Positions 1 through 64,000 of a stretch of 64,000 bases of DNA are shown piece by piece. Both the position numbers and the translations under genes were made by a program. The notes under the pieces are model-generated. The model ran no database searches and had not been told where the DNA came from. It saw nothing but the letters and a program-made list of their open reading frames with translations. The first letter of the stretch is position 1, and each line of letters opens with the position of its first letter. The stretch comes from Deefgea rivuli DSM 18356 (GTDB taxonomy: Bacteria > Pseudomonadota > Gammaproteobacteria > Burkholderiales > Chitinibacteraceae), in assembly GCF_000620145.1 (NCBI RefSeq), contig NZ_JHVM01000017.1:1-64000 (forward strand), given 5' to 3'.

Positions 1-325
1 TGGGTTCAAAACGTCGTGAGACAGTTTGGTCCCTATCTGCAGTGGGCGTTGGAAATTTGAGGGGGGCTGCTCCTAGTACGAGAGGACCGGAGTGGACTGA
101 CCTCTGGTGTACCGGTTGTCACGCCAGTGGCATTGCCGGGTAGCTAAGTCGGGAAGAGATAAGCGCTGAAAGCATCTAAGCGCGAAACTTGCCTCAAGAT
201 AAGATTTCCCTAGGGTTTTAAATCCTCTAAAGAGTCGTTCGAGACCAGGACGTTGATAGGTTGGGTGTGGAAGCGCAGTAATGCGTTAAGCTAACCAATA
301 CTAATTGCTCGTGAGGCTTGATCCT
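1..325 (+). rRNA. 23S ribosomal RNA, 3' end (partial)
   Basis: The window opens inside the last part of a 23S rRNA gene. The stretch AGTACGAGAGGACCGG at about 76-91 is the sarcin-ricin loop, and GAGCTAACC-like and CTAATxxxxCGTGAGGCTT sequences near 287-322 match the usual 3' terminus. The exact 3' end (about 325) is placed by recall of the E. coli 23S end (GTGAGGCTTAACCTT), so it may be off by a few bases. The 16S gene and spacer tRNAs, if present, lie to the left of the window. The 5S gene follows on the same strand. Confidence 0.97.
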
Positions 326-579
326 ATAACCTGAGACGCGTGAAGCGACGAAGATATAGTCAACCCAAAAAAACGTGGAGTGTACGTAAGTGCATGATAC
401 GAAAGATAAATACTGAAATAGTGTTGATTGGTGTGTAGTATAATTACTTCTTCTATTGAATTCGAGTTAGCGCTGTAGGCTGATTGCGGAGATGAGACAT
501 GAAAATGTTTAAATCGAGCGAAAAGCAGAATGCGATAACTCTCGTGTGGTGAGGAGACTCACTGCATCAGACAAGTTTT
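326..579 (+). other. 23S-5S spacer
   Basis: About 250 bases between the end of 23S and the start of 5S. I see no tRNA cloverleaf or credible ORF. It should be transcribed as part of the rRNA precursor and removed during processing. Confidence 0.7.
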
Positions 580-696
580 TGTCTGGCGACCATAGCGAGG
601 TGGTCCCACTCCTTCCCATCCCGAACAGGACAGTGAAACACCTCAGCGCCGATGATAGTGCGGATTGCCCGTGTGAAAGTAGGTCATTGCCAGACT
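580..696 (+). rRNA. rrf: 5S ribosomal RNA
   Basis: The sequence from TGTCTGGCGACCATAGCGAG through GTCATTGCCAGAC follows the 5S pattern: closing helix TGTCTGGC/GCCAGAC, the GGTCCCACTCCTTCCCATCCCGA loop region, the CAGTGAAACACC segment and the GCGCCGATGATAGT helix. The length of about 117 nt is normal. A conceptual ORF that covers it (546-836) is an artefact. Confidence 0.97.
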
Positions 697-710
697 CCCC
701 ATTAAGTAAG

Positions 711-737
711 AAGCCCGATTCGAAAGAGTCGGGCTTT
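711..737 (+). terminator. rRNA operon terminator
   Basis: Stem AAGCCCGA / TCGGGCTT followed by a run of T, 15 nt after 5S. A standard rho-independent terminator ending the rRNA operon. Confidence 0.9.
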
Positions 738-844
738 TTGCTGTCCGCGAGAAATGGAGCAAGGTGGGTATTGCTCGCTAAGTCATTAGAGCTAAGTTTT
801 ACAGCGATATACCTAGTTCTTAATTATTTACGTTGAGCATAAAA

Positions 845-870
845 ATAGCCACCTTCGGGTGGCTATTTTT
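845..870. terminator. Bidirectional terminator between the rRNA operon and udg
   Basis: Stem ATAGCCACC / GGTGGCTAT with an A run on the left and a T run on the right, so it can work in both directions. The TAA stop of the leftward UDG-like gene (869-871) lies in the T run. Confidence 0.88.
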
Positions 871-1780
871 ATGGGTTCAAGACAGTTTTAAGTAGTAATA
901 AATCCTGCCAAGCTTTTGCTTTATCGTGGACATTGCGCTGTAAATAGCTTGGATGGTAGCTGACGATGGTCGGGATAGACTGGCATTGCTGCACTTTGCT
1001 GCGTAATTCGCGGATCGGTGCGTTGCTGTTGAGCGTTGATTCTGCGGCGAATTGGCCAATTGCAAAGATAGCTTTCGGCTGAACCAATGCAATTTGGCGC
1101 TGCAGCAATGGCGCGCAGGCTTTGATCTCTTGGCTGGTCGGATTGCGTGAGCTGCAACATTTTACTGCGTTGGTGGTAAAGGTCGATGGCTGTGAGCCTA
1201 AGCTCATTAGCATTTGAGCTAGCATGCGCTGCGCCGGGCCGACGATGGCTAGATTCGCTTGCTCTTCGGCTTTGCTTGGCGCATCGCTCACAATCACCAG
1301 CTGCGCATTACTTTGCCCGGTGCCAAACACCGCTTGCTCACGCTGTTCGCTGCGTGGGCAGGCGGTACAGCTGGCAATTTCGACGCGGAGTTCTTCCCAG
1401 CTCAGTGTTTTGATGCGCTCAGTTCGTTCGTCGCTGCGGCTCACATCTTCAGCGCTAAGCACTTTTTCCGTGCTGGAAGTAGGGCGATTTTGTTGTAATA
1501 ACAAATGCGCCGCAGCCGCTTTGTTCGAGGGGGCTTTGTGCTCGGACTGCTGTATTTGTGCTTCAATACGCTGATGAGCGACATTCGCAATTGGGCTGAA
1601 ATGCGGATCGTTGACTGGCGTTACTGCTGAGACCTTAATTGGCTCTGCTGTGATGCTTTGAGATTCAGCTCTTTTAGATTCGTCTGTGAGCGATTCAGCC
1701 TCCATCGCCGCGAGCACTTCATGGCGTACCCATTGCGGATTTAAACCCAGTTCATTTAGAATTAAAGCGCGGCGATTCAT
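869..1780 (-). CDS. Family-4-type uracil-DNA glycosylase-like protein with altered active-site motif
   Basis: 303 aa. The C-terminal half (about residues 125-300) has the UDG family 4 fold: CTAC at 138-141, a third Cys in VKCCSS (208/209) and a fourth at C222 are in the positions of the 4Fe-4S ligands, and HPSYL (276-280) matches motif 2. The first catalytic motif, normally GEAPG followed by PFVG, reads SDAPS (165-169) and AIVG, so activity on uracil is uncertain. The first 120 residues are a low-complexity, poorly conserved linker of the kind also seen in other proteobacterial members. The start codon overlaps the end of rimI by 4 bp, so tsaB-rimI-udg should be one operon. It could be an active base-excision enzyme or a diverged nucleic-acid-binding relative. 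The family assignment is firm; the activity is not. Confidence 0.82.
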   Translation of the reverse strand: MNRRALILNELGLNPQWVRHEVLAAMEAESLTDESKRAESQSITAEPIKVSAVTPVNDPHFSPIANVAHQRIEAQIQQSEHKAPSNKAAAAHLLLQQNRPTSSTEKVLSAEDVSRSDERTERIKTLSWEELRVEIASCTACPRSEQREQAVFGTGQSNAQLVIVSDAPSKAEEQANLAIVGPAQRMLAQMLMSLGSQPSTFTTNAVKCCSSRNPTSQEIKACAPLLQRQIALVQPKAIFAIGQFAAESTLNSNAPIRELRSKVQQCQSIPTIVSYHPSYLQRNVHDKAKAWQDLLLLKTVLNP

Positions 1781-2214
1781 GCAGCTACCTTATGGGTATA
1801 GAGCAGAGCGTCTTCTCTACCAATGCTTGTAGAGTAATACCCTTTACGTCGTCCGGCTTGTTCGAACTGATGGCGAAGATAAAAACCACAAGCGGCATCG
1901 TTGGATTCTCGCACTTCTAAAAATAATTTCAGCACGCCTTGAGCAGCCAATTCAGTTAATACGCCTTGAATCAGTTGGCTTCCGCGTTGTTTTCTTTGAA
2001 ACTCAGGCGCAATCGCAATTAGCAATAATTCGGCTTCATCTAGCGTAATCATGCACACCGCAAAACCCAGTAATTGCTCGCCTTGCCACAGACCATAGCA
2101 CGTGTGGTTTTCTAAAGAATCTACCCATTGCTTGCCAGTCCACGGGTGTGGATTGGTCGCTTCATCCAGCTCGATGACGTCGCTTAAATGTTGGGTGCTT
2201 AGCAGGCTGAGCAT
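1777..2214 (-). CDS. rimI: Ribosomal protein S18-alanine N-acetyltransferase RimI
   Basis: 145 aa GNAT-fold acetyltransferase. The central LLLIAIAPEFQRKQRGSQLI block is the acetyl-CoA-binding motif A (hydrophobic strand, then R-x-x-G), and FYLRHQFEQAGRRKGYY near the C-terminus is the usual GNAT motif B with the terminal YY. The known role is N-terminal acetylation of S18 using acetyl-CoA in the cytoplasm. The identification rests mainly on the immediate tsaB neighbour: the stop of tsaB and the ATG of rimI share a base (TAATG), a classical tsaB-rimI arrangement. Other GNAT substrates cannot be excluded from sequence alone. Confidence 0.88.
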   Translation of the reverse strand: MLSLLSTQHLSDVIELDEATNPHPWTGKQWVDSLENHTCYGLWQGEQLLGFAVCMITLDEAELLLIAIAPEFQRKQRGSQLIQGVLTELAAQGVLKLFLEVRESNDAACGFYLRHQFEQAGRRKGYYSTSIGREDALLYTHKVAA

Positions 2215-2894
2215 TATTTTTTAACTCGTTCGTGCGTTTTGAGCGCGACTTTATCACGCAAATAAACCAGCTCCGCTTCATGGGCGGGCTGGCCTTGGCC
2301 TGCGGCAAATACGGGCAAAGCTAAGGCTAATAATTGTGCCGCATGTGGGTAAAGATCGGCTTTGATCTCAGTCACACATTCGCCTAAGCGCGCATTTAAA
2401 GTCTCCGTATATGCGGCAAAACCATTGCCAACACCGAGCCAATCATTACCGACTGGCAGTGGCACATCTTCTGGATTGCACACCAAGGCTGGAATGACTT
2501 CTTGCCAGTCACCGTTAACACGCTCAAAGCTGGCGAAATACACTTGATTCATACGGGCGTCGATACAGCTAACGACCCGTATTACTCCAGAAGCTTCAGC
2601 AATCGCCGCCAGCGTGGAGATGCCCACTACGGGTATATTGCGCGCAAACGCCAGGCCTTGTGTGATGCCACAGCCGATGCGTAAACCGGTAAATGAGCCT
2701 GGGCCGCTCGGGTAGGCGATGCCGCTAATGTCTTGCATGCTCAGACCCAATTCATCGAGAAACACTTGCAAATACGGTAGCGTGATTTCGCTTTGTTTTT
2801 GCCCCGCCAGCCATTCGCGCGACACGATGCCGCTGGGCATATCGACGGCAAAAGACAGGTACTCAGAAGAAGTTTCAATCGCTAAAAAAGGCAT
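2214..2894 (-). CDS. tsaB: tRNA threonylcarbamoyladenosine biosynthesis protein TsaB
   Basis: 226 aa, typical for TsaB (about 220-230). It starts MPFLAIETSSEYLSFAV, the ASKHA-family phosphate-1 strand. GPGSFTGLRIG near residue 65 is the hallmark GxGxFTGLRxG motif, and VGISTLAAIA and CIDARMNQVYFA are also standard. TsaB is a non-catalytic partner that scaffolds TsaD and TsaE in making t6A37 on ANN-decoding tRNAs. It is the first gene of the tsaB-rimI-udg operon. Confidence 0.95.
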   Translation of the reverse strand: MPFLAIETSSEYLSFAVDMPSGIVSREWLAGQKQSEITLPYLQVFLDELGLSMQDISGIAYPSGPGSFTGLRIGCGITQGLAFARNIPVVGISTLAAIAEASGVIRVVSCIDARMNQVYFASFERVNGDWQEVIPALVCNPEDVPLPVGNDWLGVGNGFAAYTETLNARLGECVTEIKADLYPHAAQLLALALPVFAAGQGQPAHEAELVYLRDKVALKTHERVKK

Positions 2895-3032
2895 GACAAG
2901 GCTCTGGGTGTTATCGTCCCGCAGGCGGGAACGGTGTACTTATAAGAACTTATAAGGATGAAGTGTGATTCTAACACGCCAAACCCATGAGGATTGCTGC
3001 CGTTTGTGGGCGACTGGCTTATCATAGGTAGC

Positions 3033-4814
3033 ATGAAATCATTCCTTTTCCTGTTGAGCTGGGTCTTCGTGTCGCCAGCCTTTGCCGCGCATGCGATTGC
3101 CCTCGGTAGCGCGCCTAAATATCCCGCCGACTTCAGCGCCTTTAGCTATGCCAATCCGCAGGCAAAAAAAGGCGGTGAAATTATCCTGCCCAATCCTGAT
3201 CGACGCACCAGTTTCGATTCGTTTAATCCTTTTATTATTAAAGGTACCTCGGCCGTAGGCTTGGGCGCGTTGATGTTTGAATCGCTTGGGACGATGAGCT
3301 TGGATGAAACAGCGACGATGTACGGCTTATTAGCGAAAGAGATCGATATCTCGGCTGATGGCCTATCGGTGACGTTTACGCTGAACCCGCAAGCGCGCTT
3401 TAATAATGGCGATCCCGTTACGGCGGCGGATGTAAAACACAGTTTTAATACACTGAAGAGCAAGCTCGCTGCGCCGCAATATGTTTCGCAACTGGCGGAT
3501 GTGGCGGGCATAGACGTACTGGATGCAAAAACAATCCGCTATCGCTTTAAAGTGCCAAACCGTGAATTACCCATCATCGTTGGCTCGCTGCCCGTGTTTT
3601 CCAAGAAATGGGGCGGCGGCTTGAGCTTGGATAAAATCACACTGGAAAAACCGATTGCGTCGGGACCGTATCAAATTGCCGATTACAAGTTTGGCAAACA
3701 AATCAGCTACCAGCGGCGCGATGACTATTGGGCGAAAAATCATCCAACACGCAGCGGACAATATAATTTTGACCGCATCACTTACCGCTATTACCAAGAC
3801 GATGTGGCGCGGCTGGAAGCGTTTAAAGCCGGTGAATTTGATTTCATTACTGAATACAGCGCGCGTAACTGGGCGCGGCAGTATCAGGGGCCAAAATTTC
3901 GCAGCGGCGAAATCATCAAACGCGAGCTGCGCCATCACAATAGCAGCCGTATGCAAGGCTTTGTGATGAACACACGGCGTCCACTGTTTGCCGATATTCG
4001 CGTGCGGCAAGCTTTGGGCTTGGCGCTGGATTTTGAATGGCTGAATCGGCAATTGTTTTATGGGCAATATCAACGACTCAATAGCTTTTACGCCAATAGC
4101 GAATTGGCTGCCCGTGCTAAACCATCAGAGGCCGAGCTGGCGTTGCTGACTCCGCTGAAAAAGTATCTACCCGCTAGCGTGTTTGGCGAATTGTCATCGC
4201 AGCCCAGCACCAATCCACCGCATTCTTTACGGGACAATCTACGTCAAGCACGAGAGCTGTTCAAACAGGCCGGTTGGGAATACCGTGATGGCGCCTTGCG
4301 TAATCAACAAGGCGAGCCGTTTATATTTGAAGTGCTGGATGATGGCGGCTCAATGGGGCGTGTTTTCCCCTCCAAATCGCGCAATTTAGCCAAGCTGGGC
4401 ATCACAATGAATGTGCGCGAAATTGATCATGCTTTATATCAACGTCGCGTAGATGAGTTTGATTTTGATGTCATCGTGTTGGTTTTCCCTAGCGTGCAAA
4501 GTCCAGGGCAAGAGCTACTGGATTATTACGGCAGTAAAGCGGCCGATATCAAAGGCAGTAGCAATGTGCTTGGCATAAAGAATCCGGCAATTGACGCGCT
4601 GATTGGCCATGTATTGCAAGCAAAAAATCGCCAAGAGCAAATCACAGCAGTGCGCGCTTTGGATCGTGCTTTATTGGCTGGGCATTACATCATCCCGCAT
4701 TGGTACAGCGCCACGCACCGCATCGCATGGCGAGACCGCTTTGCAATGCCAGAAACCACGCCGCTGTATTATCAGGCGGGGGATTGGATGCTGGAGACGT
4801 GGTGGGTGAAATGA
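3033..4814 (+). CDS. yejA: Periplasmic substrate-binding protein of a YejA-type peptide ABC importer
   Basis: 593 aa from the ATG at 3033. An upstream TTG at 2994 would put 13 extra residues before the signal peptide and is not preferred. The signal peptide is MKSFLFLLSWVFVSPAFA with cleavage after AFA. The body is SBP family 5: the GGEIILPNPDRRTSFDSFNPF strand, FNNGDPVTAADVKHSF, EKPIASGPYQI, and the C-terminal YSATHRIAWRDRFAMP typical of YejA/microcin-C-type receptors. It should bind oligopeptides in the periplasm and deliver them to YejB/YejE. The last four bases (ATGA) overlap the next ORF, which separates it from yejB. Confidence 0.9.
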   Translation: MKSFLFLLSWVFVSPAFAAHAIALGSAPKYPADFSAFSYANPQAKKGGEIILPNPDRRTSFDSFNPFIIKGTSAVGLGALMFESLGTMSLDETATMYGLLAKEIDISADGLSVTFTLNPQARFNNGDPVTAADVKHSFNTLKSKLAAPQYVSQLADVAGIDVLDAKTIRYRFKVPNRELPIIVGSLPVFSKKWGGGLSLDKITLEKPIASGPYQIADYKFGKQISYQRRDDYWAKNHPTRSGQYNFDRITYRYYQDDVARLEAFKAGEFDFITEYSARNWARQYQGPKFRSGEIIKRELRHHNSSRMQGFVMNTRRPLFADIRVRQALGLALDFEWLNRQLFYGQYQRLNSFYANSELAARAKPSEAELALLTPLKKYLPASVFGELSSQPSTNPPHSLRDNLRQARELFKQAGWEYRDGALRNQQGEPFIFEVLDDGGSMGRVFPSKSRNLAKLGITMNVREIDHALYQRRVDEFDFDVIVLVFPSVQSPGQELLDYYGSKAADIKGSSNVLGIKNPAIDALIGHVLQAKNRQEQITAVRALDRALLAGHYIIPHWYSATHRIAWRDRFAMPETTPLYYQAGDWMLETWWVK

Positions 4815-5395
4815 CTATTGAGAGTTTAATTGTTGAAATATTAGTGTTGATCAGCTCGATTCTTCGGAAAATTTCTGAGCTTGGAGCAAAAGATATTGTT
4901 GAAATAATGATTTCGTCCGTCTCTACTGTTGCAACCATAGTAACTGTAGTAATTGCATATAAAGCATTGAGCAGCTGGAGGGCCCAGCATGATGCTCAAA
5001 CACTGCATTACGTTAGAGATGTGACAACAAAAGCTGTTGCAAGATGGGAATTTGAAACCGCAAACGCACTTTGCTGGGCTAGAAATGTCAGAAATCAAAA
5101 GGGCGTTTATGCTTCTTTTGAGTACCATGTCGATCATCCTGATTTTGTTTCCAATGCTGAAAAATTGAAAACGGTTGAGGCTGAGTTGTTTTATGCAAAA
5201 AGTATTGCTCATGGTTTATTGAAAGAATCTAAAGAGCGGGATCATTTGGTGATGTGTCTGCAAAACACACTTAAACAAAATTCTGGCGATAGAACTAGAT
5301 TATTGGATTTTTCTGTGTCAATCGAAGAAATCAATAAGATAGATACAGCTGGTTTATCAGCCAATACATATTTTGCACTACGTGCACTTCGCTAA
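4811..5395 (+). CDS. Unknown membrane-anchored helical protein inserted in the yej operon
   Basis: 194 aa, ATG at 4811 overlapping the yejA stop (ATGA), so it may be translationally coupled. I do not recognise the family with certainty; the layout (N-terminal hydrophobic helix, then a charged helical bundle) resembles DUF4760-like proteins. Residues about 5-20 and 30-55 (VSTVATIVTVVIAYKAL) are hydrophobic, and the second is a good transmembrane helix. The rest is mostly soluble helix with no catalytic motif. Codon use and base composition are strikingly AT-rich compared with yejA and yejB on either side, and yejABE is normally contiguous, so this gene is probably a horizontal insertion. An imperfect inverted repeat follows it. 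Confidence 0.75.
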   Translation: MTIESLIVEILVLISSILRKISELGAKDIVEIMISSVSTVATIVTVVIAYKALSSWRAQHDAQTLHYVRDVTTKAVARWEFETANALCWARNVRNQKGVYASFEYHVDHPDFVSNAEKLKTVEAELFYAKSIAHGLLKESKERDHLVMCLQNTLKQNSGDRTRLLDFSVSIEEINKIDTAGLSANTYFALRALR

Positions 5396-5403
5396 TTTTG
5401 CTG

Positions 5404-5486
5404 CTCGTAGATGGATTGAGCCGAATTTTGGCGATACCTATTGTTGCTTAGATTGATGGGTATCGCTTCGCTCCACCCATCCTACG
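5404..5486. repeat. Imperfect inverted repeat between the inserted gene and yejB
   Basis: The left arm CGTAGATGGATTGAGCC... (5406 on) is an imperfect reverse complement of the right arm ending GCTCCACCCATCCTACG (about 5470-5486). An inner pair, GCGATACC (5431-5438) and GGGTATCGC (5458-5466), is near perfect. The element fills almost the entire gap before yejB and marks the right edge of the AT-rich insertion. Confidence 0.6.
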
Positions 5487-5502
5487 ATTTGAAGGTTTTT
5501 TC

Positions 5503-6567
5503 ATGCTGCAATACATCCTCAAACGTTTACTGCTGATGATCCCAACGCTGTTCGGCGTTTTGTTGGTCAGTTTTGTTGTGATTCAATTTGTTCCCGGTGG
5601 GCCGGTGGAGCAGATGGTGTATCAGCTTAAAGGCCGCGGAGCAGGTGAATCAGCGGGCAATACCTCGGGTAGCGCTGGAGCGTATCAGGCAGCGCGCGGT
5701 TTGTCTGAGGAGCAGCTGAGCCAAATTAAGGTGCAGTATGGTTTTGACAAACCAGCGCCGGAGCGCTTCTGGCAAATGCTGAAAAACTACGCGACATTGA
5801 ATCTGGGCGACAGTTGGTTTCGCCATGCCAGCGTGACGCAATTGATTTGGGAAAAGCTGCCAGTGTCGATGAGCTTGGGGATTAGCAGCCTGCTGTTGAC
5901 GTATTTGATTGCGGTGCCGCTCGGTGTCGCCAAAGCAGTGCGACAAGGCACGCGGTTTGATGCGGCAACGACGGTGCTGCTAATGGTGGCGTATGCGATT
6001 CCGTCGTTTGTGTTGGGCGTGGTGCTGTTGGTGCTATTTGGTGGCGGCTCGTTTTGGCAACTGTTTCCGCTGCGCGGATTGACCAGTGACGACTGGGAAT
6101 CGCTGACGATGATGGGCAAAGTAATGGATTATTTATGGCATTTGGCGCTGCCTGTTACGGCGATGGTGGTCGGTGGCTTTGCTAGTTTGACGATGCTAAC
6201 CAAGAACAGTTTTCTCGAAGAAATCCACAAACAATATGTGACCACCGCGCGCGCCAAGGGCGCGTCGGAGCGGCGGATTTTTTGGAAACATATTTTCCGC
6301 AACGCGGCGCTGCCTTTGGTGGTTGGCTTGCCTGAGGCGATTATTGCGGCATTTTTTACTGGCAGCTTATTGATCGAAACGTTGTTCTCGCTGGATGGCT
6401 TGGGTTTGCTGGCGTATGAATCGGTCATGCGCCGCGATTATCCGGTGGTGCTGGGCACGCTGTACTTCTTCACTTTGCTTGGCTTGTTTGGGCGTTTGTT
6501 ATCGGATATGGGCTATGTGCTGCTGGATCCTCGGGTGCAGTTTGGTAAAGCTGGGGAGGGCGCATGA
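5503..6567 (+). CDS. yejB: Peptide ABC transporter permease YejB
   Basis: 354 aa inner-membrane permease. The N-terminal MLQYILKRLLLMIPTLFGVLLVSFVVIQFVPGGPVEQ is the DppB/OppB/YejB signature helix. A periplasmic segment with a Gly/Ser-rich stretch (residues about 45-60) follows, as in YejB. The later helices contain the EAA loop (VTTARAKGASERRIFWKHIFRNAALPLV) that docks the ATPase. It pairs with YejE. The yejE start overlaps its stop, showing tight coupling. Confidence 0.93.
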   Translation: MLQYILKRLLLMIPTLFGVLLVSFVVIQFVPGGPVEQMVYQLKGRGAGESAGNTSGSAGAYQAARGLSEEQLSQIKVQYGFDKPAPERFWQMLKNYATLNLGDSWFRHASVTQLIWEKLPVSMSLGISSLLLTYLIAVPLGVAKAVRQGTRFDAATTVLLMVAYAIPSFVLGVVLLVLFGGGSFWQLFPLRGLTSDDWESLTMMGKVMDYLWHLALPVTAMVVGGFASLTMLTKNSFLEEIHKQYVTTARAKGASERRIFWKHIFRNAALPLVVGLPEAIIAAFFTGSLLIETLFSLDGLGLLAYESVMRRDYPVVLGTLYFFTLLGLFGRLLSDMGYVLLDPRVQFGKAGEGA

Positions 6568-7595
6568 TGACCGCGACGTCACCCAATTATTGGTCACGCG
6601 CTTGGATGCGATTTAAGGCGCAACGCCGTGCACTGATTAGCCTCTGGCTGTTTCTGTTTTGCTTTATTTTAAGCCTTGGCGCGGAGCTGATTTCGAACGA
6701 CAAGCCGTATTTGGTCAGCTATCACGGTACGCTGTATTTCCCGCTCATAAAAGATTATCCCGAAATCACGTTTGGTGGCGATTTCCCAACGCCAACGGAT
6801 TACCTCGATCCGTTTATTGAGCAGCAATTACAGCAAGCCGGCAATTGGGCGATTTTCCCGCCCAATCGTTATGGCGTAAAAACGCTGAATTATTTTGCAA
6901 CTGAACCCAATCCAGCGCCGCCCTCAAAAGCCAATTGGCTGGGGACGGATGACAAAGGCCGAGATTTATTAGCACGGCTGATTTACGGCTTTCGCACTAG
7001 CGCCTTGTTTGCCTTGGCGCTGACCTTAACGGGATCGGTGCTGGGGATGTTGATTGGCGGTGTGCAAGGCTATTTTGGTGGTCGTGTGGATTTATTCGGC
7101 CAGCGAATTTCGGAAATCTGGGCGTCTTTGCCTGAGCTGTATTTGCTCATTATTTTCATGGCGATTTTTGAGCCTAGCTTCGCTTTATTGCTGATTTTAA
7201 TGACCTTGTTTGGCTGGATGGGCTTGGCCGATTACACGCGCGCTGAGTTTTTGCGTAATCGCAATCAAGAATACGTATTGGCCGCGCGCAGCATGGGCTT
7301 GAGCGATTGGCAAATTATTCGCCGCCATGTGCTGCCCAATAGCTTAACGCCGGTGCTGGCGTTTTTGCCGTTTAGAATGGGCGCAGCGATTTTGGCGCTA
7401 ACGAGCTTGGATTTTCTGGGGCTAGGCGTCGGCCAGCAAACGGCGTCGCTGGGCGAATTGTTGGCGCAAGGCAAAGCCAATTTGGATGCATGGTGGATTT
7501 CGCTGTCTACCTTCGCTGTATTGCTGGGCTTGATGCTGATGCTGGTGTTCATCGGCGAAGGCTTACGCACGGCGCTGGATCCGCGATCTAAATAA
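6564..7595 (+). CDS. yejE: Peptide ABC transporter permease YejE
   Basis: 343 aa. The N-terminal SRAWMRFKAQRRALISLWLFLFCFILSLGAELISNDKPYLVSY segment is diagnostic for YejE: a basic leader, one membrane helix, then a large periplasmic insert with FPPNRYG and NWLGTDDKGRDLLARLIYG. The EAA-type loop is AARSMGLSDWQIIRRHVLPNSLTPVL. It forms the translocation pore with YejB. No yejF ATPase follows: the next gene is an unrelated channel, so the ATPase must come from another locus or be shared. Confidence 0.93.
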   Translation: MMTATSPNYWSRAWMRFKAQRRALISLWLFLFCFILSLGAELISNDKPYLVSYHGTLYFPLIKDYPEITFGGDFPTPTDYLDPFIEQQLQQAGNWAIFPPNRYGVKTLNYFATEPNPAPPSKANWLGTDDKGRDLLARLIYGFRTSALFALALTLTGSVLGMLIGGVQGYFGGRVDLFGQRISEIWASLPELYLLIIFMAIFEPSFALLLILMTLFGWMGLADYTRAEFLRNRNQEYVLAARSMGLSDWQIIRRHVLPNSLTPVLAFLPFRMGAAILALTSLDFLGLGVGQQTASLGELLAQGKANLDAWWISLSTFAVLLGLMLMLVFIGEGLRTALDPRSK

Positions 7596-7645
7596 TGGGT
7601 ATATGAAGGTGGCCTTTTATTTAAATAGCCTACATCGATATACCT
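7596..7645. repeat. Dispersed GGGTAT palindrome, copy 2
   Basis: TGGGTATAT ... ATATACC outer arms with inner GGCCTTTTATTTAAATAGCCT. It begins one base after the yejE stop. Member of a family of about ten copies in this window. Confidence 0.75.
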
Positions 7646-7745
7646 TTATATACCTGCTTGTGCTGCTGTGAGTTTCTGGATTTAATTACAGCCTGTACGC
7701 TAGCTCGAGCTATAACAACAAGATCAGTAGCGCGAGGGCCATACT

Positions 7746-9260
7746 ATGGCTGAGATCTGGTTGACCTTGTTTGCGAGCCCTTGGCAGAACAGCGCTTGGT
7801 TTTTGTTGGTGGCGTGGCTGCTAACGATGGTGCTGTATGTGCGTCATCCTTCTTTGCGGCGCACGGTTTTAGTCTGGCTATTTTGGCTAGTTCTGGCGGC
7901 GATCATTGCTTGTTTACCTTTTGTACCCAACTCGGCGTTGGCTGAGATTCGCCAGTATGTTTTGCCTTTTATTGCTGGACTGGTGGTGATCCGCTTACTT
8001 GGTTTAGTGTTCTTTCGGCTGTTCTTACCGCTATTTAATCTGCGCCCCCCGCGAATTTTGCAAGATATTCTGGTGACCCTAGTGTTTGTGATTTGGGGCA
8101 TGTATCAGTTGCGTCAAGCGGGACTGGATTTGTCGCAAATTGTTGTGACTTCCACAGTGTTGACGGCGATGCTGGCGTTTGCAATGCAAGATACCATCGG
8201 CAATGTGTTAGCAGGGCTGACTTTGCAATGGGATGCCAGTATCGAGGCGGGTGATTGGATCAAGGTCGATGATGTGGTCGGCAAAGTGGTTGATGTGACG
8301 TGGCGTGCGACTTATATGGAAACGCGCAATGGTGAAACGGTGGTCTTGCCCAATAGCATGCTGACGCGCAATCGCTTTTTGATTTTGGGTAAGCGGCAAG
8401 GTAAACCGTTAATGTGGCGGCGCTGGGTGTATTTTGATGTGTCGCTGGAAACGCTGCCAACGCAAATTATTAGCATGGTGGAAATTGCATTATTGCAGGG
8501 TATGCTCGCCAATGTGGCGGAGTCGCCTGCGCCGCAATGCATACTGATGGAGGCCGATAAAGGTGTTGGCCGATTTGCGCTACGCTATTGGTTGACTGAT
8601 TTAATGCACGATGATGCCACCGATTCTTTGGTGCGTACTGCGATTGATGCGGCCTTACGCCGCAATGGCCGCCGATTTTCTCCGCCGCAGTACAATCTAT
8701 TGCTGTCGTTCGATAATAAAAAATATTCCGAAGTTCGCCATAAACGCCATACCGAAGAGCGCTTGGCGGTATTGCGCGGCTTGGAATTACTAGCACCCTT
8801 GAATGAAGTTGAGTTGCTGGCTTTATCGGATCGACTCAAATTCACGCCGTTTGTACGCGGAGAAACAGTGCTGGCGCAGGGTGCTGAAGTGGAATGGTTG
8901 TATATTTTGATTAAAGGCGAAATGGAGCAAGCGCTAGCAACGCCCGATGGTGTATTGCATCCTTTGGGCACACTCACGGCGGGGAGTTTTTTTGGTGAGA
9001 TTGCTTTGATGACGGGTGATCGCTTTCCGATTCAAATTACCGCGATGGGTAATGCCGAATGCTATCGATTAGATCGTGCGACTTTCCAAGGCTTATTGCT
9101 GGTACGACAAGAACTAGCCGAGGCATTTTCTTTGGTACTGGCGCGGCGACAAGCGCAGTATCACCAATTAATTTCCGAGCATGCAAAAACAGCTTTGCCA
9201 GCCCCGCAGCCACGCGAAATGTTGTCGCGGCTGCGGGATTTGTTTGGCTTGCCCGATTAA
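7746..9260 (+). CDS. MscS-family channel with a C-terminal cyclic-nucleotide-binding-like domain
   Basis: 504 aa. About four hydrophobic helices span residues 1-115. The pore-lining helix and MscS beta domain follow: ILTAMLAFAMQDTIGNVLAGLTLQWDASIEAGDWIKVDDVVGKVVDVTWRATYMETRNGETVVLPNSML holds the classic MscS motifs. Residues about 340-470 form a cNMP-binding/Crp-like jelly roll (LKFTPFVRGETVLAQGAEVEWLYILIKGEMEQ, GSFFGEIALMTGDRFPIQITA). The phosphate-binding cassette keeps FGE but lacks the usual PRTA order, so ligand binding is uncertain. This architecture is known from bacterial bCNG-type channels. A Gly-rich RBS-like GAGGG stands 8 nt before the ATG. It converges with pirin, their ends overlapping by 4 bp. 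Confidence 0.88.
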   Translation: MAEIWLTLFASPWQNSAWFLLVAWLLTMVLYVRHPSLRRTVLVWLFWLVLAAIIACLPFVPNSALAEIRQYVLPFIAGLVVIRLLGLVFFRLFLPLFNLRPPRILQDILVTLVFVIWGMYQLRQAGLDLSQIVVTSTVLTAMLAFAMQDTIGNVLAGLTLQWDASIEAGDWIKVDDVVGKVVDVTWRATYMETRNGETVVLPNSMLTRNRFLILGKRQGKPLMWRRWVYFDVSLETLPTQIISMVEIALLQGMLANVAESPAPQCILMEADKGVGRFALRYWLTDLMHDDATDSLVRTAIDAALRRNGRRFSPPQYNLLLSFDNKKYSEVRHKRHTEERLAVLRGLELLAPLNEVELLALSDRLKFTPFVRGETVLAQGAEVEWLYILIKGEMEQALATPDGVLHPLGTLTAGSFFGEIALMTGDRFPIQITAMGNAECYRLDRATFQGLLLVRQELAEAFSLVLARRQAQYHQLISEHAKTALPAPQPREMLSRLRDLFGLPD

Positions 9261-9955
9261 AACAGATCAAATACCAAGACTTCAGCTTGTTCGCCATGCT
9301 GGATAGTGAGTTGTGTTTCCTGCGTTAGCATCACCGCATCGCCCGCTTGTAGTAGCAAGCCATTGATTTCGGCAGTGCCGCGTGCAAGATGGACATACAG
9401 TTTGCGGCCGATGGTGATTGGCATTGTGGCACTTTCTGCGCCGTCAAATAAACCCGCATATAGCTTCACGTCTTGATGAATTGTCACAGAGTCAGCCTCA
9501 CCATCGCTACTGGCAACCAAACGCAATTGGCCGCGCTTGTCGGCATCTGAAAAAGCTTTTTCTTCGTACGATGGCGCATCACCTTTGCGCGCTGGCAAAA
9601 TCCAGATTTGCAGCAAATGCGTTTGCTCAGTAGGGCTTGGATTAAACTCACTGTGCCGTACACCCGTACCCGCGCTCATACGCTGTACATTACCAGGACG
9701 AATGACTGAGCCATTGCCCATGCTGTCTTTGTGCTCAATCGCACCCGCTAATACATAAGTAATGATTTCCATATCTTGGTGCGGATGCGTGCCAAAGCCC
9801 ATGCCTGCGGCGATGCGATCGTCGTTAATGACGCGCAGTGCGCCAAAGCTCATATGCGCTGGATCGTAATATTCGGCAAATGAAAAGCTAAAATTCGAAT
9901 CAAGCCAGCCATGATTGGCGTGGCCACGCTCATTGGATTTGCGAACAGTAATCAT
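9257..9955 (-). CDS. Pirin family protein (YhaK-like)
   Basis: 232 aa from the ATG at 9955, chosen because GGAAG stands six bases upstream; the longer start at 9970 has no RBS. It shows the bicupin pirin pattern: RGHANHGWLDSNFSFSFAEYYDPAHMSFGALRVINDDRI, then GFGTHPHQDMEIITYVLAGAIEHKDSMGNG with the metal-binding His residues (HPHQDME) and a later Glu. Members are redox-sensing or quercetinase-like iron cupins. It is transcribed divergently from a LysR regulator of the YhaJ type, as in the E. coli yhaK-yhaJ pair, so it is likely controlled by that regulator. Confidence 0.9.
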   Translation of the reverse strand: MITVRKSNERGHANHGWLDSNFSFSFAEYYDPAHMSFGALRVINDDRIAAGMGFGTHPHQDMEIITYVLAGAIEHKDSMGNGSVIRPGNVQRMSAGTGVRHSEFNPSPTEQTHLLQIWILPARKGDAPSYEEKAFSDADKRGQLRLVASSDGEADSVTIHQDVKLYAGLFDGAESATMPITIGRKLYVHLARGTAEINGLLLQAGDAVMLTQETQLTIQHGEQAEVLVFDLF

Positions 9956-10003
9956 GATGGCTTCCTTCAATGTTTTTGAATGATGTATGCCATAATAAAC
10001 CTA

Positions 10004-10032
10004 GGTTTCTCGCCGTGATAGCGAAGAAAACC
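10004..10032. promoter_or_regulatory. Candidate LysR operator between pirin and yhaJ-like gene
   Basis: Inverted repeat GGTTTCTCGC (10004-10013) / GCGAAGAAAACC (10021-10032) in the short divergent region, with a T-N11-A-like core. Placement and symmetry fit a LysR-type recognition site. No direct evidence of binding. Confidence 0.45.
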
Positions 10033-10062
10033 CAATGTCTTATTCAAAAAATTGGAATGATT

Positions 10063-10983
10063 ATGCTCCGTCTTTCTTTAGAAGCGCTTGAGATCCTGGA
10101 TGCGATTGCGCGGCGCGGTAGTTTTGCCGCGGCGGCGACCGAAGTCCATCGTGTGCCGTCTGCGGTGACGTATATGGTGCGCAAATTGGAAGACGATTTG
10201 GGTGTTGAAATTTTTGATCGCAGTGGTCATCGCGCGCAACTCACTGCCGCGGGAGTTGAGCTGCTCAATGAAGGGCGGCATTTATTGCTTGCCGCTAATG
10301 AATTGGAATGCCGCATTAAACGCGTGGCAACAGGTTGGGAAACTGAGTTGGTGATTGCGGTGGATACGGTATTGCCAATGGAATTGATGTTTCCAATGAT
10401 GGCGCAATTTGATGCGCTGCAATCGGGAACGCGAATCCGTTTCACGCAAGAATCTTTGGGTGGGTCTTGGGAGGCGTTGCAAGAGCGGCGCGCTGATTTG
10501 ATTATTGGCGCAATTAGTCACCTCGGTGGCAATGCATCAACGCAATCGACGCAAAGTTTGGGCGAGTTGCGTAGTGTGTTTGCCGTCGCGCCGACGCATC
10601 CTTTGGCACAAGCGACCGAGCCTTTGTCATCGCAATTAATCCAGCAATATCGGGCGATTGTCGTTCCCGATTCATCGCGTAATTTATTGCCGTACACGAT
10701 TGGGCTGTTGTCCGGCCAAGAAACACTACGCGTACCGGATATGCAGCATAAAGTGGCGGCGCAAATTGCGGGTTTAGGCTGTGGTTATTTACCGCAGGCT
10801 TTGGCGAATGAAGCTTTGGCGGATGGCCGCTTAGTCGCTAAAGCGGTCGCAGAAGTGAATGCGCCGATTCGGATGTGTTTTGCGTGGCGCAATATGGGCG
10901 TGGGTCATGGTTTGAAGTGGTGGTTGGAGCATTTGACGCAGGAGCACAGTATTTCGAAATGGCTTGCTGCGGGCTCGGCCTGA
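10063..10983 (+). CDS. LysR-family transcriptional regulator, YhaJ-like
   Basis: 306 aa from the ATG at 10063 (10057 is also possible). The upstream extension to 9970 would run into the pirin promoter and is unlikely. The N-terminal winged helix is LSLEALEILDAIARRGSFAAAATEVHRVPSAVTYMVRKLEDDLGVEIFDRSGHRAQLTAAG. The match in wording to E. coli YhaJ (RRGSFAAAA, VPSA, DRSGHR) is strong from memory. Residues about 95-300 are the effector domain. It probably regulates the adjacent pirin gene. Confidence 0.88.
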   Translation: MLRLSLEALEILDAIARRGSFAAAATEVHRVPSAVTYMVRKLEDDLGVEIFDRSGHRAQLTAAGVELLNEGRHLLLAANELECRIKRVATGWETELVIAVDTVLPMELMFPMMAQFDALQSGTRIRFTQESLGGSWEALQERRADLIIGAISHLGGNASTQSTQSLGELRSVFAVAPTHPLAQATEPLSSQLIQQYRAIVVPDSSRNLLPYTIGLLSGQETLRVPDMQHKVAAQIAGLGCGYLPQALANEALADGRLVAKAVAEVNAPIRMCFAWRNMGVGHGLKWWLEHLTQEHSISKWLAAGSA

Positions 10984-11055
10984 TTTTAGTTTTGAATCAA
11001 AAATGGCATGAGTGGTAAGGCAAGATGAAGTCGGGTCTGAGTTCAGGATGAATGA

Positions 11056-12657
11056 TTATAATTCGACCCGATTACGCCCTAGGCTTTTGGCGCGATACAG
11101 CGCTTGGTCGGCGCGCTGAATCAAACTATTTAAGCTATCGGCCGCTTGGGCTTGTGCGACGCCAATACTGATGGTCAAGATACGTCCGCCAATACTCGTC
11201 GGCCATTTATGCGCTAGCACTTGGGTGCGAATTCGTTCCGCCACTTTGGCGGCAGAAAACAAATTTAAGCCCGTCAGCGCAATCAGAAACTCTTCGCCGC
11301 CATAGCGCACTGGCGTGTCCATCTCACGGCAGGCGTGCTGCAAAATGAGCCCTAAATCGCGCAATACTTCGTCCCCCGCCAAGTGCGAAAAATCATCGTT
11401 AATTTGTTTAAAGTGATCCAAATCAAGCAATAAAATCGATAAAGGCTCGGCGTCGTTTATTTTGAGCAATTGCTGCGGCAAATGCGCATCGATCCAGCGG
11501 CGATTAGCGAGTTTGGTCAGAGGGTCTTGTTCCACTTCGGTACGTAACTGCTTGAGTTTCTGGATTTGCTGCGCTTGTGCTGCGAGTAATTGACGATTTT
11601 CTTGGCGGCTAATTTCTAGGCTAAAGCGTGTTTCTAGTTGCGCCAGACGTTTTAAAATTCGTGGTTCTAGTTCTAAGATCGGGGCGCTTTTAGCGAGATG
11701 ATGTTCTAGGCCATGCGCCGATTGCAGGGCAAATAGTGCTTGCTGGGCTTGACCCATGTGTTCATACACTTGCGAGAGGGCGAGCCAGCAATCGCGCAAT
11801 AATTGCGTAAATTCATTGTCCATCGCAATTGCTTGCGCTTCGAGTAACGCTTGCTCGGCATCAAAGTAGCGGGCTTGCTGTAGATAGGCAAGGCCTAGCT
11901 GATGCCCACATTTGATTTGTGCCCAGTAGTGGTGATGCGCTTGGGCGCATTGCACGCCTTGCTCAAGGTGGCTAATCGCCGCGCTGATTTGCTGAAGTTG
12001 CAGCAAGGCTTGTGCACGCCACAAATGGGATTCGGCTTGTTCATGATAAAACTGATTTTGCGCGATTATGGGATCGGCATCATCAAGTAGGCTTAGGGTA
12101 TCGCTTGGCCGCTTAAGCCACATGGCGTCTGCAGCTAGATACAGGCGAATAATGCAGTAAATTTTAGGTGTAGCGATATTGCTGCAATAACTAAAAGCTT
12201 GCTGATGTAATTTGAATGCACGGCCATGTTCATTGGCGGCATTAAAAATCCCGCCGATTGAAATAAAGGCCAAAATAGCACTGCTGATTTCACCTAATTC
12301 AAGGCCCAACTCTATGCAGTGCATCCACAATTGAATCGATTGCCGATAGTCGCCAAGGGTATAAATTTGATCCGCCAACTGATGCAAAATATGCAAACGT
12401 TCTAGCGCAAACTCACTGTCTTGCGATAGGTTCAGCGCTTCATTCAGCGTCGTCACTAAGGCATGCCCTTGGCCTAATTGAGTTTCTGCCTGTGCTTTGA
12501 GTAGTAATAATGCAATGCGCTGTTTGGGCGTCGCAAATTGATAGGTGCTACTACTAATTTCATGAATTAAAGCCAGGGCTTGCAGTGGGGAATTTCCAGC
12601 CAAATACGCTGTGATGTCCTGCAATTGTTCAGTAAAAATACTTAGCGAGCTGTTCAT
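11056..12657 (-). CDS. TPR-containing diguanylate cyclase
   Basis: 533 aa, soluble. Residues about 10-330 are TPR-like helical repeats, followed by a coiled coil (about 345-375: ISRQENRQLLAAQAQQIQKLKQLRTEVEQD) and a GGDEF domain starting DPLTKLANRRWIDAHL. The active-site motif is GGEEF at 453-457, and RxxD (REMD) lies exactly five residues before it, a canonical inhibitory I-site. The enzyme should make c-di-GMP from two GTP and be product-inhibited; the TPRs probably sense a protein partner. Its start overlaps the end of the upstream TPR gene by 4 bp, so the two are co-translated. Confidence 0.92.
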   Translation of the reverse strand: MNSSLSIFTEQLQDITAYLAGNSPLQALALIHEISSSTYQFATPKQRIALLLLKAQAETQLGQGHALVTTLNEALNLSQDSEFALERLHILHQLADQIYTLGDYRQSIQLWMHCIELGLELGEISSAILAFISIGGIFNAANEHGRAFKLHQQAFSYCSNIATPKIYCIIRLYLAADAMWLKRPSDTLSLLDDADPIIAQNQFYHEQAESHLWRAQALLQLQQISAAISHLEQGVQCAQAHHHYWAQIKCGHQLGLAYLQQARYFDAEQALLEAQAIAMDNEFTQLLRDCWLALSQVYEHMGQAQQALFALQSAHGLEHHLAKSAPILELEPRILKRLAQLETRFSLEISRQENRQLLAAQAQQIQKLKQLRTEVEQDPLTKLANRRWIDAHLPQQLLKINDAEPLSILLLDLDHFKQINDDFSHLAGDEVLRDLGLILQHACREMDTPVRYGGEEFLIALTGLNLFSAAKVAERIRTQVLAHKWPTSIGGRILTISIGVAQAQAADSLNSLIQRADQALYRAKSLGRNRVEL

Positions 12658-14135
12658 ACCCGCTCCGCAAATAAAGGTGTTTCAATCTGCGTAATCAGTT
12701 CATGCAGCGTTTGCCCTGGTCGACCTAAAGTCGCGGCAATGCCCACATCCTTAGTATCTAAAGGAAGGATGGTGAGCACGCGGCGCAGATTGTCTTGGTA
12801 TTGCGCAAATCGTTTTTCAGTCGTCGTGGGAATGGCAATTGCATAGAGATTGGCTGCGTACTGGCAAAACACGCTGTGCTCGGTACACATGGCGGCGAGT
12901 AAATACATTTTGCGTTGTGCAGGAAAATGCTCACTATGGCTCGGCAAGCGAATAAAAACGACGCCATATTCTGTATTTTGGGTGGTATAGCTTGTGAGCC
13001 GCTGCAGCCATACATAGCGTGGTAAAGCATTGTGCGGCTGCGTACTGAGCGGCGCTGTGGCTTGGGGGCTGTTCGCGTTTTTTTCGCGTTGCACTTCGAT
13101 TTGCTGTGCTAAGCGCATAAATTGAATTGAGCTAAAATCGCGGCGACCTTGTTGCTGGTGCTGAGCGAGTTCGCCTAAATCATATTGGCGATACTGCTTA
13201 AAGCTTGCAAGGGCATCATTCCAAAGTCCTTGTTTTTCGGCATATTGCGAGCGGATCAGTGCGATTTGGCTGAGGAAAAACTGCAAATGATATTGCTCAG
13301 CCAAGTGACTTGCTTGGTTTAAATCTTCCAGTGGATTAGTCTGTTTCGCTAAAGCTATTTGTGCCAGCGAAACCAAGGTAAGGCATTGTGCCCAAACCAG
13401 ATGGCTTTGATTGGCGACCGACTGCCATGCGTGTAGGCAATGCGCGTGGGCTTGATCTGGTTTACCTAAGGCAAGCCAAGCTCGGGCGCGGTAATTATAG
13501 ATTTCGGCGAGCCAAGTTGGATTATTGAGTGTGCTTAGGCTGGTTTCTGCTTGATCCAAACTGGCTAAAGCTTCTTCAAAATGGCCTAGTTTTAGTTGTT
13601 CTCGGCTTAAACAGATGGCTGCTTTGGCGGCTAGTGGTTTGCTCTGGATACGCAGTGCATGCTCAAGCGCATGCTTGAGTTCAAATTGGGCTTTTTCATT
13701 TTGTTGATCAATCGTCCATAAATTACCAAAGCCAATTAATACATCAATGTATAAGCGTTCTTCTTGTACGCAGCGCATCAACTTTAAGCAATGAAGCCAT
13801 TGAGATAGAGCAGGGGTATAGCGCCCTTTGGCAACATGGATAAGAGCTGAGAGATGATACGCATCGGCTAATAGATTGAGTGCACCATCATTTTTAGCCA
13901 ATTGAATAGCTTGTTTGATGATGCGGCTAGCGCGAGGGAAATCCATGTCGGCCCAGAGTAAATGGGCGAGAAAGAGCATCGCTTCGGTGATGCCGTGTGG
14001 ATATTGAATGCGTTCTGCTGCGGCCTGAATGTGTTCGGCTTGCTGACGCATCTCTGCGGGCGAAAGGCTGTCCTGACGCTTTAATTCAAACAGTTGCAGA
14101 TCGATTGATAAAACATTTTCAGCCATATTAGCCAT
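12654..14135 (-). CDS. TPR protein with a decayed GGDEF-like C-terminal domain
   Basis: 493 aa from the ATG at 14135 (a TTG two codons earlier, at 14141, and an ATG three codons later, at 14126, are alternatives). Residues about 1-340 are TPR-like helices resembling those of the downstream diguanylate cyclase. The last 120 residues (VWLQRLTSYTTQ, VVFIRLPSH, LYAIAIPTTT, VGIAATLGRPGQTLHELITQIETPLFAER) follow the strand-helix order and terminal helix of a GGDEF domain, but no GG[DE]EF signature remains. I infer a paralogue of its neighbour that kept the scaffold and lost catalysis, perhaps a dimerisation or regulatory partner. No signal peptide or membrane helix. Confidence 0.8.
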   Translation of the reverse strand: MANMAENVLSIDLQLFELKRQDSLSPAEMRQQAEHIQAAAERIQYPHGITEAMLFLAHLLWADMDFPRASRIIKQAIQLAKNDGALNLLADAYHLSALIHVAKGRYTPALSQWLHCLKLMRCVQEERLYIDVLIGFGNLWTIDQQNEKAQFELKHALEHALRIQSKPLAAKAAICLSREQLKLGHFEEALASLDQAETSLSTLNNPTWLAEIYNYRARAWLALGKPDQAHAHCLHAWQSVANQSHLVWAQCLTLVSLAQIALAKQTNPLEDLNQASHLAEQYHLQFFLSQIALIRSQYAEKQGLWNDALASFKQYRQYDLGELAQHQQQGRRDFSSIQFMRLAQQIEVQREKNANSPQATAPLSTQPHNALPRYVWLQRLTSYTTQNTEYGVVFIRLPSHSEHFPAQRKMYLLAAMCTEHSVFCQYAANLYAIAIPTTTEKRFAQYQDNLRRVLTILPLDTKDVGIAATLGRPGQTLHELITQIETPLFAERV

Positions 14136-14257
14136 CAGCAATTTGCCGCAAAATCGGGATCAAGCTAGTTGATCAGCCTTGTAGTGTAACTGATTTACAC
14201 TACATTGCCTGCCGTGCAAGGCATGAAGGACGCGTGTAGGGCAGTAAAACTGCGCAA

Positions 14258-14286
14258 AAAAAGCCAAGCAAATTCGCTTGGCTTTA
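14258..14286 (-). terminator. Terminator of the cytochrome b561-yceI operon
   Basis: On the minus strand, AAAGCCAAGCGAATTTGCTTGGCTTT followed by TTTTTG. It lies 19 bases past the second yceI stop. Confidence 0.88.
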
Positions 14287-14304
14287 CTGGGGCAGAGTAC
14301 GAAA

Positions 14305-14868
14305 TTATTGGCTAGCTTCAACTTGCAGGCGCAATGTAACTTCGTCGCTCACTGCAGGTACATAAGCGCTCATGCCAAAGTCGCTACGTTTGATGGTGGT
14401 CACTGCATCTGCGCCGCAAGCTGGTTTTTTGCTCATTGGGTGTGGTGCACATTTGAAATTCGTGATTTGCAAAGTAACCGGTTTCGTTACGCCCAACATC
14501 GTTAATTGGCCGCCTACGCTGGCTAATTTATCGCCATTAAATTTAAAGTCTGAGCCTTTAAATGTCATCGCTGGGAATTTTTCAGTATTAAAAAAGTCTT
14601 CACCTTTCAAATGAGCATCGCGTTTTTCCCAACCAGTCCGCAAGCTGGTCGTATCAATTTTGATATCGGCTGCGCCGGATTTCTTTTCTAGATCCAGCGT
14701 AATTGTACCGCTGGTTTTATCAAATGAACCGCGCTGGGTTGAGTAGCCCAAATGGTTCACTTCAAACGATGGCAAAGTGTGTGATGGATCAATCGTGTAG
14801 ACGGCAGGTGCTGCGAAAGCGCTGCTGGCAAGGGCTGCAAAAATAGCTGAGGTGATGGTTTTTTTCAT
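14305..14868 (-). CDS. YceI-family periplasmic protein (second copy)
   Basis: 187 aa with signal peptide MKKTITSAIFAALASSAFA. The YceI lipocalin-like pattern is clear: YTIDPSHTLPSFEVNHLGYSTQRGSFDKTSGTITLD, KRDAHLKGEDFFNTEKFPAMTFKGSDFKF, GQLTMLGVTKPVTL. The family binds polyprenoid-type lipids and is often encoded next to cytochrome b561. It lies downstream of a second YceI gene and a cytochrome b561 on the same strand, suggesting one operon. C-terminal variant residues (CAPHPMSKKPACGADAVTTIKRSDFGM) include two Cys that could form a disulfide. Confidence 0.92.
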   Translation of the reverse strand: MKKTITSAIFAALASSAFAAPAVYTIDPSHTLPSFEVNHLGYSTQRGSFDKTSGTITLDLEKKSGAADIKIDTTSLRTGWEKRDAHLKGEDFFNTEKFPAMTFKGSDFKFNGDKLASVGGQLTMLGVTKPVTLQITNFKCAPHPMSKKPACGADAVTTIKRSDFGMSAYVPAVSDEVTLRLQVEASQ

Positions 14869-14960
14869 GGTGGTGCTCCAGTGTGGTTTTTGTAAAAAAC
14901 GATGTTTCTTAGTTAAAATGGACTTGCTGTATGACCGTATTGTGGGTTTACGGTTCTAAA

Positions 14961-15515
14961 TTAGTCTGCTTTGCCGGTGAGCAGCAGTTTGTATTTCACA
15001 GTCACTTCATCGGCCACAGTGCCAGTGTCAGACCAAACACCATCACCAATTTTGTATTGCAAACGCAGTAACGGCACTGAGCCTTCGAGCAAGAGATCAT
15101 TACCAACGGCTTTTGCACTCATCGTGCCAACGACGTCGCGGGTCAGGCCTTTCATCGTCAACTTGCCTTTGGTTTCAAACTTGCCACCGCCCAATGCTTT
15201 GACACTGCTGGCGGTGAAAGTGGCTTTAGGCGTATTGGCAATATCAAACCAAGCTTTTTTCTTGGCTTCGTTATTACCATCAGGTCCACCGACATCGATG
15301 CTGGCCAAATCAACAATGATTTCTGCTTTGGCTGTTTCAGGCTTGGCAGGATCAAAATTGACTTTGGCGGTGAAGTTTTTAAAGCTGCCATCCACTGGCG
15401 TATTCATTTGCTTGAACGCAAAATTGATTTGGCTTTTTTGTGGCACGATGGTTTGTGCTGCAATGGCATTACCACCGATGAGTAAAATGCTAGTGGCGAT
15501 TAAAGTGCGAAACAT
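14961..15515 (-). CDS. YceI-family periplasmic protein (first copy)
   Basis: 184 aa with signal peptide MFRTLIATSILLIGGNAIA. YceI features: IVPQKSQINFAFKQMNTPVDGSFKNFTAKVNFDPAKP, KKAWFDIANTPKATFTASSV, GKLTMKGLTRDVVG. It is more divergent than a plain duplicate of its neighbour: the D-x-x-H motif at the first strand is replaced by QKSQ. It sits 23 bp downstream of cytochrome b561. A long antisense ORF on the plus strand (14971-15549) is a shadow. Confidence 0.9.
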   Translation of the reverse strand: MFRTLIATSILLIGGNAIAAQTIVPQKSQINFAFKQMNTPVDGSFKNFTAKVNFDPAKPETAKAEIIVDLASIDVGGPDGNNEAKKKAWFDIANTPKATFTASSVKALGGGKFETKGKLTMKGLTRDVVGTMSAKAVGNDLLLEGSVPLLRLQYKIGDGVWSDTGTVADEVTVKYKLLLTGKAD

Positions 15516-15538
15516 GATGGCTCCAATAAATATAAATG

Positions 15539-16090
15539 TTATTTTTTAGCTAAAAATGGCAGCATCCGCGCCAAGGTGCTGTCTTTATCAATAATGTGAT
15601 GTTTTAAAGCGCCGGCGATATGTAGGCCAATAATGGCGAGCAAACCATAGGCGAGTAATTCGTGCGCTTGTTTGAGAATGTCTGCCAAGCCTTCGTTTTT
15701 GCTGACGAGATCAGGCAGCGGCAATACGCCCCAAAATACAACTGGAAAGCCTTTCGCTGAACTCATTAGCCAACCTACTAAAGGCAGTAAAAACATCAAA
15801 AGATAGAGTAAGTGATGCACGCTCACTGCGATCTTGCGCTGTACTGGCGGTATACTGGCATCAACATCGGGTATACCCCTAATGAGTTTATAGCCGAAGC
15901 GTATGACAAATAAGCTCAGTACGGTAATACCCGTCCATTTGTGCCAATTAATCATTTTAAATTTATCGGGCGACAAAGGCATGTCGTCGAAAATCCAAGC
16001 AAATGCAAAAGCACAGGCAATCAAAATCGCAACCAGCCAATGCAGGCCGATTTGCAAGGCATCATAATGAGATGGCGCTGTTTTTTTCAT
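15539..16090 (-). CDS. Cytochrome b561 family protein (CybB-like)
   Basis: 183 aa, four transmembrane helices. HYDALQIGLHWLVAILIACAFAFAW provides the first helix with a heme His; INWHKWTGITVLSLFVIRFGYKLI, VHHLLYLLMFLLPLVGWLMSSAKG and HELLAYGLLAIIGLHIAGALKHH supply the others. Known CybB-type proteins are di-heme inner-membrane cytochromes that exchange electrons with quinone or superoxide. It is the first gene of the cytochrome b561-yceI-yceI cluster, a widespread proteobacterial arrangement. Confidence 0.93.
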   Translation of the reverse strand: MKKTAPSHYDALQIGLHWLVAILIACAFAFAWIFDDMPLSPDKFKMINWHKWTGITVLSLFVIRFGYKLIRGIPDVDASIPPVQRKIAVSVHHLLYLLMFLLPLVGWLMSSAKGFPVVFWGVLPLPDLVSKNEGLADILKQAHELLAYGLLAIIGLHIAGALKHHIIDKDSTLARMLPFLAKK

Positions 16091-16351
16091 TGGGTGAGTT
16101 CCTTATTCAGTATTTCTGAATTGATAGCGCATCATAAGCGCAGTGGATGTTTACGGATAGCGTAAATACTTGTGTATATTATTCAAAAAATTTGAACCAT
16201 GCCGGAAAATATGACAAATCAGAGCCGTACCTGTTCTCGTATTTTATGTGCTCAATCGGCGGCCGTGGTTTCGTTTGCGAGGAGTGCGGCAGAGATGGCA
16301 GAAAAGCAGTAGAATTGCCCAAAAATCATAATGGCAACAGGGGCACTTTAA

Positions 16352-16999
16352 GTGGAAGAGATTGAAAAGTTTATTGGTGGATTTCGCCGCTTCCAGCATA
16401 AATATTTTGGTGAGCACCGAGATTTATTTGCCGAATTGCAATCGGGGCAAAATCCCAAGACCTTGCTGATCGGCTGTTCGGATTCGCGCGTTGATCCTGC
16501 GTTATTAACCGACTGTAATCCGGGTGATTTGTTTGTCGTGCGTAATGTGGCCAATTTAGTGCCACCGTATGAAACGGGCGGGGCATTTCACGGGGTTTCA
16601 TCGGCGATTGAGTATGCGGTGGTGCATCTGGAAGTGAGTAAAATCATTGTTCTGGGGCATTCCGGCTGCGGCGGGATTAAGGCGCTAATGGATGAGAGTA
16701 CGCCAAAGACTGAGGCTAATTTTATTGGTCGTTGGGTGCGTATCGCTGACGCGGCTCGTGAGCAAGTGAAGCGTGAGCTAGCGCATAAATCGCATGATAG
16801 ACAGATCCGTGCTTGTGAGATGGCGGCGATTATTGTATCGCTGGATAATTTAATGAGTTTTCCATTTATCGCCGAGCGTGTGCAAAATGGCTCTTTAAGT
16901 TTGATCGGTTGGTACTTTGATATCTTGCGTGGCGCTTTATACGATTTTGACCAAGACAAAAATGCTTTCCAAGCTTTGGTGACGTCATTAAAAGAGTGA
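16352..16999 (+). CDS. Beta-class carbonic anhydrase
   Basis: 215 aa, GTG start at 16352; an in-frame upstream ATG is followed by a stop. Zinc ligands are C42, H103 and C106, with the D44-R46 dyad in CSDSRVDP and the HSGCGG motif, all as in plant-type beta carbonic anhydrases. It interconverts CO2 and bicarbonate in the cytoplasm. Monocistronic, closed by a strong terminator shared with the convergent glutathione peroxidase gene. Confidence 0.95.
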   Translation: MEEIEKFIGGFRRFQHKYFGEHRDLFAELQSGQNPKTLLIGCSDSRVDPALLTDCNPGDLFVVRNVANLVPPYETGGAFHGVSSAIEYAVVHLEVSKIIVLGHSGCGGIKALMDESTPKTEANFIGRWVRIADAAREQVKRELAHKSHDRQIRACEMAAIIVSLDNLMSFPFIAERVQNGSLSLIGWYFDILRGALYDFDQDKNAFQALVTSLKE

Positions 17000-17019
17000 G
17001 GATTCACTGAGTAAATAAA

Positions 17020-17057
17020 AGCGGCGATCAATCATTAAGATTGATCGCCGTTTTTGT
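17020..17057. terminator. Bidirectional terminator
   Basis: Stem AAGCGGCGATCAATC / GATTGATCGCCGTTTTT between the carbonic anhydrase (plus) and glutathione peroxidase (minus) genes, with T runs for both directions. Confidence 0.9.
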
Positions 17058-17076
17058 TTAATCATTCACTGAGCAA

Positions 17077-17613
17077 CTACTTTTTCGGTAGCCACGCCTC
17101 TATTTTTCCAACAATTTCTGGGCTATTAGGCTCGGTCGTTGACGCGTAGGCGGTTACGGTTTTGCCGTCGGGCGCGATTAAATATTTATAAAAATTCCAT
17201 TTGGGCATCGTGTCGGAAGCGGCTCTAAGCTGCTGATAGAAGGGACTGGCATTTTTACCGATGACGCTGCTTTTGCTCATCATTGGAAACTCGACAAAAT
17301 AAGTTAGCTTGCAAAAATCACCAATCGCTTTGTCATCTTCTAGCTCTTGGCGAAAATCATTCGATGGAAAGCCGATCACCAATAAACCGCGATCTTTGTA
17401 TTTGGTGTAGAGCTGTTCAAGCTGGGTGAATTGTGGCGTGAAGCCGCATTTGCTGGCGGTATTGACGACTAAAATCGGCTTGCCAGCGTACTGGCATAAA
17501 TCTAAAATTTCGCCTTTTAAGGTTTTAAATTGGTGCTGCAATAAGGGCGGGCAGCTTTGTGCATAGAGCGCCGAATTGATAGTTAGTAGTGCGGCAAATA
17601 AAAAAATACGCAT
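17077..17613 (-). CDS. Exported glutathione peroxidase family protein
   Basis: 178 aa with a cleavable N-terminal signal (MRIFLFAALLTINSALYAQS). VNTASKCGFTPQFTQLEQLYTKYKDRGLLVIGFPSNDF carries the peroxidatic Cys (SKCGFT). The downstream WNFYKYLI provides the active-site Trp and Asn. The usual FPCNQF is FPSNDF, so the resolving Cys site is changed; a Cys in DFCKLTYFVEFP is retained. It should reduce peroxides in the periplasm, probably using thioredoxin-like donors rather than glutathione. Confidence 0.9.
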   Translation of the reverse strand: MRIFLFAALLTINSALYAQSCPPLLQHQFKTLKGEILDLCQYAGKPILVVNTASKCGFTPQFTQLEQLYTKYKDRGLLVIGFPSNDFRQELEDDKAIGDFCKLTYFVEFPMMSKSSVIGKNASPFYQQLRAASDTMPKWNFYKYLIAPDGKTVTAYASTTEPNSPEIVGKIEAWLPKK

Positions 17614-17705
17614 GATCAGCGCCTATTCACAATGGATTAGGGCTTTATCATGCGCGTTTTGAAGCTGGATTGCTAGCTACTGGCCTACCGTTCTATGGGG
17701 CGATT

Positions 17706-18503
17706 TTAGAGTGCAAAAATCTTCCGTAATTGCTGCGCCACGCCGTGTTCATCATTGCTGCCAATCATGGTGGCATTCGGGTGCGCGGCTTTGAGTTTCG
17801 GGCTGGCATTGCTCATGATAAATGGGTTGCCCGCGACGGCGAGTAGTTGAATGTCATTTTGCCCATCACCAAAAGCGTAGCAATGCGCCGCATCAATTCG
17901 TAGGCGGCCAAGCACTTCAGTCAGTGCGTGGCCTTTGGATACCGTTGGTGCCATCACTTCAAGGCAATCATCGGCAGAAAAAGTGATGTAAACCTCATCA
18001 CCAAAACGTTCGATAATTTTTTCTTCAACTGCGGTTAGTGTCGCGTGATCAGCGATGTATAAAATCTTGGCAATACCGTCGCCAGCGTGTGCTTTAAGAT
18101 CAACGACTTGATAATTAAAGCCTGAATCTTTGTAATACACGCCAACTAGCTCAGGGCAATCGCGCTCGACGAGCCAACCGTCATCGGTATAAGCGTTGAG
18201 TAAAGTGCCGGCAGAAACATCGGGCTGCATCAGTGCTTGAGCCAGTTCGGCTTCGATGTTTTCAGCAAAAATTTCATTATCATCTGGATCATGCACGCGA
18301 GCGCCGTTCGACGTAATCAAGTGCGCCGACACACCTAAGCTTTCACGGATTCCTTTCACATCTAAAAAATGCCGTCCTGTCGCGATCGTGATTTGCACGC
18401 CTTGCGCTGCCAATGCTTGAAATGTTGCCGCAGTGAAGGCATCCACTTTGTGCTCGGTATCGAGCAAAGTGCCATCTAAATCAGAAACAATCATTTTTTG
18501 CAT
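17706..18503 (-). CDS. Cof-type HAD-IIB family phosphatase
   Basis: 265 aa. Motif I is VSDLDGTLLDTEH, motif II is TIATGR, and motifs III/IV are the conserved Lys (VSKGHAL) and FGDGQNDIQLL. The alpha/beta cap lies between motifs II and III, as in YidA/Cof enzymes. These act on sugar phosphates, pyridoxal phosphate or FMN; the substrate cannot be read from the sequence. Confidence 0.93.
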   Translation of the reverse strand: MQKMIVSDLDGTLLDTEHKVDAFTAATFQALAAQGVQITIATGRHFLDVKGIRESLGVSAHLITSNGARVHDPDDNEIFAENIEAELAQALMQPDVSAGTLLNAYTDDGWLVERDCPELVGVYYKDSGFNYQVVDLKAHAGDGIAKILYIADHATLTAVEEKIIERFGDEVYITFSADDCLEVMAPTVSKGHALTEVLGRLRIDAAHCYAFGDGQNDIQLLAVAGNPFIMSNASPKLKAAHPNATMIGSNDEHGVAQQLRKIFAL

Positions 18504-18654
18504 GGGTGAAATCCTTCGGAATGTGTGAGGTTACGAAGCTGATTTTACGCTGTAAAGCGAATTAAATCGTCAGTAATAATGCCATTGGGGTTGTGCTTTA
18601 GTCAGAAAATAAGGCTCAAAGACGGTACAATTCGCTATTGAACAAGGATTTTTG

Positions 18655-19821
18655 ATGATTAAAACCGATGTAGTGATTATTGGTGCCGGTGCTGCAGGCT
18701 TGATGTGTGCGGCAACGGCGGGGCAGCGTGGACGCGAAGTCGTGTTGATTGATCACAGCCAAAAATTGGCAGAGAAAATCCGAATTTCGGGCGGCGGGCG
18801 CTGTAATTTCACCAATATAAATGTTCGTCCCGAATGTTATATCTCGAATAATCCGCATTTTGTGAAGTCAGCGCTTAAGCAATATACCCAGCATGATTTT
18901 ATCGCTTTAGTTGAAAAATATGGCCTGACGTATCACGAAAAAACCTTGGGGCAATTATTTTGCGACCAAAATTCGCAAGGCATTATTGATTTACTGAAAG
19001 CTGAAGTGGATTTAGGCGGTGTGATTTGGCGCATGGGGACGTCGATTGGCCAAGTTGAACAGATCGACGGCGGTTTTGTGGTGACGACGCCGACTGAAGT
19101 TTGGCAGTGTGAATCTTTAGTGATTGCTTGTGGCGGTTTATCGATTCCGCAAATCGGCGCAACGCCTTTGGGCTATGAAATCGCCAAGCAATTTGGTTTA
19201 TCTATCGTGCCATTGGCGGCTGCTTTAGTGCCGCTGACCTTTCAGGCGGAAGATTTATGGGCCGAGCTGGCCGGTGTTGCATTAGAAAATGTAGTGGTGA
19301 GTTGTGGCGAAATGTCGTTCCGCGAAGATATTTTGCTGACGCATAAAGGTGTTTCTGGCCCCGCAATTTTGCAAATTTCTAGCTTTTGGGATGCGGGGAA
19401 AACGCTAGCAATTGATTTAATTCCTGATCTTGATCTGAGTGATTTTTTCCGCCTAGCCAATCGTGATTCACTGATTTCAAACGTACTTGCTGATGTGTTA
19501 CCAAAGCGATTTTTGCTAGTATGGCTCGCTAAGTACGGTGAAATAAGGCCGCTCAAGCAATACTCTACAAAAGAGCTATTAGCGATTGAAGCTGATTTAC
19601 ATACTTGGCAAGTCAAGCCATCGGGTACGGTGGGCTACAAAAAAGCCGAGGTCACGCGAGGCGGTGTGGATACCGATCAGCTCCTCTCTAAAACCATGAT
19701 GGTGCGAAATGTACCGGGTTTGTATTTTATTGGTGAGGTGGTTGATGTGACCGGTTGGCTGGGTGGTTACAATTTTCAATGGGCCTGGTCGTCGGGATAT
19801 GTTGCAGGATTGAATATTTAG
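18655..19821 (+). CDS. YhiN/HI0933-family flavoprotein
   Basis: 388 aa from the ATG at 18655, six bases after AGGA; the TTG one codon earlier is less likely. The N-terminal Rossmann motif VVIIGAGAAGLMCAATAGQRGREVVLIDH binds FAD. ISGGGRCNFTN is the family hallmark, and the C-terminus (ETRGGVD-like VTRGGVDTDQL, GLYFIGEVVDVTGWLGGYNFQWAWSSG) is diagnostic for YhiN. The physiological substrate is not established. Confidence 0.93.
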   Translation: MIKTDVVIIGAGAAGLMCAATAGQRGREVVLIDHSQKLAEKIRISGGGRCNFTNINVRPECYISNNPHFVKSALKQYTQHDFIALVEKYGLTYHEKTLGQLFCDQNSQGIIDLLKAEVDLGGVIWRMGTSIGQVEQIDGGFVVTTPTEVWQCESLVIACGGLSIPQIGATPLGYEIAKQFGLSIVPLAAALVPLTFQAEDLWAELAGVALENVVVSCGEMSFREDILLTHKGVSGPAILQISSFWDAGKTLAIDLIPDLDLSDFFRLANRDSLISNVLADVLPKRFLLVWLAKYGEIRPLKQYSTKELLAIEADLHTWQVKPSGTVGYKKAEVTRGGVDTDQLLSKTMMVRNVPGLYFIGEVVDVTGWLGGYNFQWAWSSGYVAGLNI

Positions 19822-19894
19822 GACTAGAGTAACTCTATCGCAACACAAAGCGGGGTTTCAAATATGCAATGTGGGCTTTACCTTCACTGAAGCA

Positions 19895-19980
19895 AAACAT
19901 AAGGAGCAAGATTTGATTGATTCCGATGTGATGTATTTAGTATCTGGCATTCTTGCTATTTAAGATCAATCATTTGATCT
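19895..19980 (+). CDS. Tiny ORF cassette A: strong RBS plus 16-residue peptide
   Basis: AAGGAG at 19901-19906 is followed after six bases by TTG at 19913, which opens a 16-codon frame to TAA at 19963: MIDSDVMYLVSGILAI. A palindrome (GATCAATCATTTGATC, about 19964-19979) follows the stop. A second, related cassette lies 220 bp downstream. I do not recognise the peptide; it is hydrophobic in its C-terminal half. It may be a small protein, a leader peptide or the toxin of a type I system. Expression is inferred only from RBS quality and duplication. Confidence 0.4.
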
Positions 19981-20114
19981 CTACCCGAAAGTGTTCGGAG
20001 TATGGCGATCCTAGCGGTCACCATTGATGTAGATAAAAAATAGAAATAAACGAAATTAACGGTTTATTTCCATGCTCTTTAGATTGGCAGTACTGGGTTT
20101 TTTGTCGTTAAACT

Positions 20115-20205
20115 GCAGCAAAGGAGGTCATATTGATTGATTCCAATGTCTTGTGTTTATCCGTAACCGGCAGTACATGCCACTCCTGATCATTTAATGA
20201 TCATA
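20115..20205 (+). CDS. Tiny ORF cassette B: strong RBS plus 18-residue peptide
   Basis: AAAGGAGGT at 20120-20128, a near-perfect anti-SD match, is followed by TTG at 20133 opening an 18-codon frame to TGA at 20189: MIDSNVLCLSVTGSTCHS. The first seven positions match cassette A (MIDS-D/N-V-M/L), and the preceding 30 bases also align. A palindrome TGATCATTTAATGATCA spans the stop. Same open questions as cassette A. Confidence 0.4.
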
Positions 20206-20334
20206 GTTCTGGATTAGCGTATTGCGTAGTGATTGACTGGCAATTTATTTCGCCAATTCAGCCATGCGGGGTGTCGATCGGGCGCCCCGTAATTAACAAT
20301 TTTATTTATAAGTTGATTTAGCTTTGTATTTATT

Positions 20335-20485
20335 TGCTGAGTAGTCGTAGTTTATTTTTGAAGTATTTGTTTAAGTACTTGATGCTGAAGTAGTAGCTAG
20401 CTGAGTAGTAGTAGTTAGAGAGTAGATGTTGCAGTTGTTTACGTTCAGTAGTAAGGCAGTAGCTAGTGCAGTTGCAGTGGGTTGT
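20335..20485. repeat. Low-complexity GTAG-rich stretch
   Basis: Repeated TAGTAG/CTAG/GAGTAG words (for example AGTAGTAGCTAGCTGAGTAG and AGTAGTAGTAGTTAGAGAG). No ORF runs through it. It occupies the right half of the gene-free stretch 19822-20606, where I find no tRNA or longer gene. Confidence 0.6.
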
Positions 20486-20549
20486 TTTATTTTTGCTGTT
20501 TAATTTGCAGTTCTAGAGCTTTACCGTATTACTATTTGAGTGGCTGTAA

Positions 20550-20581
20550 CAAAAACGAGGCTAATTTAGCCTCGTTTTTTA
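20550..20581. terminator. Terminator downstream of dapB
   Basis: AAAAACGAGGCTA / TAGCCTCGTTTTTT, symmetrical, 26 bases past the dapB stop. It can serve both strands. Confidence 0.9.
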
Positions 20582-20606
20582 TTGTGCTGCATTTTTACTT
20601 GATTAG

Positions 20607-21407
20607 TTATTTTAAACCCAGTACTTCTTGCATATCGTAATGGCCGGTCTGATGTTGTGCCAAAAAGCGCGCTGCACGCAGGCTGCCTTGAGCATAAATC
20701 GTGCGGTTACTCGCTTTATGTGTCACTTCGATACGCTCGCCTTCGCCAGCAAACACCACTGTATGGTCACCAATCACATCGCCGCCACGAAGCGCAGCAA
20801 AACCAATCGTGCCGTTTTCACGCGGGCCAGTAATCCCTTCGCGAGACCATGTTGCGATGTCGTTGAGCGGTTTATCCCAAGCTTTGGCAATGGCTTCACC
20901 CATTGCAATTGCCGTGCCCGATGGTGCATCGACTTTATGTTTGTGATGCATCTCAACAATCTCTGCGTCATAGCCTTGTTGCAGCACGCTGGCAGCGACT
21001 TCAAGCAGTTTAAACACCAAATTTACGCCAATGCTCATATTGTAAGCAGAGACAATGGCAATATTTTGGCTGGCGGTATGAATGAGTGCGCGGCCCGTTT
21101 CATCAAATCCGGTCGTACCGATAATCATTTTGACGCCGAGCTGCTGGCACACTTGCAAATGCTCTAGTGTGCCTTCCGGACGCGTGAAATCAATCAATAC
21201 ATCGGCATTCTTCAGTGCAGAGAGTTCATCTGTAATCAAGACACCGCTGGTTTGGCCGAGATAAGCTGTGGCGTCTAAGCCAATTGCATCACTGCCTGTA
21301 CGGTCGAGTGCAACGGCTAATTGGGCATCAGGCGCGCCAAGTACAGCTTCAATCAACATACGACCCATGCGGCCACTACTACCTGCGATGGCGATTTTAA
21401 TTGTCAT
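20607..21407 (-). CDS. dapB: 4-hydroxy-tetrahydrodipicolinate reductase DapB
   Basis: 266 aa. The N-terminal nucleotide-binding loop is IAGSSGRMGRMLIEAV; the catalytic region EIVEMHHKHKVDAPSGTA holds the general-acid His pair and substrate-binding Lys, and the tetrapicolinate-binding GTIGFAALRGGDVIGDHTV follows. It catalyses the NAD(P)H-dependent step to tetrahydrodipicolinate in lysine/diaminopimelate synthesis. It starts two bases after bamE ends, so bamE-dapB is one transcription unit, opposite fur. Confidence 0.97.
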   Translation of the reverse strand: MTIKIAIAGSSGRMGRMLIEAVLGAPDAQLAVALDRTGSDAIGLDATAYLGQTSGVLITDELSALKNADVLIDFTRPEGTLEHLQVCQQLGVKMIIGTTGFDETGRALIHTASQNIAIVSAYNMSIGVNLVFKLLEVAASVLQQGYDAEIVEMHHKHKVDAPSGTAIAMGEAIAKAWDKPLNDIATWSREGITGPRENGTIGFAALRGGDVIGDHTVVFAGEGERIEVTHKASNRTIYAQGSLRAARFLAQHQTGHYDMQEVLGLK

Positions 21408-21409
21408 AA

Positions 21410-21871
21410 TTAAAAGCCCTCGTTCAGTAGTGGTTTCACCTCGATTTGTTTCGAATCAGGGTTGCTTGGATTGGCTGGCATTGACATTAAGTCGCTTTCA
21501 GGGGCGAGCGGACGTGTTTTCTCTACTGGTGCCGCTTTTGGATCGGGTAAGTAAGTCCCTTCCCAACGAACTAGGCTGTTGTCATTAAAGAACACTACAA
21601 AATCATGCGATTCTCTGACGACACCCGCGCGGCTATCGCGGTAGATATAATCCCAACGATCTTTATGAAAAGGGTCGGTTAATAGTGGCGTACCCAATAC
21701 GAAACGAACTTGGGCACGGGTCATCCCTTCGCGCAAGAGCGCCACTTGATTGGCAGTGACTTCATTGCCTTGTGGAATGTCTAGTTTATAGGGCGTTAGG
21801 AAATTAACGACGCTGCAGCCGCTTAATAACAGGCTGCCAGTCACAAATGCAGTTAGTAGTCTGGCCTTCAT
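21410..21871 (-). CDS. bamE: Outer-membrane assembly lipoprotein BamE
   Basis: 153 aa from the ATG at 21871; the longer reading to 22315 would overlap fur antisense and has no support. The signal sequence has lipobox LLLSGC with the modified Cys at position 19. The BamE/SmpA core is present: TANQVALLREGMTRAQVRFVLGTPLLTDPFHKDRWDYIYR. The C-terminal 40 residues are Pro/Ser-rich. It is a BAM-complex subunit in the periplasm-facing outer-membrane leaflet. fur is divergent, the standard betaproteobacterial order. Confidence 0.95.
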   Translation of the reverse strand: MKARLLTAFVTGSLLLSGCSVVNFLTPYKLDIPQGNEVTANQVALLREGMTRAQVRFVLGTPLLTDPFHKDRWDYIYRDSRAGVVRESHDFVVFFNDNSLVRWEGTYLPDPKAAPVEKTRPLAPESDLMSMPANPSNPDSKQIEVKPLLNEGF

Positions 21872-21978
21872 CTTGGTTCGATTCGCTCGTGGATGCCGGT
21901 GCGCGTCACCGGGAAACGCTATATCATAACCGTATTGTGTAACTCCCGCACGGTTGGGGAACAAAGAAGGAAAGAACA

Positions 21979-22404
21979 ATGAGCAAAGCTGCTGAATTAA
22001 AAGGCATGGGATTGAAGGCGACGGGTCCACGGTTGAAGATTTTGAATCTTTTTGAAACCAGTGAAGAGCGCCATCTAACTGCCGAAGACGTGTACCGCAT
22101 GCTGTTGGTGGAAGAAATTGATGTTGGTTTGGCAACGGTTTATCGCGTGTTAACGCAGTTTGAGCAGGCTGGGATCTTGGAGCGCCATCACTTTGAAACT
22201 GGCAAAGCTGTTTTCGAGCTAAAACAAGATGAGCATCACGATCATTTGGTCTGCGTGAAATGCGGTGGCGTCGAAGAGTTTTTCGATCCAGAAATTGAAG
22301 CTCGCCAAGATGCAATTGCAGCCAAGCATGGTTTTGATATTCAAGATCACGAAATGTATATCTATGGCATCTGTAAAGCGTGTCAACTGAAACAAAAAAA
22401 ATAA
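21979..22404 (+). CDS. fur: Ferric uptake regulator Fur
   Basis: 141 aa, ATG at 21979 with AAGGAA upstream. The winged helix is [56 protein letters not shown]. Metal sites include [12 protein letters not shown] and the second Cys pair in ICKACQ. It represses iron-uptake genes with Fe2+. It is followed after 21 bases by aat. Confidence 0.97.
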
Positions 22405-22425
22405 CACTGGCTTGCGCTGCTACTT

Positions 22426-23121
22426 ATGATTCCTTGGCTTGATCATCGTTACGAGTTCCCGCCATTGGGATTGGCTTTGCATGAGCCCAATGGCCTACTT
22501 GCGGCAGGGGGCGATTTATCGCCGCAGCGGATTTTAGCTGCGTATCGACGTGGGATATTTCCTTGGTTTATGCCAGGTGAGCCCATCCTGTGGTGGAGTC
22601 CGAGTCCACGGATGGTGCTCTATCCAGATGAGTTGCTCGTACCGAAATCATTGCAGAAAGTCGTACGAAATCGCGTGTACAAAATCACTTTTGACACTGC
22701 GTTTTCTGCCGTGATGCAAGCTTGTGCTGCGCCACGCGGTACTGAAAGCGGCACTTGGATTAGTGATGAGATGTTAGCGGCGTATACCGCTTTGCATGAA
22801 GCTGGATTTGCGCACAGCTTTGAATGTTGGATGGACGACGAGCTGGTCGGCGGCTTGTACGGCATGGCGATCGGTAAAATGTTTTATGGCGAATCGATGT
22901 TCGCCCGTCGCTCGGATGCGTCTAAAATTGCCTTCGTCCACGCAGTGCAATGGCTGCAAGCGCAGGGCTACCAAATGATCGACTGCCAGATGTATACCGA
23001 TCATTTAGCGCGTTTTGGCGCTAGAGAGATTACTCGTGACGAATTTATTGCTAAGCTGAAAACTCTGCTGGATGAGCCCAATTTGCTAGGGCCTTGGCAA
23101 TATTGCCATACGAACGCTTAG
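22426..23121 (+). CDS. aat: Leucyl/phenylalanyl-tRNA-protein transferase
   Basis: 231 aa. Family signatures are [39 protein letters not shown] and [28 protein letters not shown], with [16 protein letters not shown] near the end. It adds Leu or Phe to N-terminal Arg/Lys of proteins for ClpAP degradation. It is adjacent to bpt, the second N-end-rule transferase, so both destabilising-residue branches are encoded together. Confidence 0.97.
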
Positions 23122-23137
23122 TTTAGGTAGGTGTCGC

Positions 23138-23866
23138 ATGAACGATACATTTCGCAAGCATACGGTTCAATTGCAGTTTTATGCCACCGCGCCTTATCCC
23201 TGTAGCTATTTGCCCGAGCTTGAAGCTCGCTCACAAGTGGCCGTTCCTTCTGAACTCATTTCATCCGGCGCCTATAGCCAATTGGTCTTGCAAGGCTTTC
23301 GCCGCAGTGGCGCATTTGTCTATCGGCCTTGGTGTGATCATTGCCAAGCCTGCGTCGCAGTGCGTTTACCTGTGGCATTGTTTGAAGCGAATCGTACACA
23401 GCGCCGTACCTTAAAGCGTAATGAATCACTCAAAATTCGCATTATGGAATTGGAATATCGTGATGAGCATTTCGCTTTGTATCAGCGTTACCAGCAGTCG
23501 CGGCATAGCGGTGGTGGTATGGATCAAGATGGCCGTGAACAATACGAAGGCTTTATTCTAAAAAGCCAAGTGGCGAGTTTTTTGGCGGAATTTAGCGAAA
23601 ATGGTGTCGTGCGGATGGTGAGCTTGATCGATCAACTTGATGATGGCGTTTCCTCGGTGTATACCTTTTTTGATCCCGATATGGCCACACGCAGCCTCGG
23701 CGTTTTCAATGTGCTGTGGCAAGTGGGGCTGGCCAAGCAATTGGGTTTGAAATATGTGTATTTGGGTTATTGGATTAAAGATTGTCGCAAAATGGAATAT
23801 AAAACCCAATACCGCCCCATCGAAGGTTTACTCAATGGTAAGTGGCAGCTACTTAAGGGTATTTAG
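23138..23866 (+). CDS. bpt: Bacterial aspartate/glutamate leucyltransferase Bpt (arginyltransferase-like)
   Basis: 242 aa, ATG at 23138 behind AGGTAGGTG. The Cys-rich N-terminus ([20 protein letters not shown]), [26 protein letters not shown] and the C-terminal [22 protein letters not shown] match the ATE/Bpt family. In proteobacteria these proteins transfer Leu to N-terminal Asp/Glu. The stop codon lies inside a dispersed GGGTAT palindrome. Confidence 0.94.
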
Positions 23867-23911
23867 TTTCAGACCTTGCCTATCAAAGCTTAGCTGTTCA
23901 TACCCTTTATT
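23857..23911. repeat. Dispersed GGGTAT palindrome, degenerate copy at bpt 3' end
   Basis: AAGGGTAT ... ATACCCTT outer arms spanning the bpt stop codon (23864-23866); inner arms weak. Confidence 0.5.
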
Positions 23912-23973
23912 TTTTGAACTAAACCCTCATTTCTCCCTCTATTCATTTTGATGTTCAATAAAAAGAGCGACGC

Positions 23974-24498
23974 ATGCGTGCTATGACTTTGGCTGAAATA
24001 GAGCAAATTCGAACTGAATGCCGTGCGCTGGTCGCGAAACGAGCGATGGTATCGGGCGCATTAGCTGTTGTGCCGATTCCAGGCTTTGATGTTGGTGCGG
24101 ATATTGCGATCATGAAGCAAATGATCGAGCTGATTAACGATAAATTTGCGCTCACCCCGCGTGATATTGAGCAGCTCGACCCGAAATTAACACAGCGTAT
24201 TTTTGTTATTGCTAGCTCGCTGGGCAGTAGCCTAGTGGGCAAATATATGACCAAAGAATTGCTGGTGCTAGCGTTTAAGCGCATTGGCGTGCGCATGGCC
24301 AGCAAGCAAGCTGCGAAGTTCGTGCCTTTTTTGGGCTCAGCAATTGCCGCAGGTATTAGCTATGGCGCGATGCGTATGCTGGGCAATGCACATATCGAGG
24401 ATTGTTATAAAGTCTTGAAAGCCTTGCAATCGGATGCGCGCACCTTTGAGCATGACGCTATGGATGAAACGGTCACAACAGATATGCAGCACACATAG
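23974..24498 (+). CDS. EcsC/DUF697-like small membrane-associated protein
   Basis: 174 aa, ATG at 23974 after AAGAG. The region LVAKRAMVSGALAVVPIPGFDVGADIAIMKQMIELINDKF carries the VPIPG-x-D-x-x-x-D pattern of DUF697/EcsC-like proteins. Two hydrophobic stretches (about 28-45 and 110-130, KFVPFLGSAIAAGISYGAMRML) suggest membrane contact. The function is unknown; no operon partner is obvious. Family assignment is by pattern recall. Confidence 0.65.
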   Translation: MRAMTLAEIEQIRTECRALVAKRAMVSGALAVVPIPGFDVGADIAIMKQMIELINDKFALTPRDIEQLDPKLTQRIFVIASSLGSSLVGKYMTKELLVLAFKRIGVRMASKQAAKFVPFLGSAIAAGISYGAMRMLGNAHIEDCYKVLKALQSDARTFEHDAMDETVTTDMQHT

Positions 24499-24633
24499 GC
24501 AAGCAATTTTGCATCGTATTTTCTGATTCGCATGAATCAGTACTGCCAGTGGCGCCCTTTGCCATACAACTTTTGCATGAGTACTTAAGTCAATTCAATG
24601 GGATAATGCCGGATCTGTTTTTAAGGTCACGGC

Positions 24634-25635
24634 ATGTCAATCACTCCTAATACCATTCAAAATCTCATTATTCATCAATTGCACAAAGAGCCGAACGGCC
24701 CAGCACGCGTCGCCCTGAGCGCGGCAGAAATGCCGATTAACAGCGCCGCACAACGCTTGGTCGATCATCTGTGCCAGCTGTACGGCACGCGCAATGGCAA
24801 AGGTTTTGGCAAGTTTGAAGAAGATGAGCATGAATATCCAATGCCAGCACTCGTGCGCCGCTATTTGGATGACGCTAATTTCCTGAGTTTTTCGCAGCAA
24901 TTGTTGGCGCATTTGCAAGTACGCGCCGAGCAAGAGCCTGAAGCCAATGGCGGCTATGTCTTGATCGCACGCGTGCAAAATGCGGCGATGGATTTTGTGT
25001 TTGTCGCCCTCGTCAGCGAAGTGATTGGCACGGCGGTGAATGGCGAAATGCAGGTCGAAGACAGTATTCATCTCGATATGGATCATTTGCGCGTCGCAGG
25101 CCGAATTGATTTAGGTGTGTGGCAGGCGGGCGGTGAGCGCTATGTAAGTTTTTTGCGCGGGCGTGGCGACGTGGCGGCGTATTTCAAGCTGTTTCTCGGT
25201 TGCAACGATATGGTTACGCCGCTGAAAGAAACGCAAAAACTCGTCAAAGGTTTGGAGCAATTTATTGAGCAACAAGCGTTGAGCGCGCAAGACCGTGACG
25301 AAGTTTATCAACGCGCGCACAGCTTGCTCGACGAAATGGGCAACGATCAAGGTGAGGTCAATCTGGCTGATGTCGCCAGTCAAATTTTCCCCGACGCGCC
25401 ACAAGCGCTGCAAGATGTGCTGCAACATGAGGATTTGGGCTTGATGGATGGCTTTGTACCCGATCGCCGCGCGATTAAACCGCTAATGCGCTTTAAAGCC
25501 GCTGCGCCGGAGTGGAAGCTCGAATTTGATCGCGCCAGTCTGCGCTCGGGCGCGGTGATTTACGATAAACATACCGATACGCTGGTACTGTCGAATATTC
25601 CTGATAAATTGAAAAAAGCACTATTAGAACAATAA
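24634..25635 (+). CDS. yejK: Nucleoid-associated protein YejK/NdpA
   Basis: 333 aa, normal for YejK (335 in E. coli). It begins ITPNTIQNLIIHQLHKEPNGPARVALSAAEMPINSAAQRLVDHLCQLYGTRNGKGFGKFEED, and the FVALVSEVIGTAVNGEMQVEDSIHLDMDHLRVAGRIDLGVW block is diagnostic. It is a 37K-type nucleoid protein. A terminator and a dispersed palindrome follow. Confidence 0.95.
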   Translation: MSITPNTIQNLIIHQLHKEPNGPARVALSAAEMPINSAAQRLVDHLCQLYGTRNGKGFGKFEEDEHEYPMPALVRRYLDDANFLSFSQQLLAHLQVRAEQEPEANGGYVLIARVQNAAMDFVFVALVSEVIGTAVNGEMQVEDSIHLDMDHLRVAGRIDLGVWQAGGERYVSFLRGRGDVAAYFKLFLGCNDMVTPLKETQKLVKGLEQFIEQQALSAQDRDEVYQRAHSLLDEMGNDQGEVNLADVASQIFPDAPQALQDVLQHEDLGLMDGFVPDRRAIKPLMRFKAAAPEWKLEFDRASLRSGAVIYDKHTDTLVLSNIPDKLKKALLEQ

Positions 25636-25645
25636 ATTAGGCTCT

Positions 25646-25697
25646 ATGGGTATATGAAGGTAGGCCTTGATTTATCAATACTACTGGCATATACCCC
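25646..25697. repeat. Dispersed GGGTAT palindrome, copy at yejK 3' end
   Basis: ATGGGTATATGAAGG ... GCATATACCCC; the first 16 bases are identical to the copy behind yejE (ATGGGTATATGAAGGT). Confidence 0.75.
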
Positions 25698-25711
25698 GAA
25701 GCAATAAAATT

Positions 25712-25745
25712 AAACAAAGGCGGCTAGATCGCCTTTGTTGTTTTT
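25712..25745 (+). terminator. Terminator downstream of yejK
   Basis: CAAAGGCG (25715-25722) / CGCCTTTG (25730-25737) then TTGTTTTT. Confidence 0.85.
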
Positions 25746-25747
25746 GT

Positions 25748-25811
25748 AGAACAATCGTTCTTTTTTGGCTTGTAAATTGAAGCGTCGTCTTGTATTGTGA
25801 ACGTACGTTCT
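25748..25811 (+). promoter_or_regulatory. SOS-type promoter with two GAAC-N4-GTTC boxes
   Basis: Box 1 GAACAATCGTTC at 25749-25760 and box 2 GAACGTACGTTC at 25799-25810 flank a promoter: TTGTAA (25770-25775), 17-bp spacer, TATTGT (25793-25798). Box 2 lies at the expected start site. Box 1 and its T-rich flank are identical over about 20 bases to the box in the recA promoter. Such palindromes are the DinR/LexA form known in Gram-positive bacteria; that LexA binds here is inference. Confidence 0.7.
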
Positions 25812-25827
25812 ACAAAGAGAAGCCATC

Positions 25828-26175
25828 ATGACGATTCGTTTTCGAGTATCAGACCAAGCGCTATTGCAACAACATACTTTGCAACTGCCAATCCGTTTGT
25901 TGGAGTGCTTAGTGCCAGCAACAGGTCGCGGAGCTGCGCGGTTGTTATCGTCGCGTGATGTACTGCGTTTTCCTGCTGAGCTACGTCAAATTGCCCAACG
26001 ATTTTTAGGTCTGTACGTGATTAGCGATGGCCAAGGTACAATCACCCACATCGGCAGAATGACGCATCGAATTGCGATTGCTGAGCAAGATGCACAATAT
26101 GGTGTTGTTGCTGAGGATGCTGCGCTACGTGCGGCGGATGATGTGGAAATTTTAGCTTTAGGTGGGGCGTACTAA
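25828..26175 (+). CDS. Unknown 115-aa protein, probably DNA-damage inducible
   Basis: 115 aa, ATG at 25828 preceded by AGAGAAG. I do not recognise a family. No signal peptide, membrane helix or metal motif. The first half contains short helices (ALLQQHTLQLPIRLLECLVPATGRGAARLLSSRDVLRF), and the second half has strand-like stretches (YVISDGQGTITHIGRMTHRIAIAEQ; YGVVAEDAALRAADDVEILAL). The twin recA-like boxes in the promoter are the main clue: the gene is probably under the same repressor as recA. It is monocistronic, with the cupredoxin gene 71 bases downstream behind its own RBS. Confidence 0.75.
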   Translation: MTIRFRVSDQALLQQHTLQLPIRLLECLVPATGRGAARLLSSRDVLRFPAELRQIAQRFLGLYVISDGQGTITHIGRMTHRIAIAEQDAQYGVVAEDAALRAADDVEILALGGAY

Positions 26176-26246
26176 GATCAATCGAACTTTAGACCTCACC
26201 TTGCTGTCAGAGATGGAGCGTTTTCGCTCATGAGGAGGCAAGATTA

Positions 26247-26702
26247 ATGTTTAAAGCGATAAATACCAAGCTGGCTATTGCAATGCTTATAACCGCGTGT
26301 GCTACTTGGGCTAGTGGTGACCATCAGGATGGGCATGACCCGATGGGTGAACCAGCTAAAAAAACGACTCGTACGGTGCAAATTAGTATGAGCGACATGA
26401 TGAAGTACACGCCGAATGTGATTCAGATTAAACGCGGCGAAGCGGTGACTTTGGCTTTCAAAAATGATGGACAGTTAAAACATGAAGCGGTATTGGGTAG
26501 TCTGCCAGAGTTACAAAAACACGCTGAAATGATGAAAATGCACCCTGATATGGAGCATGACGATCCGAAATCGATCAGCGCCAAAGCGGGTGAAACGGCC
26601 TACATCAAATGGAAATTTACTCAGCCTGGTACATTCTATGTCGCGTGCTTGGTGCCAGGGCATTTTGATGCAGGTATGCGGGCTAGCATTATTGTGAAAT
26701 AA
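26247..26702 (+). CDS. Periplasmic cupredoxin-like protein
   Basis: 151 aa, ATG behind GGAGG. N-terminal signal MFKAINTKLAIAMLITACATWASG, then a His/Asp/Met-rich linker (GDHQDGHDPMGE) that may bind copper. The cupredoxin fold has a likely type 1 site: His in LKHEAVLG, then Cys, His and Met in YVACLVPGHFDAGM. It is an azurin/plastocyanin-like electron carrier or copper handler in the periplasm. The TAC residue triplet in the signal is not a convincing lipobox. Confidence 0.88.
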   Translation: MFKAINTKLAIAMLITACATWASGDHQDGHDPMGEPAKKTTRTVQISMSDMMKYTPNVIQIKRGEAVTLAFKNDGQLKHEAVLGSLPELQKHAEMMKMHPDMEHDDPKSISAKAGETAYIKWKFTQPGTFYVACLVPGHFDAGMRASIIVK

Positions 26703-26721
26703 ATCGGCTGTGATCAACTGT

Positions 26722-26772
26722 GTGGGTATTTGCTTCTAGCTATTATTGAGTAATGTCTAGAAGCAAATACCT
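26722..26772. repeat. Dispersed GGGTAT palindrome, copy at cupredoxin 3' end
   Basis: GGGTATTTGCTTCTAG ... CTAGAAGCAAATACC: near-perfect 15-base arms around a 17-base loop, 20 bases after the stop. Confidence 0.75.
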
Positions 26773-26885
26773 GCAATTTGTGTCGAAATTGAATTAAACC
26801 TTCCTCAGCGCTAAAGATAGCGCTCCCACTACCCAGCCTGTTAAACTCTTGCCTATCTATTTTCACTAGTTTTAGGGTGTGTTGA

Positions 26886-28553
26886 ATGGCTCAGTATGTG
26901 ATGTCTATGCTCCGTGTGAGCAAAATTGTTCCGCCGAAACGTCAAATTATTAAAGACATTTCTCTGTCTTTCTTCCCCGGCGCAAAAATTGGTTTGCTGG
27001 GTTTGAATGGCTCGGGTAAATCGACTGTGTTGAAAATCATGGCCGGTGTAGATAAAGAATTTGAAGGTGATGTACAACATCTCCCAAACATCAAAATCGG
27101 TTATTTGGCACAAGAGCCTGAATTAACCGCGACCAATACCGTGCGCCAAGAAGTTGAAAGTGGCTTGGGTGAAGTGTTTGAAGCGCAGGCCAAACTGGAA
27201 GCCGTATATTCAGCTTACGCTGAAGAAGGCGCAGACTTTGACGCGCTAGCTGAAGAGCAAGGCCGTCTTGAAGCGATTATTTCTGCCGGTGCTGGCGATA
27301 ATATTGAATTGCAACTCGAAATCGCCGCCGACGCTTTGCGCCTGCCAGAGTGGGATGCAATTGTTGGGCAGCTATCCGGTGGTGAGAAACGCCGCGTTGC
27401 ACTGTGCAAATTGCTATTGTCTAAGCCAGATATGTTGCTGCTCGATGAGCCAACCAATCACTTGGATGCCGAATCAGTGGAATGGCTAGAGCAATTCTTG
27501 GTGCGCTTCCCAGGCACTGTGGTCGCCGTAACGCATGATCGCTATTTCCTCGATAACGCCGCTGAGTGGATTTTGGAGCTGGATCGCGGACACGGTATTC
27601 CATGGGAAGGCAATTATTCAACTTGGCTACAAAAGAAAGAAGAGCGCCTAAAAGTTGAAGAGTCGCAAGAATCTGCGCGCCAAAAAGCGTTGCACAAAGA
27701 ATTGGAATGGGTTCGTCAAAATCCAAAAGGCCGCCAAGCTAAATCGAAAGCGCGTATTGCACGCTTTGAAGAGCTGAGCAGCTTTGAGCACCAAAAACGC
27801 AATGAAACTCAGGAAATTTTTATTCCGGTTGCAGAGCGTTTGGGCGATAAAGTGATTGAATTTAAAGGCGTAACCAAAGCTTTTGGTGACCGTCTATTGA
27901 TCGATGATTTAAGCTTTAACGTACCCGCTGGCGCGATTGTCGGTATTATCGGCCCTAATGGTGCCGGTAAATCAACGCTGTTTAAAATGATCGCAGGTAA
28001 AGAAGCGCCAGATAGCGGTGAAGTTGAAATCGGCCAAACGGTGCAAATGGCGTTTGTTGAGCAAAGCCGTGAAGGTCTGGAAAACGAAAAAACCGTATTC
28101 CAAGATGTTTCTGGCGGCCACGATGTGATTAACGTCGGCAAATTTGAAATGAGCAGCCGTGCTTACTTGGGTCGCTTTAACTTTAAAGGCGCGGATCAAG
28201 CCAAGCTCGTCGGTAATTTATCCGGTGGTGAGCGCGGTCGTTTGCATTTAGCTAAAACGCTGTTGAAAGGCGGTAATGTGCTGCTGCTCGATGAGCCGTC
28301 GAATGACTTGGATGTGGAAACGCTGCGCGCCTTGGAAGACGCATTGCTGGAATTTGCCGGTACTGTATTTGTGATTTCGCATGATCGCTGGTTTTTGGAT
28401 CGGATTGCGACGCATATCTTGGCGGCTGAAGGTAATTCGCAATGGAATTTCTTTGACGGTAACTATCAAGAATACGAAGCCGATAAGAAAAAACGCTTGG
28501 GTGAAGAGGGCGCGAAACCGAAACGGATTCGCTATAAGCCTATTTCTCGTTAA
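26886..28553 (+). CDS. ettA: Energy-dependent translational throttle protein EttA (ABC-F)
   Basis: 555 aa, the EttA length. Two ABC cassettes: Walker A GLNGSGKST and GPNGAGKST, signatures LSGGEKRRVAL and LSGGERGRLHL, Walker B LLLDEPTNHLD and LLLDEPSNDLD. The arm and linker segments between are present, with WLQKKEERLKVEESQESARQKALHKELEWVRQNPKGRQAKSKARI typical of EttA. It binds the ribosomal E site and gates translation with ATP/ADP. No membrane parts. Confidence 0.97.
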   Translation: MAQYVMSMLRVSKIVPPKRQIIKDISLSFFPGAKIGLLGLNGSGKSTVLKIMAGVDKEFEGDVQHLPNIKIGYLAQEPELTATNTVRQEVESGLGEVFEAQAKLEAVYSAYAEEGADFDALAEEQGRLEAIISAGAGDNIELQLEIAADALRLPEWDAIVGQLSGGEKRRVALCKLLLSKPDMLLLDEPTNHLDAESVEWLEQFLVRFPGTVVAVTHDRYFLDNAAEWILELDRGHGIPWEGNYSTWLQKKEERLKVEESQESARQKALHKELEWVRQNPKGRQAKSKARIARFEELSSFEHQKRNETQEIFIPVAERLGDKVIEFKGVTKAFGDRLLIDDLSFNVPAGAIVGIIGPNGAGKSTLFKMIAGKEAPDSGEVEIGQTVQMAFVEQSREGLENEKTVFQDVSGGHDVINVGKFEMSSRAYLGRFNFKGADQAKLVGNLSGGERGRLHLAKTLLKGGNVLLLDEPSNDLDVETLRALEDALLEFAGTVFVISHDRWFLDRIATHILAAEGNSQWNFFDGNYQEYEADKKKRLGEEGAKPKRIRYKPISR

Positions 28554-28578
28554 GTCTGAGTTTGGTCTCAATATCCAG

Positions 28579-28607
28579 CAACGCCCGCGTATGCGGGCGT
28601 TTTTTAT
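28579..28607 (+). terminator. ettA terminator
   Basis: AACGCCCGC / GCGGGCGTT followed by TTTTT. Confidence 0.9.
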
Positions 28608-28632
28608 GGTTTATCGTGTATTGATTTAATGG

Positions 28633-28687
28633 CTAGGTATATTGCTGTAGGCTTTAAAAATAAATGATTTTAACGATATACCCGTTA
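28633..28687. repeat. Dispersed GGGTAT palindrome, degenerate copy
   Basis: TAGGTATATTGCTGTAGGC ... CGATATACCCGTTA. It lies between the convergent ends of ettA and the EAL-domain gene. Confidence 0.55.
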
Positions 28688-28689
28688 GG

Positions 28690-30915
28690 TCACACTGCAA
28701 CGTAGCGCCCAGTTTCTTTAAACCACAATGATAACGAATTGGCGGGTGCTGGCTTCGCAAACATAAATCCTTGCGCTTCATCGCAACCCAAGGTTCGTAA
28801 AATACTGGCTTGCTGCGGAAATTCAACCCCTTCAGCAATAACACTAATCCCGAGTTTATGCCCCAAATTAATGACCATTTCAGCAATACTGCTATCGCTA
28901 TTATTCAATGCCATATTGCGGACAAAAGCGCGGTCGATTTTTAAGCGATCGGCTTTGAGTTTTTGCAAATAGGCCAGTGATGAAAAGCCAGTACCAAAAT
29001 CGTCGATAGCCAGTTTGATTCCCAAATTTTTCAGCTGTTCTATGGTGTAAATGACCGCTTCAGGGTTTTGCATCGCGACCGACTCGGTGATTTCTACTTC
29101 TAATAAGCCCGCAGGAATTTCATAGCGCAAAATAGCCGACGATAATTGCTCGATCAGGCCGGGATGGTTAAATTGGATCATGGATACATTGAGTGCCATA
29201 GTTAGATCATCTAAGCCCTCTTTGCGCCATACACTGAGCTGCTTACAGACAGTTTCTAGGACAAAGGAGCCTAGCTCGATAATCAGTCCGGATTGTTCGG
29301 CTAAGGGAATAAATTGATCTGGCGAAATAAAGCCACCATCTGGCTGTGGCCAGCGCACTAAAGCTTCAACACCAATCACATAGCCTGTTGCGAGATTGAT
29401 TTGTGGCTGATAAAAAACTGTCAGCTCTTCATGCTTAATGGCATTTTCAAGATCATGGAGCAGGTCAAGGCGTTGTTTGGAAGCGCGGCTCATCGATGGC
29501 GAATACCAAAGTAGACCACCGCGATTAAATTTTTTGGCTTGGTTTAGTGCAATCGTTACGTCTTTTAGGCAGCCAATCCCTGATGGATCAGTATCCAGAA
29601 TATTGGCGGCGGCGACCGTCACGTGAACGCGCAGTTGGTGCGAAGCAACAGAAAATGGCAATGTAAAAATGCCGATAATAGAGCGAATTTCATCGTCGGA
29701 AATTTGCCCAGCTAAAGCAAATACATCGATTGCAACACGCGCTAGAATCAGTGTTTCTTTGATAGAGGACTTAATTCTTTGCACAATACTTTGTAGCAAT
29801 TGATCGCCAATCAGATGCCCCAATGCATCATTGATCTGCGAAAAATGATCAATATCAATCAGTAAAACGATTTGAGCCTGTTTTTTTAAATACAACTGAT
29901 TGAGCTGCGCCACAAATTGGGTTCGATTGGAAATGTGACACAGCGGGTCGATAAACGCCAAATCTTGCATTTGCTTGAACAGCGTTAAATTTTCAAAGCC
30001 GACGGCGATATTGGCAGAGAAGACTTCAAGTAGCTGGCGTTCTGTAAGCGTGAGCTGCCGATTGGTACGTAGGTAAATTGCGGTATCTTCATCAGCCGGC
30101 CTTGAAAGATACAGAATCACGAAGTTATTTTCATACAGCGATGTTTTTGAGCGCAAAGTATGTTCAATGGTGTTGGCGATTTCTAGGCTATGGTTTTGCG
30201 TCAATAATTCGGTGGTGACACCTGAAAAATGCCCAGTGCTGGCTAAAATCTGCCATTCATATTGCGGTTTTTTTCCTCTTCGCTTCAGGATGCGGTTGCA
30301 GATTAAACCTTCGGAGGGGAGCGAGAGTAGGCTAGCAATCTGATTTAAAACGGCATACGAGAAAGAATCAATTGAGCGTCGCTCAAAGAGCGATGCGGAT
30401 GCTTCAATAATCATTTCCAAACCACGCCGACTGCTATTAATGGTTCTGATCTGCTGATAGGAGCGGATGGCGGTGGTCATTATTGTGAGTAAACGATTTT
30501 GCGTTAACTCAGCCTTGTTTTTATAATCATTGATTGCATAGTCGCGAATGACTTGAAATTCAGGGGCGTAACCAGGATGTCCAGTTCGCAAAATAATCCG
30601 CACATCTTGTAGATTAAGCTGATTGCGAATTTGTTTTGCGACTTCTAAACCATCCTCATCGCTTTCCATCACGACATCGAGTAAAACTACTGCAATATCA
30701 TGCTCTCGCGCGAGGAGTTTGATTGCTTCGCTACCGCTATAGGCGTGCAGAAATTCTATTTTTCTATCGACAATAATCGCGTTTTTTAATGCAAATTCGG
30801 TGGTGAGATGAACGTCGGGCTCATCGTCAACGATTAGCACGCGCCACTCTAATTCAGGCTCTGCTTCGCTGGTATTCTCATCGGCAAACTGAATATGTTC
30901 ATCATCAACAATCAT
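28690..30915 (-). CDS. Response regulator with DUF3369-like, degenerate GGDEF and EAL domains
   Basis: 741 aa from the ATG at 30915, preceded by AAGGAG; a 29-residue longer reading lacks an RBS. Residues about 20-150 are a receiver domain (VLIVDDEPD, phospho-acceptor Asp in VVLLDVVMESDEDG). Residues about 155-310 match the DUF3369 sensor domain found in similar regulators. A GGDEF-like domain follows whose signature has become IDVFA, so it should not make c-di-GMP. The EAL domain is intact (YVIGVEALVRW, DDFGTGFSSLAYLQKLKADRLKIDRAFVRNM, VIAEGVE) and should hydrolyse c-di-GMP. It is the counterpart of the TPR-GGDEF cyclase at 11.1 kb. No cognate kinase gene is adjacent. Confidence 0.9.
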   Translation of the reverse strand: MIVDDEHIQFADENTSEAEPELEWRVLIVDDEPDVHLTTEFALKNAIIVDRKIEFLHAYSGSEAIKLLAREHDIAVVLLDVVMESDEDGLEVAKQIRNQLNLQDVRIILRTGHPGYAPEFQVIRDYAINDYKNKAELTQNRLLTIMTTAIRSYQQIRTINSSRRGLEMIIEASASLFERRSIDSFSYAVLNQIASLLSLPSEGLICNRILKRRGKKPQYEWQILASTGHFSGVTTELLTQNHSLEIANTIEHTLRSKTSLYENNFVILYLSRPADEDTAIYLRTNRQLTLTERQLLEVFSANIAVGFENLTLFKQMQDLAFIDPLCHISNRTQFVAQLNQLYLKKQAQIVLLIDIDHFSQINDALGHLIGDQLLQSIVQRIKSSIKETLILARVAIDVFALAGQISDDEIRSIIGIFTLPFSVASHQLRVHVTVAAANILDTDPSGIGCLKDVTIALNQAKKFNRGGLLWYSPSMSRASKQRLDLLHDLENAIKHEELTVFYQPQINLATGYVIGVEALVRWPQPDGGFISPDQFIPLAEQSGLIIELGSFVLETVCKQLSVWRKEGLDDLTMALNVSMIQFNHPGLIEQLSSAILRYEIPAGLLEVEITESVAMQNPEAVIYTIEQLKNLGIKLAIDDFGTGFSSLAYLQKLKADRLKIDRAFVRNMALNNSDSSIAEMVINLGHKLGISVIAEGVEFPQQASILRTLGCDEAQGFMFAKPAPANSLSLWFKETGRYVAV

Positions 30916-31052
30916 CTTATTTGGCTCCTTACTATGAGTCGAGCCACCCAATTTTTTGGTCGAATTGAATGATAGAAATGGCGCTCTACTTGCGGTAGCC
31001 ATCTTACTTCATAGCAGTGAATGCCTGTTTTTTCCAGTTTAGGCGGAGAAAT

Positions 31053-31505
31053 TTAGAGCATCTCATCCTCATTAGTTTCACTAACAACCGCATAAATTAC
31101 GTGAAGGCTAAAGCCACGACTGGCGAGATAGCGCAGCTGTTTTGCGCGTTCATTGATATTACGGGGCGGAATGGGGAATTTTTTTTGCCATATTGCACGT
31201 GCTGCGGTTTCTTCATCATCGATGACTTCGGTGAGTACTTGATTGATGATTTCACTATCAATGCCTTTTTCATACAACTCGTGCCTAAGGCGCTGTTGGC
31301 CATAGCGCTGGCTGCGGTAATACACCCATTGCTCAGCAAATCGAGCATCAGATTGCCAGCCTAATTGGATGAAGTTGTCTAAGACGGCATTGATTTCTTC
31401 TAAGGGCAAATCAGGATATGAAAGCGCTAATTTCTGTTGGAGTTCTTTTCTGGAGTGGTCGCGCCGACTGAGTAATTGCAGTGCTTTGTTGCGGATGGAG
31501 ATCAT
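31053..31505 (-). CDS. recX: RecA regulator RecX
   Basis: 150 aa from the ATG at 31505; a longer start at 31532 lies inside the recA terminator stem. All-helical three-tandem-repeat protein: ALQLLSRRDHSRKELQQKL, AVLDNFIQLGWQSDARFAEQWVYYRSQRYGQQRLRHELYEKGID, AKQLRYLASRGF. RecX binds RecA filaments and inhibits recombination. It lies 49 bp downstream of recA with a hairpin between, which should lower RecX relative to RecA. Confidence 0.93.
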   Translation of the reverse strand: MISIRNKALQLLSRRDHSRKELQQKLALSYPDLPLEEINAVLDNFIQLGWQSDARFAEQWVYYRSQRYGQQRLRHELYEKGIDSEIINQVLTEVIDDEETAARAIWQKKFPIPPRNINERAKQLRYLASRGFSLHVIYAVVSETNEDEML

Positions 31506-31521
31506 TTGTGTCGGGCTCAAA

Positions 31522-31552
31522 AAAATGGCCACTTAGAGAAGTGGCCATTTTG
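31522..31552 (-). terminator. recA-recX intercistronic terminator/attenuator
   Basis: On the minus strand, AAAATGGCCACTT / AAGTGGCCATTTT with further T residues, between the recA stop and the recX start. A leaky terminator at this place is known in E. coli recA-recX. Confidence 0.85.
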
Positions 31553-31554
31553 GG

Positions 31555-32604
31555 TTACTCTGCGGCGCTATCGCCATCAGTGCTCTTTTCCATTTCAATC
31601 GGTAGTGCTGCACCGCTCATTTTCTCGCGTACTTTGCGGGCGATATCTTGAGCCACTTCAGGATTGTCTTTCAAATATTGGCGTGAATTTTCCAAGCCTT
31701 GCCCGATCTTATTACCGTTATAACTGTACCAAGCACCAGCTTTTTCAACAATCTTGTGTGTAACGCCTTGCTCAATGATTTCACCTTCGCGGGAAATACC
31801 TTCGCCGTACAAAATATCAAATGTGATCACACGGAACGGAGGTGCGACTTTATTTTTTGCCACTTTAACTTTGGTTTGATTGCCAATCACATCTTCGCCT
31901 TTTTTTACCGCGCCGATCCGGCGAATGTCGAGGCGAACTGAGGCATAAAATTTGAGTGCATTACCACCGGTAGTGGTTTCTGGGCTTTGCCCTGGCATCA
32001 TATTGCCAATTTTCATCCGCAATTGATTAATGAAAATCACTAAGGTATTGGTGCGTTTAATATTGCCTGTTAATTTGCGCAGTGCTTGACTCATTAAGCG
32101 GGCTTGCAAGCCGACATGCACATCGCCCATTTCGCCTTCGATTTCGGCTTTTGGCGTTAGTGCAGCCACAGAGTCGATCACGATAATATCGACGCCGCCA
32201 GAGCGGACCAACATATCGCAGATTTCTAGGCCTTGTTCACCAGTATCTGGCTGAGAAATCAGCATGTCTGAAACATTTACGCCGAGTTTTTGCGCGTAGA
32301 TTGGATCAAGTGCATTTTCTGCATCGATATAGGCAGCAACGCCACCGAGTTTTTGCACTTCAGCAACGACGTGCAAACACAGCGTGGTTTTACCTGAGGA
32401 TTCTGGCCCGAAAATCTCAACAATCCGCCCACGGGGTAGACCACCGACACCTAAGGCTAGATCTAAGCCGAGCGAGCCTGTCGAGACCACTTGCAGATCA
32501 TTTTCAATTTGGTTGTCGCCCATTTTCATGATGGCGCCTTTACCAAACTGGCGTTCGATTTGTGCTAATGCGGCGGCAAGCGCTTTGCTTTTATTATCGT
32601 CCAT
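31555..32604 (-). CDS. recA: Recombinase RecA
   Basis: 349 aa. Walker A GPESSGKT at 66-73, Walker [11 protein letters not shown], the [40 protein letters not shown] region (L2 loop and following strand), and the acidic C-terminal tail. Standard bacterial RecA, central to recombination and LexA cleavage. The promoter contains a GAAC-N4-GTTC palindrome inside the spacer between -35 and -10. Confidence 0.99.
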
Positions 32605-32639
32605 GAATCGGTGTCCCAGTGAGTAGAGTGATGAAGCTT

Positions 32640-32667
32640 ATTATAGAACAATCGTTCTTTTTTGCAA
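32640..32667 (-). promoter_or_regulatory. recA promoter with GAAC-N4-GTTC operator
   Basis: Read on the minus strand: -35 TTGCAA (32662-32667), 16-bp spacer, -10 TATAAT (32640-32645). The spacer carries GAACGATTGTTC (32646-32657), which abuts the -10. A repressor bound here would block polymerase. The element is the same as box 1 at 25749-25760. Confidence 0.8.
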
Positions 32668-32683
32668 GCATTCTATTGAATAT

Positions 32684-34534
32684 TTAAACCGAGTGAGCAG
32701 TGTTGCTGCTTGGTAGCGTGAAATAGAAAGTAGCGCCTTCGCCGGGCGTTGACTTGGCCCAGATATGCCCATTGTGGCGACTGATAATCCGTTGCGCGAC
32801 AGTGAGGCCAATGCCGCTGCCACTGTGTTGCTCGTGAGAATGCAGGCGCAGGAAGGGCGTAAATAGCCGTTTGGCTTGCTCAGGGTCAAAGCCAATGCCA
32901 TGGTCAGCGATGAAAAAAACTTGTTGGCCATTGACCTTAGTGCTGCCCAATTCGATATAAGTTTCGACATCGGATTTGGCAAATTTCCAGGCATTTTCAA
33001 AGAAGTTGTATAAAGCGATGCGGATTAAATGCGCGTCGGCATCGGCGTAAATAGTTTCTGGGATGACTAATTGCACGGCTCGCTCGGTTTGGAGTAGCGT
33101 GATTTCTTCCATAATATCTCGTGCCATTGCGCTGAGATTGATGTTTTCTCGGCGCAACTCGCTACGCGATAATTCTTGTAGCATCAGTAGGTCTTCAATC
33201 CGATTGGCCATTGCTAAAACGCTGCTGCGAATACGCAGTAAGTAATTGCGGGCATTGCCATCGAGTTTTTCACGATAATCATCTAGCAATACTTGGCTAA
33301 ATCCTTCAATGGTTTTGAGTGGAGAGCGTAGATCTTGTGCAATCGATCCGGTCAGAATTTCCAGCTCGTGATTCGAGGCTACTAGTGCACGCGAGCGATT
33401 TTCGACGACATCTTCAAGATGATGGCGATATTGTTCGAGCTGTAATTCATTTTGCTTGCGGTTGCTGATATCAAATAAAAAGCCCTGCAAATGCGGCCGA
33501 CCGCTTTCGTCATTACTGACTGTGGCCAAGAAATGCACCCAGACTTCTTTGCCATTGGCCGAGAGTAAGCGGCACTCAAACTCATGGACTTGGCCAATGG
33601 CCATTTGCTCGGCAAATAGTGGATAGGCTAGATGTCTATCGTCGGGATGCAAATAATTACTTAAAAATGCTTCGCTATACCAAACTGAAATCGGGAAACC
33701 AAGCAATTGCTCAGCTTGTGGGCCGACATAGGTGAAGCGCCATTCTTCAGGGCGTGCATCCCATGGGATTAAGCGTGTTGATTCGACTAAGCGCCGGAAA
33801 CGATCTTGGCTGACTCGCAGTGCTGATTCGATTTGCTGGCGGCTGATTAAATCAGCTTCAAGCTGAACATTTTTCTGCTCCAGCGTGCCGATTAAATGAT
33901 GTAGTGCTTGCCGAGTCGATTCTAAAGAGTGACCTAGCTGTCCCAATTCATCATCCCTTTGCCAAATAAAAGCTTGGCTAAGCTGGCGATCGGCGAGTAA
34001 CTGGGATTGTTGGGTCAGTTTTTCTAGTGGGCGTAAAACGCGCGAATTGAGTAAGAATAAGATCAGCGCCAAGCTAAAAATAACTTGAATCACGACGGCA
34101 AATAAATAAGTTCGTAGTTTACGGCTAATGCTCTGAATCGTGATGCCGTCAGCAAATTCAACGGTCACAATCCCGATGGTATTGCCTTGTTTAATCACGG
34201 GGCGAGATAGTGCCGCAACATTACCTAAGGCGCGCTCAGCTTGTTGAGTTGCAAGAAAAGTACCGAGATTATTGTCGTTAATGGTGATACGCACAATGCG
34301 CTCATCACTCATCAAGGATTCCAGCAAGGGGCGGCCCGATTCGGGCGATAAATTCCACAGCGGCTCTTGCATACCGAGCGCCAGCACATCGCTGAGGCGT
34401 TGATGGTCGCGCGTGATCTGACTTTTTACAGTCTGCAGCTCGTATTGCAGGCTGATATAGCCTGTGATGGTGGCAGGAAGGCACAGGCCAATTAAAATTG
34501 CCAAAATCACTGCTGAGCGTAAAGACAGTTTCAT
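32684..34534 (-). CDS. Membrane sensor kinase-like protein with Gln replacing the phospho-acceptor His
   Basis: 616 aa. TM1 at about 5-27, periplasmic domain about 28-140, TM2 about 143-164, HAMP about 165-220, PAS about 245-360, then a dimerisation helix and HATPase domain. The HATPase has its N box (YNFFENAWKFAK), G1 (DHGIGF) and G2 (GSGIGLTVAQRI). The H box reads IAQDLRSPL with Q400 where bacteriophytochrome/PAS-type kinases have His. The codon is CAA in an otherwise intact reading frame. It may act as a pseudokinase, phosphatase or partner of another kinase. No response regulator is adjacent; recA lies downstream on the same strand. Confidence 0.88.
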   Translation of the reverse strand: MKLSLRSAVILAILIGLCLPATITGYISLQYELQTVKSQITRDHQRLSDVLALGMQEPLWNLSPESGRPLLESLMSDERIVRITINDNNLGTFLATQQAERALGNVAALSRPVIKQGNTIGIVTVEFADGITIQSISRKLRTYLFAVVIQVIFSLALILFLLNSRVLRPLEKLTQQSQLLADRQLSQAFIWQRDDELGQLGHSLESTRQALHHLIGTLEQKNVQLEADLISRQQIESALRVSQDRFRRLVESTRLIPWDARPEEWRFTYVGPQAEQLLGFPISVWYSEAFLSNYLHPDDRHLAYPLFAEQMAIGQVHEFECRLLSANGKEVWVHFLATVSNDESGRPHLQGFLFDISNRKQNELQLEQYRHHLEDVVENRSRALVASNHELEILTGSIAQDLRSPLKTIEGFSQVLLDDYREKLDGNARNYLLRIRSSVLAMANRIEDLLMLQELSRSELRRENINLSAMARDIMEEITLLQTERAVQLVIPETIYADADAHLIRIALYNFFENAWKFAKSDVETYIELGSTKVNGQQVFFIADHGIGFDPEQAKRLFTPFLRLHSHEQHSGSGIGLTVAQRIISRHNGHIWAKSTPGEGATFYFTLPSSNTAHSV

Positions 34535-34739
34535 TAATGCTTTTTTCTATTGAATTAATTTTCTCGATTGTACAGTTTAAAACATAGTTTCTGGATTACA
34601 CACCGCTCATTGTATGTTTGCGATTTCATCCAACACATTCGCTTTGATCTGCCGCATTAAAAATCCACAATCTCAAGTCGAGCAGTGCTCTTGCAAGGCA
34701 TAATAGTAAGATAAAAAGCAGCCTTGGGAGGGCCGTCGA

Positions 34740-35999
34740 ATGAAAATTATCATTCTAGGAGCAGGCGTGATTGGCGTGACGAGCGCTTGGTTTTTGGCGC
34801 AAGAAGGGCATGAAGTAACCGTGATTGAGCGCGCTCAAGAGCCCGCGCGAGAAACGAGCTACGCCAACGGCGGGCAAATTTCGGTGTGCCATGCCGAGCC
34901 TTGGGCGAATCCCAAAGCGCCGTGGAAAACATTGCAATGGTTAGGTGAAGAGGACGCACCGCTATTGTTCCGGCTCAAACTCGATTGGCATCAATGGCGT
35001 TGGGGATTGCGCTTTTTGCAGCAATGCACGCAAGCCAAGGCTAAAGCGAATTTACAAAATCTAGTTAGATTGGGTTTGTATAGTCGTGCAACTTTGCAAG
35101 ATTTACGCCAAAAAACGGGTGTGGTTTATCAGCAGCGTACTGAAGGTATTTTGCACTATTACACGGACCCTGCTGAGTACGCTGCGGCGATTCCGGCTGC
35201 GGCTTTGATGCGCGAGGTCGGCTTGGATCGGCAAGTTAAAACGGCCGCAGAATGCTTGAAGATTGAACCTGCTTTGGCGCAATCGCGCTTTCCGATTGTC
35301 GGTGGCACCTATACGCCGAGCGATGAATCGGGCGATGCGCGGCAATTTACCAATGAATTAGCCGAGCGCTGCGCTGCGCTGGGCGTTGAGTTTCGCTACG
35401 ATTGCGCGATTGAAGCCTTGGAGCGGGAAGGCGACGATGTAAAAGCAGTGCGTGTTTCCAGTATTGCGGAAGGCGTTGAGCGGCTGACGGCGGATGCGAT
35501 TGTGGTTTGCTTGGGCAGTTACAGCCCACAGCATTTACAGCCGCTGGGCATTACGCTGGATATTTATCCCGCAAAAGGTTATTCAGCGACGATTCCGGTG
35601 ATAGATCCATCGTGCGCGCCGACGGTGAGCTTGACCGACGATGGCTATAAATTGGTGTTTTCTCGCTTGGGTGATCGCCTGCGGGTGGCGGGGACGGCGG
35701 AATTTAATGGCTACAATTTGGATTTGAATCCAACTCGCTGCAAAGCCTTGATTGATCGAACCAGCCAAATTTTCCCGGAAGGCATGGATTACGCCGCGGC
35801 TGAATTTTGGACGGGTCTAAGGCCTGCAACACCAGGGAATCTGCCTTATATCGGGCAAACGCGCTTTCCGAGTTTGTGGCTCAATACCGGCCACGGAACC
35901 TTGGGCTGGACTGAATGCTGTGGCTCGGCGCAGGCGATTACCGATTTGATCGCAGGGCGAAAACCTGAAGTCGATTATCCATTTGTGAGCCGTATTTAA
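34740..35999 (+). CDS. dadA: D-amino acid dehydrogenase DadA
   Basis: 419 aa. N-terminal FAD motif IIILGAGVIGVTSAWFLAQEGHEVTVIER, then ETSYANGGQISVCHAEPWANPKAPWKTLQWLGEEDAPLLFRLKLD, diagnostic for DadA small subunits. C-terminal FAD contacts lie in GLRPATPGNLPYIGQTRFPSLWLNTGHGTLGWTECCGSA. It oxidises D-amino acids (classically D-Ala) to keto acids, feeding electrons to quinone. No dadX racemase adjacent. Confidence 0.95.
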   Translation: MKIIILGAGVIGVTSAWFLAQEGHEVTVIERAQEPARETSYANGGQISVCHAEPWANPKAPWKTLQWLGEEDAPLLFRLKLDWHQWRWGLRFLQQCTQAKAKANLQNLVRLGLYSRATLQDLRQKTGVVYQQRTEGILHYYTDPAEYAAAIPAAALMREVGLDRQVKTAAECLKIEPALAQSRFPIVGGTYTPSDESGDARQFTNELAERCAALGVEFRYDCAIEALEREGDDVKAVRVSSIAEGVERLTADAIVVCLGSYSPQHLQPLGITLDIYPAKGYSATIPVIDPSCAPTVSLTDDGYKLVFSRLGDRLRVAGTAEFNGYNLDLNPTRCKALIDRTSQIFPEGMDYAAAEFWTGLRPATPGNLPYIGQTRFPSLWLNTGHGTLGWTECCGSAQAITDLIAGRKPEVDYPFVSRI

Positions 36000-36002
36000 T
36001 AC

Positions 36003-36058
36003 GATGGGTATTGCCATACAGCCATTGCTGTTTAATGGCTGCGTAGCAATACCCATTG
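36003..36058. repeat. Dispersed GGGTAT palindrome, copy at dadA 3' end
   Basis: GATGGGTATTGC ... GCAATACCCATTG outer arms, inner CAGCCATT / AATGGCTG; near perfect. It fills the gap between dadA and the convergent thyA stop. Confidence 0.8.
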
Positions 36059-36064
36059 GTCATG

Positions 36065-36886
36065 CTATACAGCCACTGGCGCTTTGATCGCTGGATGCGG
36101 ATCGTAGTTTTCTAGTGTGAAATCTTCAAATTCAAACGAGAATAAATCGGTCTTGGCTGGATTGAGTTTCAGCGTCGGTAGCGCGCGTGGGGCGCGGCTG
36201 AGTTGCTCTTTGACTTGCTCAAAATGGTTGCGATAAATATGGCAATCGCCGCCCGTCCAGACAAAATCACCCGGCTGCAAGTCGCAAACTTGCGCCAGCA
36301 TCAACACCAGCGCCGCGTACGACGCAATATTAAATGGCACGCCAAGGAATAAATCAGCGCTGCGTTGATACAGCTGGCAAGACAATTTGCCGCGTTGATC
36401 GGCGTCATCCGGCTGCGCGGGCGCAACATAAAATTGGAAAAAGGCATGGCAGGGCGGTAAGGCCATGTTTTCAATTTCGCCAACATTCCACGCCGAAACA
36501 ATAATCCGTCGCGAATCGGGATTGGTTTTGAGTGCTTTAATGACTTCTGAAATTTGATCAATATGGCGACCATCCGCAGTCGGCCAGCTGCGCCATTGCG
36601 AGCCGTACACGGGGCCGAGTTCACCGTTAGCATCCGCCCATTCGTTCCAAATCGTCACGCCACGCTCTTGTAGCCACTTCACATTGGTGTCGCCGCGCAA
36701 AAACCACAGCAATTCATTGATGATGGATTTGAGATGGGTTTTTTTTGTGGTCACGAGGGGAAAGCCATCGGCCAGATTAAAACGCATTTGATGCGCGAAT
36801 ACTGAAACGGTGCCCGTGCCGGTGCGATCTTCTTTGGCGACACCATGGTCGAGTACGTGTTGCAATAAATCGAGGTATTGACGCAT
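36065..36886 (-). CDS. thyA: Thymidylate synthase
   Basis: 273 aa from the ATG at 36886, eight bases after GGAG; a start at 36916 is too far upstream. It is collinear with E. coli Thy[35 protein letters not shown], the catalytic Cys in [13 protein letters not shown], and [33 protein letters not shown]. It converts dUMP to dTMP using methylene-tetrahydrofolate. An insertion of about nine residues (PAQPDDADQ) sits in the loop after FYV, compared with the E. coli protein. Confidence 0.97.
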
Positions 36887-36903
36887 GGATGAGGCTCCAG
36901 AAA

Positions 36904-36929
36904 AGAAGCCCTGCAATCGCAGGGCTTGG
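36904..36929 (-). terminator. Terminator between the Cache kinase and thyA
   Basis: AAGCCCTGCGATTGCAGGGCTTCTTTTCT on the minus strand; the T-rich end runs into the thyA ribosome-binding region. Confidence 0.75.
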
Positions 36930-36956
36930 GCTGTATTTCAAAATGATAAGGCGATT

Positions 36957-39041
36957 TTACAGGACGCGATTGCTATCGTCTGTAGGGGCAGCGGCGGGGA
37001 GCGAAATAATAAACGCCGCGCCGTGGCCAAATTGGCTTTCGCAGCGGATATGCCCGTGCATGGCTTCGATCAGCCGCTTGGTAATCGACAATCCTAGCCC
37101 TGTGGTGTGTTCGCCACCTGTCGGGCGCGCCGAAAGGCGGCTGAATTTTTTGAACAGCATTGAGGTTTCATGCGGTGCAATACCGGGGCCTTGATCTTTA
37201 ACGCTGATCTCAATATCACCGTCGTGGTTGCTGGCGGTAATGAGTATATTTTTCTCATGCGGTGAGTATTTCACTGCATTAGAAATTAAATTATCCAGTA
37301 CTTGCCATAAGGCTTGTCGATCTGCGATCAGGCTTAAACCACTGGGCACGAAAATGCATTTTTGCTGCTTACTGAGTAGGCGCTCTTCCCATTCGGCAAG
37401 GGCTTCTTGGATCAGATCATCAATCGCAATCGGCTCAAAAACAAGTTTAATCGAGCCTGTTTCGAGTGCATTGTGGTCGATCAAATTGCTAATAATATTT
37501 TGAATTCGACTGGCAAGCTGACTGATTCCAACTAAGCGATCTTGAATTTTTTCAGTTGACCATTCTTGCAGGCGATCTTTAATCAAGATTGACATGCCTT
37601 GAATGCTAGCAACTGGATTTTTTAAATCATGTGCGGCAATCGTGAGTAATTCATTTTTCTCATGATTCAGGTATTTCAGCGCTTCGTTGGCCGCTTCGAG
37701 TTGTAAATTGCGCGTTGCTAATTCTTGGGTTCTATCTGTTACTAAATCTTCTAAATGATGGCGATGCGTTTGGACTGTGTGCGCCATTTCCTCAAAGGTG
37801 CGCGCTAGCTCGCCGATTTCATCATTACGATGCGTGTCGAGTTCGGTCGTTGTTTTACCAGCAGCTAGTGCTTTAATTGCATTTTTTAAGCGATTGAGCG
37901 GTTTAATAACGTCTGTTTTAAGTACCCATGCCAACAAGCCTAATTCAATGGCAAGGGCGAATAAGCCTAATAATAAGACCATGCTGGCCGCCATCGCGGC
38001 TTTGACTTGTAGCAGTCTTTTTGGATAAACAGTGACAAAAACCCAGTTAGTACTTTTGATAGGGGCAATCCCCAGCCAGTTTTGACTATCGTGACTTTCG
38101 ACAAAGCGATCTAAGGGTTGCGCTTTACTGATAGCAGAATAAAGCGCTTTCAGTGGGCTATCTGAGGTAGCAATATTGAAGGCACCTTGCTTACTTTGGA
38201 TTTGTTGCATGTAATTCGGATGAGAAATCAATCGGCCATCGCGCGCTACAATAAAGTTGTACGTGCCAGGAATATTGACCGTATTGGTGCGCGCAATCAG
38301 CTGCGTCAGCAACACATCCTGACCAACACTGCCGATGTATTTGCCTAAATAATCAATTGGCGTCACCACCGAAACCATCCATTCCAGTGCTTGCTTGTCG
38401 TAATAAATACCCGTCCATTTACTCGTTCTTTGCGGATTGGCTGCCGGCGTAGCAAGCAATTCGGGCTCGATATTTTCAGCGAAATCGGCCACCGAGCCGT
38501 TACGCGCGTAATTGAGCTGCGGTAAATACATCAGGCTGGCATCGGAAATATTCAAATCGATAAAAGTGTCGTAATAACGATCATTAAATGCCGGGCCGTA
38601 TTGCGAGAGCAGGTTGTAACCGAGGATGACTTGGCGCTTGAATTCCGGTGTTTGCTGTGTGGTCGGCAAAATGGCGACGGTGGCGCGGTGCTCAAAATCA
38701 TCGTATTCATATTTTACACGCCACATGCCGTCTTTATCTTGGCGCAATAGATGGCTAAATTCGCTATCAGCGCTCAGGCCTTGTTCTAGCGTGTAGCGGC
38801 GGATGAATTCATCGCGGATCAGGCGCGTATTGTCTTCGGCATTCAGAAATAATTCGCTTTCAATCTGACTGCGCGCATCGATGTATTTGGCGAGGCTGGC
38901 GAGCGCTTCTTCTTGCAGGCGGGTGTAGCTGTAGTAGTAGCTAATGGCAGAAACAGCGACGGCCGCCAAGGTAATGCGCAAGGCCATATTGCGCAGTACA
39001 CGACGATAAAAACTTCCCGATGCGGATTGAAATAAGCTCAT
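36957..39041 (-). CDS. Cache-domain sensor histidine kinase
   Basis: 694 aa. TM1 about 17-38; a large periplasmic double-Cache domain (about 40-345; YDTFIDLNISDASLMYLPQLNY, SVVTPIDYLGKYIGSVGQDVLL, PIKSTNWVFVTVYP); TM2 about 350-373; HAMP; coiled coil; HisKA with intact His in TIAAHDLKNPVASIQGMS; HATPase with N box (LDNLISNAVKYSP), DQGPGIA and GLGLSITKRLIEAMHG. It should sense a small extracellular ligand and phosphorylate an unlinked response regulator, since none is adjacent. Confidence 0.93.
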   Translation of the reverse strand: MSLFQSASGSFYRRVLRNMALRITLAAVAVSAISYYYSYTRLQEEALASLAKYIDARSQIESELFLNAEDNTRLIRDEFIRRYTLEQGLSADSEFSHLLRQDKDGMWRVKYEYDDFEHRATVAILPTTQQTPEFKRQVILGYNLLSQYGPAFNDRYYDTFIDLNISDASLMYLPQLNYARNGSVADFAENIEPELLATPAANPQRTSKWTGIYYDKQALEWMVSVVTPIDYLGKYIGSVGQDVLLTQLIARTNTVNIPGTYNFIVARDGRLISHPNYMQQIQSKQGAFNIATSDSPLKALYSAISKAQPLDRFVESHDSQNWLGIAPIKSTNWVFVTVYPKRLLQVKAAMAASMVLLLGLFALAIELGLLAWVLKTDVIKPLNRLKNAIKALAAGKTTTELDTHRNDEIGELARTFEEMAHTVQTHRHHLEDLVTDRTQELATRNLQLEAANEALKYLNHEKNELLTIAAHDLKNPVASIQGMSILIKDRLQEWSTEKIQDRLVGISQLASRIQNIISNLIDHNALETGSIKLVFEPIAIDDLIQEALAEWEERLLSKQQKCIFVPSGLSLIADRQALWQVLDNLISNAVKYSPHEKNILITASNHDGDIEISVKDQGPGIAPHETSMLFKKFSRLSARPTGGEHTTGLGLSITKRLIEAMHGHIRCESQFGHGAAFIISLPAAAPTDDSNRVL

Positions 39042-39117
39042 AGCACCTACAATAGTCTTTTAGGACAAAGCGAAAAATCAACGCAGGGAGGTTGAAATGG
39101 TTGGTTTTTTTTATTTT

Positions 39118-39687
39118 TTACAGCTCGGGTGTGATGATCTCACAGTAGCGAATTTCAAGCACTTCTAACTCTTGAATTCCAGTAGGAGTACGTAGTAATA
39201 CAACATCGCCTTCGCGGGCTTTGAGTAAGGATCTGGCAACGGGTGAAGTCCAACTGATGTGATTAAGCGCCGCATTGGTTTCGTCAACGCCAACAATACT
39301 GACTGTCTCGCTGTGCGCGTCGCTACGCTCGAATGTCACTGTCGCACTAAAAAAGACTTGCTCAGTGTTTTCGCGCAGGCATGGGTCGACCACCTCAGCG
39401 ATTTCTAGCCGTTTGGTCAAAAAATGAATCCGGCGGTCAATTTCACGCAGACGGCGTTTTCCGTATTGATAATCAGCATTTTCCGAGCGATCGCCGTTGC
39501 TGGCGGCCCAATTAATGAGTACGGTGAGTTCTGGGCGTTCTTTTTTGACGAGTTGGTGCAGCTCATGCTTAAGGCGTTGCCAGCCGTGGGGCGTGATGTA
39601 ATTTTTGCTGCCACTGGGAATGATTAAATCCGCAGGAATCGGATCGTCTTCATCAATGAGGGAATCAGTGTGAGGAGTATTTTGCAT
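39118..39687 (-). CDS. greB: Transcription elongation factor GreB
   Basis: 189 aa from the ATG at 39687; upstream Met codons lie inside a dispersed palindrome and lack RBS. ITPHGWQRLKHELHQLVKKERPELT, then SNGDRSENADYQYGKRRLREIDRRIHFLTKRLEIAEVVDP is the GreA/GreB coiled coil with the acidic tip (DRSENADY). ISWTSPVARSLLKAREGD is the C-terminal domain. GreB rescues backtracked RNA polymerase by stimulating transcript cleavage. Confidence 0.93.
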   Translation of the reverse strand: MQNTPHTDSLIDEDDPIPADLIIPSGSKNYITPHGWQRLKHELHQLVKKERPELTVLINWAASNGDRSENADYQYGKRRLREIDRRIHFLTKRLEIAEVVDPCLRENTEQVFFSATVTFERSDAHSETVSIVGVDETNAALNHISWTSPVARSLLKAREGDVVLLRTPTGIQELEVLEIRYCEIITPEL

Positions 39688-39744
39688 GGGTATGGTGTAT
39701 GTGATGCTAGGCATTGCGTAACAATGCCTAGCGGTCAATACCTA
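39686..39744. repeat. Dispersed GGGTAT palindrome between rluB and greB
   Basis: ATGGGTATGG ... TCAATACCTAG outer arms with inner GCTAGGCATTG / CAATGCCTAGC perfect arms. It covers the rluB stop and touches the greB start. Confidence 0.75.
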
Positions 39745-41013
39745 GTCTTTTACTTGACCCATGATGGTCAGGCCGGCCCATTTCGTAGCAGCCAGAACTT
39801 CGGTTTCTGATAGCTCGTAAAACTCACCGCGTTTTAAGCGGCCAGGCAAGCTGAACATACCAAAGCGAATCCGCGTTAGGCGGCTGACCATGATGTTGAA
39901 ATGCTCAAACATCCGGCGTACTTCACGATTACGGCCTTCTTTAATCACCACGTGATACCAGTGATTACTGCCTTCGCCGCCGCGATCTTCGATGCGGGCA
40001 AAGTGAGCTTCACCGTCATCCAGCGTGATACCCGCAGTCAGTTCTTTCATTTGCTCAGGCGTCAATTGACCATGCACGCGTACGGCGTATTCACGCTCTA
40101 CTTCAAAACTTGGATGCGTCATGCGGTTGGCCAGCTCGCCCGAGGTCGTAAATAGCAGCAAGCCCGTGGTGTTAAAGTCCAAACGGCCAATTGCGATCCA
40201 TTTGCTGGAATACACGCGGCGCAGGCGATCAAATACCGTTACACGGCCTTCTGGATCATCGCGGCTCACCAGCTCGCCTTCTTGCTTGTGGTACATAATG
40301 ATACGCGCCATACGGTCTGGCCATTTGAGCGCGACGCGTTTGCCATCAATGCGAACTTCATCGCCAGGGCTGACTTTGCTGCCCAAGGCTGCGATGCGGC
40401 CACCAATAGTCACGCGTTCGGCTTCGATGATTTCTTCCATATCACGGCGTGAGCCGAGGCCGGAATACGCCAGCACTTTTTGCAGGCGATCTTCTTCAAT
40501 TTCGCTGGTAGCTAAACGCTTTTCACGCAAAATTTGTTGGAACGCCAATTCGTCTTGCGAGCCTTGGCGTTGCTTCATGCGCTTGGCACGTTTTACATTT
40601 TTATTGGTTTTGTCGCCGTGATGCACAATCGTCGTTTGCGTGCTTTCTTCCACTTTCTCGACGGTTTTGATCCCTTGCACTTCACGTGCGCCAGCGGTTT
40701 TGGCAATCGCCTGCGCAATCATGCGGCTCATGCCGACAGTTGAATTACCGCGTTTGCGTATGCCGGTAGCAGGCGTTGACGAGCGGCCGGTATCAGGCAA
40801 GTTTTGCGCGCGATTACGCGCAGCTTCACTGGCTGAAACAGGTTTCTTTTTGGGCGCACCCAATTTGGCGGTCGGTGATTGCATCGGCTGTACGGCGGCT
40901 TTATGTACCACTGTTTTGCCACGACTGCCCGCCTTATTGGCGCTACGTAGCTGATCGCTAGCACGGCCTTCACGAATGGCGGGCTGCGGACGGCGGGCTT
41001 TAACTGTTTTCAT
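39742..41013 (-). CDS. rluB: 23S rRNA pseudouridine synthase RluB
   Basis: 423 aa. A long basic, Pro/Lys/Arg-rich N-terminal extension (about 1-170), then an S4 RNA-binding domain (EEDRLQKVLAYSGLGSRRDMEEIIEAERVTIGG) and the catalytic domain with Asp in IGRLDFNTTGLLLFTTSGEL. The C-terminal GRNREVRRMFEHFNIMVSRLTRIRFG is RsuA/RluB-type. It makes pseudouridine 2605 in 23S rRNA. Disordered basic extensions of this kind are common in betaproteobacterial RluB. Confidence 0.94.
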   Translation of the reverse strand: MKTVKARRPQPAIREGRASDQLRSANKAGSRGKTVVHKAAVQPMQSPTAKLGAPKKKPVSASEAARNRAQNLPDTGRSSTPATGIRKRGNSTVGMSRMIAQAIAKTAGAREVQGIKTVEKVEESTQTTIVHHGDKTNKNVKRAKRMKQRQGSQDELAFQQILREKRLATSEIEEDRLQKVLAYSGLGSRRDMEEIIEAERVTIGGRIAALGSKVSPGDEVRIDGKRVALKWPDRMARIIMYHKQEGELVSRDDPEGRVTVFDRLRRVYSSKWIAIGRLDFNTTGLLLFTTSGELANRMTHPSFEVEREYAVRVHGQLTPEQMKELTAGITLDDGEAHFARIEDRGGEGSNHWYHVVIKEGRNREVRRMFEHFNIMVSRLTRIRFGMFSLPGRLKRGEFYELSETEVLAATKWAGLTIMGQVKD

Positions 41014-41079
41014 CGGGCGTTCTTCTTTGTTCTATAAGCGATAATTATAACTGGTTTAGCTTGACGATGCTTAAAAATG

Positions 41080-41107
41080 CCAATAGCCGCGTTGAGCGGC
41101 TATTGGA
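41080..41107 (-). terminator. Terminator of the 41126-41587 gene
   Basis: CCAATAGCCGC / GCGGCTATTGG then CATTTTT on the minus strand. Confidence 0.8.
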
Positions 41108-41125
41108 TTTGGTTACAGTATTAGT

Positions 41126-41587
41126 TTAATGCGACGGCTTGTTTTGCAAAGTAAAGAAAGCAATCCCACCCAAGCTGGTCAAACCAAAGTTAAATACTTG
41201 CTTAGACATATCGTCGTTATCAGGGCCAAGCTCGAGTTTTCTTTGGATTTCAAATAAAACTTCGAGCTCTTTAAACCATTTGAGTAGCCGCGTGTTTTCA
41301 TTCAAATACGCTTCAATTGCGACTTTATTGGGATGATCGCCAACCACTTGAATTTTGCCTTCTGGCGCGCTTTGCAATTGGAAAGCGGGTGGTACGGTGA
41401 TTTTGGTGTGCACTAGCAAGTGGCTAGCAAGGTCTTCACCAAAGCGGCGTACTTCGTTGGTGGCGCTATTTTTTAGATCGGATAACTGAATGCCAGTCGT
41501 TTCGTTTGGATTGTTGCTTAGCCGCGCGACATCCAGTAGCGCAGTACCCAGTTGGTCTCTTTGCGGTTGGGTGGTATCAGTAGCCAC
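41126..41587 (-). CDS. Unknown conserved-looking soluble protein
   Basis: 153 aa; I do not recognise it. It is predicted cytoplasmic: no signal peptide, a mostly helical central part (NSATNEVRRFGEDLASHLLVHTKI; VAIEAYLNENTRLLKWFKELEVLFEIQRKLELG) and a weakly hydrophobic C-terminus (QVFNFGLTSLGGIAFFTL). Codon use matches its neighbours. It has its own terminator and lies between rluB and mutS as a single gene. Confidence 0.7.
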   Translation of the reverse strand: MATDTTQPQRDQLGTALLDVARLSNNPNETTGIQLSDLKNSATNEVRRFGEDLASHLLVHTKITVPPAFQLQSAPEGKIQVVGDHPNKVAIEAYLNENTRLLKWFKELEVLFEIQRKLELGPDNDDMSKQVFNFGLTSLGGIAFFTLQNKPSH

Positions 41588-41676
41588 AGTGTTTTCCTTT
41601 TAGCTTTGAATATTTTGATCATCTTAATTTAGACGTTTTTCAGCCATTTGCAGCGTGAAAGTTCACATTTTTTGAT

Positions 41677-44244
41677 TTAGATGAGTTCTTGCAATCGGTA
41701 GATCAGCTGTAGTGCATCGCGTGGGCTTAGCTCATCGAGATTGACGGCTTGTAGTGCTTCGACGATCGGATGCGTTTCAAGTTCAATTTTACTCGCATAA
41801 TTATTAGCAGCAAACAGATCCGCTTGTGGGCCATTTGTTAGACTGTTTTGTTCTAAATCCAGAAGTTTGCGTTTGGCTAATCGAACCACATCGCGCGGCA
41901 CGCCCGCTAAGCTAGCCACGGCAATTCCATAGCTTTGCGAAGCGGGGCCATCCTGTACCGCATGCAAAAACACAATCCGGTCTTTGTGTTCGACGGCGTC
42001 TAAATGCACGTTAGCCACTTGCGGGTAATCTTGCGCCAAGCGAGTCAGCTCAAAATAATGCGTTGCAAACAGCGTGTAGCTGCGATTTTTCTCGATTAGT
42101 GAACGTGCAATCGACCATGCAAGTGCTAGGCCGTCAAATGTCGACGTGCCACGGCCCACTTCATCCATCAGCACCAAGCTGAATTCATTGGCGTTATTCA
42201 AAATATTGGCGGTTTCGGTCATTTCCACCATAAACGTTGAGCGGCCACCGGCCAAATCATCGCTAGCGCCAATTCGCGTGAAAATGCGATCAATACGGCC
42301 AATTTGTGCGCTTTGAGCTGGTACATAGCTACCGATATGGGCGAGCAGCACAATCAATGCGACTTGCCGCATATAGGTTGATTTACCGCCCATATTCGGG
42401 CCGGTAATCAGCAGCAATTTGCGCGCCAGATTAAATTCAGCACTATTGGCGATAAAGTCGTCGATTTGTTCTTCAACCACCGGATGACGACCGGCTTCTA
42501 TATTGAGCACCGCCTCAGCGCAAAACTTCGGCGCGGTGTAACCGGCAATATGCGCGCGTTGCGCCAAGCACACCAACACATCGAGCGTGGCGACGGCTTG
42601 TCCGGCAAGGCGCAATGTCGCTAACGCCGGTTGCAATGTGTCAAGTAGTGTTTCGTAGAGTTGCTTTTCGAGTGCCAGCGCACGCTCGTTAGCAGATAGC
42701 GCTTTTTCTTCAAACGTTTTTAGCTCGGGCGTGATGTAACGCTCGGCATTTTTCATCGTTTGCCGACGACGATAATCATCCGGTACTTGGCCTAGGTATG
42801 AGTTGGTAATCTCAATAAAGAAGCCAGCTACACGGTTATACTCCACCCGCAACGTACTAATCCCAGTGCGTTCTCGCTCGCGTTGCTCGAGCGCCGTCAG
42901 AAAATCGCCGCAATTGCTTTGGATATTGCGTAGCTCATCGAGATCGGCTGAGAAACCATCGGCAATGACGCCGCCTTCACGGATCAATACGCCAGGCTCG
43001 GCCTGAATTGCCACTTGTAGCAGCGCGGCAATCGCCGGATCGGCTTGCAGCGCATTGGCTAATCCAGCAAATAAGCCTTCATTGGGTAACTGCGTCGCCA
43101 GTTGCGGCAAAATCAGCAAGCTGGCGCGCAAGCTCGCTAAATCGCGTGGCCGCGCGCTACGTAATGCAATCCGCGACACGATGCGCTCGATGTCAGCGAT
43201 TTCGCGCAGATTTTGGTAAAGCGTTTCGCCCAATGCTTGTTCCAGCAGCGTGCTGATTGCATTTTGCCGTTCGAGGATTTTGTGATGATTACGTAGCGGA
43301 TGATGCAGCCAATGCGCCAGTAAGCGTGAACCCATGCCGGTAGCGCAGTGATCAAGTAGTGAAAACAGTGTCGGCGCAGCTTTACCGCGAATCGTTTCTG
43401 TTAGCTCCAAATTGCGCCGTGTTGCAGCATCGAGCTCAATGTATTGCGTTGTGCTTTCAACGCGTAATCCGGCCAAGGAGGGTAGTGCGCCGCCTTGCGT
43501 GCTGCGCACGTATTCAAGCAAAGCGCCCGCTGCGCCCAGCGCCAGCATTGCATCGTCGACGCCAAAACCTGCCAAATCATGCACGGAGAAATGTCGGCTG
43601 AGATTGCGTTTAGCGCTGTCGTTTTCAAATTGCCACGTCGAAATCCGGCGTACTGGAATACGGAGTTGATCGAGTAGCGCGAGTTCTGTGCCTTCAGGCA
43701 CCAAAATCTCGGCCGGGCGCAGGCGTTCGAGTTCTGAGGCTATCTTTTCGACTTCGGAATCCATGAGCGCGAAATCACCCGACGCGAGTGATAGCCACGC
43801 CATGCCGAGTTTGCCTTTGACAAAGCGCAGCGCCAGCAGGCGATTTTCTTGCTTGTCGTCGAGCAGCGCCGCATCGGTCAAAGTGCCGGGGGTGACGACG
43901 CGCATCACTTTGCGTTCGACCGGTCCTTTGCTGGTGGCTGGATCGCCAATTTGTTCGCAAATCGCAATCGATTCGCCCAGCTTGACCAGTTTGGCGAGGT
44001 AGGGTTCGAGCGAGTGAAACGGAATGCCGCACATTTTAATCGGCTCGCCCGCGCTGCTGCCGCGCGTGGTCAGCGTGATATCGAGCAGGCGCGCGGCTTT
44101 GATTGCGTCCTCATAAAACAGCTCGTAAAAATCGCCCATGCGATAAAACACCAATTTATCTTGGTGATCGGCTTTTAGGCCGAAGTACTGCGCCATCATT
44201 GGCGTATGCGTTGGGATCGCTGCGTCTTTACTGGTTTTAGCCAT
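41677..44244 (-). CDS. mutS: DNA mismatch repair protein MutS
   Basis: 855 aa from the ATG at 44244 (a TTG two codons earlier, at 44250, is an alternative). The N-terminal mismatch-reading FYELF motif ([12 protein letters not shown]) is present. Walker [10 protein letters not shown], Walker [23 protein letters not shown] and the ATHYFELT switch follow. The C-terminus ([14 protein letters not shown]) is the tetramer tail region. It recognises mismatches with MutL. A dispersed palindrome separates it from tilS upstream. Confidence 0.98.
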
Positions 44245-44262
44245 GCTCAATTCCGTATTCTT

Positions 44263-44314
44263 TAGGTATATCTATCGAGGCTTTATTTAATAATGCTTAG
44301 CTGGTAATACCCTT
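44263..44314. repeat. Dispersed GGGTAT palindrome at tilS 3' end
   Basis: TAGGTATATCTATCGAGGCTTTATTTAATAATGC ... GGTAATACCC. It supplies the tilS stop codon (44297-44299) and its last codons. Confidence 0.7.
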
Positions 44315-45712
44315 GTTGGGGTGTGCTGGAGTCCAAATCGGTAGCCAGCCGATCTGACCTTCCGTCGCTTGAAATGGCGCATGCACGCCAAGCCCTGGCA
44401 TCGCGGCCAATTGTTGTTGGATATAAATCAGCGGCGTGGTCTCGCGTAACCACGGCGCGATGCCTTGTGCTTGGCATTGGGCTTTCAGCGAGCGGGTGGG
44501 GCGATTAGTGGCGAGTTTTAAACTTTCACCGCCAGAGCGGCCAGCAATTCGATAGCCTGTGCTTAAAAATTCTTCGGCGATACCATTCTCGTCTTGCACC
44601 CAAGTCAGATTGCCAAACCAATCAGCGATCTGCGGTGCATCGCTCAATTGCCGCTCCAGTTCTGGACCGGCTAACAGGCTGGCGCGAGTGATGTGCAGCG
44701 CGCCGCGGTAGCGACGAATCGCCGCGTTGCGCCAAACTAGCGCAGGGCAAGCATCTTCGACGGCAGCAAAAGCCACGCGCAATAATTCAGCAAAAGCACG
44801 TAATTCTAAAGTCACGCCGTGCGTATCTAGCCAGTAGTGCAGCAGGTTGCGCTGCCGCGCTGGGCTGAGTTGCGCTAGTGCGTCGAGTTGCAGCGCATCG
44901 TCTTTGCTGCAAATCAGCAAATCTTCTTGGGCGCGCTCGATTAAGATTGATGCTGCATCGGCTTGATGTATTGCGCTGCGAGCTATAGTGGATATAGCCT
45001 TGGGGTTAATACCTTCAAGTAAAGGCACTAGCTCATGGCGGATTTTATTGCGTTTAAAATCGGTATTGCTATTGCTTTCGTCTTCGATCCATTGCAAATC
45101 ATGCAATTGGGCATAGCGCAATAGCTCGGCGCGTGGCAAATGCAGCAACGGGCGCAGTAGCTCAATGGCTGAATTGTCTGGGCTCAATAAGCGCGACACC
45201 GGCATACCCGCCAAACCCGCAGGTCCGCTACCGCGCAGCAGATTAATTAGTAGCGTTTCGCTTTGATCGTTTTGATGATGGGCGAGCAAGATGGTGTCGC
45301 AAGCTTGCTGTGCAAAGACGGCGTAACGCGCTTTACGCGCGCCACCTTCGACGCCTTGGCCGTTTAAATTGCGTAGCGAAACCCGCTCAATCGCGCAAGG
45401 AATCTGCCATTGCTGGCAAATCTGCTCGGCGTGCATTGCCCACGCATCGGCATTGATTGATAGGCCGTGATGTACATGAATAGCGCTAAGTTCAAACTGA
45501 AACTCGGCTTGCTGTTGTGATAGCCAGTGCAAAAGCACTGTGGAATCCAGCCCGCCAGAAAACCCCACGCACAAGCGGAGTGGATTTGCAGGCTGCGATT
45601 GAAAACGGAGGCCGTGGCCTCCGTGGTGTGCAGCGAGGAGGGCGTGGGCTTGCTGCCATCCTTCGCGATCTAATGTCGCATCAAGCGACAGCTTCTTCTT
45701 TAAATTTGCCAT
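44297..45712 (-). CDS. tilS: tRNA(Ile)-lysidine synthase TilS
   Basis: 471 aa. PP-loop SGGLDS at 52-57, then HVHHGLS and [21 protein letters not shown]. The C-terminal TilS domains include [15 protein letters not shown] and [21 protein letters not shown]. It changes C34 to lysidine in tRNA-Ile(CAU), using ATP and Lys. Its start overlaps the end of accA by 32 bp. The last residues (NKGITS) and the stop fall inside a dispersed palindrome, so the C-terminus may have been reshaped by that insertion. Confidence 0.93.
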
Positions 45713-46649
45713 ATTCCATTAATCGCTCAAAGCGATCATCAAGGAGTTGATCAATCGATTTGGCTTGCAGGTTTTTTAGGCCGTCGGCGATCGATTTTTT
45801 CATTGCCGCCATCATTTGCTGGTAATCACGATGCGCGCCGCCAACAGGCTCGCTCACCACTTTATCCACGAGACCCAAGGTTTTAAGGCGCGTTGCGGTA
45901 ATGCCCATCGCTTCGGCGGCATCTGATGCACGATCCGCTGATTTCCACAAAATCGATGCGCAACCTGCTGGTGAAATCACCGAGTACGTCGAATATTGCA
46001 ACATTTGTACAATATCACCGACCGCAATCGCTAGTGCGCCGCCTGAACCACCTTCACCAATAATGGTGCAAATGGTTGGAACGCGTAATTTAGCCATTTC
46101 AAACAGATTGCGGCCAATCGCCTCGGATTGCCCACGCTCTTCAGCGCCAATGCCGGGATAAGCGCCTGGCGTGTCGACAAAGGTAATCACGGGGATATTG
46201 AATTTTTCGGCCAATTTCATCAGGCGCAGCGCTTTGCGGTAGCCTTCTGGACGCGGCATGCCGAAATTACGGCGGATTTTTTCTTTGGTATCGCGGCCTT
46301 TTTGATGACCGATGACCATGACGCTTTGACCATTAAAGCGGGCTAAACCGCCGACAATGGCCAAATCATCAGCAAAAGCGCGGTCGCCATGCAATTCTTG
46401 GAAATCAGTAAAAATGGCAGAGATATAATCATAGGTATAAGGGCGTTGCGGATGGCAGGCCACTTGGTAAATCTGCCATGGCGATAGCTTGGCATAGATA
46501 CTTTTCGTTAGCTCTTGGCTCTTTTTTTCTAAGTGCGAAATTTCAACAGAAATATCTACTGCTGAATCGTCCTGCACATAGCGAAGTTCTTCGATCTTGT
46601 TTTCGAGTTCCGCTACGGTTTGCTCGAAGTCGAGGAAGGTCGTTTTCAT
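45681..46649 (-). CDS. accA: Acetyl-CoA carboxylase carboxyltransferase subunit alpha
   Basis: 322 aa from the ATG at 46649 (E. coli 319). [83 protein letters not shown] and [23 protein letters not shown] are diagnostic. It transfers the carboxyl from biotin to acetyl-CoA together with AccD. It overlaps tilS downstream. Confidence 0.98.
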
Positions 46650-46735
46650 GCTCCAATACTCCAAAAGCGCCACAGAAAAATAGCGCACGCGCATATGCTA
46701 GCCAGTATGGCTAGCGCGAAAATGGCGCAATCATA

Positions 46736-46933
46736 CAGCAAGCCTAGCCTCACTCCAAGATACCTGTGAGCCTTTGCTGCCCGACGTTACGGGAAACGTG
46801 GAGGCTGTTCTATACAGCAAGCCTCGCCTCGCTCTAATCGATATCAGTGAGCGATTGCCGATCAGGTGTGAAAACAAGTGGCGGCTCTTGTAGCAAGCAT
46901 CGCCACGCTTGAGATATGTGGCGATGATTGCTG
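46736..46933. repeat. Three tandem 44-46 bp palindromes, period about 78 bp
   Basis: Palindrome 1 (46736-46779), 2 (46815-46860) and 3 (46891-46933) share CAGCAAGC...GCC ends and TTGCTG-type returns. The third is the most perfect (AGCAAGCATCGCCAC / GTGGCGATGATTGCT). They fill the 300-base gap between accA and the fliW stop. I find no ORF there. Confidence 0.7.
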
Positions 46934-46951
46934 GATTCATTGGAGATACTA

Positions 46952-47368
46952 TTAAGTGTTGCGAAATACGATGTCGGCTTTAACATCGAGCTTTTGCAAG
47001 CCTTTGCGACTTTGTAGATTGATCACCAGCGGCGCGCGCGTATTGGCGTTGATCTCTTGGCCTTCTGGCCGAGACAGAATGAGGAAAAGCTGCGCATCTT
47101 CGGCGGCCTTTAGTTCAATATACTCGCACTCTTCGTCTGAGAGCGTGAGCTGATAGTTAAGGCCAAGACGCTCGGCTTCGATTAAAGTAAACAAAACATC
47201 TTGATCATCGAGCGATTGCAGCCACAACAGTTTAGGGGCACTACTGTCTTCATGCAGTAGTTTGTAGTTTTTGCATTCTTCAAAGCCTGGAATGCCCTGT
47301 GGAAAGTGAATAATCGTGTCGGGGTCGACTTCAATTTGACCAAAGCGGCTTTGATAAACTTGCATCAT
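46952..47368 (-). CDS. fliW: Flagellar assembly factor FliW
   Basis: 138 aa from the ATG at 47368, five bases after GGAG. Family signature: SRFGQIEVDPDTIIHFPQGIPGFEECKNYKLL, LLWLQSLDDQDVLFTLIEA, and the C-terminal APLVINLQSRKGLQKL. FliW binds flagellin and controls CsrA where studied. The neighbourhood with flgM/flgN on the opposite strand fits a flagellar role. Confidence 0.95.
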   Translation of the reverse strand: MMQVYQSRFGQIEVDPDTIIHFPQGIPGFEECKNYKLLHEDSSAPKLLWLQSLDDQDVLFTLIEAERLGLNYQLTLSDEECEYIELKAAEDAQLFLILSRPEGQEINANTRAPLVINLQSRKGLQKLDVKADIVFRNT

Positions 47369-47498
47369 CTGAACTCCAGCAAAAATAGGAATTTGCAGCA
47401 TAGCGTATTGCCATCCAAAACGCTGCGCTGCTCGATTAAGGTGTTGTTTTGAATGACTGACTTGTATTTAAGTGTTCACTGATAAACAATTGAATTGC

Positions 47499-47525
47499 TA
47501 AAGAATTTCAAACTATTGCCGATAG
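47499..47525 (+). promoter_or_regulatory. Sigma-28 (FliA) promoter of flgMN
   Basis: TAAAGAAT at 47499-47506, 11-bp spacer, GCCGATAG at 47518-47525, very close to TAAAGTTT-N11-GCCGATAA, the class 3 flagellar promoter. It places flgM 58 bases downstream of the -10. Confidence 0.82.
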
Positions 47526-47582
47526 TTGGCATAATAGGAAAATATTGAATGTGCGCCATTTTTGATGGCATAGGATGCAATC

Positions 47583-47870
47583 ATGAAAATCGATAACTCT
47601 GGTAAGGCGCTTGGTGCTGTCACAGCACGCCCACTTGAGGGCCGAGCTGCAGCAAAAGCGGAGCAGGCAACAGAGCAAGACAGCGTGAGCATCAATCCGC
47701 TGGCGGCGCAGCTATCCAATGTTGCGGGTAGCGGTAAAAGCGAATCGACGTTTGATGCGGATAAAGTGTCTGCAATCCGTCAGGCGATCGCCGATGGCCG
47801 CTTCACCGTTAAACCTGAGGCGATTGCCGATGGTTTGCTCTCTAGCGTTAAAGAGTTGCTTGCTCGTTAA
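47583..47870 (+). CDS. flgM: Anti-sigma-28 factor FlgM
   Basis: 95 aa. Start MKIDNSGKALGAVTARPLEGRAAAKAEQATEQDSVSINPLAAQL, then the C-terminal helical sigma-binding part VSAIRQAIADGRFTVKPEAIADGLLSSVKELL, the conserved FlgM tail. It holds FliA inactive until it is exported through the completed hook-basal body. It overlaps flgN (TAATG). Confidence 0.95.
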   Translation: MKIDNSGKALGAVTARPLEGRAAAKAEQATEQDSVSINPLAAQLSNVAGSGKSESTFDADKVSAIRQAIADGRFTVKPEAIADGLLSSVKELLAR

Positions 47871-48340
47871 TGAATACAAGTCACGCCGCATTACTCGCCA
47901 GCGCGATTGATCATGAGCTGCTCGAAGTTGAGCGGCTCGTTGTTTTAATTCAGCGCGAACAAACCGTTTTAGTTTCCCGCCACTTAGATCAAATCTCACC
48001 GATTCTCGAGTTGAAATCGCAAGCGCTGCAAGTGCTTGAGTTGGCAACTCGGCAACGTATTAGCGCGGCAGAAGCACTCGACTTACATTCAGCCAATGAT
48101 ATTGGTGAGTTTTTCGCATCGGATTTGGCGGCGCTGGCGCAGTGGCAGCAATTGCAATTGCAAGCCAAGTTGGCCGAAGTACTTAATCGCAGCAATGCAC
48201 AATTGGTGCGGTGCCATGAAGAAGCGAATCATCACTTGATGAGTTTGCTGTCACAACAAAAAAACCAAGAAATGGGCTACAGCGCCGATGGACGTCTGAG
48301 CCATCAATCCGGTTTGGGCCGACCATTCGATCGCGCTTGA
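47870..48340 (+). CDS. flgN: Flagellar export chaperone FlgN
   Basis: 156 aa, all helical: LASAIDHELLEVERLVVLIQREQTVLVSRHLDQISPILELKSQALQVLELATRQR is the family pattern. It chaperones the hook-filament junction proteins FlgK and FlgL. It is co-translated with flgM. Confidence 0.93.
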   Translation: MNTSHAALLASAIDHELLEVERLVVLIQREQTVLVSRHLDQISPILELKSQALQVLELATRQRISAAEALDLHSANDIGEFFASDLAALAQWQQLQLQAKLAEVLNRSNAQLVRCHEEANHHLMSLLSQQKNQEMGYSADGRLSHQSGLGRPFDRA

Positions 48341-48411
48341 TCGCCTCTGTTTTTTCTTGCTGGCTTCGTGTTACTTTATTTTTCCGCTGTTTTTCAAAAA
48401 TTTTATTGAGT

Positions 48412-48467
48412 GTTGGGTATATTAACATGGGCTTTTTAAAACTTAGCCTGCATGCCAATACCCATAT
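48412..48467. repeat. Dispersed GGGTAT palindrome downstream of flgN
   Basis: GTTGGGTATATTAACATGGGC ... GCATGCCAATACCCATA, with an inner GGGCTTTTTAAAACTTAGCC pair. Confidence 0.7.
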
Positions 48468-48564
48468 AGATCTCCTATGCACATGTTTGATACTCGGCGA
48501 TTTAAGCCTGATTCTGCCGAATGCCTGATCTCATTTCACGCTTCTCTGTTCAACTTCCTGTTTT

Positions 48565-49476
48565 CTAAGCCACATAATCCGCGCTAATTTGGCTGAGCCA
48601 AGCGATGAACACTTGCACACGCTTAGATAAATGCCGGCGCTGCGCATACAGCAAAGACATTGGCAGTGGCTCGGCGCGGTATTTGGCCAAAACTTCGACC
48701 AATTGACCAGTCGCGATTAAATCCCGTACGCCAATTTCTGGCGATTGAATCAAGCCTAATCCCGCTAAACACGCCGCATGATAGGACTCGCTGTGGTTAA
48801 CGCTGGTGCTGCCCACCATAGCAATGCACTGCGTGTTTTGGCCGTCAAAATATTCCCAGCCAGTGGGTTTCGCGCCGAGTGTGGTTTGGTAGTGGATCAA
48901 GCGGTGCTGGCCTAAATCGGCCAAAGTATGCGGTGTGCCGTATTGCGCTAAGTAAGCCGGGCTGGCGCAATTAATTTGCCGCAATTGCCCCAGCGCTTTG
49001 GTCATCAACGATGAATCAGGCTGCGCGCCAATGCGAATCACACAATCAAAACCTTCACGCACCAAATCCACTTTGCGATCGGTACTACTCAGTTCTATCT
49101 GCAATTGCGGATGCGCGGCCAAAAATTCGGGCAGACGCGGTAGCACCAAACGCGTCGCAATACCGGCTGGCATATCGACGCGCAATCGTCCGGTGAGCGT
49201 TGCAGGCGTTTGCTGAAACAAGCTTTGCAATTCATCCATATCCGCCAATACATCTACGCAGCGCTGATAAAACGCCTCGCCATCGGGCGTGATTTGGACT
49301 TTGCGTGTCGTGCGGTGCAAGAGCTGTGTACCTAGCCAGCTTTCCAATTGCTGCACCGCTGTTGAAATACTGGCCTTGGGTAAACCCAAGCTGTTCGCTG
49401 CTTGTGTAAAACTCGCTAGCTCGGCGACGCGGACAAACACTTGCATGGCTTCGATTTGATTCATTGCGGAACTCAT
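48565..49476 (-). CDS. LysR-family regulator, CrgA-like
   Basis: 303 aa (ATG at 49476; 49464 possible). HTH: NQIEAMQVFVRVAELASFTQAANSLGLPKASISTAVQQLESWLGTQLLHRTTRKVQITPDG. Effector domain: LRVDMPAGIATRLVLPRLPEFLAAHPQLQIELSSTDRKVDLVREGFDCVIRIG, a pattern seen in CrgA/AaeR-type regulators. It is divergent from a short-chain dehydrogenase it probably controls. A TTCG-N7-CGAA palindrome (49479-49493) lies immediately upstream of its start. Confidence 0.92.
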   Translation of the reverse strand: MSSAMNQIEAMQVFVRVAELASFTQAANSLGLPKASISTAVQQLESWLGTQLLHRTTRKVQITPDGEAFYQRCVDVLADMDELQSLFQQTPATLTGRLRVDMPAGIATRLVLPRLPEFLAAHPQLQIELSSTDRKVDLVREGFDCVIRIGAQPDSSLMTKALGQLRQINCASPAYLAQYGTPHTLADLGQHRLIHYQTTLGAKPTGWEYFDGQNTQCIAMVGSTSVNHSESYHAACLAGLGLIQSPEIGVRDLIATGQLVEVLAKYRAEPLPMSLLYAQRRHLSKRVQVFIAWLSQISADYVA

Positions 49477-49575
49477 TGTTCGTATTTTTCGAATAGTGTA
49501 GCCATTTTATCTATCTTTATCTGCTAATTTATCGGTAATATACTGAGTCATCGCTTCATTCACTCAGGAATAGTC

Positions 49576-50334
49576 ATGACACAAACCATTGCACTCATTA
49601 CCGGCGCTAGCCGCGGGCTCGGTAAAAACACCGCGCTAAAACTCGCTCAACGCGGCATTGATGTGATTTTCACCTATCACAGCCAAGCCGATGAAGCGGC
49701 GGCCTTGGTTGCCGAAATTCAGGCGCTCGGTCGTAAAGCGATTGCTTTGCAGCTTGATGTGGCGCAGAGCGAGCAATTTGCTGCATTTGGCGCGCAAGTT
49801 CAGTCTTTACTGCGCACACATTGGCAGCGCGAGCAGTTTGATTTTTTGATTAATAACGCGGGCATTGGTATTAACGCGCCGTTTGCTGAAACCAGCGAAG
49901 CTCAGTTTGATCAGTTAATGAATCTGCACGTGAAAGGCGTATTTTTTCTCACGCAAACGTTGTTACCGCTGATTGCTGATCAGGGGCGGATTATCAATAT
50001 CTCAACGGGTTTAACGCGTTTTGCTTTACCTGGATTTGCCGCCTACGCCGCAATGAAAGGTGCGGTTGAAGTGCTCAGTAAATATCTTGCCAAAGAACTT
50101 GGCCCACGTGGGATCACAGTCAATGTGCTGGCTCCCGGCGCGATTGAAACAGATTTTGGCGGCGGCGCGGTGCGGGATAATGAACACATCAATCAATTCA
50201 TCGCCCAACAAACCGCCCTCGGCCGAGTTGGTGTGCCAGATGATATCGGCGGAGTGATCGCAGCTTTATTGAGTGAAGAAAGCCGTTGGATTAACGGTCA
50301 GCGAATCGAAGCTTCGGGTGGGATGTTTTTGTAG
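49576..50334 (+). CDS. Short-chain dehydrogenase/reductase
   Basis: 252 aa. Cofactor loop TGASRGLGKN, NNAGIG, catalytic Tyr-Lys pair YAAMK, and PGAIETDFGG; classical FabG-type SDR. The C-terminal WINGQRIEASGGMFL is standard. Substrate unknown. Divergent from the LysR gene. Confidence 0.93.
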   Translation: MTQTIALITGASRGLGKNTALKLAQRGIDVIFTYHSQADEAAALVAEIQALGRKAIALQLDVAQSEQFAAFGAQVQSLLRTHWQREQFDFLINNAGIGINAPFAETSEAQFDQLMNLHVKGVFFLTQTLLPLIADQGRIINISTGLTRFALPGFAAYAAMKGAVEVLSKYLAKELGPRGITVNVLAPGAIETDFGGGAVRDNEHINQFIAQQTALGRVGVPDDIGGVIAALLSEESRWINGQRIEASGGMFL

Positions 50335-50502
50335 GTCGTGAATTGATTGGCTGGATTACCAATAAAAATGAAATTTGTTATCTACAGAGTTTGTTGTCTT
50401 TGGCGGGAAATACATTAAATTTCAATGGGTATATGCTCATGGGTATTTATACTTCTTGGTTTGAAACGTATACTTAATAGTTTATTTTTTTTATGGAAAT
50501 AA

Positions 50503-50533
50503 AAAAGCCACCTAAAATTTAGGTGGCTTTTTC
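50503..50533. terminator. tmRNA terminator, bidirectional
   Basis: AAAAGCCACCTAAA / TTTAGGTGGCTTTTT, seven bases beyond the tmRNA CCA end. Confidence 0.9.
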
Positions 50534-50539
50534 GTGTCT

Positions 50540-50903
50540 TGGTGGAGGTGGGGGGATTCGAACCCCCGTCCAGAAGCACTCTACAGTGAGTTCTACATGC
50601 TTAGCCTTATCATTTGGGTTTTAACTCCCTTTCACGCCGATGGGCAGGCTTGAGGAGAGCGAGTTACCTTAATTTAACCTTAACTTAAGTAACCCAAGCT
50701 AAGGCGATTCCATCTTAATGACTCTACAACTGGTTTCCCAGTCCACCCGATGGACCCTGTGGCGTAGAGCCTAGAGCGTTAAGCTGCTAGGGCGTAAGTT
50801 TCGTCGTTTGCGACTATAAGTTTTCAGCTGTTTTTACGGGCATCTGAGACCCCGGCATGCCCCCATCCGCTTTGCAACCCCTGTCGAAACCAAAAGCACC
50901 CCC
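50540..50903 (-). ncRNA. ssrA: tmRNA (SsrA)
   Basis: 364 nt, one-piece. The 5' end GGGGGTGCTTTTGGTTTCGAC pairs with the 3' CACCTCCACCA; the T arm GGGGGTTCGAATCCCCC is present and CCA is encoded. The tag reading frame is GCAAACGACGAAACTTACGCC..., giving ANDETYALAA then TAA. It rescues stalled ribosomes with SmpB. A -10 TATAAT at 50936-50941 (minus strand) overlaps the gph stop. Confidence 0.97.
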
Positions 50904-50935
50904 GATCAGTTGTCTTCTGCGAAAGAAGAAAAAGG

Positions 50936-50941
50936 ATTATA
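50936..50941 (-). promoter_or_regulatory. Probable -10 of the tmRNA promoter
   Basis: TATAAT on the minus strand, ending 32 bases before the mature tmRNA 5' end and overlapping the gph stop codon. The -35 is not clear. Supports independent transcription of ssrA. Confidence 0.45.
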
Positions 50942-51608
50942 CCTGTTTGAGGGGTAAATGGGCTAGTAGTTCCAATGGATGCTCGATTTTAATGTCGGCA
51001 CCCCAGCTGGGTGTGTCGTCCGTGGTGCTGATATAGCCGTAGTTGGCGAGCACGGTTTGCATGCCGACGGCGCGGCCTGCTTCGATGTCGCGCTCGGCGT
51101 CGCCCACATACAGGCAATGTTTCGGATCAATGCCCAATTGTGCTGCAGCGTGTAGCATAGGTGCTGGATTGGGCTTGGGTATACCCACAGTATCACCGGA
51201 TACACAGGTCTGCGGGGCAATAGGGAGGGGGAGTAATTTAACCAGCGGATCAGTAAAGCGCATGGGTTTATTGGTAATAATGCCCCACGCTAGCCCACGA
51301 GAATTAATTTGCTCAATCAGCTCGAAAACGCCGTCAAATAAAATCGTTTCGTCACACAGGCCTTGTTCGTAGTGATTCAGAAAACGTTCGCGTAGTGCGC
51401 AAAACTCTGGATGGGTGGGATTAATGCCAAAGCCGAGTTCAATCAGTCCGCGCGCGCCGTGGCTGGCGAGCGGGCGAATCGCAGTATAGGGCTGCGGTGC
51501 ATGGCCTTCTTCGATCAGAAGGCGATTGAGCGCTGCGCCCAAATCCGGCGCGGTGTCGGCGAGTGTGCCATCAAGATCAAATAATACGGCGCGAATATGC
51601 GAGTTCAT
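50937..51608 (-). CDS. gph: Phosphoglycolate phosphatase
   Basis: 223 aa HAD-superfamily enzyme: motif I LFDLDGTLADTAPDLGAALN, motif II TNKP, motif III Lys in GIPKPNP, motif IV YVGDAERDIEAGRAVGM. It hydrolyses 2-phosphoglycolate in the cytoplasm. It shares TAATG with the end of ubiG, so ubiG-gph is one operon, a common betaproteobacterial order. Confidence 0.93.
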   Translation of the reverse strand: MNSHIRAVLFDLDGTLADTAPDLGAALNRLLIEEGHAPQPYTAIRPLASHGARGLIELGFGINPTHPEFCALRERFLNHYEQGLCDETILFDGVFELIEQINSRGLAWGIITNKPMRFTDPLVKLLPLPIAPQTCVSGDTVGIPKPNPAPMLHAAAQLGIDPKHCLYVGDAERDIEAGRAVGMQTVLANYGYISTTDDTPSWGADIKIEHPLELLAHLPLKQV

Positions 51609-52333
51609 TACAAGGATTTCCGCGTGGCGACGATGTAATTGACATCGGTGTCGTCGCAGAGTTTGTAAATGTCAGTGACTGGATTGTACGTCATACCAGT
51701 GAGGGCGACGGTATCCAGCCCCGCGCTGCGTGTCATGCGTGCTAATTCAGACGGTTTGATAAATTTTTTGTAATCGTGCGTACCACGCGGCAGCATATTG
51801 AGTACATATTCGGCGCCAACGACGGCGAGTAGATACGATTTTGGATTGCGGTTTAAGGTCGAAAAAAACACCCAGCCGCCCGGTTTGACCAAGCGCGCGC
51901 AGGCCGCGACGATGCTGGCGGGGGAGGGAACGTGCTCGAGCATTTCCATGCAGGTGACGATATCAAACGACTCGGGTTGTTGTTCAGCCAACTGTTCGAC
52001 CGGAATGTTTTGGTAATCGACTGTGAGGCCAGATTCAAATAAATGCAGTTTGGCGACTTTGAGCGATTTTTCAGCTAAGTCAATACCTGTCACGCTTGCG
52101 CCACGTTCGGCCAAACCTTCGGCCAAAATACCGCCGCCGCAGCCAACATCGAGAATTTTTTGCCCAGACAAGTTGGTTTTTTCTTGGCCAGCATATTGCT
52201 CAATAAAGCCAACGCGGAGTGGATTGATTTCGTGTAGCGGTTTGAACTCGCTGGTTTTATCCCACCATTTATGCGCGAGAGCAGAAAATTTTTCGATTTC
52301 GGTTTGGTCAACGTTAACGTGGGTATCGCTCAC
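51608..52333 (-). CDS. ubiG: Ubiquinone biosynthesis O-methyltransferase UbiG
   Basis: 241 aa from the GTG at 52333, eight bases after AGGA. The longer ATG start at 52417 would add a non-conserved leader. [40 protein letters not shown] is the UbiG signature, SAM motif [16 protein letters not shown]. It catalyses both O-methylation steps of ubiquinone synthesis. Confidence 0.96.
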
Positions 52334-52550
52334 AACGGTATTCCTTATGGTGCATAGAGGGCTATACATGCCATTGCGATTAAAGTTTGATTCACAGTAA
52401 GAGCGGAAATGAATCAATTGAATCGAGTTTGGCGGTCAAAAAAGAGGTGTAAACAGGTGAGTAATCGTAGCACGGTTGGGGCAGGCTTGCAGCTCAATGG
52501 CGGCATGGGATAGTTGAAATTGTTTGTGAAATTACTTTATTGCGGACGTA

Positions 52551-52579
52551 AAAAAACCGACCCTAAGGTCGGTTTTTTC
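52551..52579 (-). terminator. Strong terminator of the small lipoprotein gene
   Basis: AAAAAACCGACC / GGTCGGTTTTTT, symmetric. A long T run and short loop suggest an efficient terminator, as seen with abundant transcripts. Confidence 0.92.
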
Positions 52580-52595
52580 TACAGCTGGAGGCTAA

Positions 52596-52799
52596 TTACT
52601 TAGCTTCAACAGCAGAAGCAGCAGAAGCTACTTCAGCAGTAACAGCAGAAGCTGCTTCAGTAACAGCAGAAGCTGCTTCAGTAACAGCAGAAGCAGCTTC
52701 AACTACAGCAGAAGCAGCATCAGCAGCAACTTCTTCTTTTTTACCGCAAGCAGACAAAGCAACAGCTAACAAAGCAGCAACGAGTAGAGTTTGTTTCAT
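52596..52799 (-). CDS. Small Ala-rich heptad-repeat lipoprotein
   Basis: 67 aa. Signal peptide with lipobox LSAC, lipid-modified Cys at 18, then GKKEE and repeats of AASAVTE (7 residues, at least four units), ending SAVEAK. The DNA shows 21-bp tandem repeats. Mature length is about 50 aa with a heptad pattern and a C-terminal Lys, a design like Braun's lipoprotein (Lpp), whose terminal Lys is linked to peptidoglycan. Repeat number may vary by slippage. It sits alone, behind its own strong terminator. The function is inferred only. Confidence 0.85.
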   Translation of the reverse strand: MKQTLLVAALLAVALSACGKKEEVAADAASAVVEAASAVTEAASAVTEAASAVTAEVASAASAVEAK

Positions 52800-53017
52800 T
52801 TTTAAGACCTTTTAGCTAAAAAGTGAGTGTAAGTTCGAATCAAACCTAAGTCAGCGAAGCTGGCTATGTAATCTGATCCAAATAAATTTCTGAGTTGTTC
52901 ACACAACCGACAGGACGAATTCTAAGCACTGTGACCGCCCTTGGCTAGTGCTGAGTAGGTGAAAACACGGGGTATTTAGATTGAATCTCGCTACTTCGTG
53001 TAACGCCGTGTACATCC

Positions 53018-53527
53018 TTATAAATAAAGGCGTTGCAGGCTATCGGGTGGACTGGCTTGCTCCCATTGCAAGGCAAAATCATGTTGCAACAAAGCAACTG
53101 AACGCGGATTTTCTCCGGATTCACCACGATAACTACTGAAATGATGTCGTTGTAAATAATATTGTCGATCGGCAATGACAAAGCCTTTATCCAAATCTTG
53201 ATTGGATTCGGTGATTTGGCGGATTTCGATGCGATGGGCGAATTGATCACGTAATCGTAAGAGACGCGGGCAAGAGGTCGCGAGATAGTCGGTGCTGTGC
53301 AGTAATATTTTTAGCTGGCCGGGCGATGGGGCGGTAAAAAATGCCCACAAAATATCATGGCAGCTTTTGCTGCCAAGATCGCTTTCAGAAAAATCTTTTT
53401 CGCACAAAATCAGTTCGCGCTGCGCCCGCTGTAATGTCGCTTGAAATGCCATTTGATAGCTTTGTTTGCGATCAAATGGCGTAACAATTTGCGGCTCAGG
53501 CGCTGGGGGTAAGGTAACCGTATTCAT
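53018..53527 (-). CDS. DUF7931-like protein downstream of roxA
   Basis: 169 aa, soluble. FDRKQSYQMAFQATLQRAQRELILCEKDFSESDLGSKSCHDILWAFF and IRQITESNQDLDKGFVIADRQYYLQRHH follow a PLD-like or DUF7931-type pattern found beside RoxA in related bacteria (recall). It starts inside the 3' end of roxA (32-bp overlap), so it is co-expressed with it. Confidence 0.7.
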   Translation of the reverse strand: MNTVTLPPAPEPQIVTPFDRKQSYQMAFQATLQRAQRELILCEKDFSESDLGSKSCHDILWAFFTAPSPGQLKILLHSTDYLATSCPRLLRLRDQFAHRIEIRQITESNQDLDKGFVIADRQYYLQRHHFSSYRGESGENPRSVALLQHDFALQWEQASPPDSLQRLYL

Positions 53528-54614
53528 AATAAGTAAATAGCGTCTCTAAAAGGCTTTCGTCATAATCGCCCGCGGCAAGTTGGCGCGTATTGGCGAGTGT
53601 TTGTAGTGCCGCTTGTGATTCAGGCTCGCATTCCAATACTTCACCATTCATATAGATACATTCATCGGTGTACAGCATTTGGCTTTTTAGATCGAGAATT
53701 ACACCATGCCTCGTAACCGCAGCTGCAAAATCATCAAAATCGAGTAATTCATCGGTTTGATCAAAAAATACATGTGCTTTCGGTTCGGAAAAATAGCGGC
53801 CAATAAATTCAGTGACGTTTTTCTCATCCCAAGTGACTTTTTGCAGCATTTGGCTGATGCGGCTAACAAATTGCGCGTCGATTTTGGCGGGGGCGTCGGT
53901 GACGGTCGCATCAGGATCGGCGTACATGCCTTCTAGGCACAGCTCGTCTTGTAGATACTCTAAGAATTTGGTCGCGATTTCTTGGGTTTTTGGCGCGCGA
54001 AAGCCAATCGAGTACGTCATGCCTGGAGTCAGCGCCACGCCGTAGTGGGCGTATTTGGGCGGCAAATACAGCATGTCGCCGTGCTCTAAAACCCATTCTT
54101 GTTCGGGATTAAAATCTTTCAGTACGCGAATCGGCGCATCTTCGATAAAACCACTGGCATCATCACTCGAAATTTGCCAACGTTTTTGCCCGCCAACTTG
54201 CAATAGAAATACATCATACGAATCGTAATGCGGGCCGACGGTGCCACCGGGTGGCGCGTAGGAAATCATCAGGTCATCAAGTCGTGTGTAAGGCAGAAAG
54301 TTAAATCGATAGAGCAAATCAGAAATATGCGGAACCAAGTGGTTCATATTCTGGACCAAAATAGTCCAGTCGGTTTCGCCCAAACGCTTGAGGCGAGAAG
54401 GGCTGAAAGGGCCATTTTCCATGCTCCAACGCTGGTTTTTGTATTCAATAAGGCGGGATTCAACGTCGTCGCGGCTGGCTAATTGCGCCAAGCGAGCGTA
54501 GTCGATCAGTTCAGGAAAGTCGGTCCACGCTTGGCGAATTAAGAGTGGTTTTTTTTGCCAATAGTCACGTAAAAATTCTTCGGGTGAAATGGCGCCTAAT
54601 AGTGTTTTACGCAT
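53496..54614 (-). CDS. roxA: Ribosomal oxygenase RoxA (JmjC/cupin, YcfD-like)
   Basis: 372 aa, matching E. coli YcfD (373). FLRDYWQKKPLLIRQAW, then PPGGTVGPHYDSYDVFLLQVGGQKRWQI contains the HxD iron ligands; the distal His lies in PPKYAHYGVA. The C-terminal winged-helix region follows. RoxA hydroxylates Arg81 of L16 using 2-oxoglutarate and O2. Overlaps the DUF7931-like gene. Confidence 0.93.
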   Translation of the reverse strand: MRKTLLGAISPEEFLRDYWQKKPLLIRQAWTDFPELIDYARLAQLASRDDVESRLIEYKNQRWSMENGPFSPSRLKRLGETDWTILVQNMNHLVPHISDLLYRFNFLPYTRLDDLMISYAPPGGTVGPHYDSYDVFLLQVGGQKRWQISSDDASGFIEDAPIRVLKDFNPEQEWVLEHGDMLYLPPKYAHYGVALTPGMTYSIGFRAPKTQEIATKFLEYLQDELCLEGMYADPDATVTDAPAKIDAQFVSRISQMLQKVTWDEKNVTEFIGRYFSEPKAHVFFDQTDELLDFDDFAAAVTRHGVILDLKSQMLYTDECIYMNGEVLECEPESQAALQTLANTRQLAAGDYDESLLETLFTYYEYGYLTPSA

Positions 54615-54671
54615 GGCTTATGACTATAACGAAAAAATAAGAAGCTAATTATCGCACCGACTGGAGACTTT

Positions 54672-55139
54672 ATGCTTAATTCTGGCGATCTCGCGCCGCC
54701 GTTTACTTTGCCGGATGCGAAGATGGATATGATTCAGCTCACGGATTTTTTGCATCAAAAAATCGTGGTGTTGTATTTTTTCAATGGCGACAAGACGCCG
54801 GGCGGCATTTTAGAGGCAATTGAGTTTTCGGACCGCGTTGAAGTATTTGCGAAATATGGCGCTGTTATTCTGGGCGTGAGCGCGGACGACTGTATGGCGC
54901 ATGAATCATTTTCGGATGAGCATGGTCTAGAGTTCGACTTGCTCTCTGATGTTGAGGGGGAAGTGAGTGCTTTGTATCATGCGCGGCATCAATGGGAAGC
55001 TAAGGGCGTGGTAAGATACGGCATAGATCGCTCGACGTTTGTGATTGATCAATCGGGCACCATTCGTCATGCTTTCTACCACGTGACACCAAAAGGGCAC
55101 GCGGCTGAAATATTAGACCTTGTTAAACAGCTAGGATAA
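54672..55139 (+). CDS. BCP-type peroxiredoxin fold protein lacking the peroxidatic Cys
   Basis: 155 aa. Fold clear: LAPPFTLPDA, VVLYFFNGDKTPGGILEAIEFSDR, GAVILGVSADD, FDLLSDVEGEVSALYHARH, RSTFVIDQSGTIRHAFYHVTPKGHAAEIL. The family motif TPGC is TPGG (residues 42-45, codon GGC where TGC is expected). A single Cys at 74 (DDCMAH) is not in a catalytic position. It is likely not a normal thiol peroxidase. It stands upstream of slyD by 5 bases, so the two should be co-transcribed. Confidence 0.88.
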   Translation: MLNSGDLAPPFTLPDAKMDMIQLTDFLHQKIVVLYFFNGDKTPGGILEAIEFSDRVEVFAKYGAVILGVSADDCMAHESFSDEHGLEFDLLSDVEGEVSALYHARHQWEAKGVVRYGIDRSTFVIDQSGTIRHAFYHVTPKGHAAEILDLVKQLG

Positions 55140-55144
55140 ACACG

Positions 55145-55624
55145 ATGCAAATTGCAAAAAATTCCGCAGTAACGATTAACTATGAAATGTACAACGCTGA
55201 AGGCGTACAAATCGACAAAACCGAAGAGCCTATTGCTTACCTACACGGCGGATATGACAACATTCTGCCTTTGGTTGAGGAAGCATTGCACGGCAAATCG
55301 GTTGGCGACACCGTAGAAGTAACGATGTCTCCTGAAGATGCTTTTGGTGAGTTTGAGCCAGAATTGGTGCGTGACGAAGACAAAGATGTATTCCCACCGG
55401 AAGTTGAAATCGGCATGATGTTTGAAGCCGATGATCCTGTTTCTGGCGATGTGATTTTGTTCCGTGTAACTGAAATCAATGATGACAGCGTTACTGTTGA
55501 TGGCAATCACCCATTTGCGGGCATGACGATTCGCTTCGTGGCTTCAGTGGTTGAAGTACGTGATGCAACAAGCGAAGAATTGTCGCATGGTCACGTACAC
55601 GGCGCACACGGTCATCATCACTAA
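55145..55624 (+). CDS. slyD: SlyD-type FKBP peptidyl-prolyl isomerase
   Basis: 159 aa. MQIAKNSAVTINYEMYNAEGVQIDKTEEPIAYLHGGYDNILPLVEEALHGKSVGDTVEVTMSPEDAFGEFEPELV is the SlyD N-terminus with the inserted-in-flap domain, then a His-rich tail HGHVHGAHGHHH that can bind nickel. It acts as a cytoplasmic prolyl isomerase/chaperone. Confidence 0.95.
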   Translation: MQIAKNSAVTINYEMYNAEGVQIDKTEEPIAYLHGGYDNILPLVEEALHGKSVGDTVEVTMSPEDAFGEFEPELVRDEDKDVFPPEVEIGMMFEADDPVSGDVILFRVTEINDDSVTVDGNHPFAGMTIRFVASVVEVRDATSEELSHGHVHGAHGHHH

Positions 55625-55790
55625 GAGCGCGGTTTAAAATTGCTGCGCATCCCGTGATAACGGTTCGGGCTGTACTCGCAATCCTCGTGTACAAAAGTAC
55701 ATTCCGGTTGCTGAGTTCCGGCCTATCCGTTCTGACAGGCGCTCGCTATTTTTAAAACACACTCTAAGATTTGAATGTGAATTGTTGAGT

Positions 55791-55821
55791 AAAAAAGGGC
55801 GACTTGGGTCGCCTTTTTTTT
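55791..55821 (+). terminator. Terminator after slyD
   Basis: AAGGGCGAC TTGG GTCGCCTTTTTTTT; about 170 bases after the stop. I see no gene in the intervening stretch or between here and the nrdA regulatory sites. Confidence 0.85.
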
Positions 55822-56000
55822 GCGCCTCAATTTTGCTGCAAGTTGGGCGTTTTGCAGTGCTGTTGCAAACTTGCAACTGCCTGTCATTGTATTGCAATGT
55901 AGTTCAGCCCGACAAAGCCAAGCTGGCCGTGATGCCGCGTTTTTTTTGTGCCGTCCATCTGCTAACACAGAGCTAGCCTGTTGCACCAGATCCCCTCTTT

Positions 56001-56048
56001 ACACTACTATTTGTGTCAATAGTGATGGAGTAACACAAGATGTAGTGT
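56001..56048 (+). promoter_or_regulatory. Tandem NrdR boxes upstream of nrdA
   Basis: ACACTACTATTTGTGT (56001-56016) and ACACAAGATGTAGTGT (56033-56048), start-to-start 32 bp, i.e. three helical turns, as known for NrdR box pairs (consensus ACACWATATAKTGTGT-like). Confidence 0.82.
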
Positions 56049-56059
56049 TTCTTCACAAA

Positions 56060-56080
56060 TAACCCACAAAATTATCCACA
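56060..56080 (+). promoter_or_regulatory. DnaA boxes upstream of nrdA
   Basis: A perfect TTATCCACA at 56072-56080 and a weaker ATAACCCACA at about 56059-56068, in the same orientation. E. coli nrdAB is also controlled by DnaA. Confidence 0.65.
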
Positions 56081-56133
56081 AGCTGGCGTGCATCATTAAA
56101 AAGATGCTCCGCGAATGCACTACTGGTGAACGA

Positions 56134-58986
56134 ATGACTGATACCACGCTAATATCTAGCATCTCTCATGATGCAACTGCCCACGCGAACTACAAAATTA
56201 TCCGCCGTAATGGCTCGGTAGTGCCGTTTGAACCGTCGAAAATTTCGGTGGCGCTCACTAAGGCATTTATTGCTGTGCAAGGTAGCCATGCGGCTTCCAG
56301 TGCAGCGGTGCGCGATCAAGTGCATTTGCTCACAGATGCTGCGGTATCGGCCTTGATGCGTCGCAAGCCAGAAGGTGGCGCGATCCATATTGAAGACATC
56401 CAAGACCAAGTTGAATTGGCTTTGATGCGCTCGGGTGAGCACGATGTGGCGCGTGCCTATGTGCTTTACCGTAGCGAGCGCCAACGTGAACGCGCTGCAG
56501 CGCGCCATGAAGGTGAGTCAGAACAGCACGCTATTAATGTCTTATTCGAAGATGGCAGCTCGCGCCCACTCGATTTAGTCAAAGTCAAAGCCTTGATTGC
56601 TTCGGCGTGTACTGGCCTTGAGCAATACACCGATCAAGCGTTGATTTTGGCTGAAATGCTGAAAAACGTGTACGACGGTGTTTCTGCGGATGAATTACGC
56701 AAATCAGCCGTACTCGCTGCGCGTACTTTCCTCGAAAATGATCCCGCTTATGGTTTGGTGACCGCACGTTTGCTGCTTAACACCATTCGCCGTGAAGTGT
56801 TGGGCGAAGAAACTAGCCACGAAGACATGGCCGAGCGCTATGCAACTTACTTCCCGCGCTTTATTAAAAAAGGGATTGAGGCTGAGTTGCTCGACGAGAA
56901 ACTCGCTCAGTATGATTTAGAGCTATTGGCCGTTGCGTTAGAACATAGCCGCGATTATCAGTTTGGCTATTTGGGCCTGCAAACTTTATACGATCGTTAT
57001 TTCTTGCACATCGACGAGCAACGCATCGAATTGCCGCAAGTCTTCTTTATGCGCGTGGCGATGGGCTTGGCTCTGAATGAAGTGAACCGCGAAGAACGCG
57101 CAATCGAGTTTTACAATGTGTTGTCGAGCTTTGACTTTATGTCTTCGACGCCAACGCTATTTAATTCGGGTACGCGCCACAGCCAAATGTCGAGCTGCTA
57201 CCTGACGACCGTGCCGGATGATTTGGATGGTATTTTTGAAGCGCTGAAAGAAAATGCGCTGTTGTCGAAATTTGCCGGTGGTTTGGGTAATGACTGGACG
57301 CCTGTGCGTTCAATGAATAGCCATATCAAAGGCACCAATGGTAAATCTCAGGGCGTTGTACCGTTCCTGAAAGTGGTGAATGACACTGCAGTTGCTGTGA
57401 ATCAAGGTGGTAAACGCAAAGGCGCAGTCTGCGCTTACCTTGAAACTTGGCACGCCGATATCGAAGAATTCCTTGAATTGCGTAAAAATACCGGCGATGA
57501 CCGTCGCCGTACGCACGATATGAATTCAGCGAATTGGATTCCCGATCTGTTTATGAAGCGTGTAATGGACGGTGGTGATTGGACTTTGTTCAGCCCATCT
57601 GAAGTGCCAGATTTGCATGATTTGGTCGGTAAGAAATTTGAAGCCGCGTACACAGCTTACGAAGCCAAAGCCGCACGTGGTGAAATGCGCGTGGCTAAAA
57701 CCATTCCAGCACTGAGCCTATGGCGCAAAATGCTGACGATGCTGTTTGAAACTGGCCATCCGTGGATCACTTTTAAAGACCCGTGCAATATCCGTAGCCC
57801 GCAACAACACGTTGGCGTCGTGCATTCATCGAACTTGTGCACTGAAATCACGCTCAATACCAATGAAGAAGAAATCGCCGTGTGTAATCTCGGCTCGATT
57901 AACTTGTTCAACCATTTGAAAAATGGCCAGCTCGACGCTGAAAAACTGTCACGCACGGTGAAAGTGGCGATGCGTATGCTCGATAACGTGATCGACATCA
58001 ATTTTTACCCAGTTCGCAAAGCGCGCACGTCGAACTTGAAACATCGTCCGGTTGGTTTGGGCATTATGGGTTTCCAAAATTGCTTGCACGAACTCGGCGT
58101 TCCGTATGCCTCGGATGCTGCGGTTGAATTTGCTGATGTCTCAATGGAAACCGTGGCGTATCACGCGTATTGGGCATCGACTGAATTAGCGCAAGAGCGC
58201 GGTATTTATGCCACGTACAAAGGCAGCTTGTGGGATCGTGGCATCTTGCCGCAAGACTCACTGCGCTTGCTCGAAGAAGAGCGCGGCGGCTACCTCGAAG
58301 TGGATCGCAGCTCGCGTTTGGATTGGACGATGTTGCGTGATCGCATCGCCGCCTACGGTATGCGTAACTCAAATTGCTTGGCGATTGCGCCAACGGCGAC
58401 GATTTCAAACATCGTGGGCGTGGATGCGTGTATCGAGCCGACTTACCAAAACTTGTTTGTGAAATCGAACTTGTCAGGCGAGTTTACCGTCATCAACGAA
58501 CACCTCGTTCGCGATTTGAAAGCGCGCGGTCTGTGGGATGAAGTAATGGTGTCGGATTTGAAATACTTCGACGGTTCAGTGGCGCAAATCGATCGTATTC
58601 CACAAGATTTGCGTGATTTATACGCCACTGCGTTTGAGATGGACCCGAAATGGTTGGTTGAAGCGGCAAGCCGTCGTCAGAAATGGATCGACCAAGCGCA
58701 ATCGCTCAATATCTATATGGCCGGTGCATCGGGCAAGAAATTGGACGAACTCTACAAACACGCTTGGTTGCGCGGCCTGAAAACCACCTACTACCTCCGT
58801 ACTTTGGCGGCAACTGCGGCTGAGAAATCAACCGGTCGTGGTGGTGAGTTGAATTCTGTACCAGTGGATGGCGGTTACGCGCAAGCGCAAGCGGCGATTG
58901 CCACTGCGGCAGCGGTGGATAACACGCCAGCGACGGATGCGAAGTTTTGCTCGATTGATAATCCAGATTGCGAGGCGTGCCAGTAG
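56134..58986 (+). CDS. nrdA: Class Ia ribonucleotide reductase, alpha subunit NrdA
   Basis: 950 aa from the ATG at 56134 (GGTGAACGA upstream); an ATG at 56104 is possible. Two N-terminal ATP cones: residues about 25-115 (IIRRNGSVVPFEPSKISVALTKAF) and about 140-230 (AINVLFEDGSSRPLDLVKVKALIASA). The catalytic barrel contains SSCYLTTVPDDLDGIFE, FAGGLGNDWTPVRS, NLCTEITLN and the radical-transfer Tyr region. The C-terminal CSIDNPDCEACQ carries the redox-exchange Cys pair. It reduces NDPs with NrdB. The partner gene is unusually 3.5 kb away. Confidence 0.97.
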   Translation: MTDTTLISSISHDATAHANYKIIRRNGSVVPFEPSKISVALTKAFIAVQGSHAASSAAVRDQVHLLTDAAVSALMRRKPEGGAIHIEDIQDQVELALMRSGEHDVARAYVLYRSERQRERAAARHEGESEQHAINVLFEDGSSRPLDLVKVKALIASACTGLEQYTDQALILAEMLKNVYDGVSADELRKSAVLAARTFLENDPAYGLVTARLLLNTIRREVLGEETSHEDMAERYATYFPRFIKKGIEAELLDEKLAQYDLELLAVALEHSRDYQFGYLGLQTLYDRYFLHIDEQRIELPQVFFMRVAMGLALNEVNREERAIEFYNVLSSFDFMSSTPTLFNSGTRHSQMSSCYLTTVPDDLDGIFEALKENALLSKFAGGLGNDWTPVRSMNSHIKGTNGKSQGVVPFLKVVNDTAVAVNQGGKRKGAVCAYLETWHADIEEFLELRKNTGDDRRRTHDMNSANWIPDLFMKRVMDGGDWTLFSPSEVPDLHDLVGKKFEAAYTAYEAKAARGEMRVAKTIPALSLWRKMLTMLFETGHPWITFKDPCNIRSPQQHVGVVHSSNLCTEITLNTNEEEIAVCNLGSINLFNHLKNGQLDAEKLSRTVKVAMRMLDNVIDINFYPVRKARTSNLKHRPVGLGIMGFQNCLHELGVPYASDAAVEFADVSMETVAYHAYWASTELAQERGIYATYKGSLWDRGILPQDSLRLLEEERGGYLEVDRSSRLDWTMLRDRIAAYGMRNSNCLAIAPTATISNIVGVDACIEPTYQNLFVKSNLSGEFTVINEHLVRDLKARGLWDEVMVSDLKYFDGSVAQIDRIPQDLRDLYATAFEMDPKWLVEAASRRQKWIDQAQSLNIYMAGASGKKLDELYKHAWLRGLKTTYYLRTLAATAAEKSTGRGGELNSVPVDGGYAQAQAAIATAAAVDNTPATDAKFCSIDNPDCEACQ

Positions 58987-59087
58987 ACCAATAAATCTAT
59001 GTCATTTGACTCGGGGCTAAAGCTTATTAGATAGCTGCTTTTCTGATGTGTTTGTAATGTTGTTGTGGATTTTAAAGGAGATTTAAA

Positions 59088-59381
59088 GTGAACCTTTTGA
59101 TTGAGCAAGCAATACATGAAAAGAAAGTGATTGAATTTAATTACGGTGGGCGGTTACGAGTAGTGGAGCCTCATGTGTTTGGTGTCCTTGATGGTCAGAA
59201 CCAAATACTGGGTTATCAAATAGGTGGCCAAAGTAGTCAGGGGAATATTCCAGATTGGCGACGTTTTGATTTGAATAAAATGACAGGTATGAAGTTGACT
59301 GAAACGTTTTTTCCTGGGGTTCGTCCTTGTCCATCTGGAAGGCATAGTAATTGGGATCGTACTTTCGCCTTAGTGAAATAA
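59088..59381 (+). CDS. WYL-like small protein
   Basis: 97 aa, GTG at 59088 seven bases after AAAGGAG, which makes expression very plausible. IEQAIHEKKVIEFNYGGRLRVVEPHVFGVLDGQNQILGYQIGGQSSQGNIPDWRRFDLNKMTGMKLTETFF follows the WYL-domain core: [IV]-x-F-x-Y, R-x-[VL]-EP-[HY], then G...L.g....g.s. There is no DNA-binding HTH, unlike transcription-factor WYL proteins. WYL domains often bind ligands or nucleic acids and occur in defence contexts; the role here is unknown. Confidence 0.75.
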   Translation: MNLLIEQAIHEKKVIEFNYGGRLRVVEPHVFGVLDGQNQILGYQIGGQSSQGNIPDWRRFDLNKMTGMKLTETFFPGVRPCPSGRHSNWDRTFALVK

Positions 59382-59394
59382 CTGAAGGTTTTGT

Positions 59395-60010
59395 TTTGGA
59401 TGGTTTTATGTAGGGATGTAGTGCCTGCGGCACCCGTGTTTGGGTGTCGCATCCGCGACGGGGACTTCTTTCTTTGCGTCGCCAAAGAAAGAAGCAAAGA
59501 AAGGCGACCCCCGCCTGCGGCCCTCCGGGCTTCCCTCGGTCGGTCGTGAGCCAAACGATAAAGCTGTTTGTCTCTCTCCACTCTCTCGGCGATGGGCGAC
59601 AGGGGTTTTTAAGCCCCAGCCCAACGAGCGTGGCATAGCATTTGTGTATATTTGTATGTTTACATTTTTTGAAATGCTCTCTGATTGATATATGGATGTA
59701 TTTGCTTGTAGGGCTTTGTTAATAAGGCTTGGATGGCAATACATCTATTTTTGTTGCTATCGTTGGGCTGCGCGAGATCCCTTGTGTCAAGCCGAACGAG
59801 GAACAAGCGGGGCGGGTTTTTTGCGATCAATGTTTGAGAGAGGCCGATGCTTTTGCTGTTGAGGCCGAACGAGTTTTGAGCGCAACCGCCTCGATTGTCC
59901 GCAGCGAGGGCATCCGACGAAGTCGGACGCAGATGCAGGGCGGCCTTCTTTTGCTTACTTTTCTTGGCCGTTCAAGAAAAGTAAGTGCCGCGCGGCATTA
60001 GCGCCTGCAA
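59395..60010. repeat. Hairpin-rich non-coding region with two long perfect palindromes
   Basis: Hairpin 1: CTTCTTTCTTTG (59465-59476) / CAAAGAAAGAAG (59483-59494), loop 6. Hairpin 2: CTTACTTTTCTTG (59954-59966) / CAAGAAAAGTAAG (59973-59985), loop 6. Between and around are GC-rich stretches (ACCCCCGCCTGCGGCCCTCC; AGGGCATCCGACGAAGTCGG). Sequences with both hairpin types recur in many beta- and gammaproteobacteria (recall). The gene-free part is 59382-60201. ORFs predicted in it are probably spurious. Confidence 0.6.
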
Positions 60011-60055
60011 TGGCAAGAAAAGCATGACTCATTAAAAATGAAGTAATTTATATAG

Positions 60056-60111
60056 TATGGGTATTTGAATGTAGGCATTATTTAATAATGCCTACATCAA
60101 TATACCCATTG
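60056..60111. repeat. Dispersed GGGTAT palindrome upstream of add
   Basis: Best preserved copy: TATGGGTATTTGAATGTAGGC ATTATTTAATAAT GCCTACATCAATATACCCAT. Arms are nearly perfect over about 25 bases. Confidence 0.85.
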
Positions 60112-60171
60112 CATCGCTCTGCGGTGCCGATATTTAAGCCCATTGAAAACAGTGCGTTTAAATATCGGTGA

Positions 60172-61227
<1,056 letters not shown>

Positions 61228-61232
61228 TCCAA

Positions 61233-61808
61233 ATGCTAAAAAAATTAGCTTTATTTTTAACGATGATGGCCGTGTTAACGGGCTGCGCGAACTTACGTCC
61301 CCCCGTTGAAAATGGCCGCCTCACCCCAGCGCCCGGTCAAGGTTTGGCGATTATTGCCTTAACCGCGCAATCGTTTAGCGATGAGACTGCCGATTTGGCG
61401 CTGCATATTGCGGGCGCAGCAGGCACTTCAACATCGCAGATGCGCCTTGCGACCGATTTTATTCGTGCGCCAGGTAGTACCCACAATTCAACGGGTCGTT
61501 TGCTGGTGCTGCCGCTGCCTGCGGGTCATTACATGATGACCAATGCGACTGGATCGTGGCGACGCGATAGCAGTAATGGATTTTTTATGCGGCAGTTTAT
61601 CAACGTGAATATTCAGCAACCGTTCTCAATTGCCGCTGGTGAAGTGGTGTATCTGGGGCAAGTGCATGTGAATATGAACTTTCGCCCTGATGTGACGTTT
61701 AGCCAAAACACCGAACGAGATTTTTTTGATTTACAGGCCCGCAGTGGCGTCACCGATTTGAGTAATATCGTCATTCGGCCGCTCAATGCAGCCGCTACAG
61801 TGCAATAA
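61233..61808 (+). CDS. Lipoprotein of unknown function, paralogue 1
   Basis: 191 aa. Signal MLKKLALFLTMMAVLTGC (lipobox LTGC, Cys 18), then PPVENGRLTPAPGQGLAIIALTAQSFSDETADLALHI. A beta-rich body with LPAGHYMMTNATGSW and AAGEVVYLGQVHVNMNFRPDVTFSQNTERDFFDL. Family not recognised. It is tandem with a related gene 17 bases downstream. Confidence 0.85.
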   Translation: MLKKLALFLTMMAVLTGCANLRPPVENGRLTPAPGQGLAIIALTAQSFSDETADLALHIAGAAGTSTSQMRLATDFIRAPGSTHNSTGRLLVLPLPAGHYMMTNATGSWRRDSSNGFFMRQFINVNIQQPFSIAAGEVVYLGQVHVNMNFRPDVTFSQNTERDFFDLQARSGVTDLSNIVIRPLNAAATVQ

Positions 61809-61825
61809 AGGAAAAGGAATTAAAG

Positions 61826-62458
61826 ATGTGGAAAAGCCTTGTGCTTGTAATGAGCTTTGTATTATCAGCTTGCGCCAGCATGCCAGTCCCAGTGGAAAAT
61901 GGCCGTCTTACCCCGCCACCGGGCCACGGTATCGCCATTATTGCGCTGACCGCGCAGTCGTTTAACAATCAGTCCGCCGATTTAGCCTTGCACATCGATG
62001 GCCCCGCCGGCAGAACGACAGAGCAAATCAACCTTGGCACTGATTTGATTCGCGCGCCAAGCAATCCTGATTATCTAAAAGATAGACGATTGACGTTCTC
62101 GTTTAGACCCTTAGGCATTCAAATTGGCAATAGCCAGATTGCAAGAGGCCGAGTTTTGGTGCTGTCTTTGCCTGCCGGTCAGCATACGGTTACGAATGCC
62201 ACAGGCTCGTGGCTACGAGACGGCGTCCAGTCTTCTAGTCGTGAAATGGTGAGTCTGGAGATTCAGCAGCCTTTCACGCTCGCCGCTGGCGAAGTGGTTT
62301 ATCTCGGCCAAGTGCATGTGAATATGAGTTTTCGCTCGGACGTACAATTTAGCGTAAATCCCGAACGCGACTTTTTTGATTTAGAAGCCCGCCGTGGCGT
62401 CACTGATTTTAGCAATATCGTTATTCGGCCGCTCAATGCAGCTGCCACAGCTCAATAA
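61826..62458 (+). CDS. Lipoprotein of unknown function, paralogue 2
   Basis: 210 aa. Lipobox VLSAC, then SMPVPVENGRLTPPPGHGIAIIALTAQSFNNQSADLALHIDG. It is collinear with paralogue 1 but has an extra segment of about 20 residues (PDYLKDRRLTFSFRPLGIQIGNSQIA) in the middle. C-terminal blocks (AAGEVVYLGQVHVNM, NPERDFFDLEARRGVTDFSNIVIRPLNAAAT) are near identical. A local tandem duplication, placed between adenine deaminase and nrdB. Outer-membrane lipoproteins by default. Confidence 0.85.
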   Translation: MWKSLVLVMSFVLSACASMPVPVENGRLTPPPGHGIAIIALTAQSFNNQSADLALHIDGPAGRTTEQINLGTDLIRAPSNPDYLKDRRLTFSFRPLGIQIGNSQIARGRVLVLSLPAGQHTVTNATGSWLRDGVQSSSREMVSLEIQQPFTLAAGEVVYLGQVHVNMSFRSDVQFSVNPERDFFDLEARRGVTDFSNIVIRPLNAAATAQ

Positions 62459-62470
62459 AAAGGAAAGATC

Positions 62471-63595
62471 ATGCTTAGTTTTGATGAAGAACTTCTCTCT
62501 CGCCCAGCTGCGCCCGCGCCTAGCGCCGTGCTCCCAACATTCACCAGCGCTGCGCCTGCAACACCTGCCGCCGCGCCTGTAAAACGCATCAGCGCCGACG
62601 ACAAACGCGTGATTAATGGTACGACCGATGTGAATCAGCTCGTGCCGTTCAAACACAAATGGGCTTGGGAAAAATACCTCGCGCAGTGCGCTAATCACTG
62701 GATGCCGCAAGAAGTGAATATGCAGCGCGACATCGAGCAATGGAAAACTGGCCAGCTCACTGAAGACGAAATGCGTCTGGTGAAGCGCAATCTGGGCTTT
62801 TTCGTGACTGCGGACAGTTTGGCTGCCAACAACATCGTGCTCGGCACCTATCGCCAAATCACCTCGCCAGAATGCCGCCAATTCTTGCTGCGCCAAGCGT
62901 TTGACGAAGCGATTCACACGCACGCGTATCAATATATTGTTGAATCTTTGGGTTTGGACGAAGGCGAAGTATTCAACGCCTACAACGAAGTGGCATCGAT
63001 CAAGAATAAAGACGATTTCTTGATGCCATTTATCGACGTGCTGACCAACCCAGCCTTCAAAACCGGCACGCTCGAAACCGACCAGCAATTGCTGCGCTCT
63101 ATCATCGTATTTGCTTGCATTATGGAAGGCCTGTTCTTCTACGTTGGCTTCGTGCAAATCTTGGCACTCGGCCGTCAAAACAAAATGACCGGCGCCGCCG
63201 AGCAATATCAATACATCCTGCGCGATGAATCAATGCATTGCAATTTTGGTATTGATTTGATCAACACGATCAAAATGGAAAATCCAGAGTTGTGGACGGA
63301 AAGCTTTAAAGCCGAATTGGTGGGCTTGTTCCAACACGCGGTTGAGCTGGAGTACGCCTATGCGGAGGACACCATGCCACGCGGTGTATTGGGCCTGAAT
63401 GCGGCGCAATTCAAAGAATACCTCCGCTTCATCGCCAATCGCCGTATGCAGCAAATTGGTTTGAATGAATTATTCCCGGGCGTCACCAATCCATTCCCGT
63501 GGATGAGTGAAATGATTGATTTGAAGAAAGAGAAAAATTTCTTTGAAACTCGGGTTACTGAGTATCAAACGGGTGGGGCGTTGAGCTGGGATTAA
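62471..63595 (+). CDS. nrdB: Class Ia ribonucleotide reductase, beta subunit NrdB
   Basis: 374 aa. [12 protein letters not shown] gives the iron ligand Glu/His and the radical Tyr in the E-x-x-H-x-x-x-Y spacing of E. coli NrdB (E115, H118, Y122). Further ligands in CIMEGLFF and [10 protein letters not shown]-terminal tail [17 protein letters not shown] docks NrdA. The N-terminal 45 residues are Pro/Ala-rich. Separated from nrdA by five genes/elements. Confidence 0.97.
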
Positions 63596-63597
63596 TC

Positions 63598-63628
63598 AAA
63601 AATGCGACAATTGTCGCATTTTTATTTT
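63598..63628 (+). terminator. nrdB terminator
   Basis: AAAAATGCGACAATTGTCGCATTTTTATTTT: perfect palindrome with T run. Confidence 0.9.
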
Positions 63629-63662
63629 GCACAATTATTAATGCTTTCGAGAGTATATTTTT

Positions 63663-64000
63663 ATGAATCCACAAATTGAATTTAAGCATGTTCTAGGTGA
63701 ACTCTCTGTAAATAGAAATGATCCGTGCGAAGTCGTACGAGAGTTAATATCAAATTCGTATGATGCAAAAGCTAAGAGTATAATTTATGCCCCGCTGAAA
63801 GAAGAATCTGGATTTTTATTTTTTGATGATGGTACTGGTTTAAGCACTAAAGAACTAACCAACGGAATCACTCCTTATGAAGCTTTTTTCTCTATCGGTA
63901 AGTCAACTAAGAAAAAGGGAGAGTCGATTGGTTATAAATGTCAGGGTTCAAAACTTTGTTTTGCATGCAATCGAATTTTAGTAATAACTCGTAGTGAATG
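63663..64000 (+). CDS. GHKL-fold ATPase, N-terminal part (runs off window)
   Basis: 112 complete codons visible, ATG at 63663. VVRELISNSYDAKAKS is the N box (Glu/Asn), FFDDGTGLS the G1 box (D-x-G-x-G), and FFSIGKSTKKKGESIGYKCQGSKL the G2 region, as in HSP90/MutL/MORC-like ATPases; in MORC-like proteins this is often the start of a long protein. The DNA is markedly AT-rich compared with nrdB, and the family is common in anti-phage and mobile loci. No further assignment is possible without the missing part. Confidence 0.8.
   Translation, partial: MNPQIEFKHVLGELSVNRNDPCEVVRELISNSYDAKAKSIIYAPLKEESGFLFFDDGTGLSTKELTNGITPYEAFFSIGKSTKKKGESIGYKCQGSKLCFACNRILVITRSE

What the first reader, a model, noticed from the sequence alone, without database searches (positions are those of the whole stretch)
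25748..26175. Twin GAAC-N4-GTTC operators mark an unknown 115-aa gene as a probable SOS gene
Seen: two 12-bp palindromes flank a plausible promoter, one before the -35, one at the start site, and box 1 with its T-rich flank equals the recA operator. Known: GAAC-N4-GTTC is the LexA/DinR box of Gram-positive bacteria; most beta/gammaproteobacteria use CTGT-N8-ACAG. Inference: this lineage has an unusual LexA specificity, and the gene is a new damage-response protein of unrecognised family.
Basis: partly seen in the sequence, partly recalled or inferred. Interest (0 to 1): 0.82.

Follow-up and report, generated by a model that had tools for sequence, protein, structure and literature searches.

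The report
Unnamed SOS gene with twin operators
A small gene of unknown function carries two strong binding sites for the bacterium's DNA-damage repressor LexA, and its relatives keep such a site, so it is very probably a damage-response gene that has no name yet.

Summary
Two perfect GAAC-N4-GTTC palindromes, 50 bp apart, flank a promoter-like site before a 115-aa gene. The genome (genus Deefgea, from contig lengths) has a 195-aa S24 repressor with intact cleavage and catalytic residues, below the cut-off of the standard LexA model. Its own promoter carries the box, as do 30 of 30 family lexA loci examined. Exact boxes also precede recA, recG and an AlkZ-like glycosylase; one-mismatch boxes precede recN, dinB and, weakly, ruvA. 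A matrix built only from lexA promoters finds three sites in the 64-kb window: recA and these two.

Homologues occur in 27 of 43 family genomes; all 27 have a box just before the start codon, 18 have two or more. Pfam, PHROGs, NCBIfam, PDB and fold searches name no family. This motif and LexA type are not new (Sideroxydans, 2015, partly recalled); the gene family appears to be. All 11 short homologues end in histidine, 9 in Leu-His, like SulA's Lon degron, which suggests a short-lived checkpoint protein. But the 16 long homologues, the window's included, lack it, and 9 of the 11 short ones have one box only. Damage induction and function are untested.

The parts
25713..25739 (+). terminator-like hairpin that ends the upstream nucleoid-protein (NA37) gene and isolates the SOS promoter
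   Evidence: 11 pairs, T-rich tail; upstream gene
25749..25760 (.). LexA operator, box 1 (GAACAATCGTTC), just upstream of the -35
   Evidence: matrix score 21.3
25770..25798 (+). promoter-like TTGTAA - 17 bp - TATTGT
   Evidence: read; recurs in relatives by eye; not called by the consensus scanner
25799..25810 (.). LexA operator, box 2 (GAACGTACGTTC, perfect palindrome), over the expected start site
   Evidence: matrix score 18.5; kept in homologues
25828..26175 (+). 115-aa gene, family without a name; core about residues 1-80, disordered tail
   Evidence: dN/dS 0.09-0.28 in the 11 of 12 homologue pairs with a finite value, three of them with saturated dS
31555..32604 (-). recA, SOS partner gene
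   Evidence: TIGR02012, 541 bits
32646..32657 (.). recA LexA operator (GAACAATCGTTC)
   Evidence: matrix score 22.4

Best explanation
The 115-aa gene is a LexA-repressed SOS gene. In undamaged cells the lineage's noncanonical LexA (S24 repressor, 195 aa) sits on two operators that bracket the promoter, 50 bp or nearly five helical turns apart, and shuts it tightly. DNA damage activates RecA, LexA cuts itself at Ala81-Gly82, and the gene is transcribed from its own promoter. Shown by sequence: the operators, at least one of them in 27 of 27 homologues, the same operator at lexA, recA and recG and near-copies at recN, dinB and ruvA, and LexA's intact cleavage and catalytic residues. Inferred: binding, repression and induction (about 0.9). 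For the product I commit, at about 0.3, to a short-lived checkpoint-type inhibitor with SulA-like logic: repressed by LexA, made after damage, then cleared by a protease (Lon in the branch that ends in Leu-His), most likely pausing cell division. That last step is inference only.
For: Boxes present around a promoter-like site. lexA gene with a box in 30 of 30 family loci examined, of 43 found, and in 16 of 18 further order-wide lexA loci, one of which (L215) is from the family, so 15 of 17 outside it. A81, G82, S117 and K154 invariant in 30 of 30. Exact boxes at recA, recG, AlkZ-like, one-mismatch boxes at recN, dinB, ruvA. Relatives have imuA, umuD and SRAP genes next to boxes. Homologues in 27 of 43 family genomes, all 27 with at least one exact box; in 26 the nearest box starts 27-37 bp before the start codon and in one 16 bp before a TTG start; 18 of 27 have two or more boxes within 150 bp. 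Neighbouring genes differ between most genera. Purifying selection. All 11 short homologues in 4 genera end in H, 9 in LH, against 2.0% of 297 ORFs of over 250 aa ending in H and none in [LIV]H. A terminal-His motif is an autonomous Lon degron shared with SulA (PMC11986505, passages; E. coli SulA ends NLYH).
Against: No expression or binding data. The bare 12-mer is not enriched in the genome (25 against 64 control), nor are one-mismatch forms (29 per strand against 80 and 81); recN, dinB and ruvA are 3 of about 30 one-mismatch places (my count), most of the rest inside ORFs. ruvA's box scores 11.8, hardly above a site inside nusA (11.1), and a likely TetR operator scores 15.2. The window's own protein ends GGAY and none of the 16 long homologues ends in His, while 9 of the 11 short ones have a single near box, so no branch clearly combines both signs of tight control. 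No fold match with E at or below 0.001 and no link to SulA in Pfam or NCBIfam. 16 of 43 family genomes lack the gene. The one homologue outside the family (G159) has no GAAC box.
Confidence: 0.85

Rival explanations
1. Same LexA control, but the protein is a repair or replication accessory factor (for example a RecA, RecG or polymerase modulator) rather than an inhibitor.
For: The rest of the regulon is repair: recA, recN, ruvA, recG, dinB, AlkZ-like. Small soluble protein, no stretch hydrophobic enough for a membrane helix (highest 19-residue mean 1.58 among 27).
Against: No named family, so no known repair modulator, among library hits; the terminal His of the short branch suggests a protein that must be removed.
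Confidence: 0.33
2. Same LexA control, but the protein is a small RNase-fold (DUF4258/BECR-like) toxin-type effector that slows translation during damage.
For: Order of elements beta-alpha-alpha-beta ... beta-beta in two models, both from the same six sequences. The best local profile alignment with DUF4258 falls on the matching N-terminal helix pair. Two DUF4258 and one colicin-D-named phage protein appear among weak fold matches (E 1.4-1.9; 50 shown of 305 at E up to 10).
Against: Profile score 13.6 is beaten by 2 of 40 column shuffles, no DUF4258 hit in 24 members at E up to 1, and no confident fold match.
Confidence: 0.12
3. The boxes bind another regulator (for example a phage-type S24 repressor or a TetR protein), not LexA.
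For: A promoter between TetR-like and AcrA-like genes in this genome has a similar palindrome GAATGAACGTTCATTC, matrix score 15.2 (L238).
Against: LexA's own gene and classic SOS genes carry the same operator. G000 has a single match to this S24 repressor at E at or below 1e-10 and only one LexA_DNA_bind match, weak, which is the same protein.
Confidence: 0.04
4. Chance palindromes beside a gene that is not damage-regulated.
For: 3 exact matches in the window are reached by 5 of 100 shuffles; the 12-mer is not enriched genome-wide.
Against: Box kept in 27 of 27 homologues, and a matrix from unrelated promoters picks only these and recA in 64 kb.
Confidence: 0.01

Closest known systems
Noncanonical LexA regulon of Betaproteobacteria (Sideroxydans lithotrophicus; Sanchez-Alberola et al. 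2015, J Bacteriol 197:2622)
   Same: Recalled from its abstract, not read: motif GAACGaaCGTTC, a LexA unrelated to the standard betaproteobacterial one. Relatives of this window's LexA occur in 94 of 398 order genomes searched, 13 of them from the window's own family, and 15 of 17 best non-family loci carry the box.
   Different: Another family (Deefgea, Chitinibacter, Chitinilyticum); here the boxed genes include recG, an AlkZ-like glycosylase and the unnamed 115-aa gene. The paper is not held, so whether it covers these genera or genes is unknown to me.
Gram-positive LexA (DinR) Cheo box GAAC-N4-GTTC
   Same: Same core motif (PMC2248561, passage).
   Different: The repressor scores 19.6 bits against LexA_DNA_bind, under the cut-off of 23.7 (that loose search also rings in all 14 control genomes). 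I did not align it with a Gram-positive LexA.
SulA, the E. coli SOS division inhibitor degraded by Lon
   Same: Small soluble protein under LexA; terminal His as in the Lon degron in 11 of 27 homologues.
   Different: No SulA model hit in Pfam (24 homologues) or NCBIfam (2 homologues), shorter than SulA's 169 aa, the window's own copy lacks the terminal His, inhibition untested.
DUF4258 (BECR-type fold, as recalled)
   Same: Order of helices and strands is alike; weak alignment of the helix pair.
   Different: Not significant by profile or fold search.

Membership tests
SOS (LexA) regulon member | LexA operator at the promoter | tested here: met
   two boxes
SOS (LexA) regulon member | same operator at lexA, recA and other SOS genes of the genome | tested here: met
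   recN, dinB, ruvA only with one mismatch
SOS (LexA) regulon member | operator conserved in orthologues | tested here: met
   27 of 27 in the family; outlier G159 without box
SOS (LexA) regulon member | LexA binds and DNA damage induces | not testable with these tools
   needs gel shift and RT-qPCR
canonical LexA (TIGR00498) | score over curated cut-off | tested here: not met
   93.4 against 110.95 bits
LexA-type self-cleaving repressor | S24 domain, Ala-Gly site, Ser-Lys dyad | tested here: met
   S24 1.5e-21; A81 G82 S117 K154 in 30 of 30, placed by alignment to UmuD
SulA | sequence family match | tested here: not met
   no SulA model among hits
SulA | terminal-His Lon degron | tested here: inconclusive
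   11 of 27 homologues, not the window's protein
SulA | inhibits FtsZ | not testable with these tools
   no assay
DUF4258 | profile match | tested here: not met

The most novel reading that the evidence does not exclude
The family is a new kind of SOS checkpoint protein, unrelated to SulA, YneA or SidA, silenced by LexA (by twin operators in the long-tailed branch) and cleared by Lon (C-terminal Leu-His in the short branch) or another protease (disordered tail in the long branch), that halts division or another essential process in Chitinibacter-type bacteria.
Probability: 0.25. Interest if true: 0.65.

Novelty: new member of a known kind. Interest (0 to 1): 0.48.

Why it matters
It places a GAAC-N4-GTTC SOS circuit in a betaproteobacterial family and adds one strongly conserved SOS gene that no library searched here names. 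Checkpoint proteins are, to my knowledge, the part of the SOS response that differs most between lineages and is hardest to find by homology. A small gene with a LexA-silenced promoter, and in one branch a possible proteolysis tag, is a direct, cheap candidate to test.

Tried and rejected
Chance palindromes: rejected on conservation and matrix scan, although the bare 12-mer alone is weak evidence.

Other regulator: rejected, because lexA itself and classic SOS genes share the operator.

DUF4258/BECR fold: suggested by eye and by weak fold hits, not supported (profile score 13.6, 2 of 40 shuffles higher). The DUF4258 alignment used 27 of 29 rows drawn (two cut at contig ends were dropped), of 36 matches listed. 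Kept as a minor rival.

The best BFVD row has E 0.039; an unnamed 69-residue viral protein (A0A646QWN3) reaches a target TM-score of 0.62 at E 0.15 and was not followed up. Plasmid, phage and viral-contig searches for homologues found none. A profile search of 399 order genomes found 12 carriers, 11 in the family and one outlier.

Faulty scripts replaced: the ORF reading (replaced) and the parse of 18 lexA loci, which missed or misread 8 (replaced).

The recA, imuA, umuD and SRAP loci were fetched because they matched the box pattern. They show what lies beside boxes, not how often those genes have one.

Full report
The observation. Two perfect GAAC-N4-GTTC palindromes lie at 25749-25760 and 25799-25810, 50 bp apart, before the ATG at 25828. 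A third copy lies at 32646-32657, about 40 bp from the recA start codon (recA identity). Box 1 and the recA box share 21 identical bases including a T-run, but in opposite orientation to transcription. By eye, TTGTAA and TATTGT with 17 bp between them sit between the boxes, and box 2 starts at the next base. The consensus scanner does not call this promoter, yet the layout recurs in relatives by eye. A hairpin with a T-rich tail ends just before box 1, so the gene is probably its own transcription unit.

Chance. The bare 12-mer is weak evidence: 3 in the window, which 5 of 100 shuffles reach, and 25 in the 3.71-Mb genome against 64 for the reversed pattern. Most of those 25 lie inside ORFs, five of them in near-identical repeated copies. 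The extended operator GAACRWWYGTTCTAY is different: 257 matches in 43 family genomes against 3 for its control. A weight matrix built from 47 lexA-promoter boxes of 30 loci, none from this gene, scores only three sites at 8 or more in the window: recA, box 1 and box 2.

The regulator. The Pfam LexA DNA-binding model finds one weak match in the genome (19.6 bits, cut-off 23.7), 77 bp from a perfect box; weak matches of that model also occur in all 14 control genomes, so the identity rests on the rest of the protein. It is a 195-aa S24 protein that scores 93.4 bits over nearly the whole of TIGR00498 (lexA), below its cut-off of 110.95. A81-G82, S117 and K154 align with the UmuD cleavage site and catalytic pair and are invariant in 30 of 30 family proteins; the recognition-helix stretch ASKSAVSAL is invariant too. 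The gene is in 43 of 43 family genomes. Each of the 30 loci examined has a box within about 90 bp of its start. Order-wide, 94 of 398 genomes hold a relative at E at or below 1e-30, 13 of them from this family. Of 18 further loci fetched, 16 have a box; one of those 18, L215, is from the same family.

The regulon. In this genome exact boxes precede lexA, recA, recG, an AlkZ-like glycosylase gene (E. coli YcaQ, of the AlkZ type, unhooks interstrand crosslinks: PMC7367128, title and abstract start in a search listing) and the 115-aa gene, which alone among them has two. One-mismatch boxes precede recN, dinB and ruvA (names). These are 3 of about 30 one-mismatch places, which as a class are not enriched (29 per strand, exact ones included, against 80 and 81 for the control); I accept them because of the genes they precede. 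Matrix scores: lexA 25.1 (in the training set), recA 22.4, AlkZ-like 20.0, recG 19.5, dinB 17.6, recN 15.6, ruvA 11.8; a site inside nusA scores 11.1 and a likely TetR operator 15.2. In 39 box loci of nine relatives, chosen because they match the pattern, recA, imuA, umuD, SRAP, recG-like and AlkZ-like genes lie beside the box (some recognised by eye).

The gene family. Homologues occur in 27 of 43 family genomes, 8 of 11 genera. Every one of the 27 has at least one exact box close to its start: 26 with the nearest box 27-37 bp before the start codon, and one (L040) 16 bp before a TTG start. Two or more boxes within 150 bp occur in 18 of 27: all 16 long-tailed homologues and 2 of the 11 short ones. 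Named carriers are Deefgea salmonis, an uncultured Deefgea, Chitinibacter tainanensis and two Chitinilyticum species; equal contig lengths place the window's genus as Deefgea. Neighbours, compared in 24 of the 27 loci, differ between most genera: the NA37 gene is upstream in five Deefgea loci and, farther off, in one locus of genus g11; an ABC-ATPase gene (ABC-F by eye) is downstream in Deefgea and Chitinibacter loci and, on the other strand, in two Chitinilyticum loci. dN/dS is 0.09-0.28 in the 11 of 12 pairs with a finite value, with saturated dS in three. Outside the family one distant homologue was found in a 399-genome order search; it has no GAAC box. No family was named by Pfam and PHROGs (24 homologues each), NCBIfam (2 homologues) or PDB profile search; weak Pfam and PHROG rows (E 0.026 and above, one or two members each) are scattered and inconsistent.

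Structure. Two AlphaFold2 models from the same six sequences agree on beta-alpha-alpha-beta-alpha-alpha-beta-beta for about residues 6-78, with a low-confidence tail (pLDDT 68.9 and 71.0 overall). Foldseek found nothing at E 0.001 or better in BFVD (first model) or the PDB (both). A DUF4258-like reading was tested and is not significant.

Mechanism. Shown: operators, their conservation, the LexA with intact cleavage chemistry, and shared operators with classic SOS genes. Inferred: LexA binds both boxes, perhaps cooperatively as they are nearly five turns apart, and self-cleavage induces the gene. What the product does is open. Twin operators suggest that the protein must be kept off. The 11 short homologues (10 distinct tails), in four genera, all end in His, 9 of them in Leu-His, although the tail before it varies. 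Of 297 ORFs of over 250 aa in the fetched DNA 2.0% end in His and none in [LIV]His (related genes were not thinned beyond identical ends). A terminal x-L/I-L/I/V-H motif is an autonomous Lon degron shared with SulA (PMC11986505, passages); 4 of the 11 fit [LI][LIV]H strictly. This points to a protein made after damage and removed fast, the logic of SulA. Against it: the window's own copy and the other 15 long homologues lack the His, and 9 of the 11 short ones have one near box only, so the two signs of tight control mostly sit in different branches.

Novelty. The motif is the Gram-positive Cheo box (PMC2248561, passage). A noncanonical LexA motif in Betaproteobacteria is in print (title seen; details recalled; paper not held). 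One search for LexA or SOS with these genera matched 1,430 papers, of which I saw the 25 listed; none of those joins LexA with these genera. That proves little. The gene family is the part that appears new.

Noticed in passing
L015:1501-1512 (G000:C6:306486-306497): Orphan box GAACATACGTTC with a high lexA-matrix score (19.4) between two genes, with no named gene next to it; could mark a small unannotated SOS gene or RNA.
   Followed up: partly
L001:1501-1512 (G000:C1:380983): Exact box overlapping the start of a 170-aa ORF beside a GH19-domain gene: perhaps a prophage-type lysis cluster under LexA ('lysis' is my reading).
   Followed up: partly
L238:1357-1372: Overlapping palindrome GAATGAACGTTCATTC between a TetR-like and an AcrA-like gene (by eye): resembles the LexA box but is more likely a TetR operator.
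   Followed up: no
L166:1218-1409; L154:949-1341: In relatives, LexA-type boxes precede a Mu-like Com zinc-ribbon gene and a glyoxalase-family gene; similar glyoxalase-like genes beside boxes in L170 and L179 by eye.
   Followed up: partly
L080:1483-1764 (G159): One distant homologue of the 115-aa protein in another family, without a GAAC-N4-GTTC box; its regulation may have switched with the LexA type.
   Followed up: partly
L014:1501-1512: recG carries an exact LexA box that begins 18 bp before its start in this genome, and recG-like genes (by eye) have one in two relatives (L164, L169); recG is, as I recall, not a classic SOS gene in E. coli.
   Followed up: partly
L003, L010, L017, L020, L021: Five near-identical copies of a large repeated gene (VgrG-like by eye), four of them at contig ends, share GAACTGTTGTTC inside the ORF, inflating the genome count of the 12-mer.
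   Followed up: no
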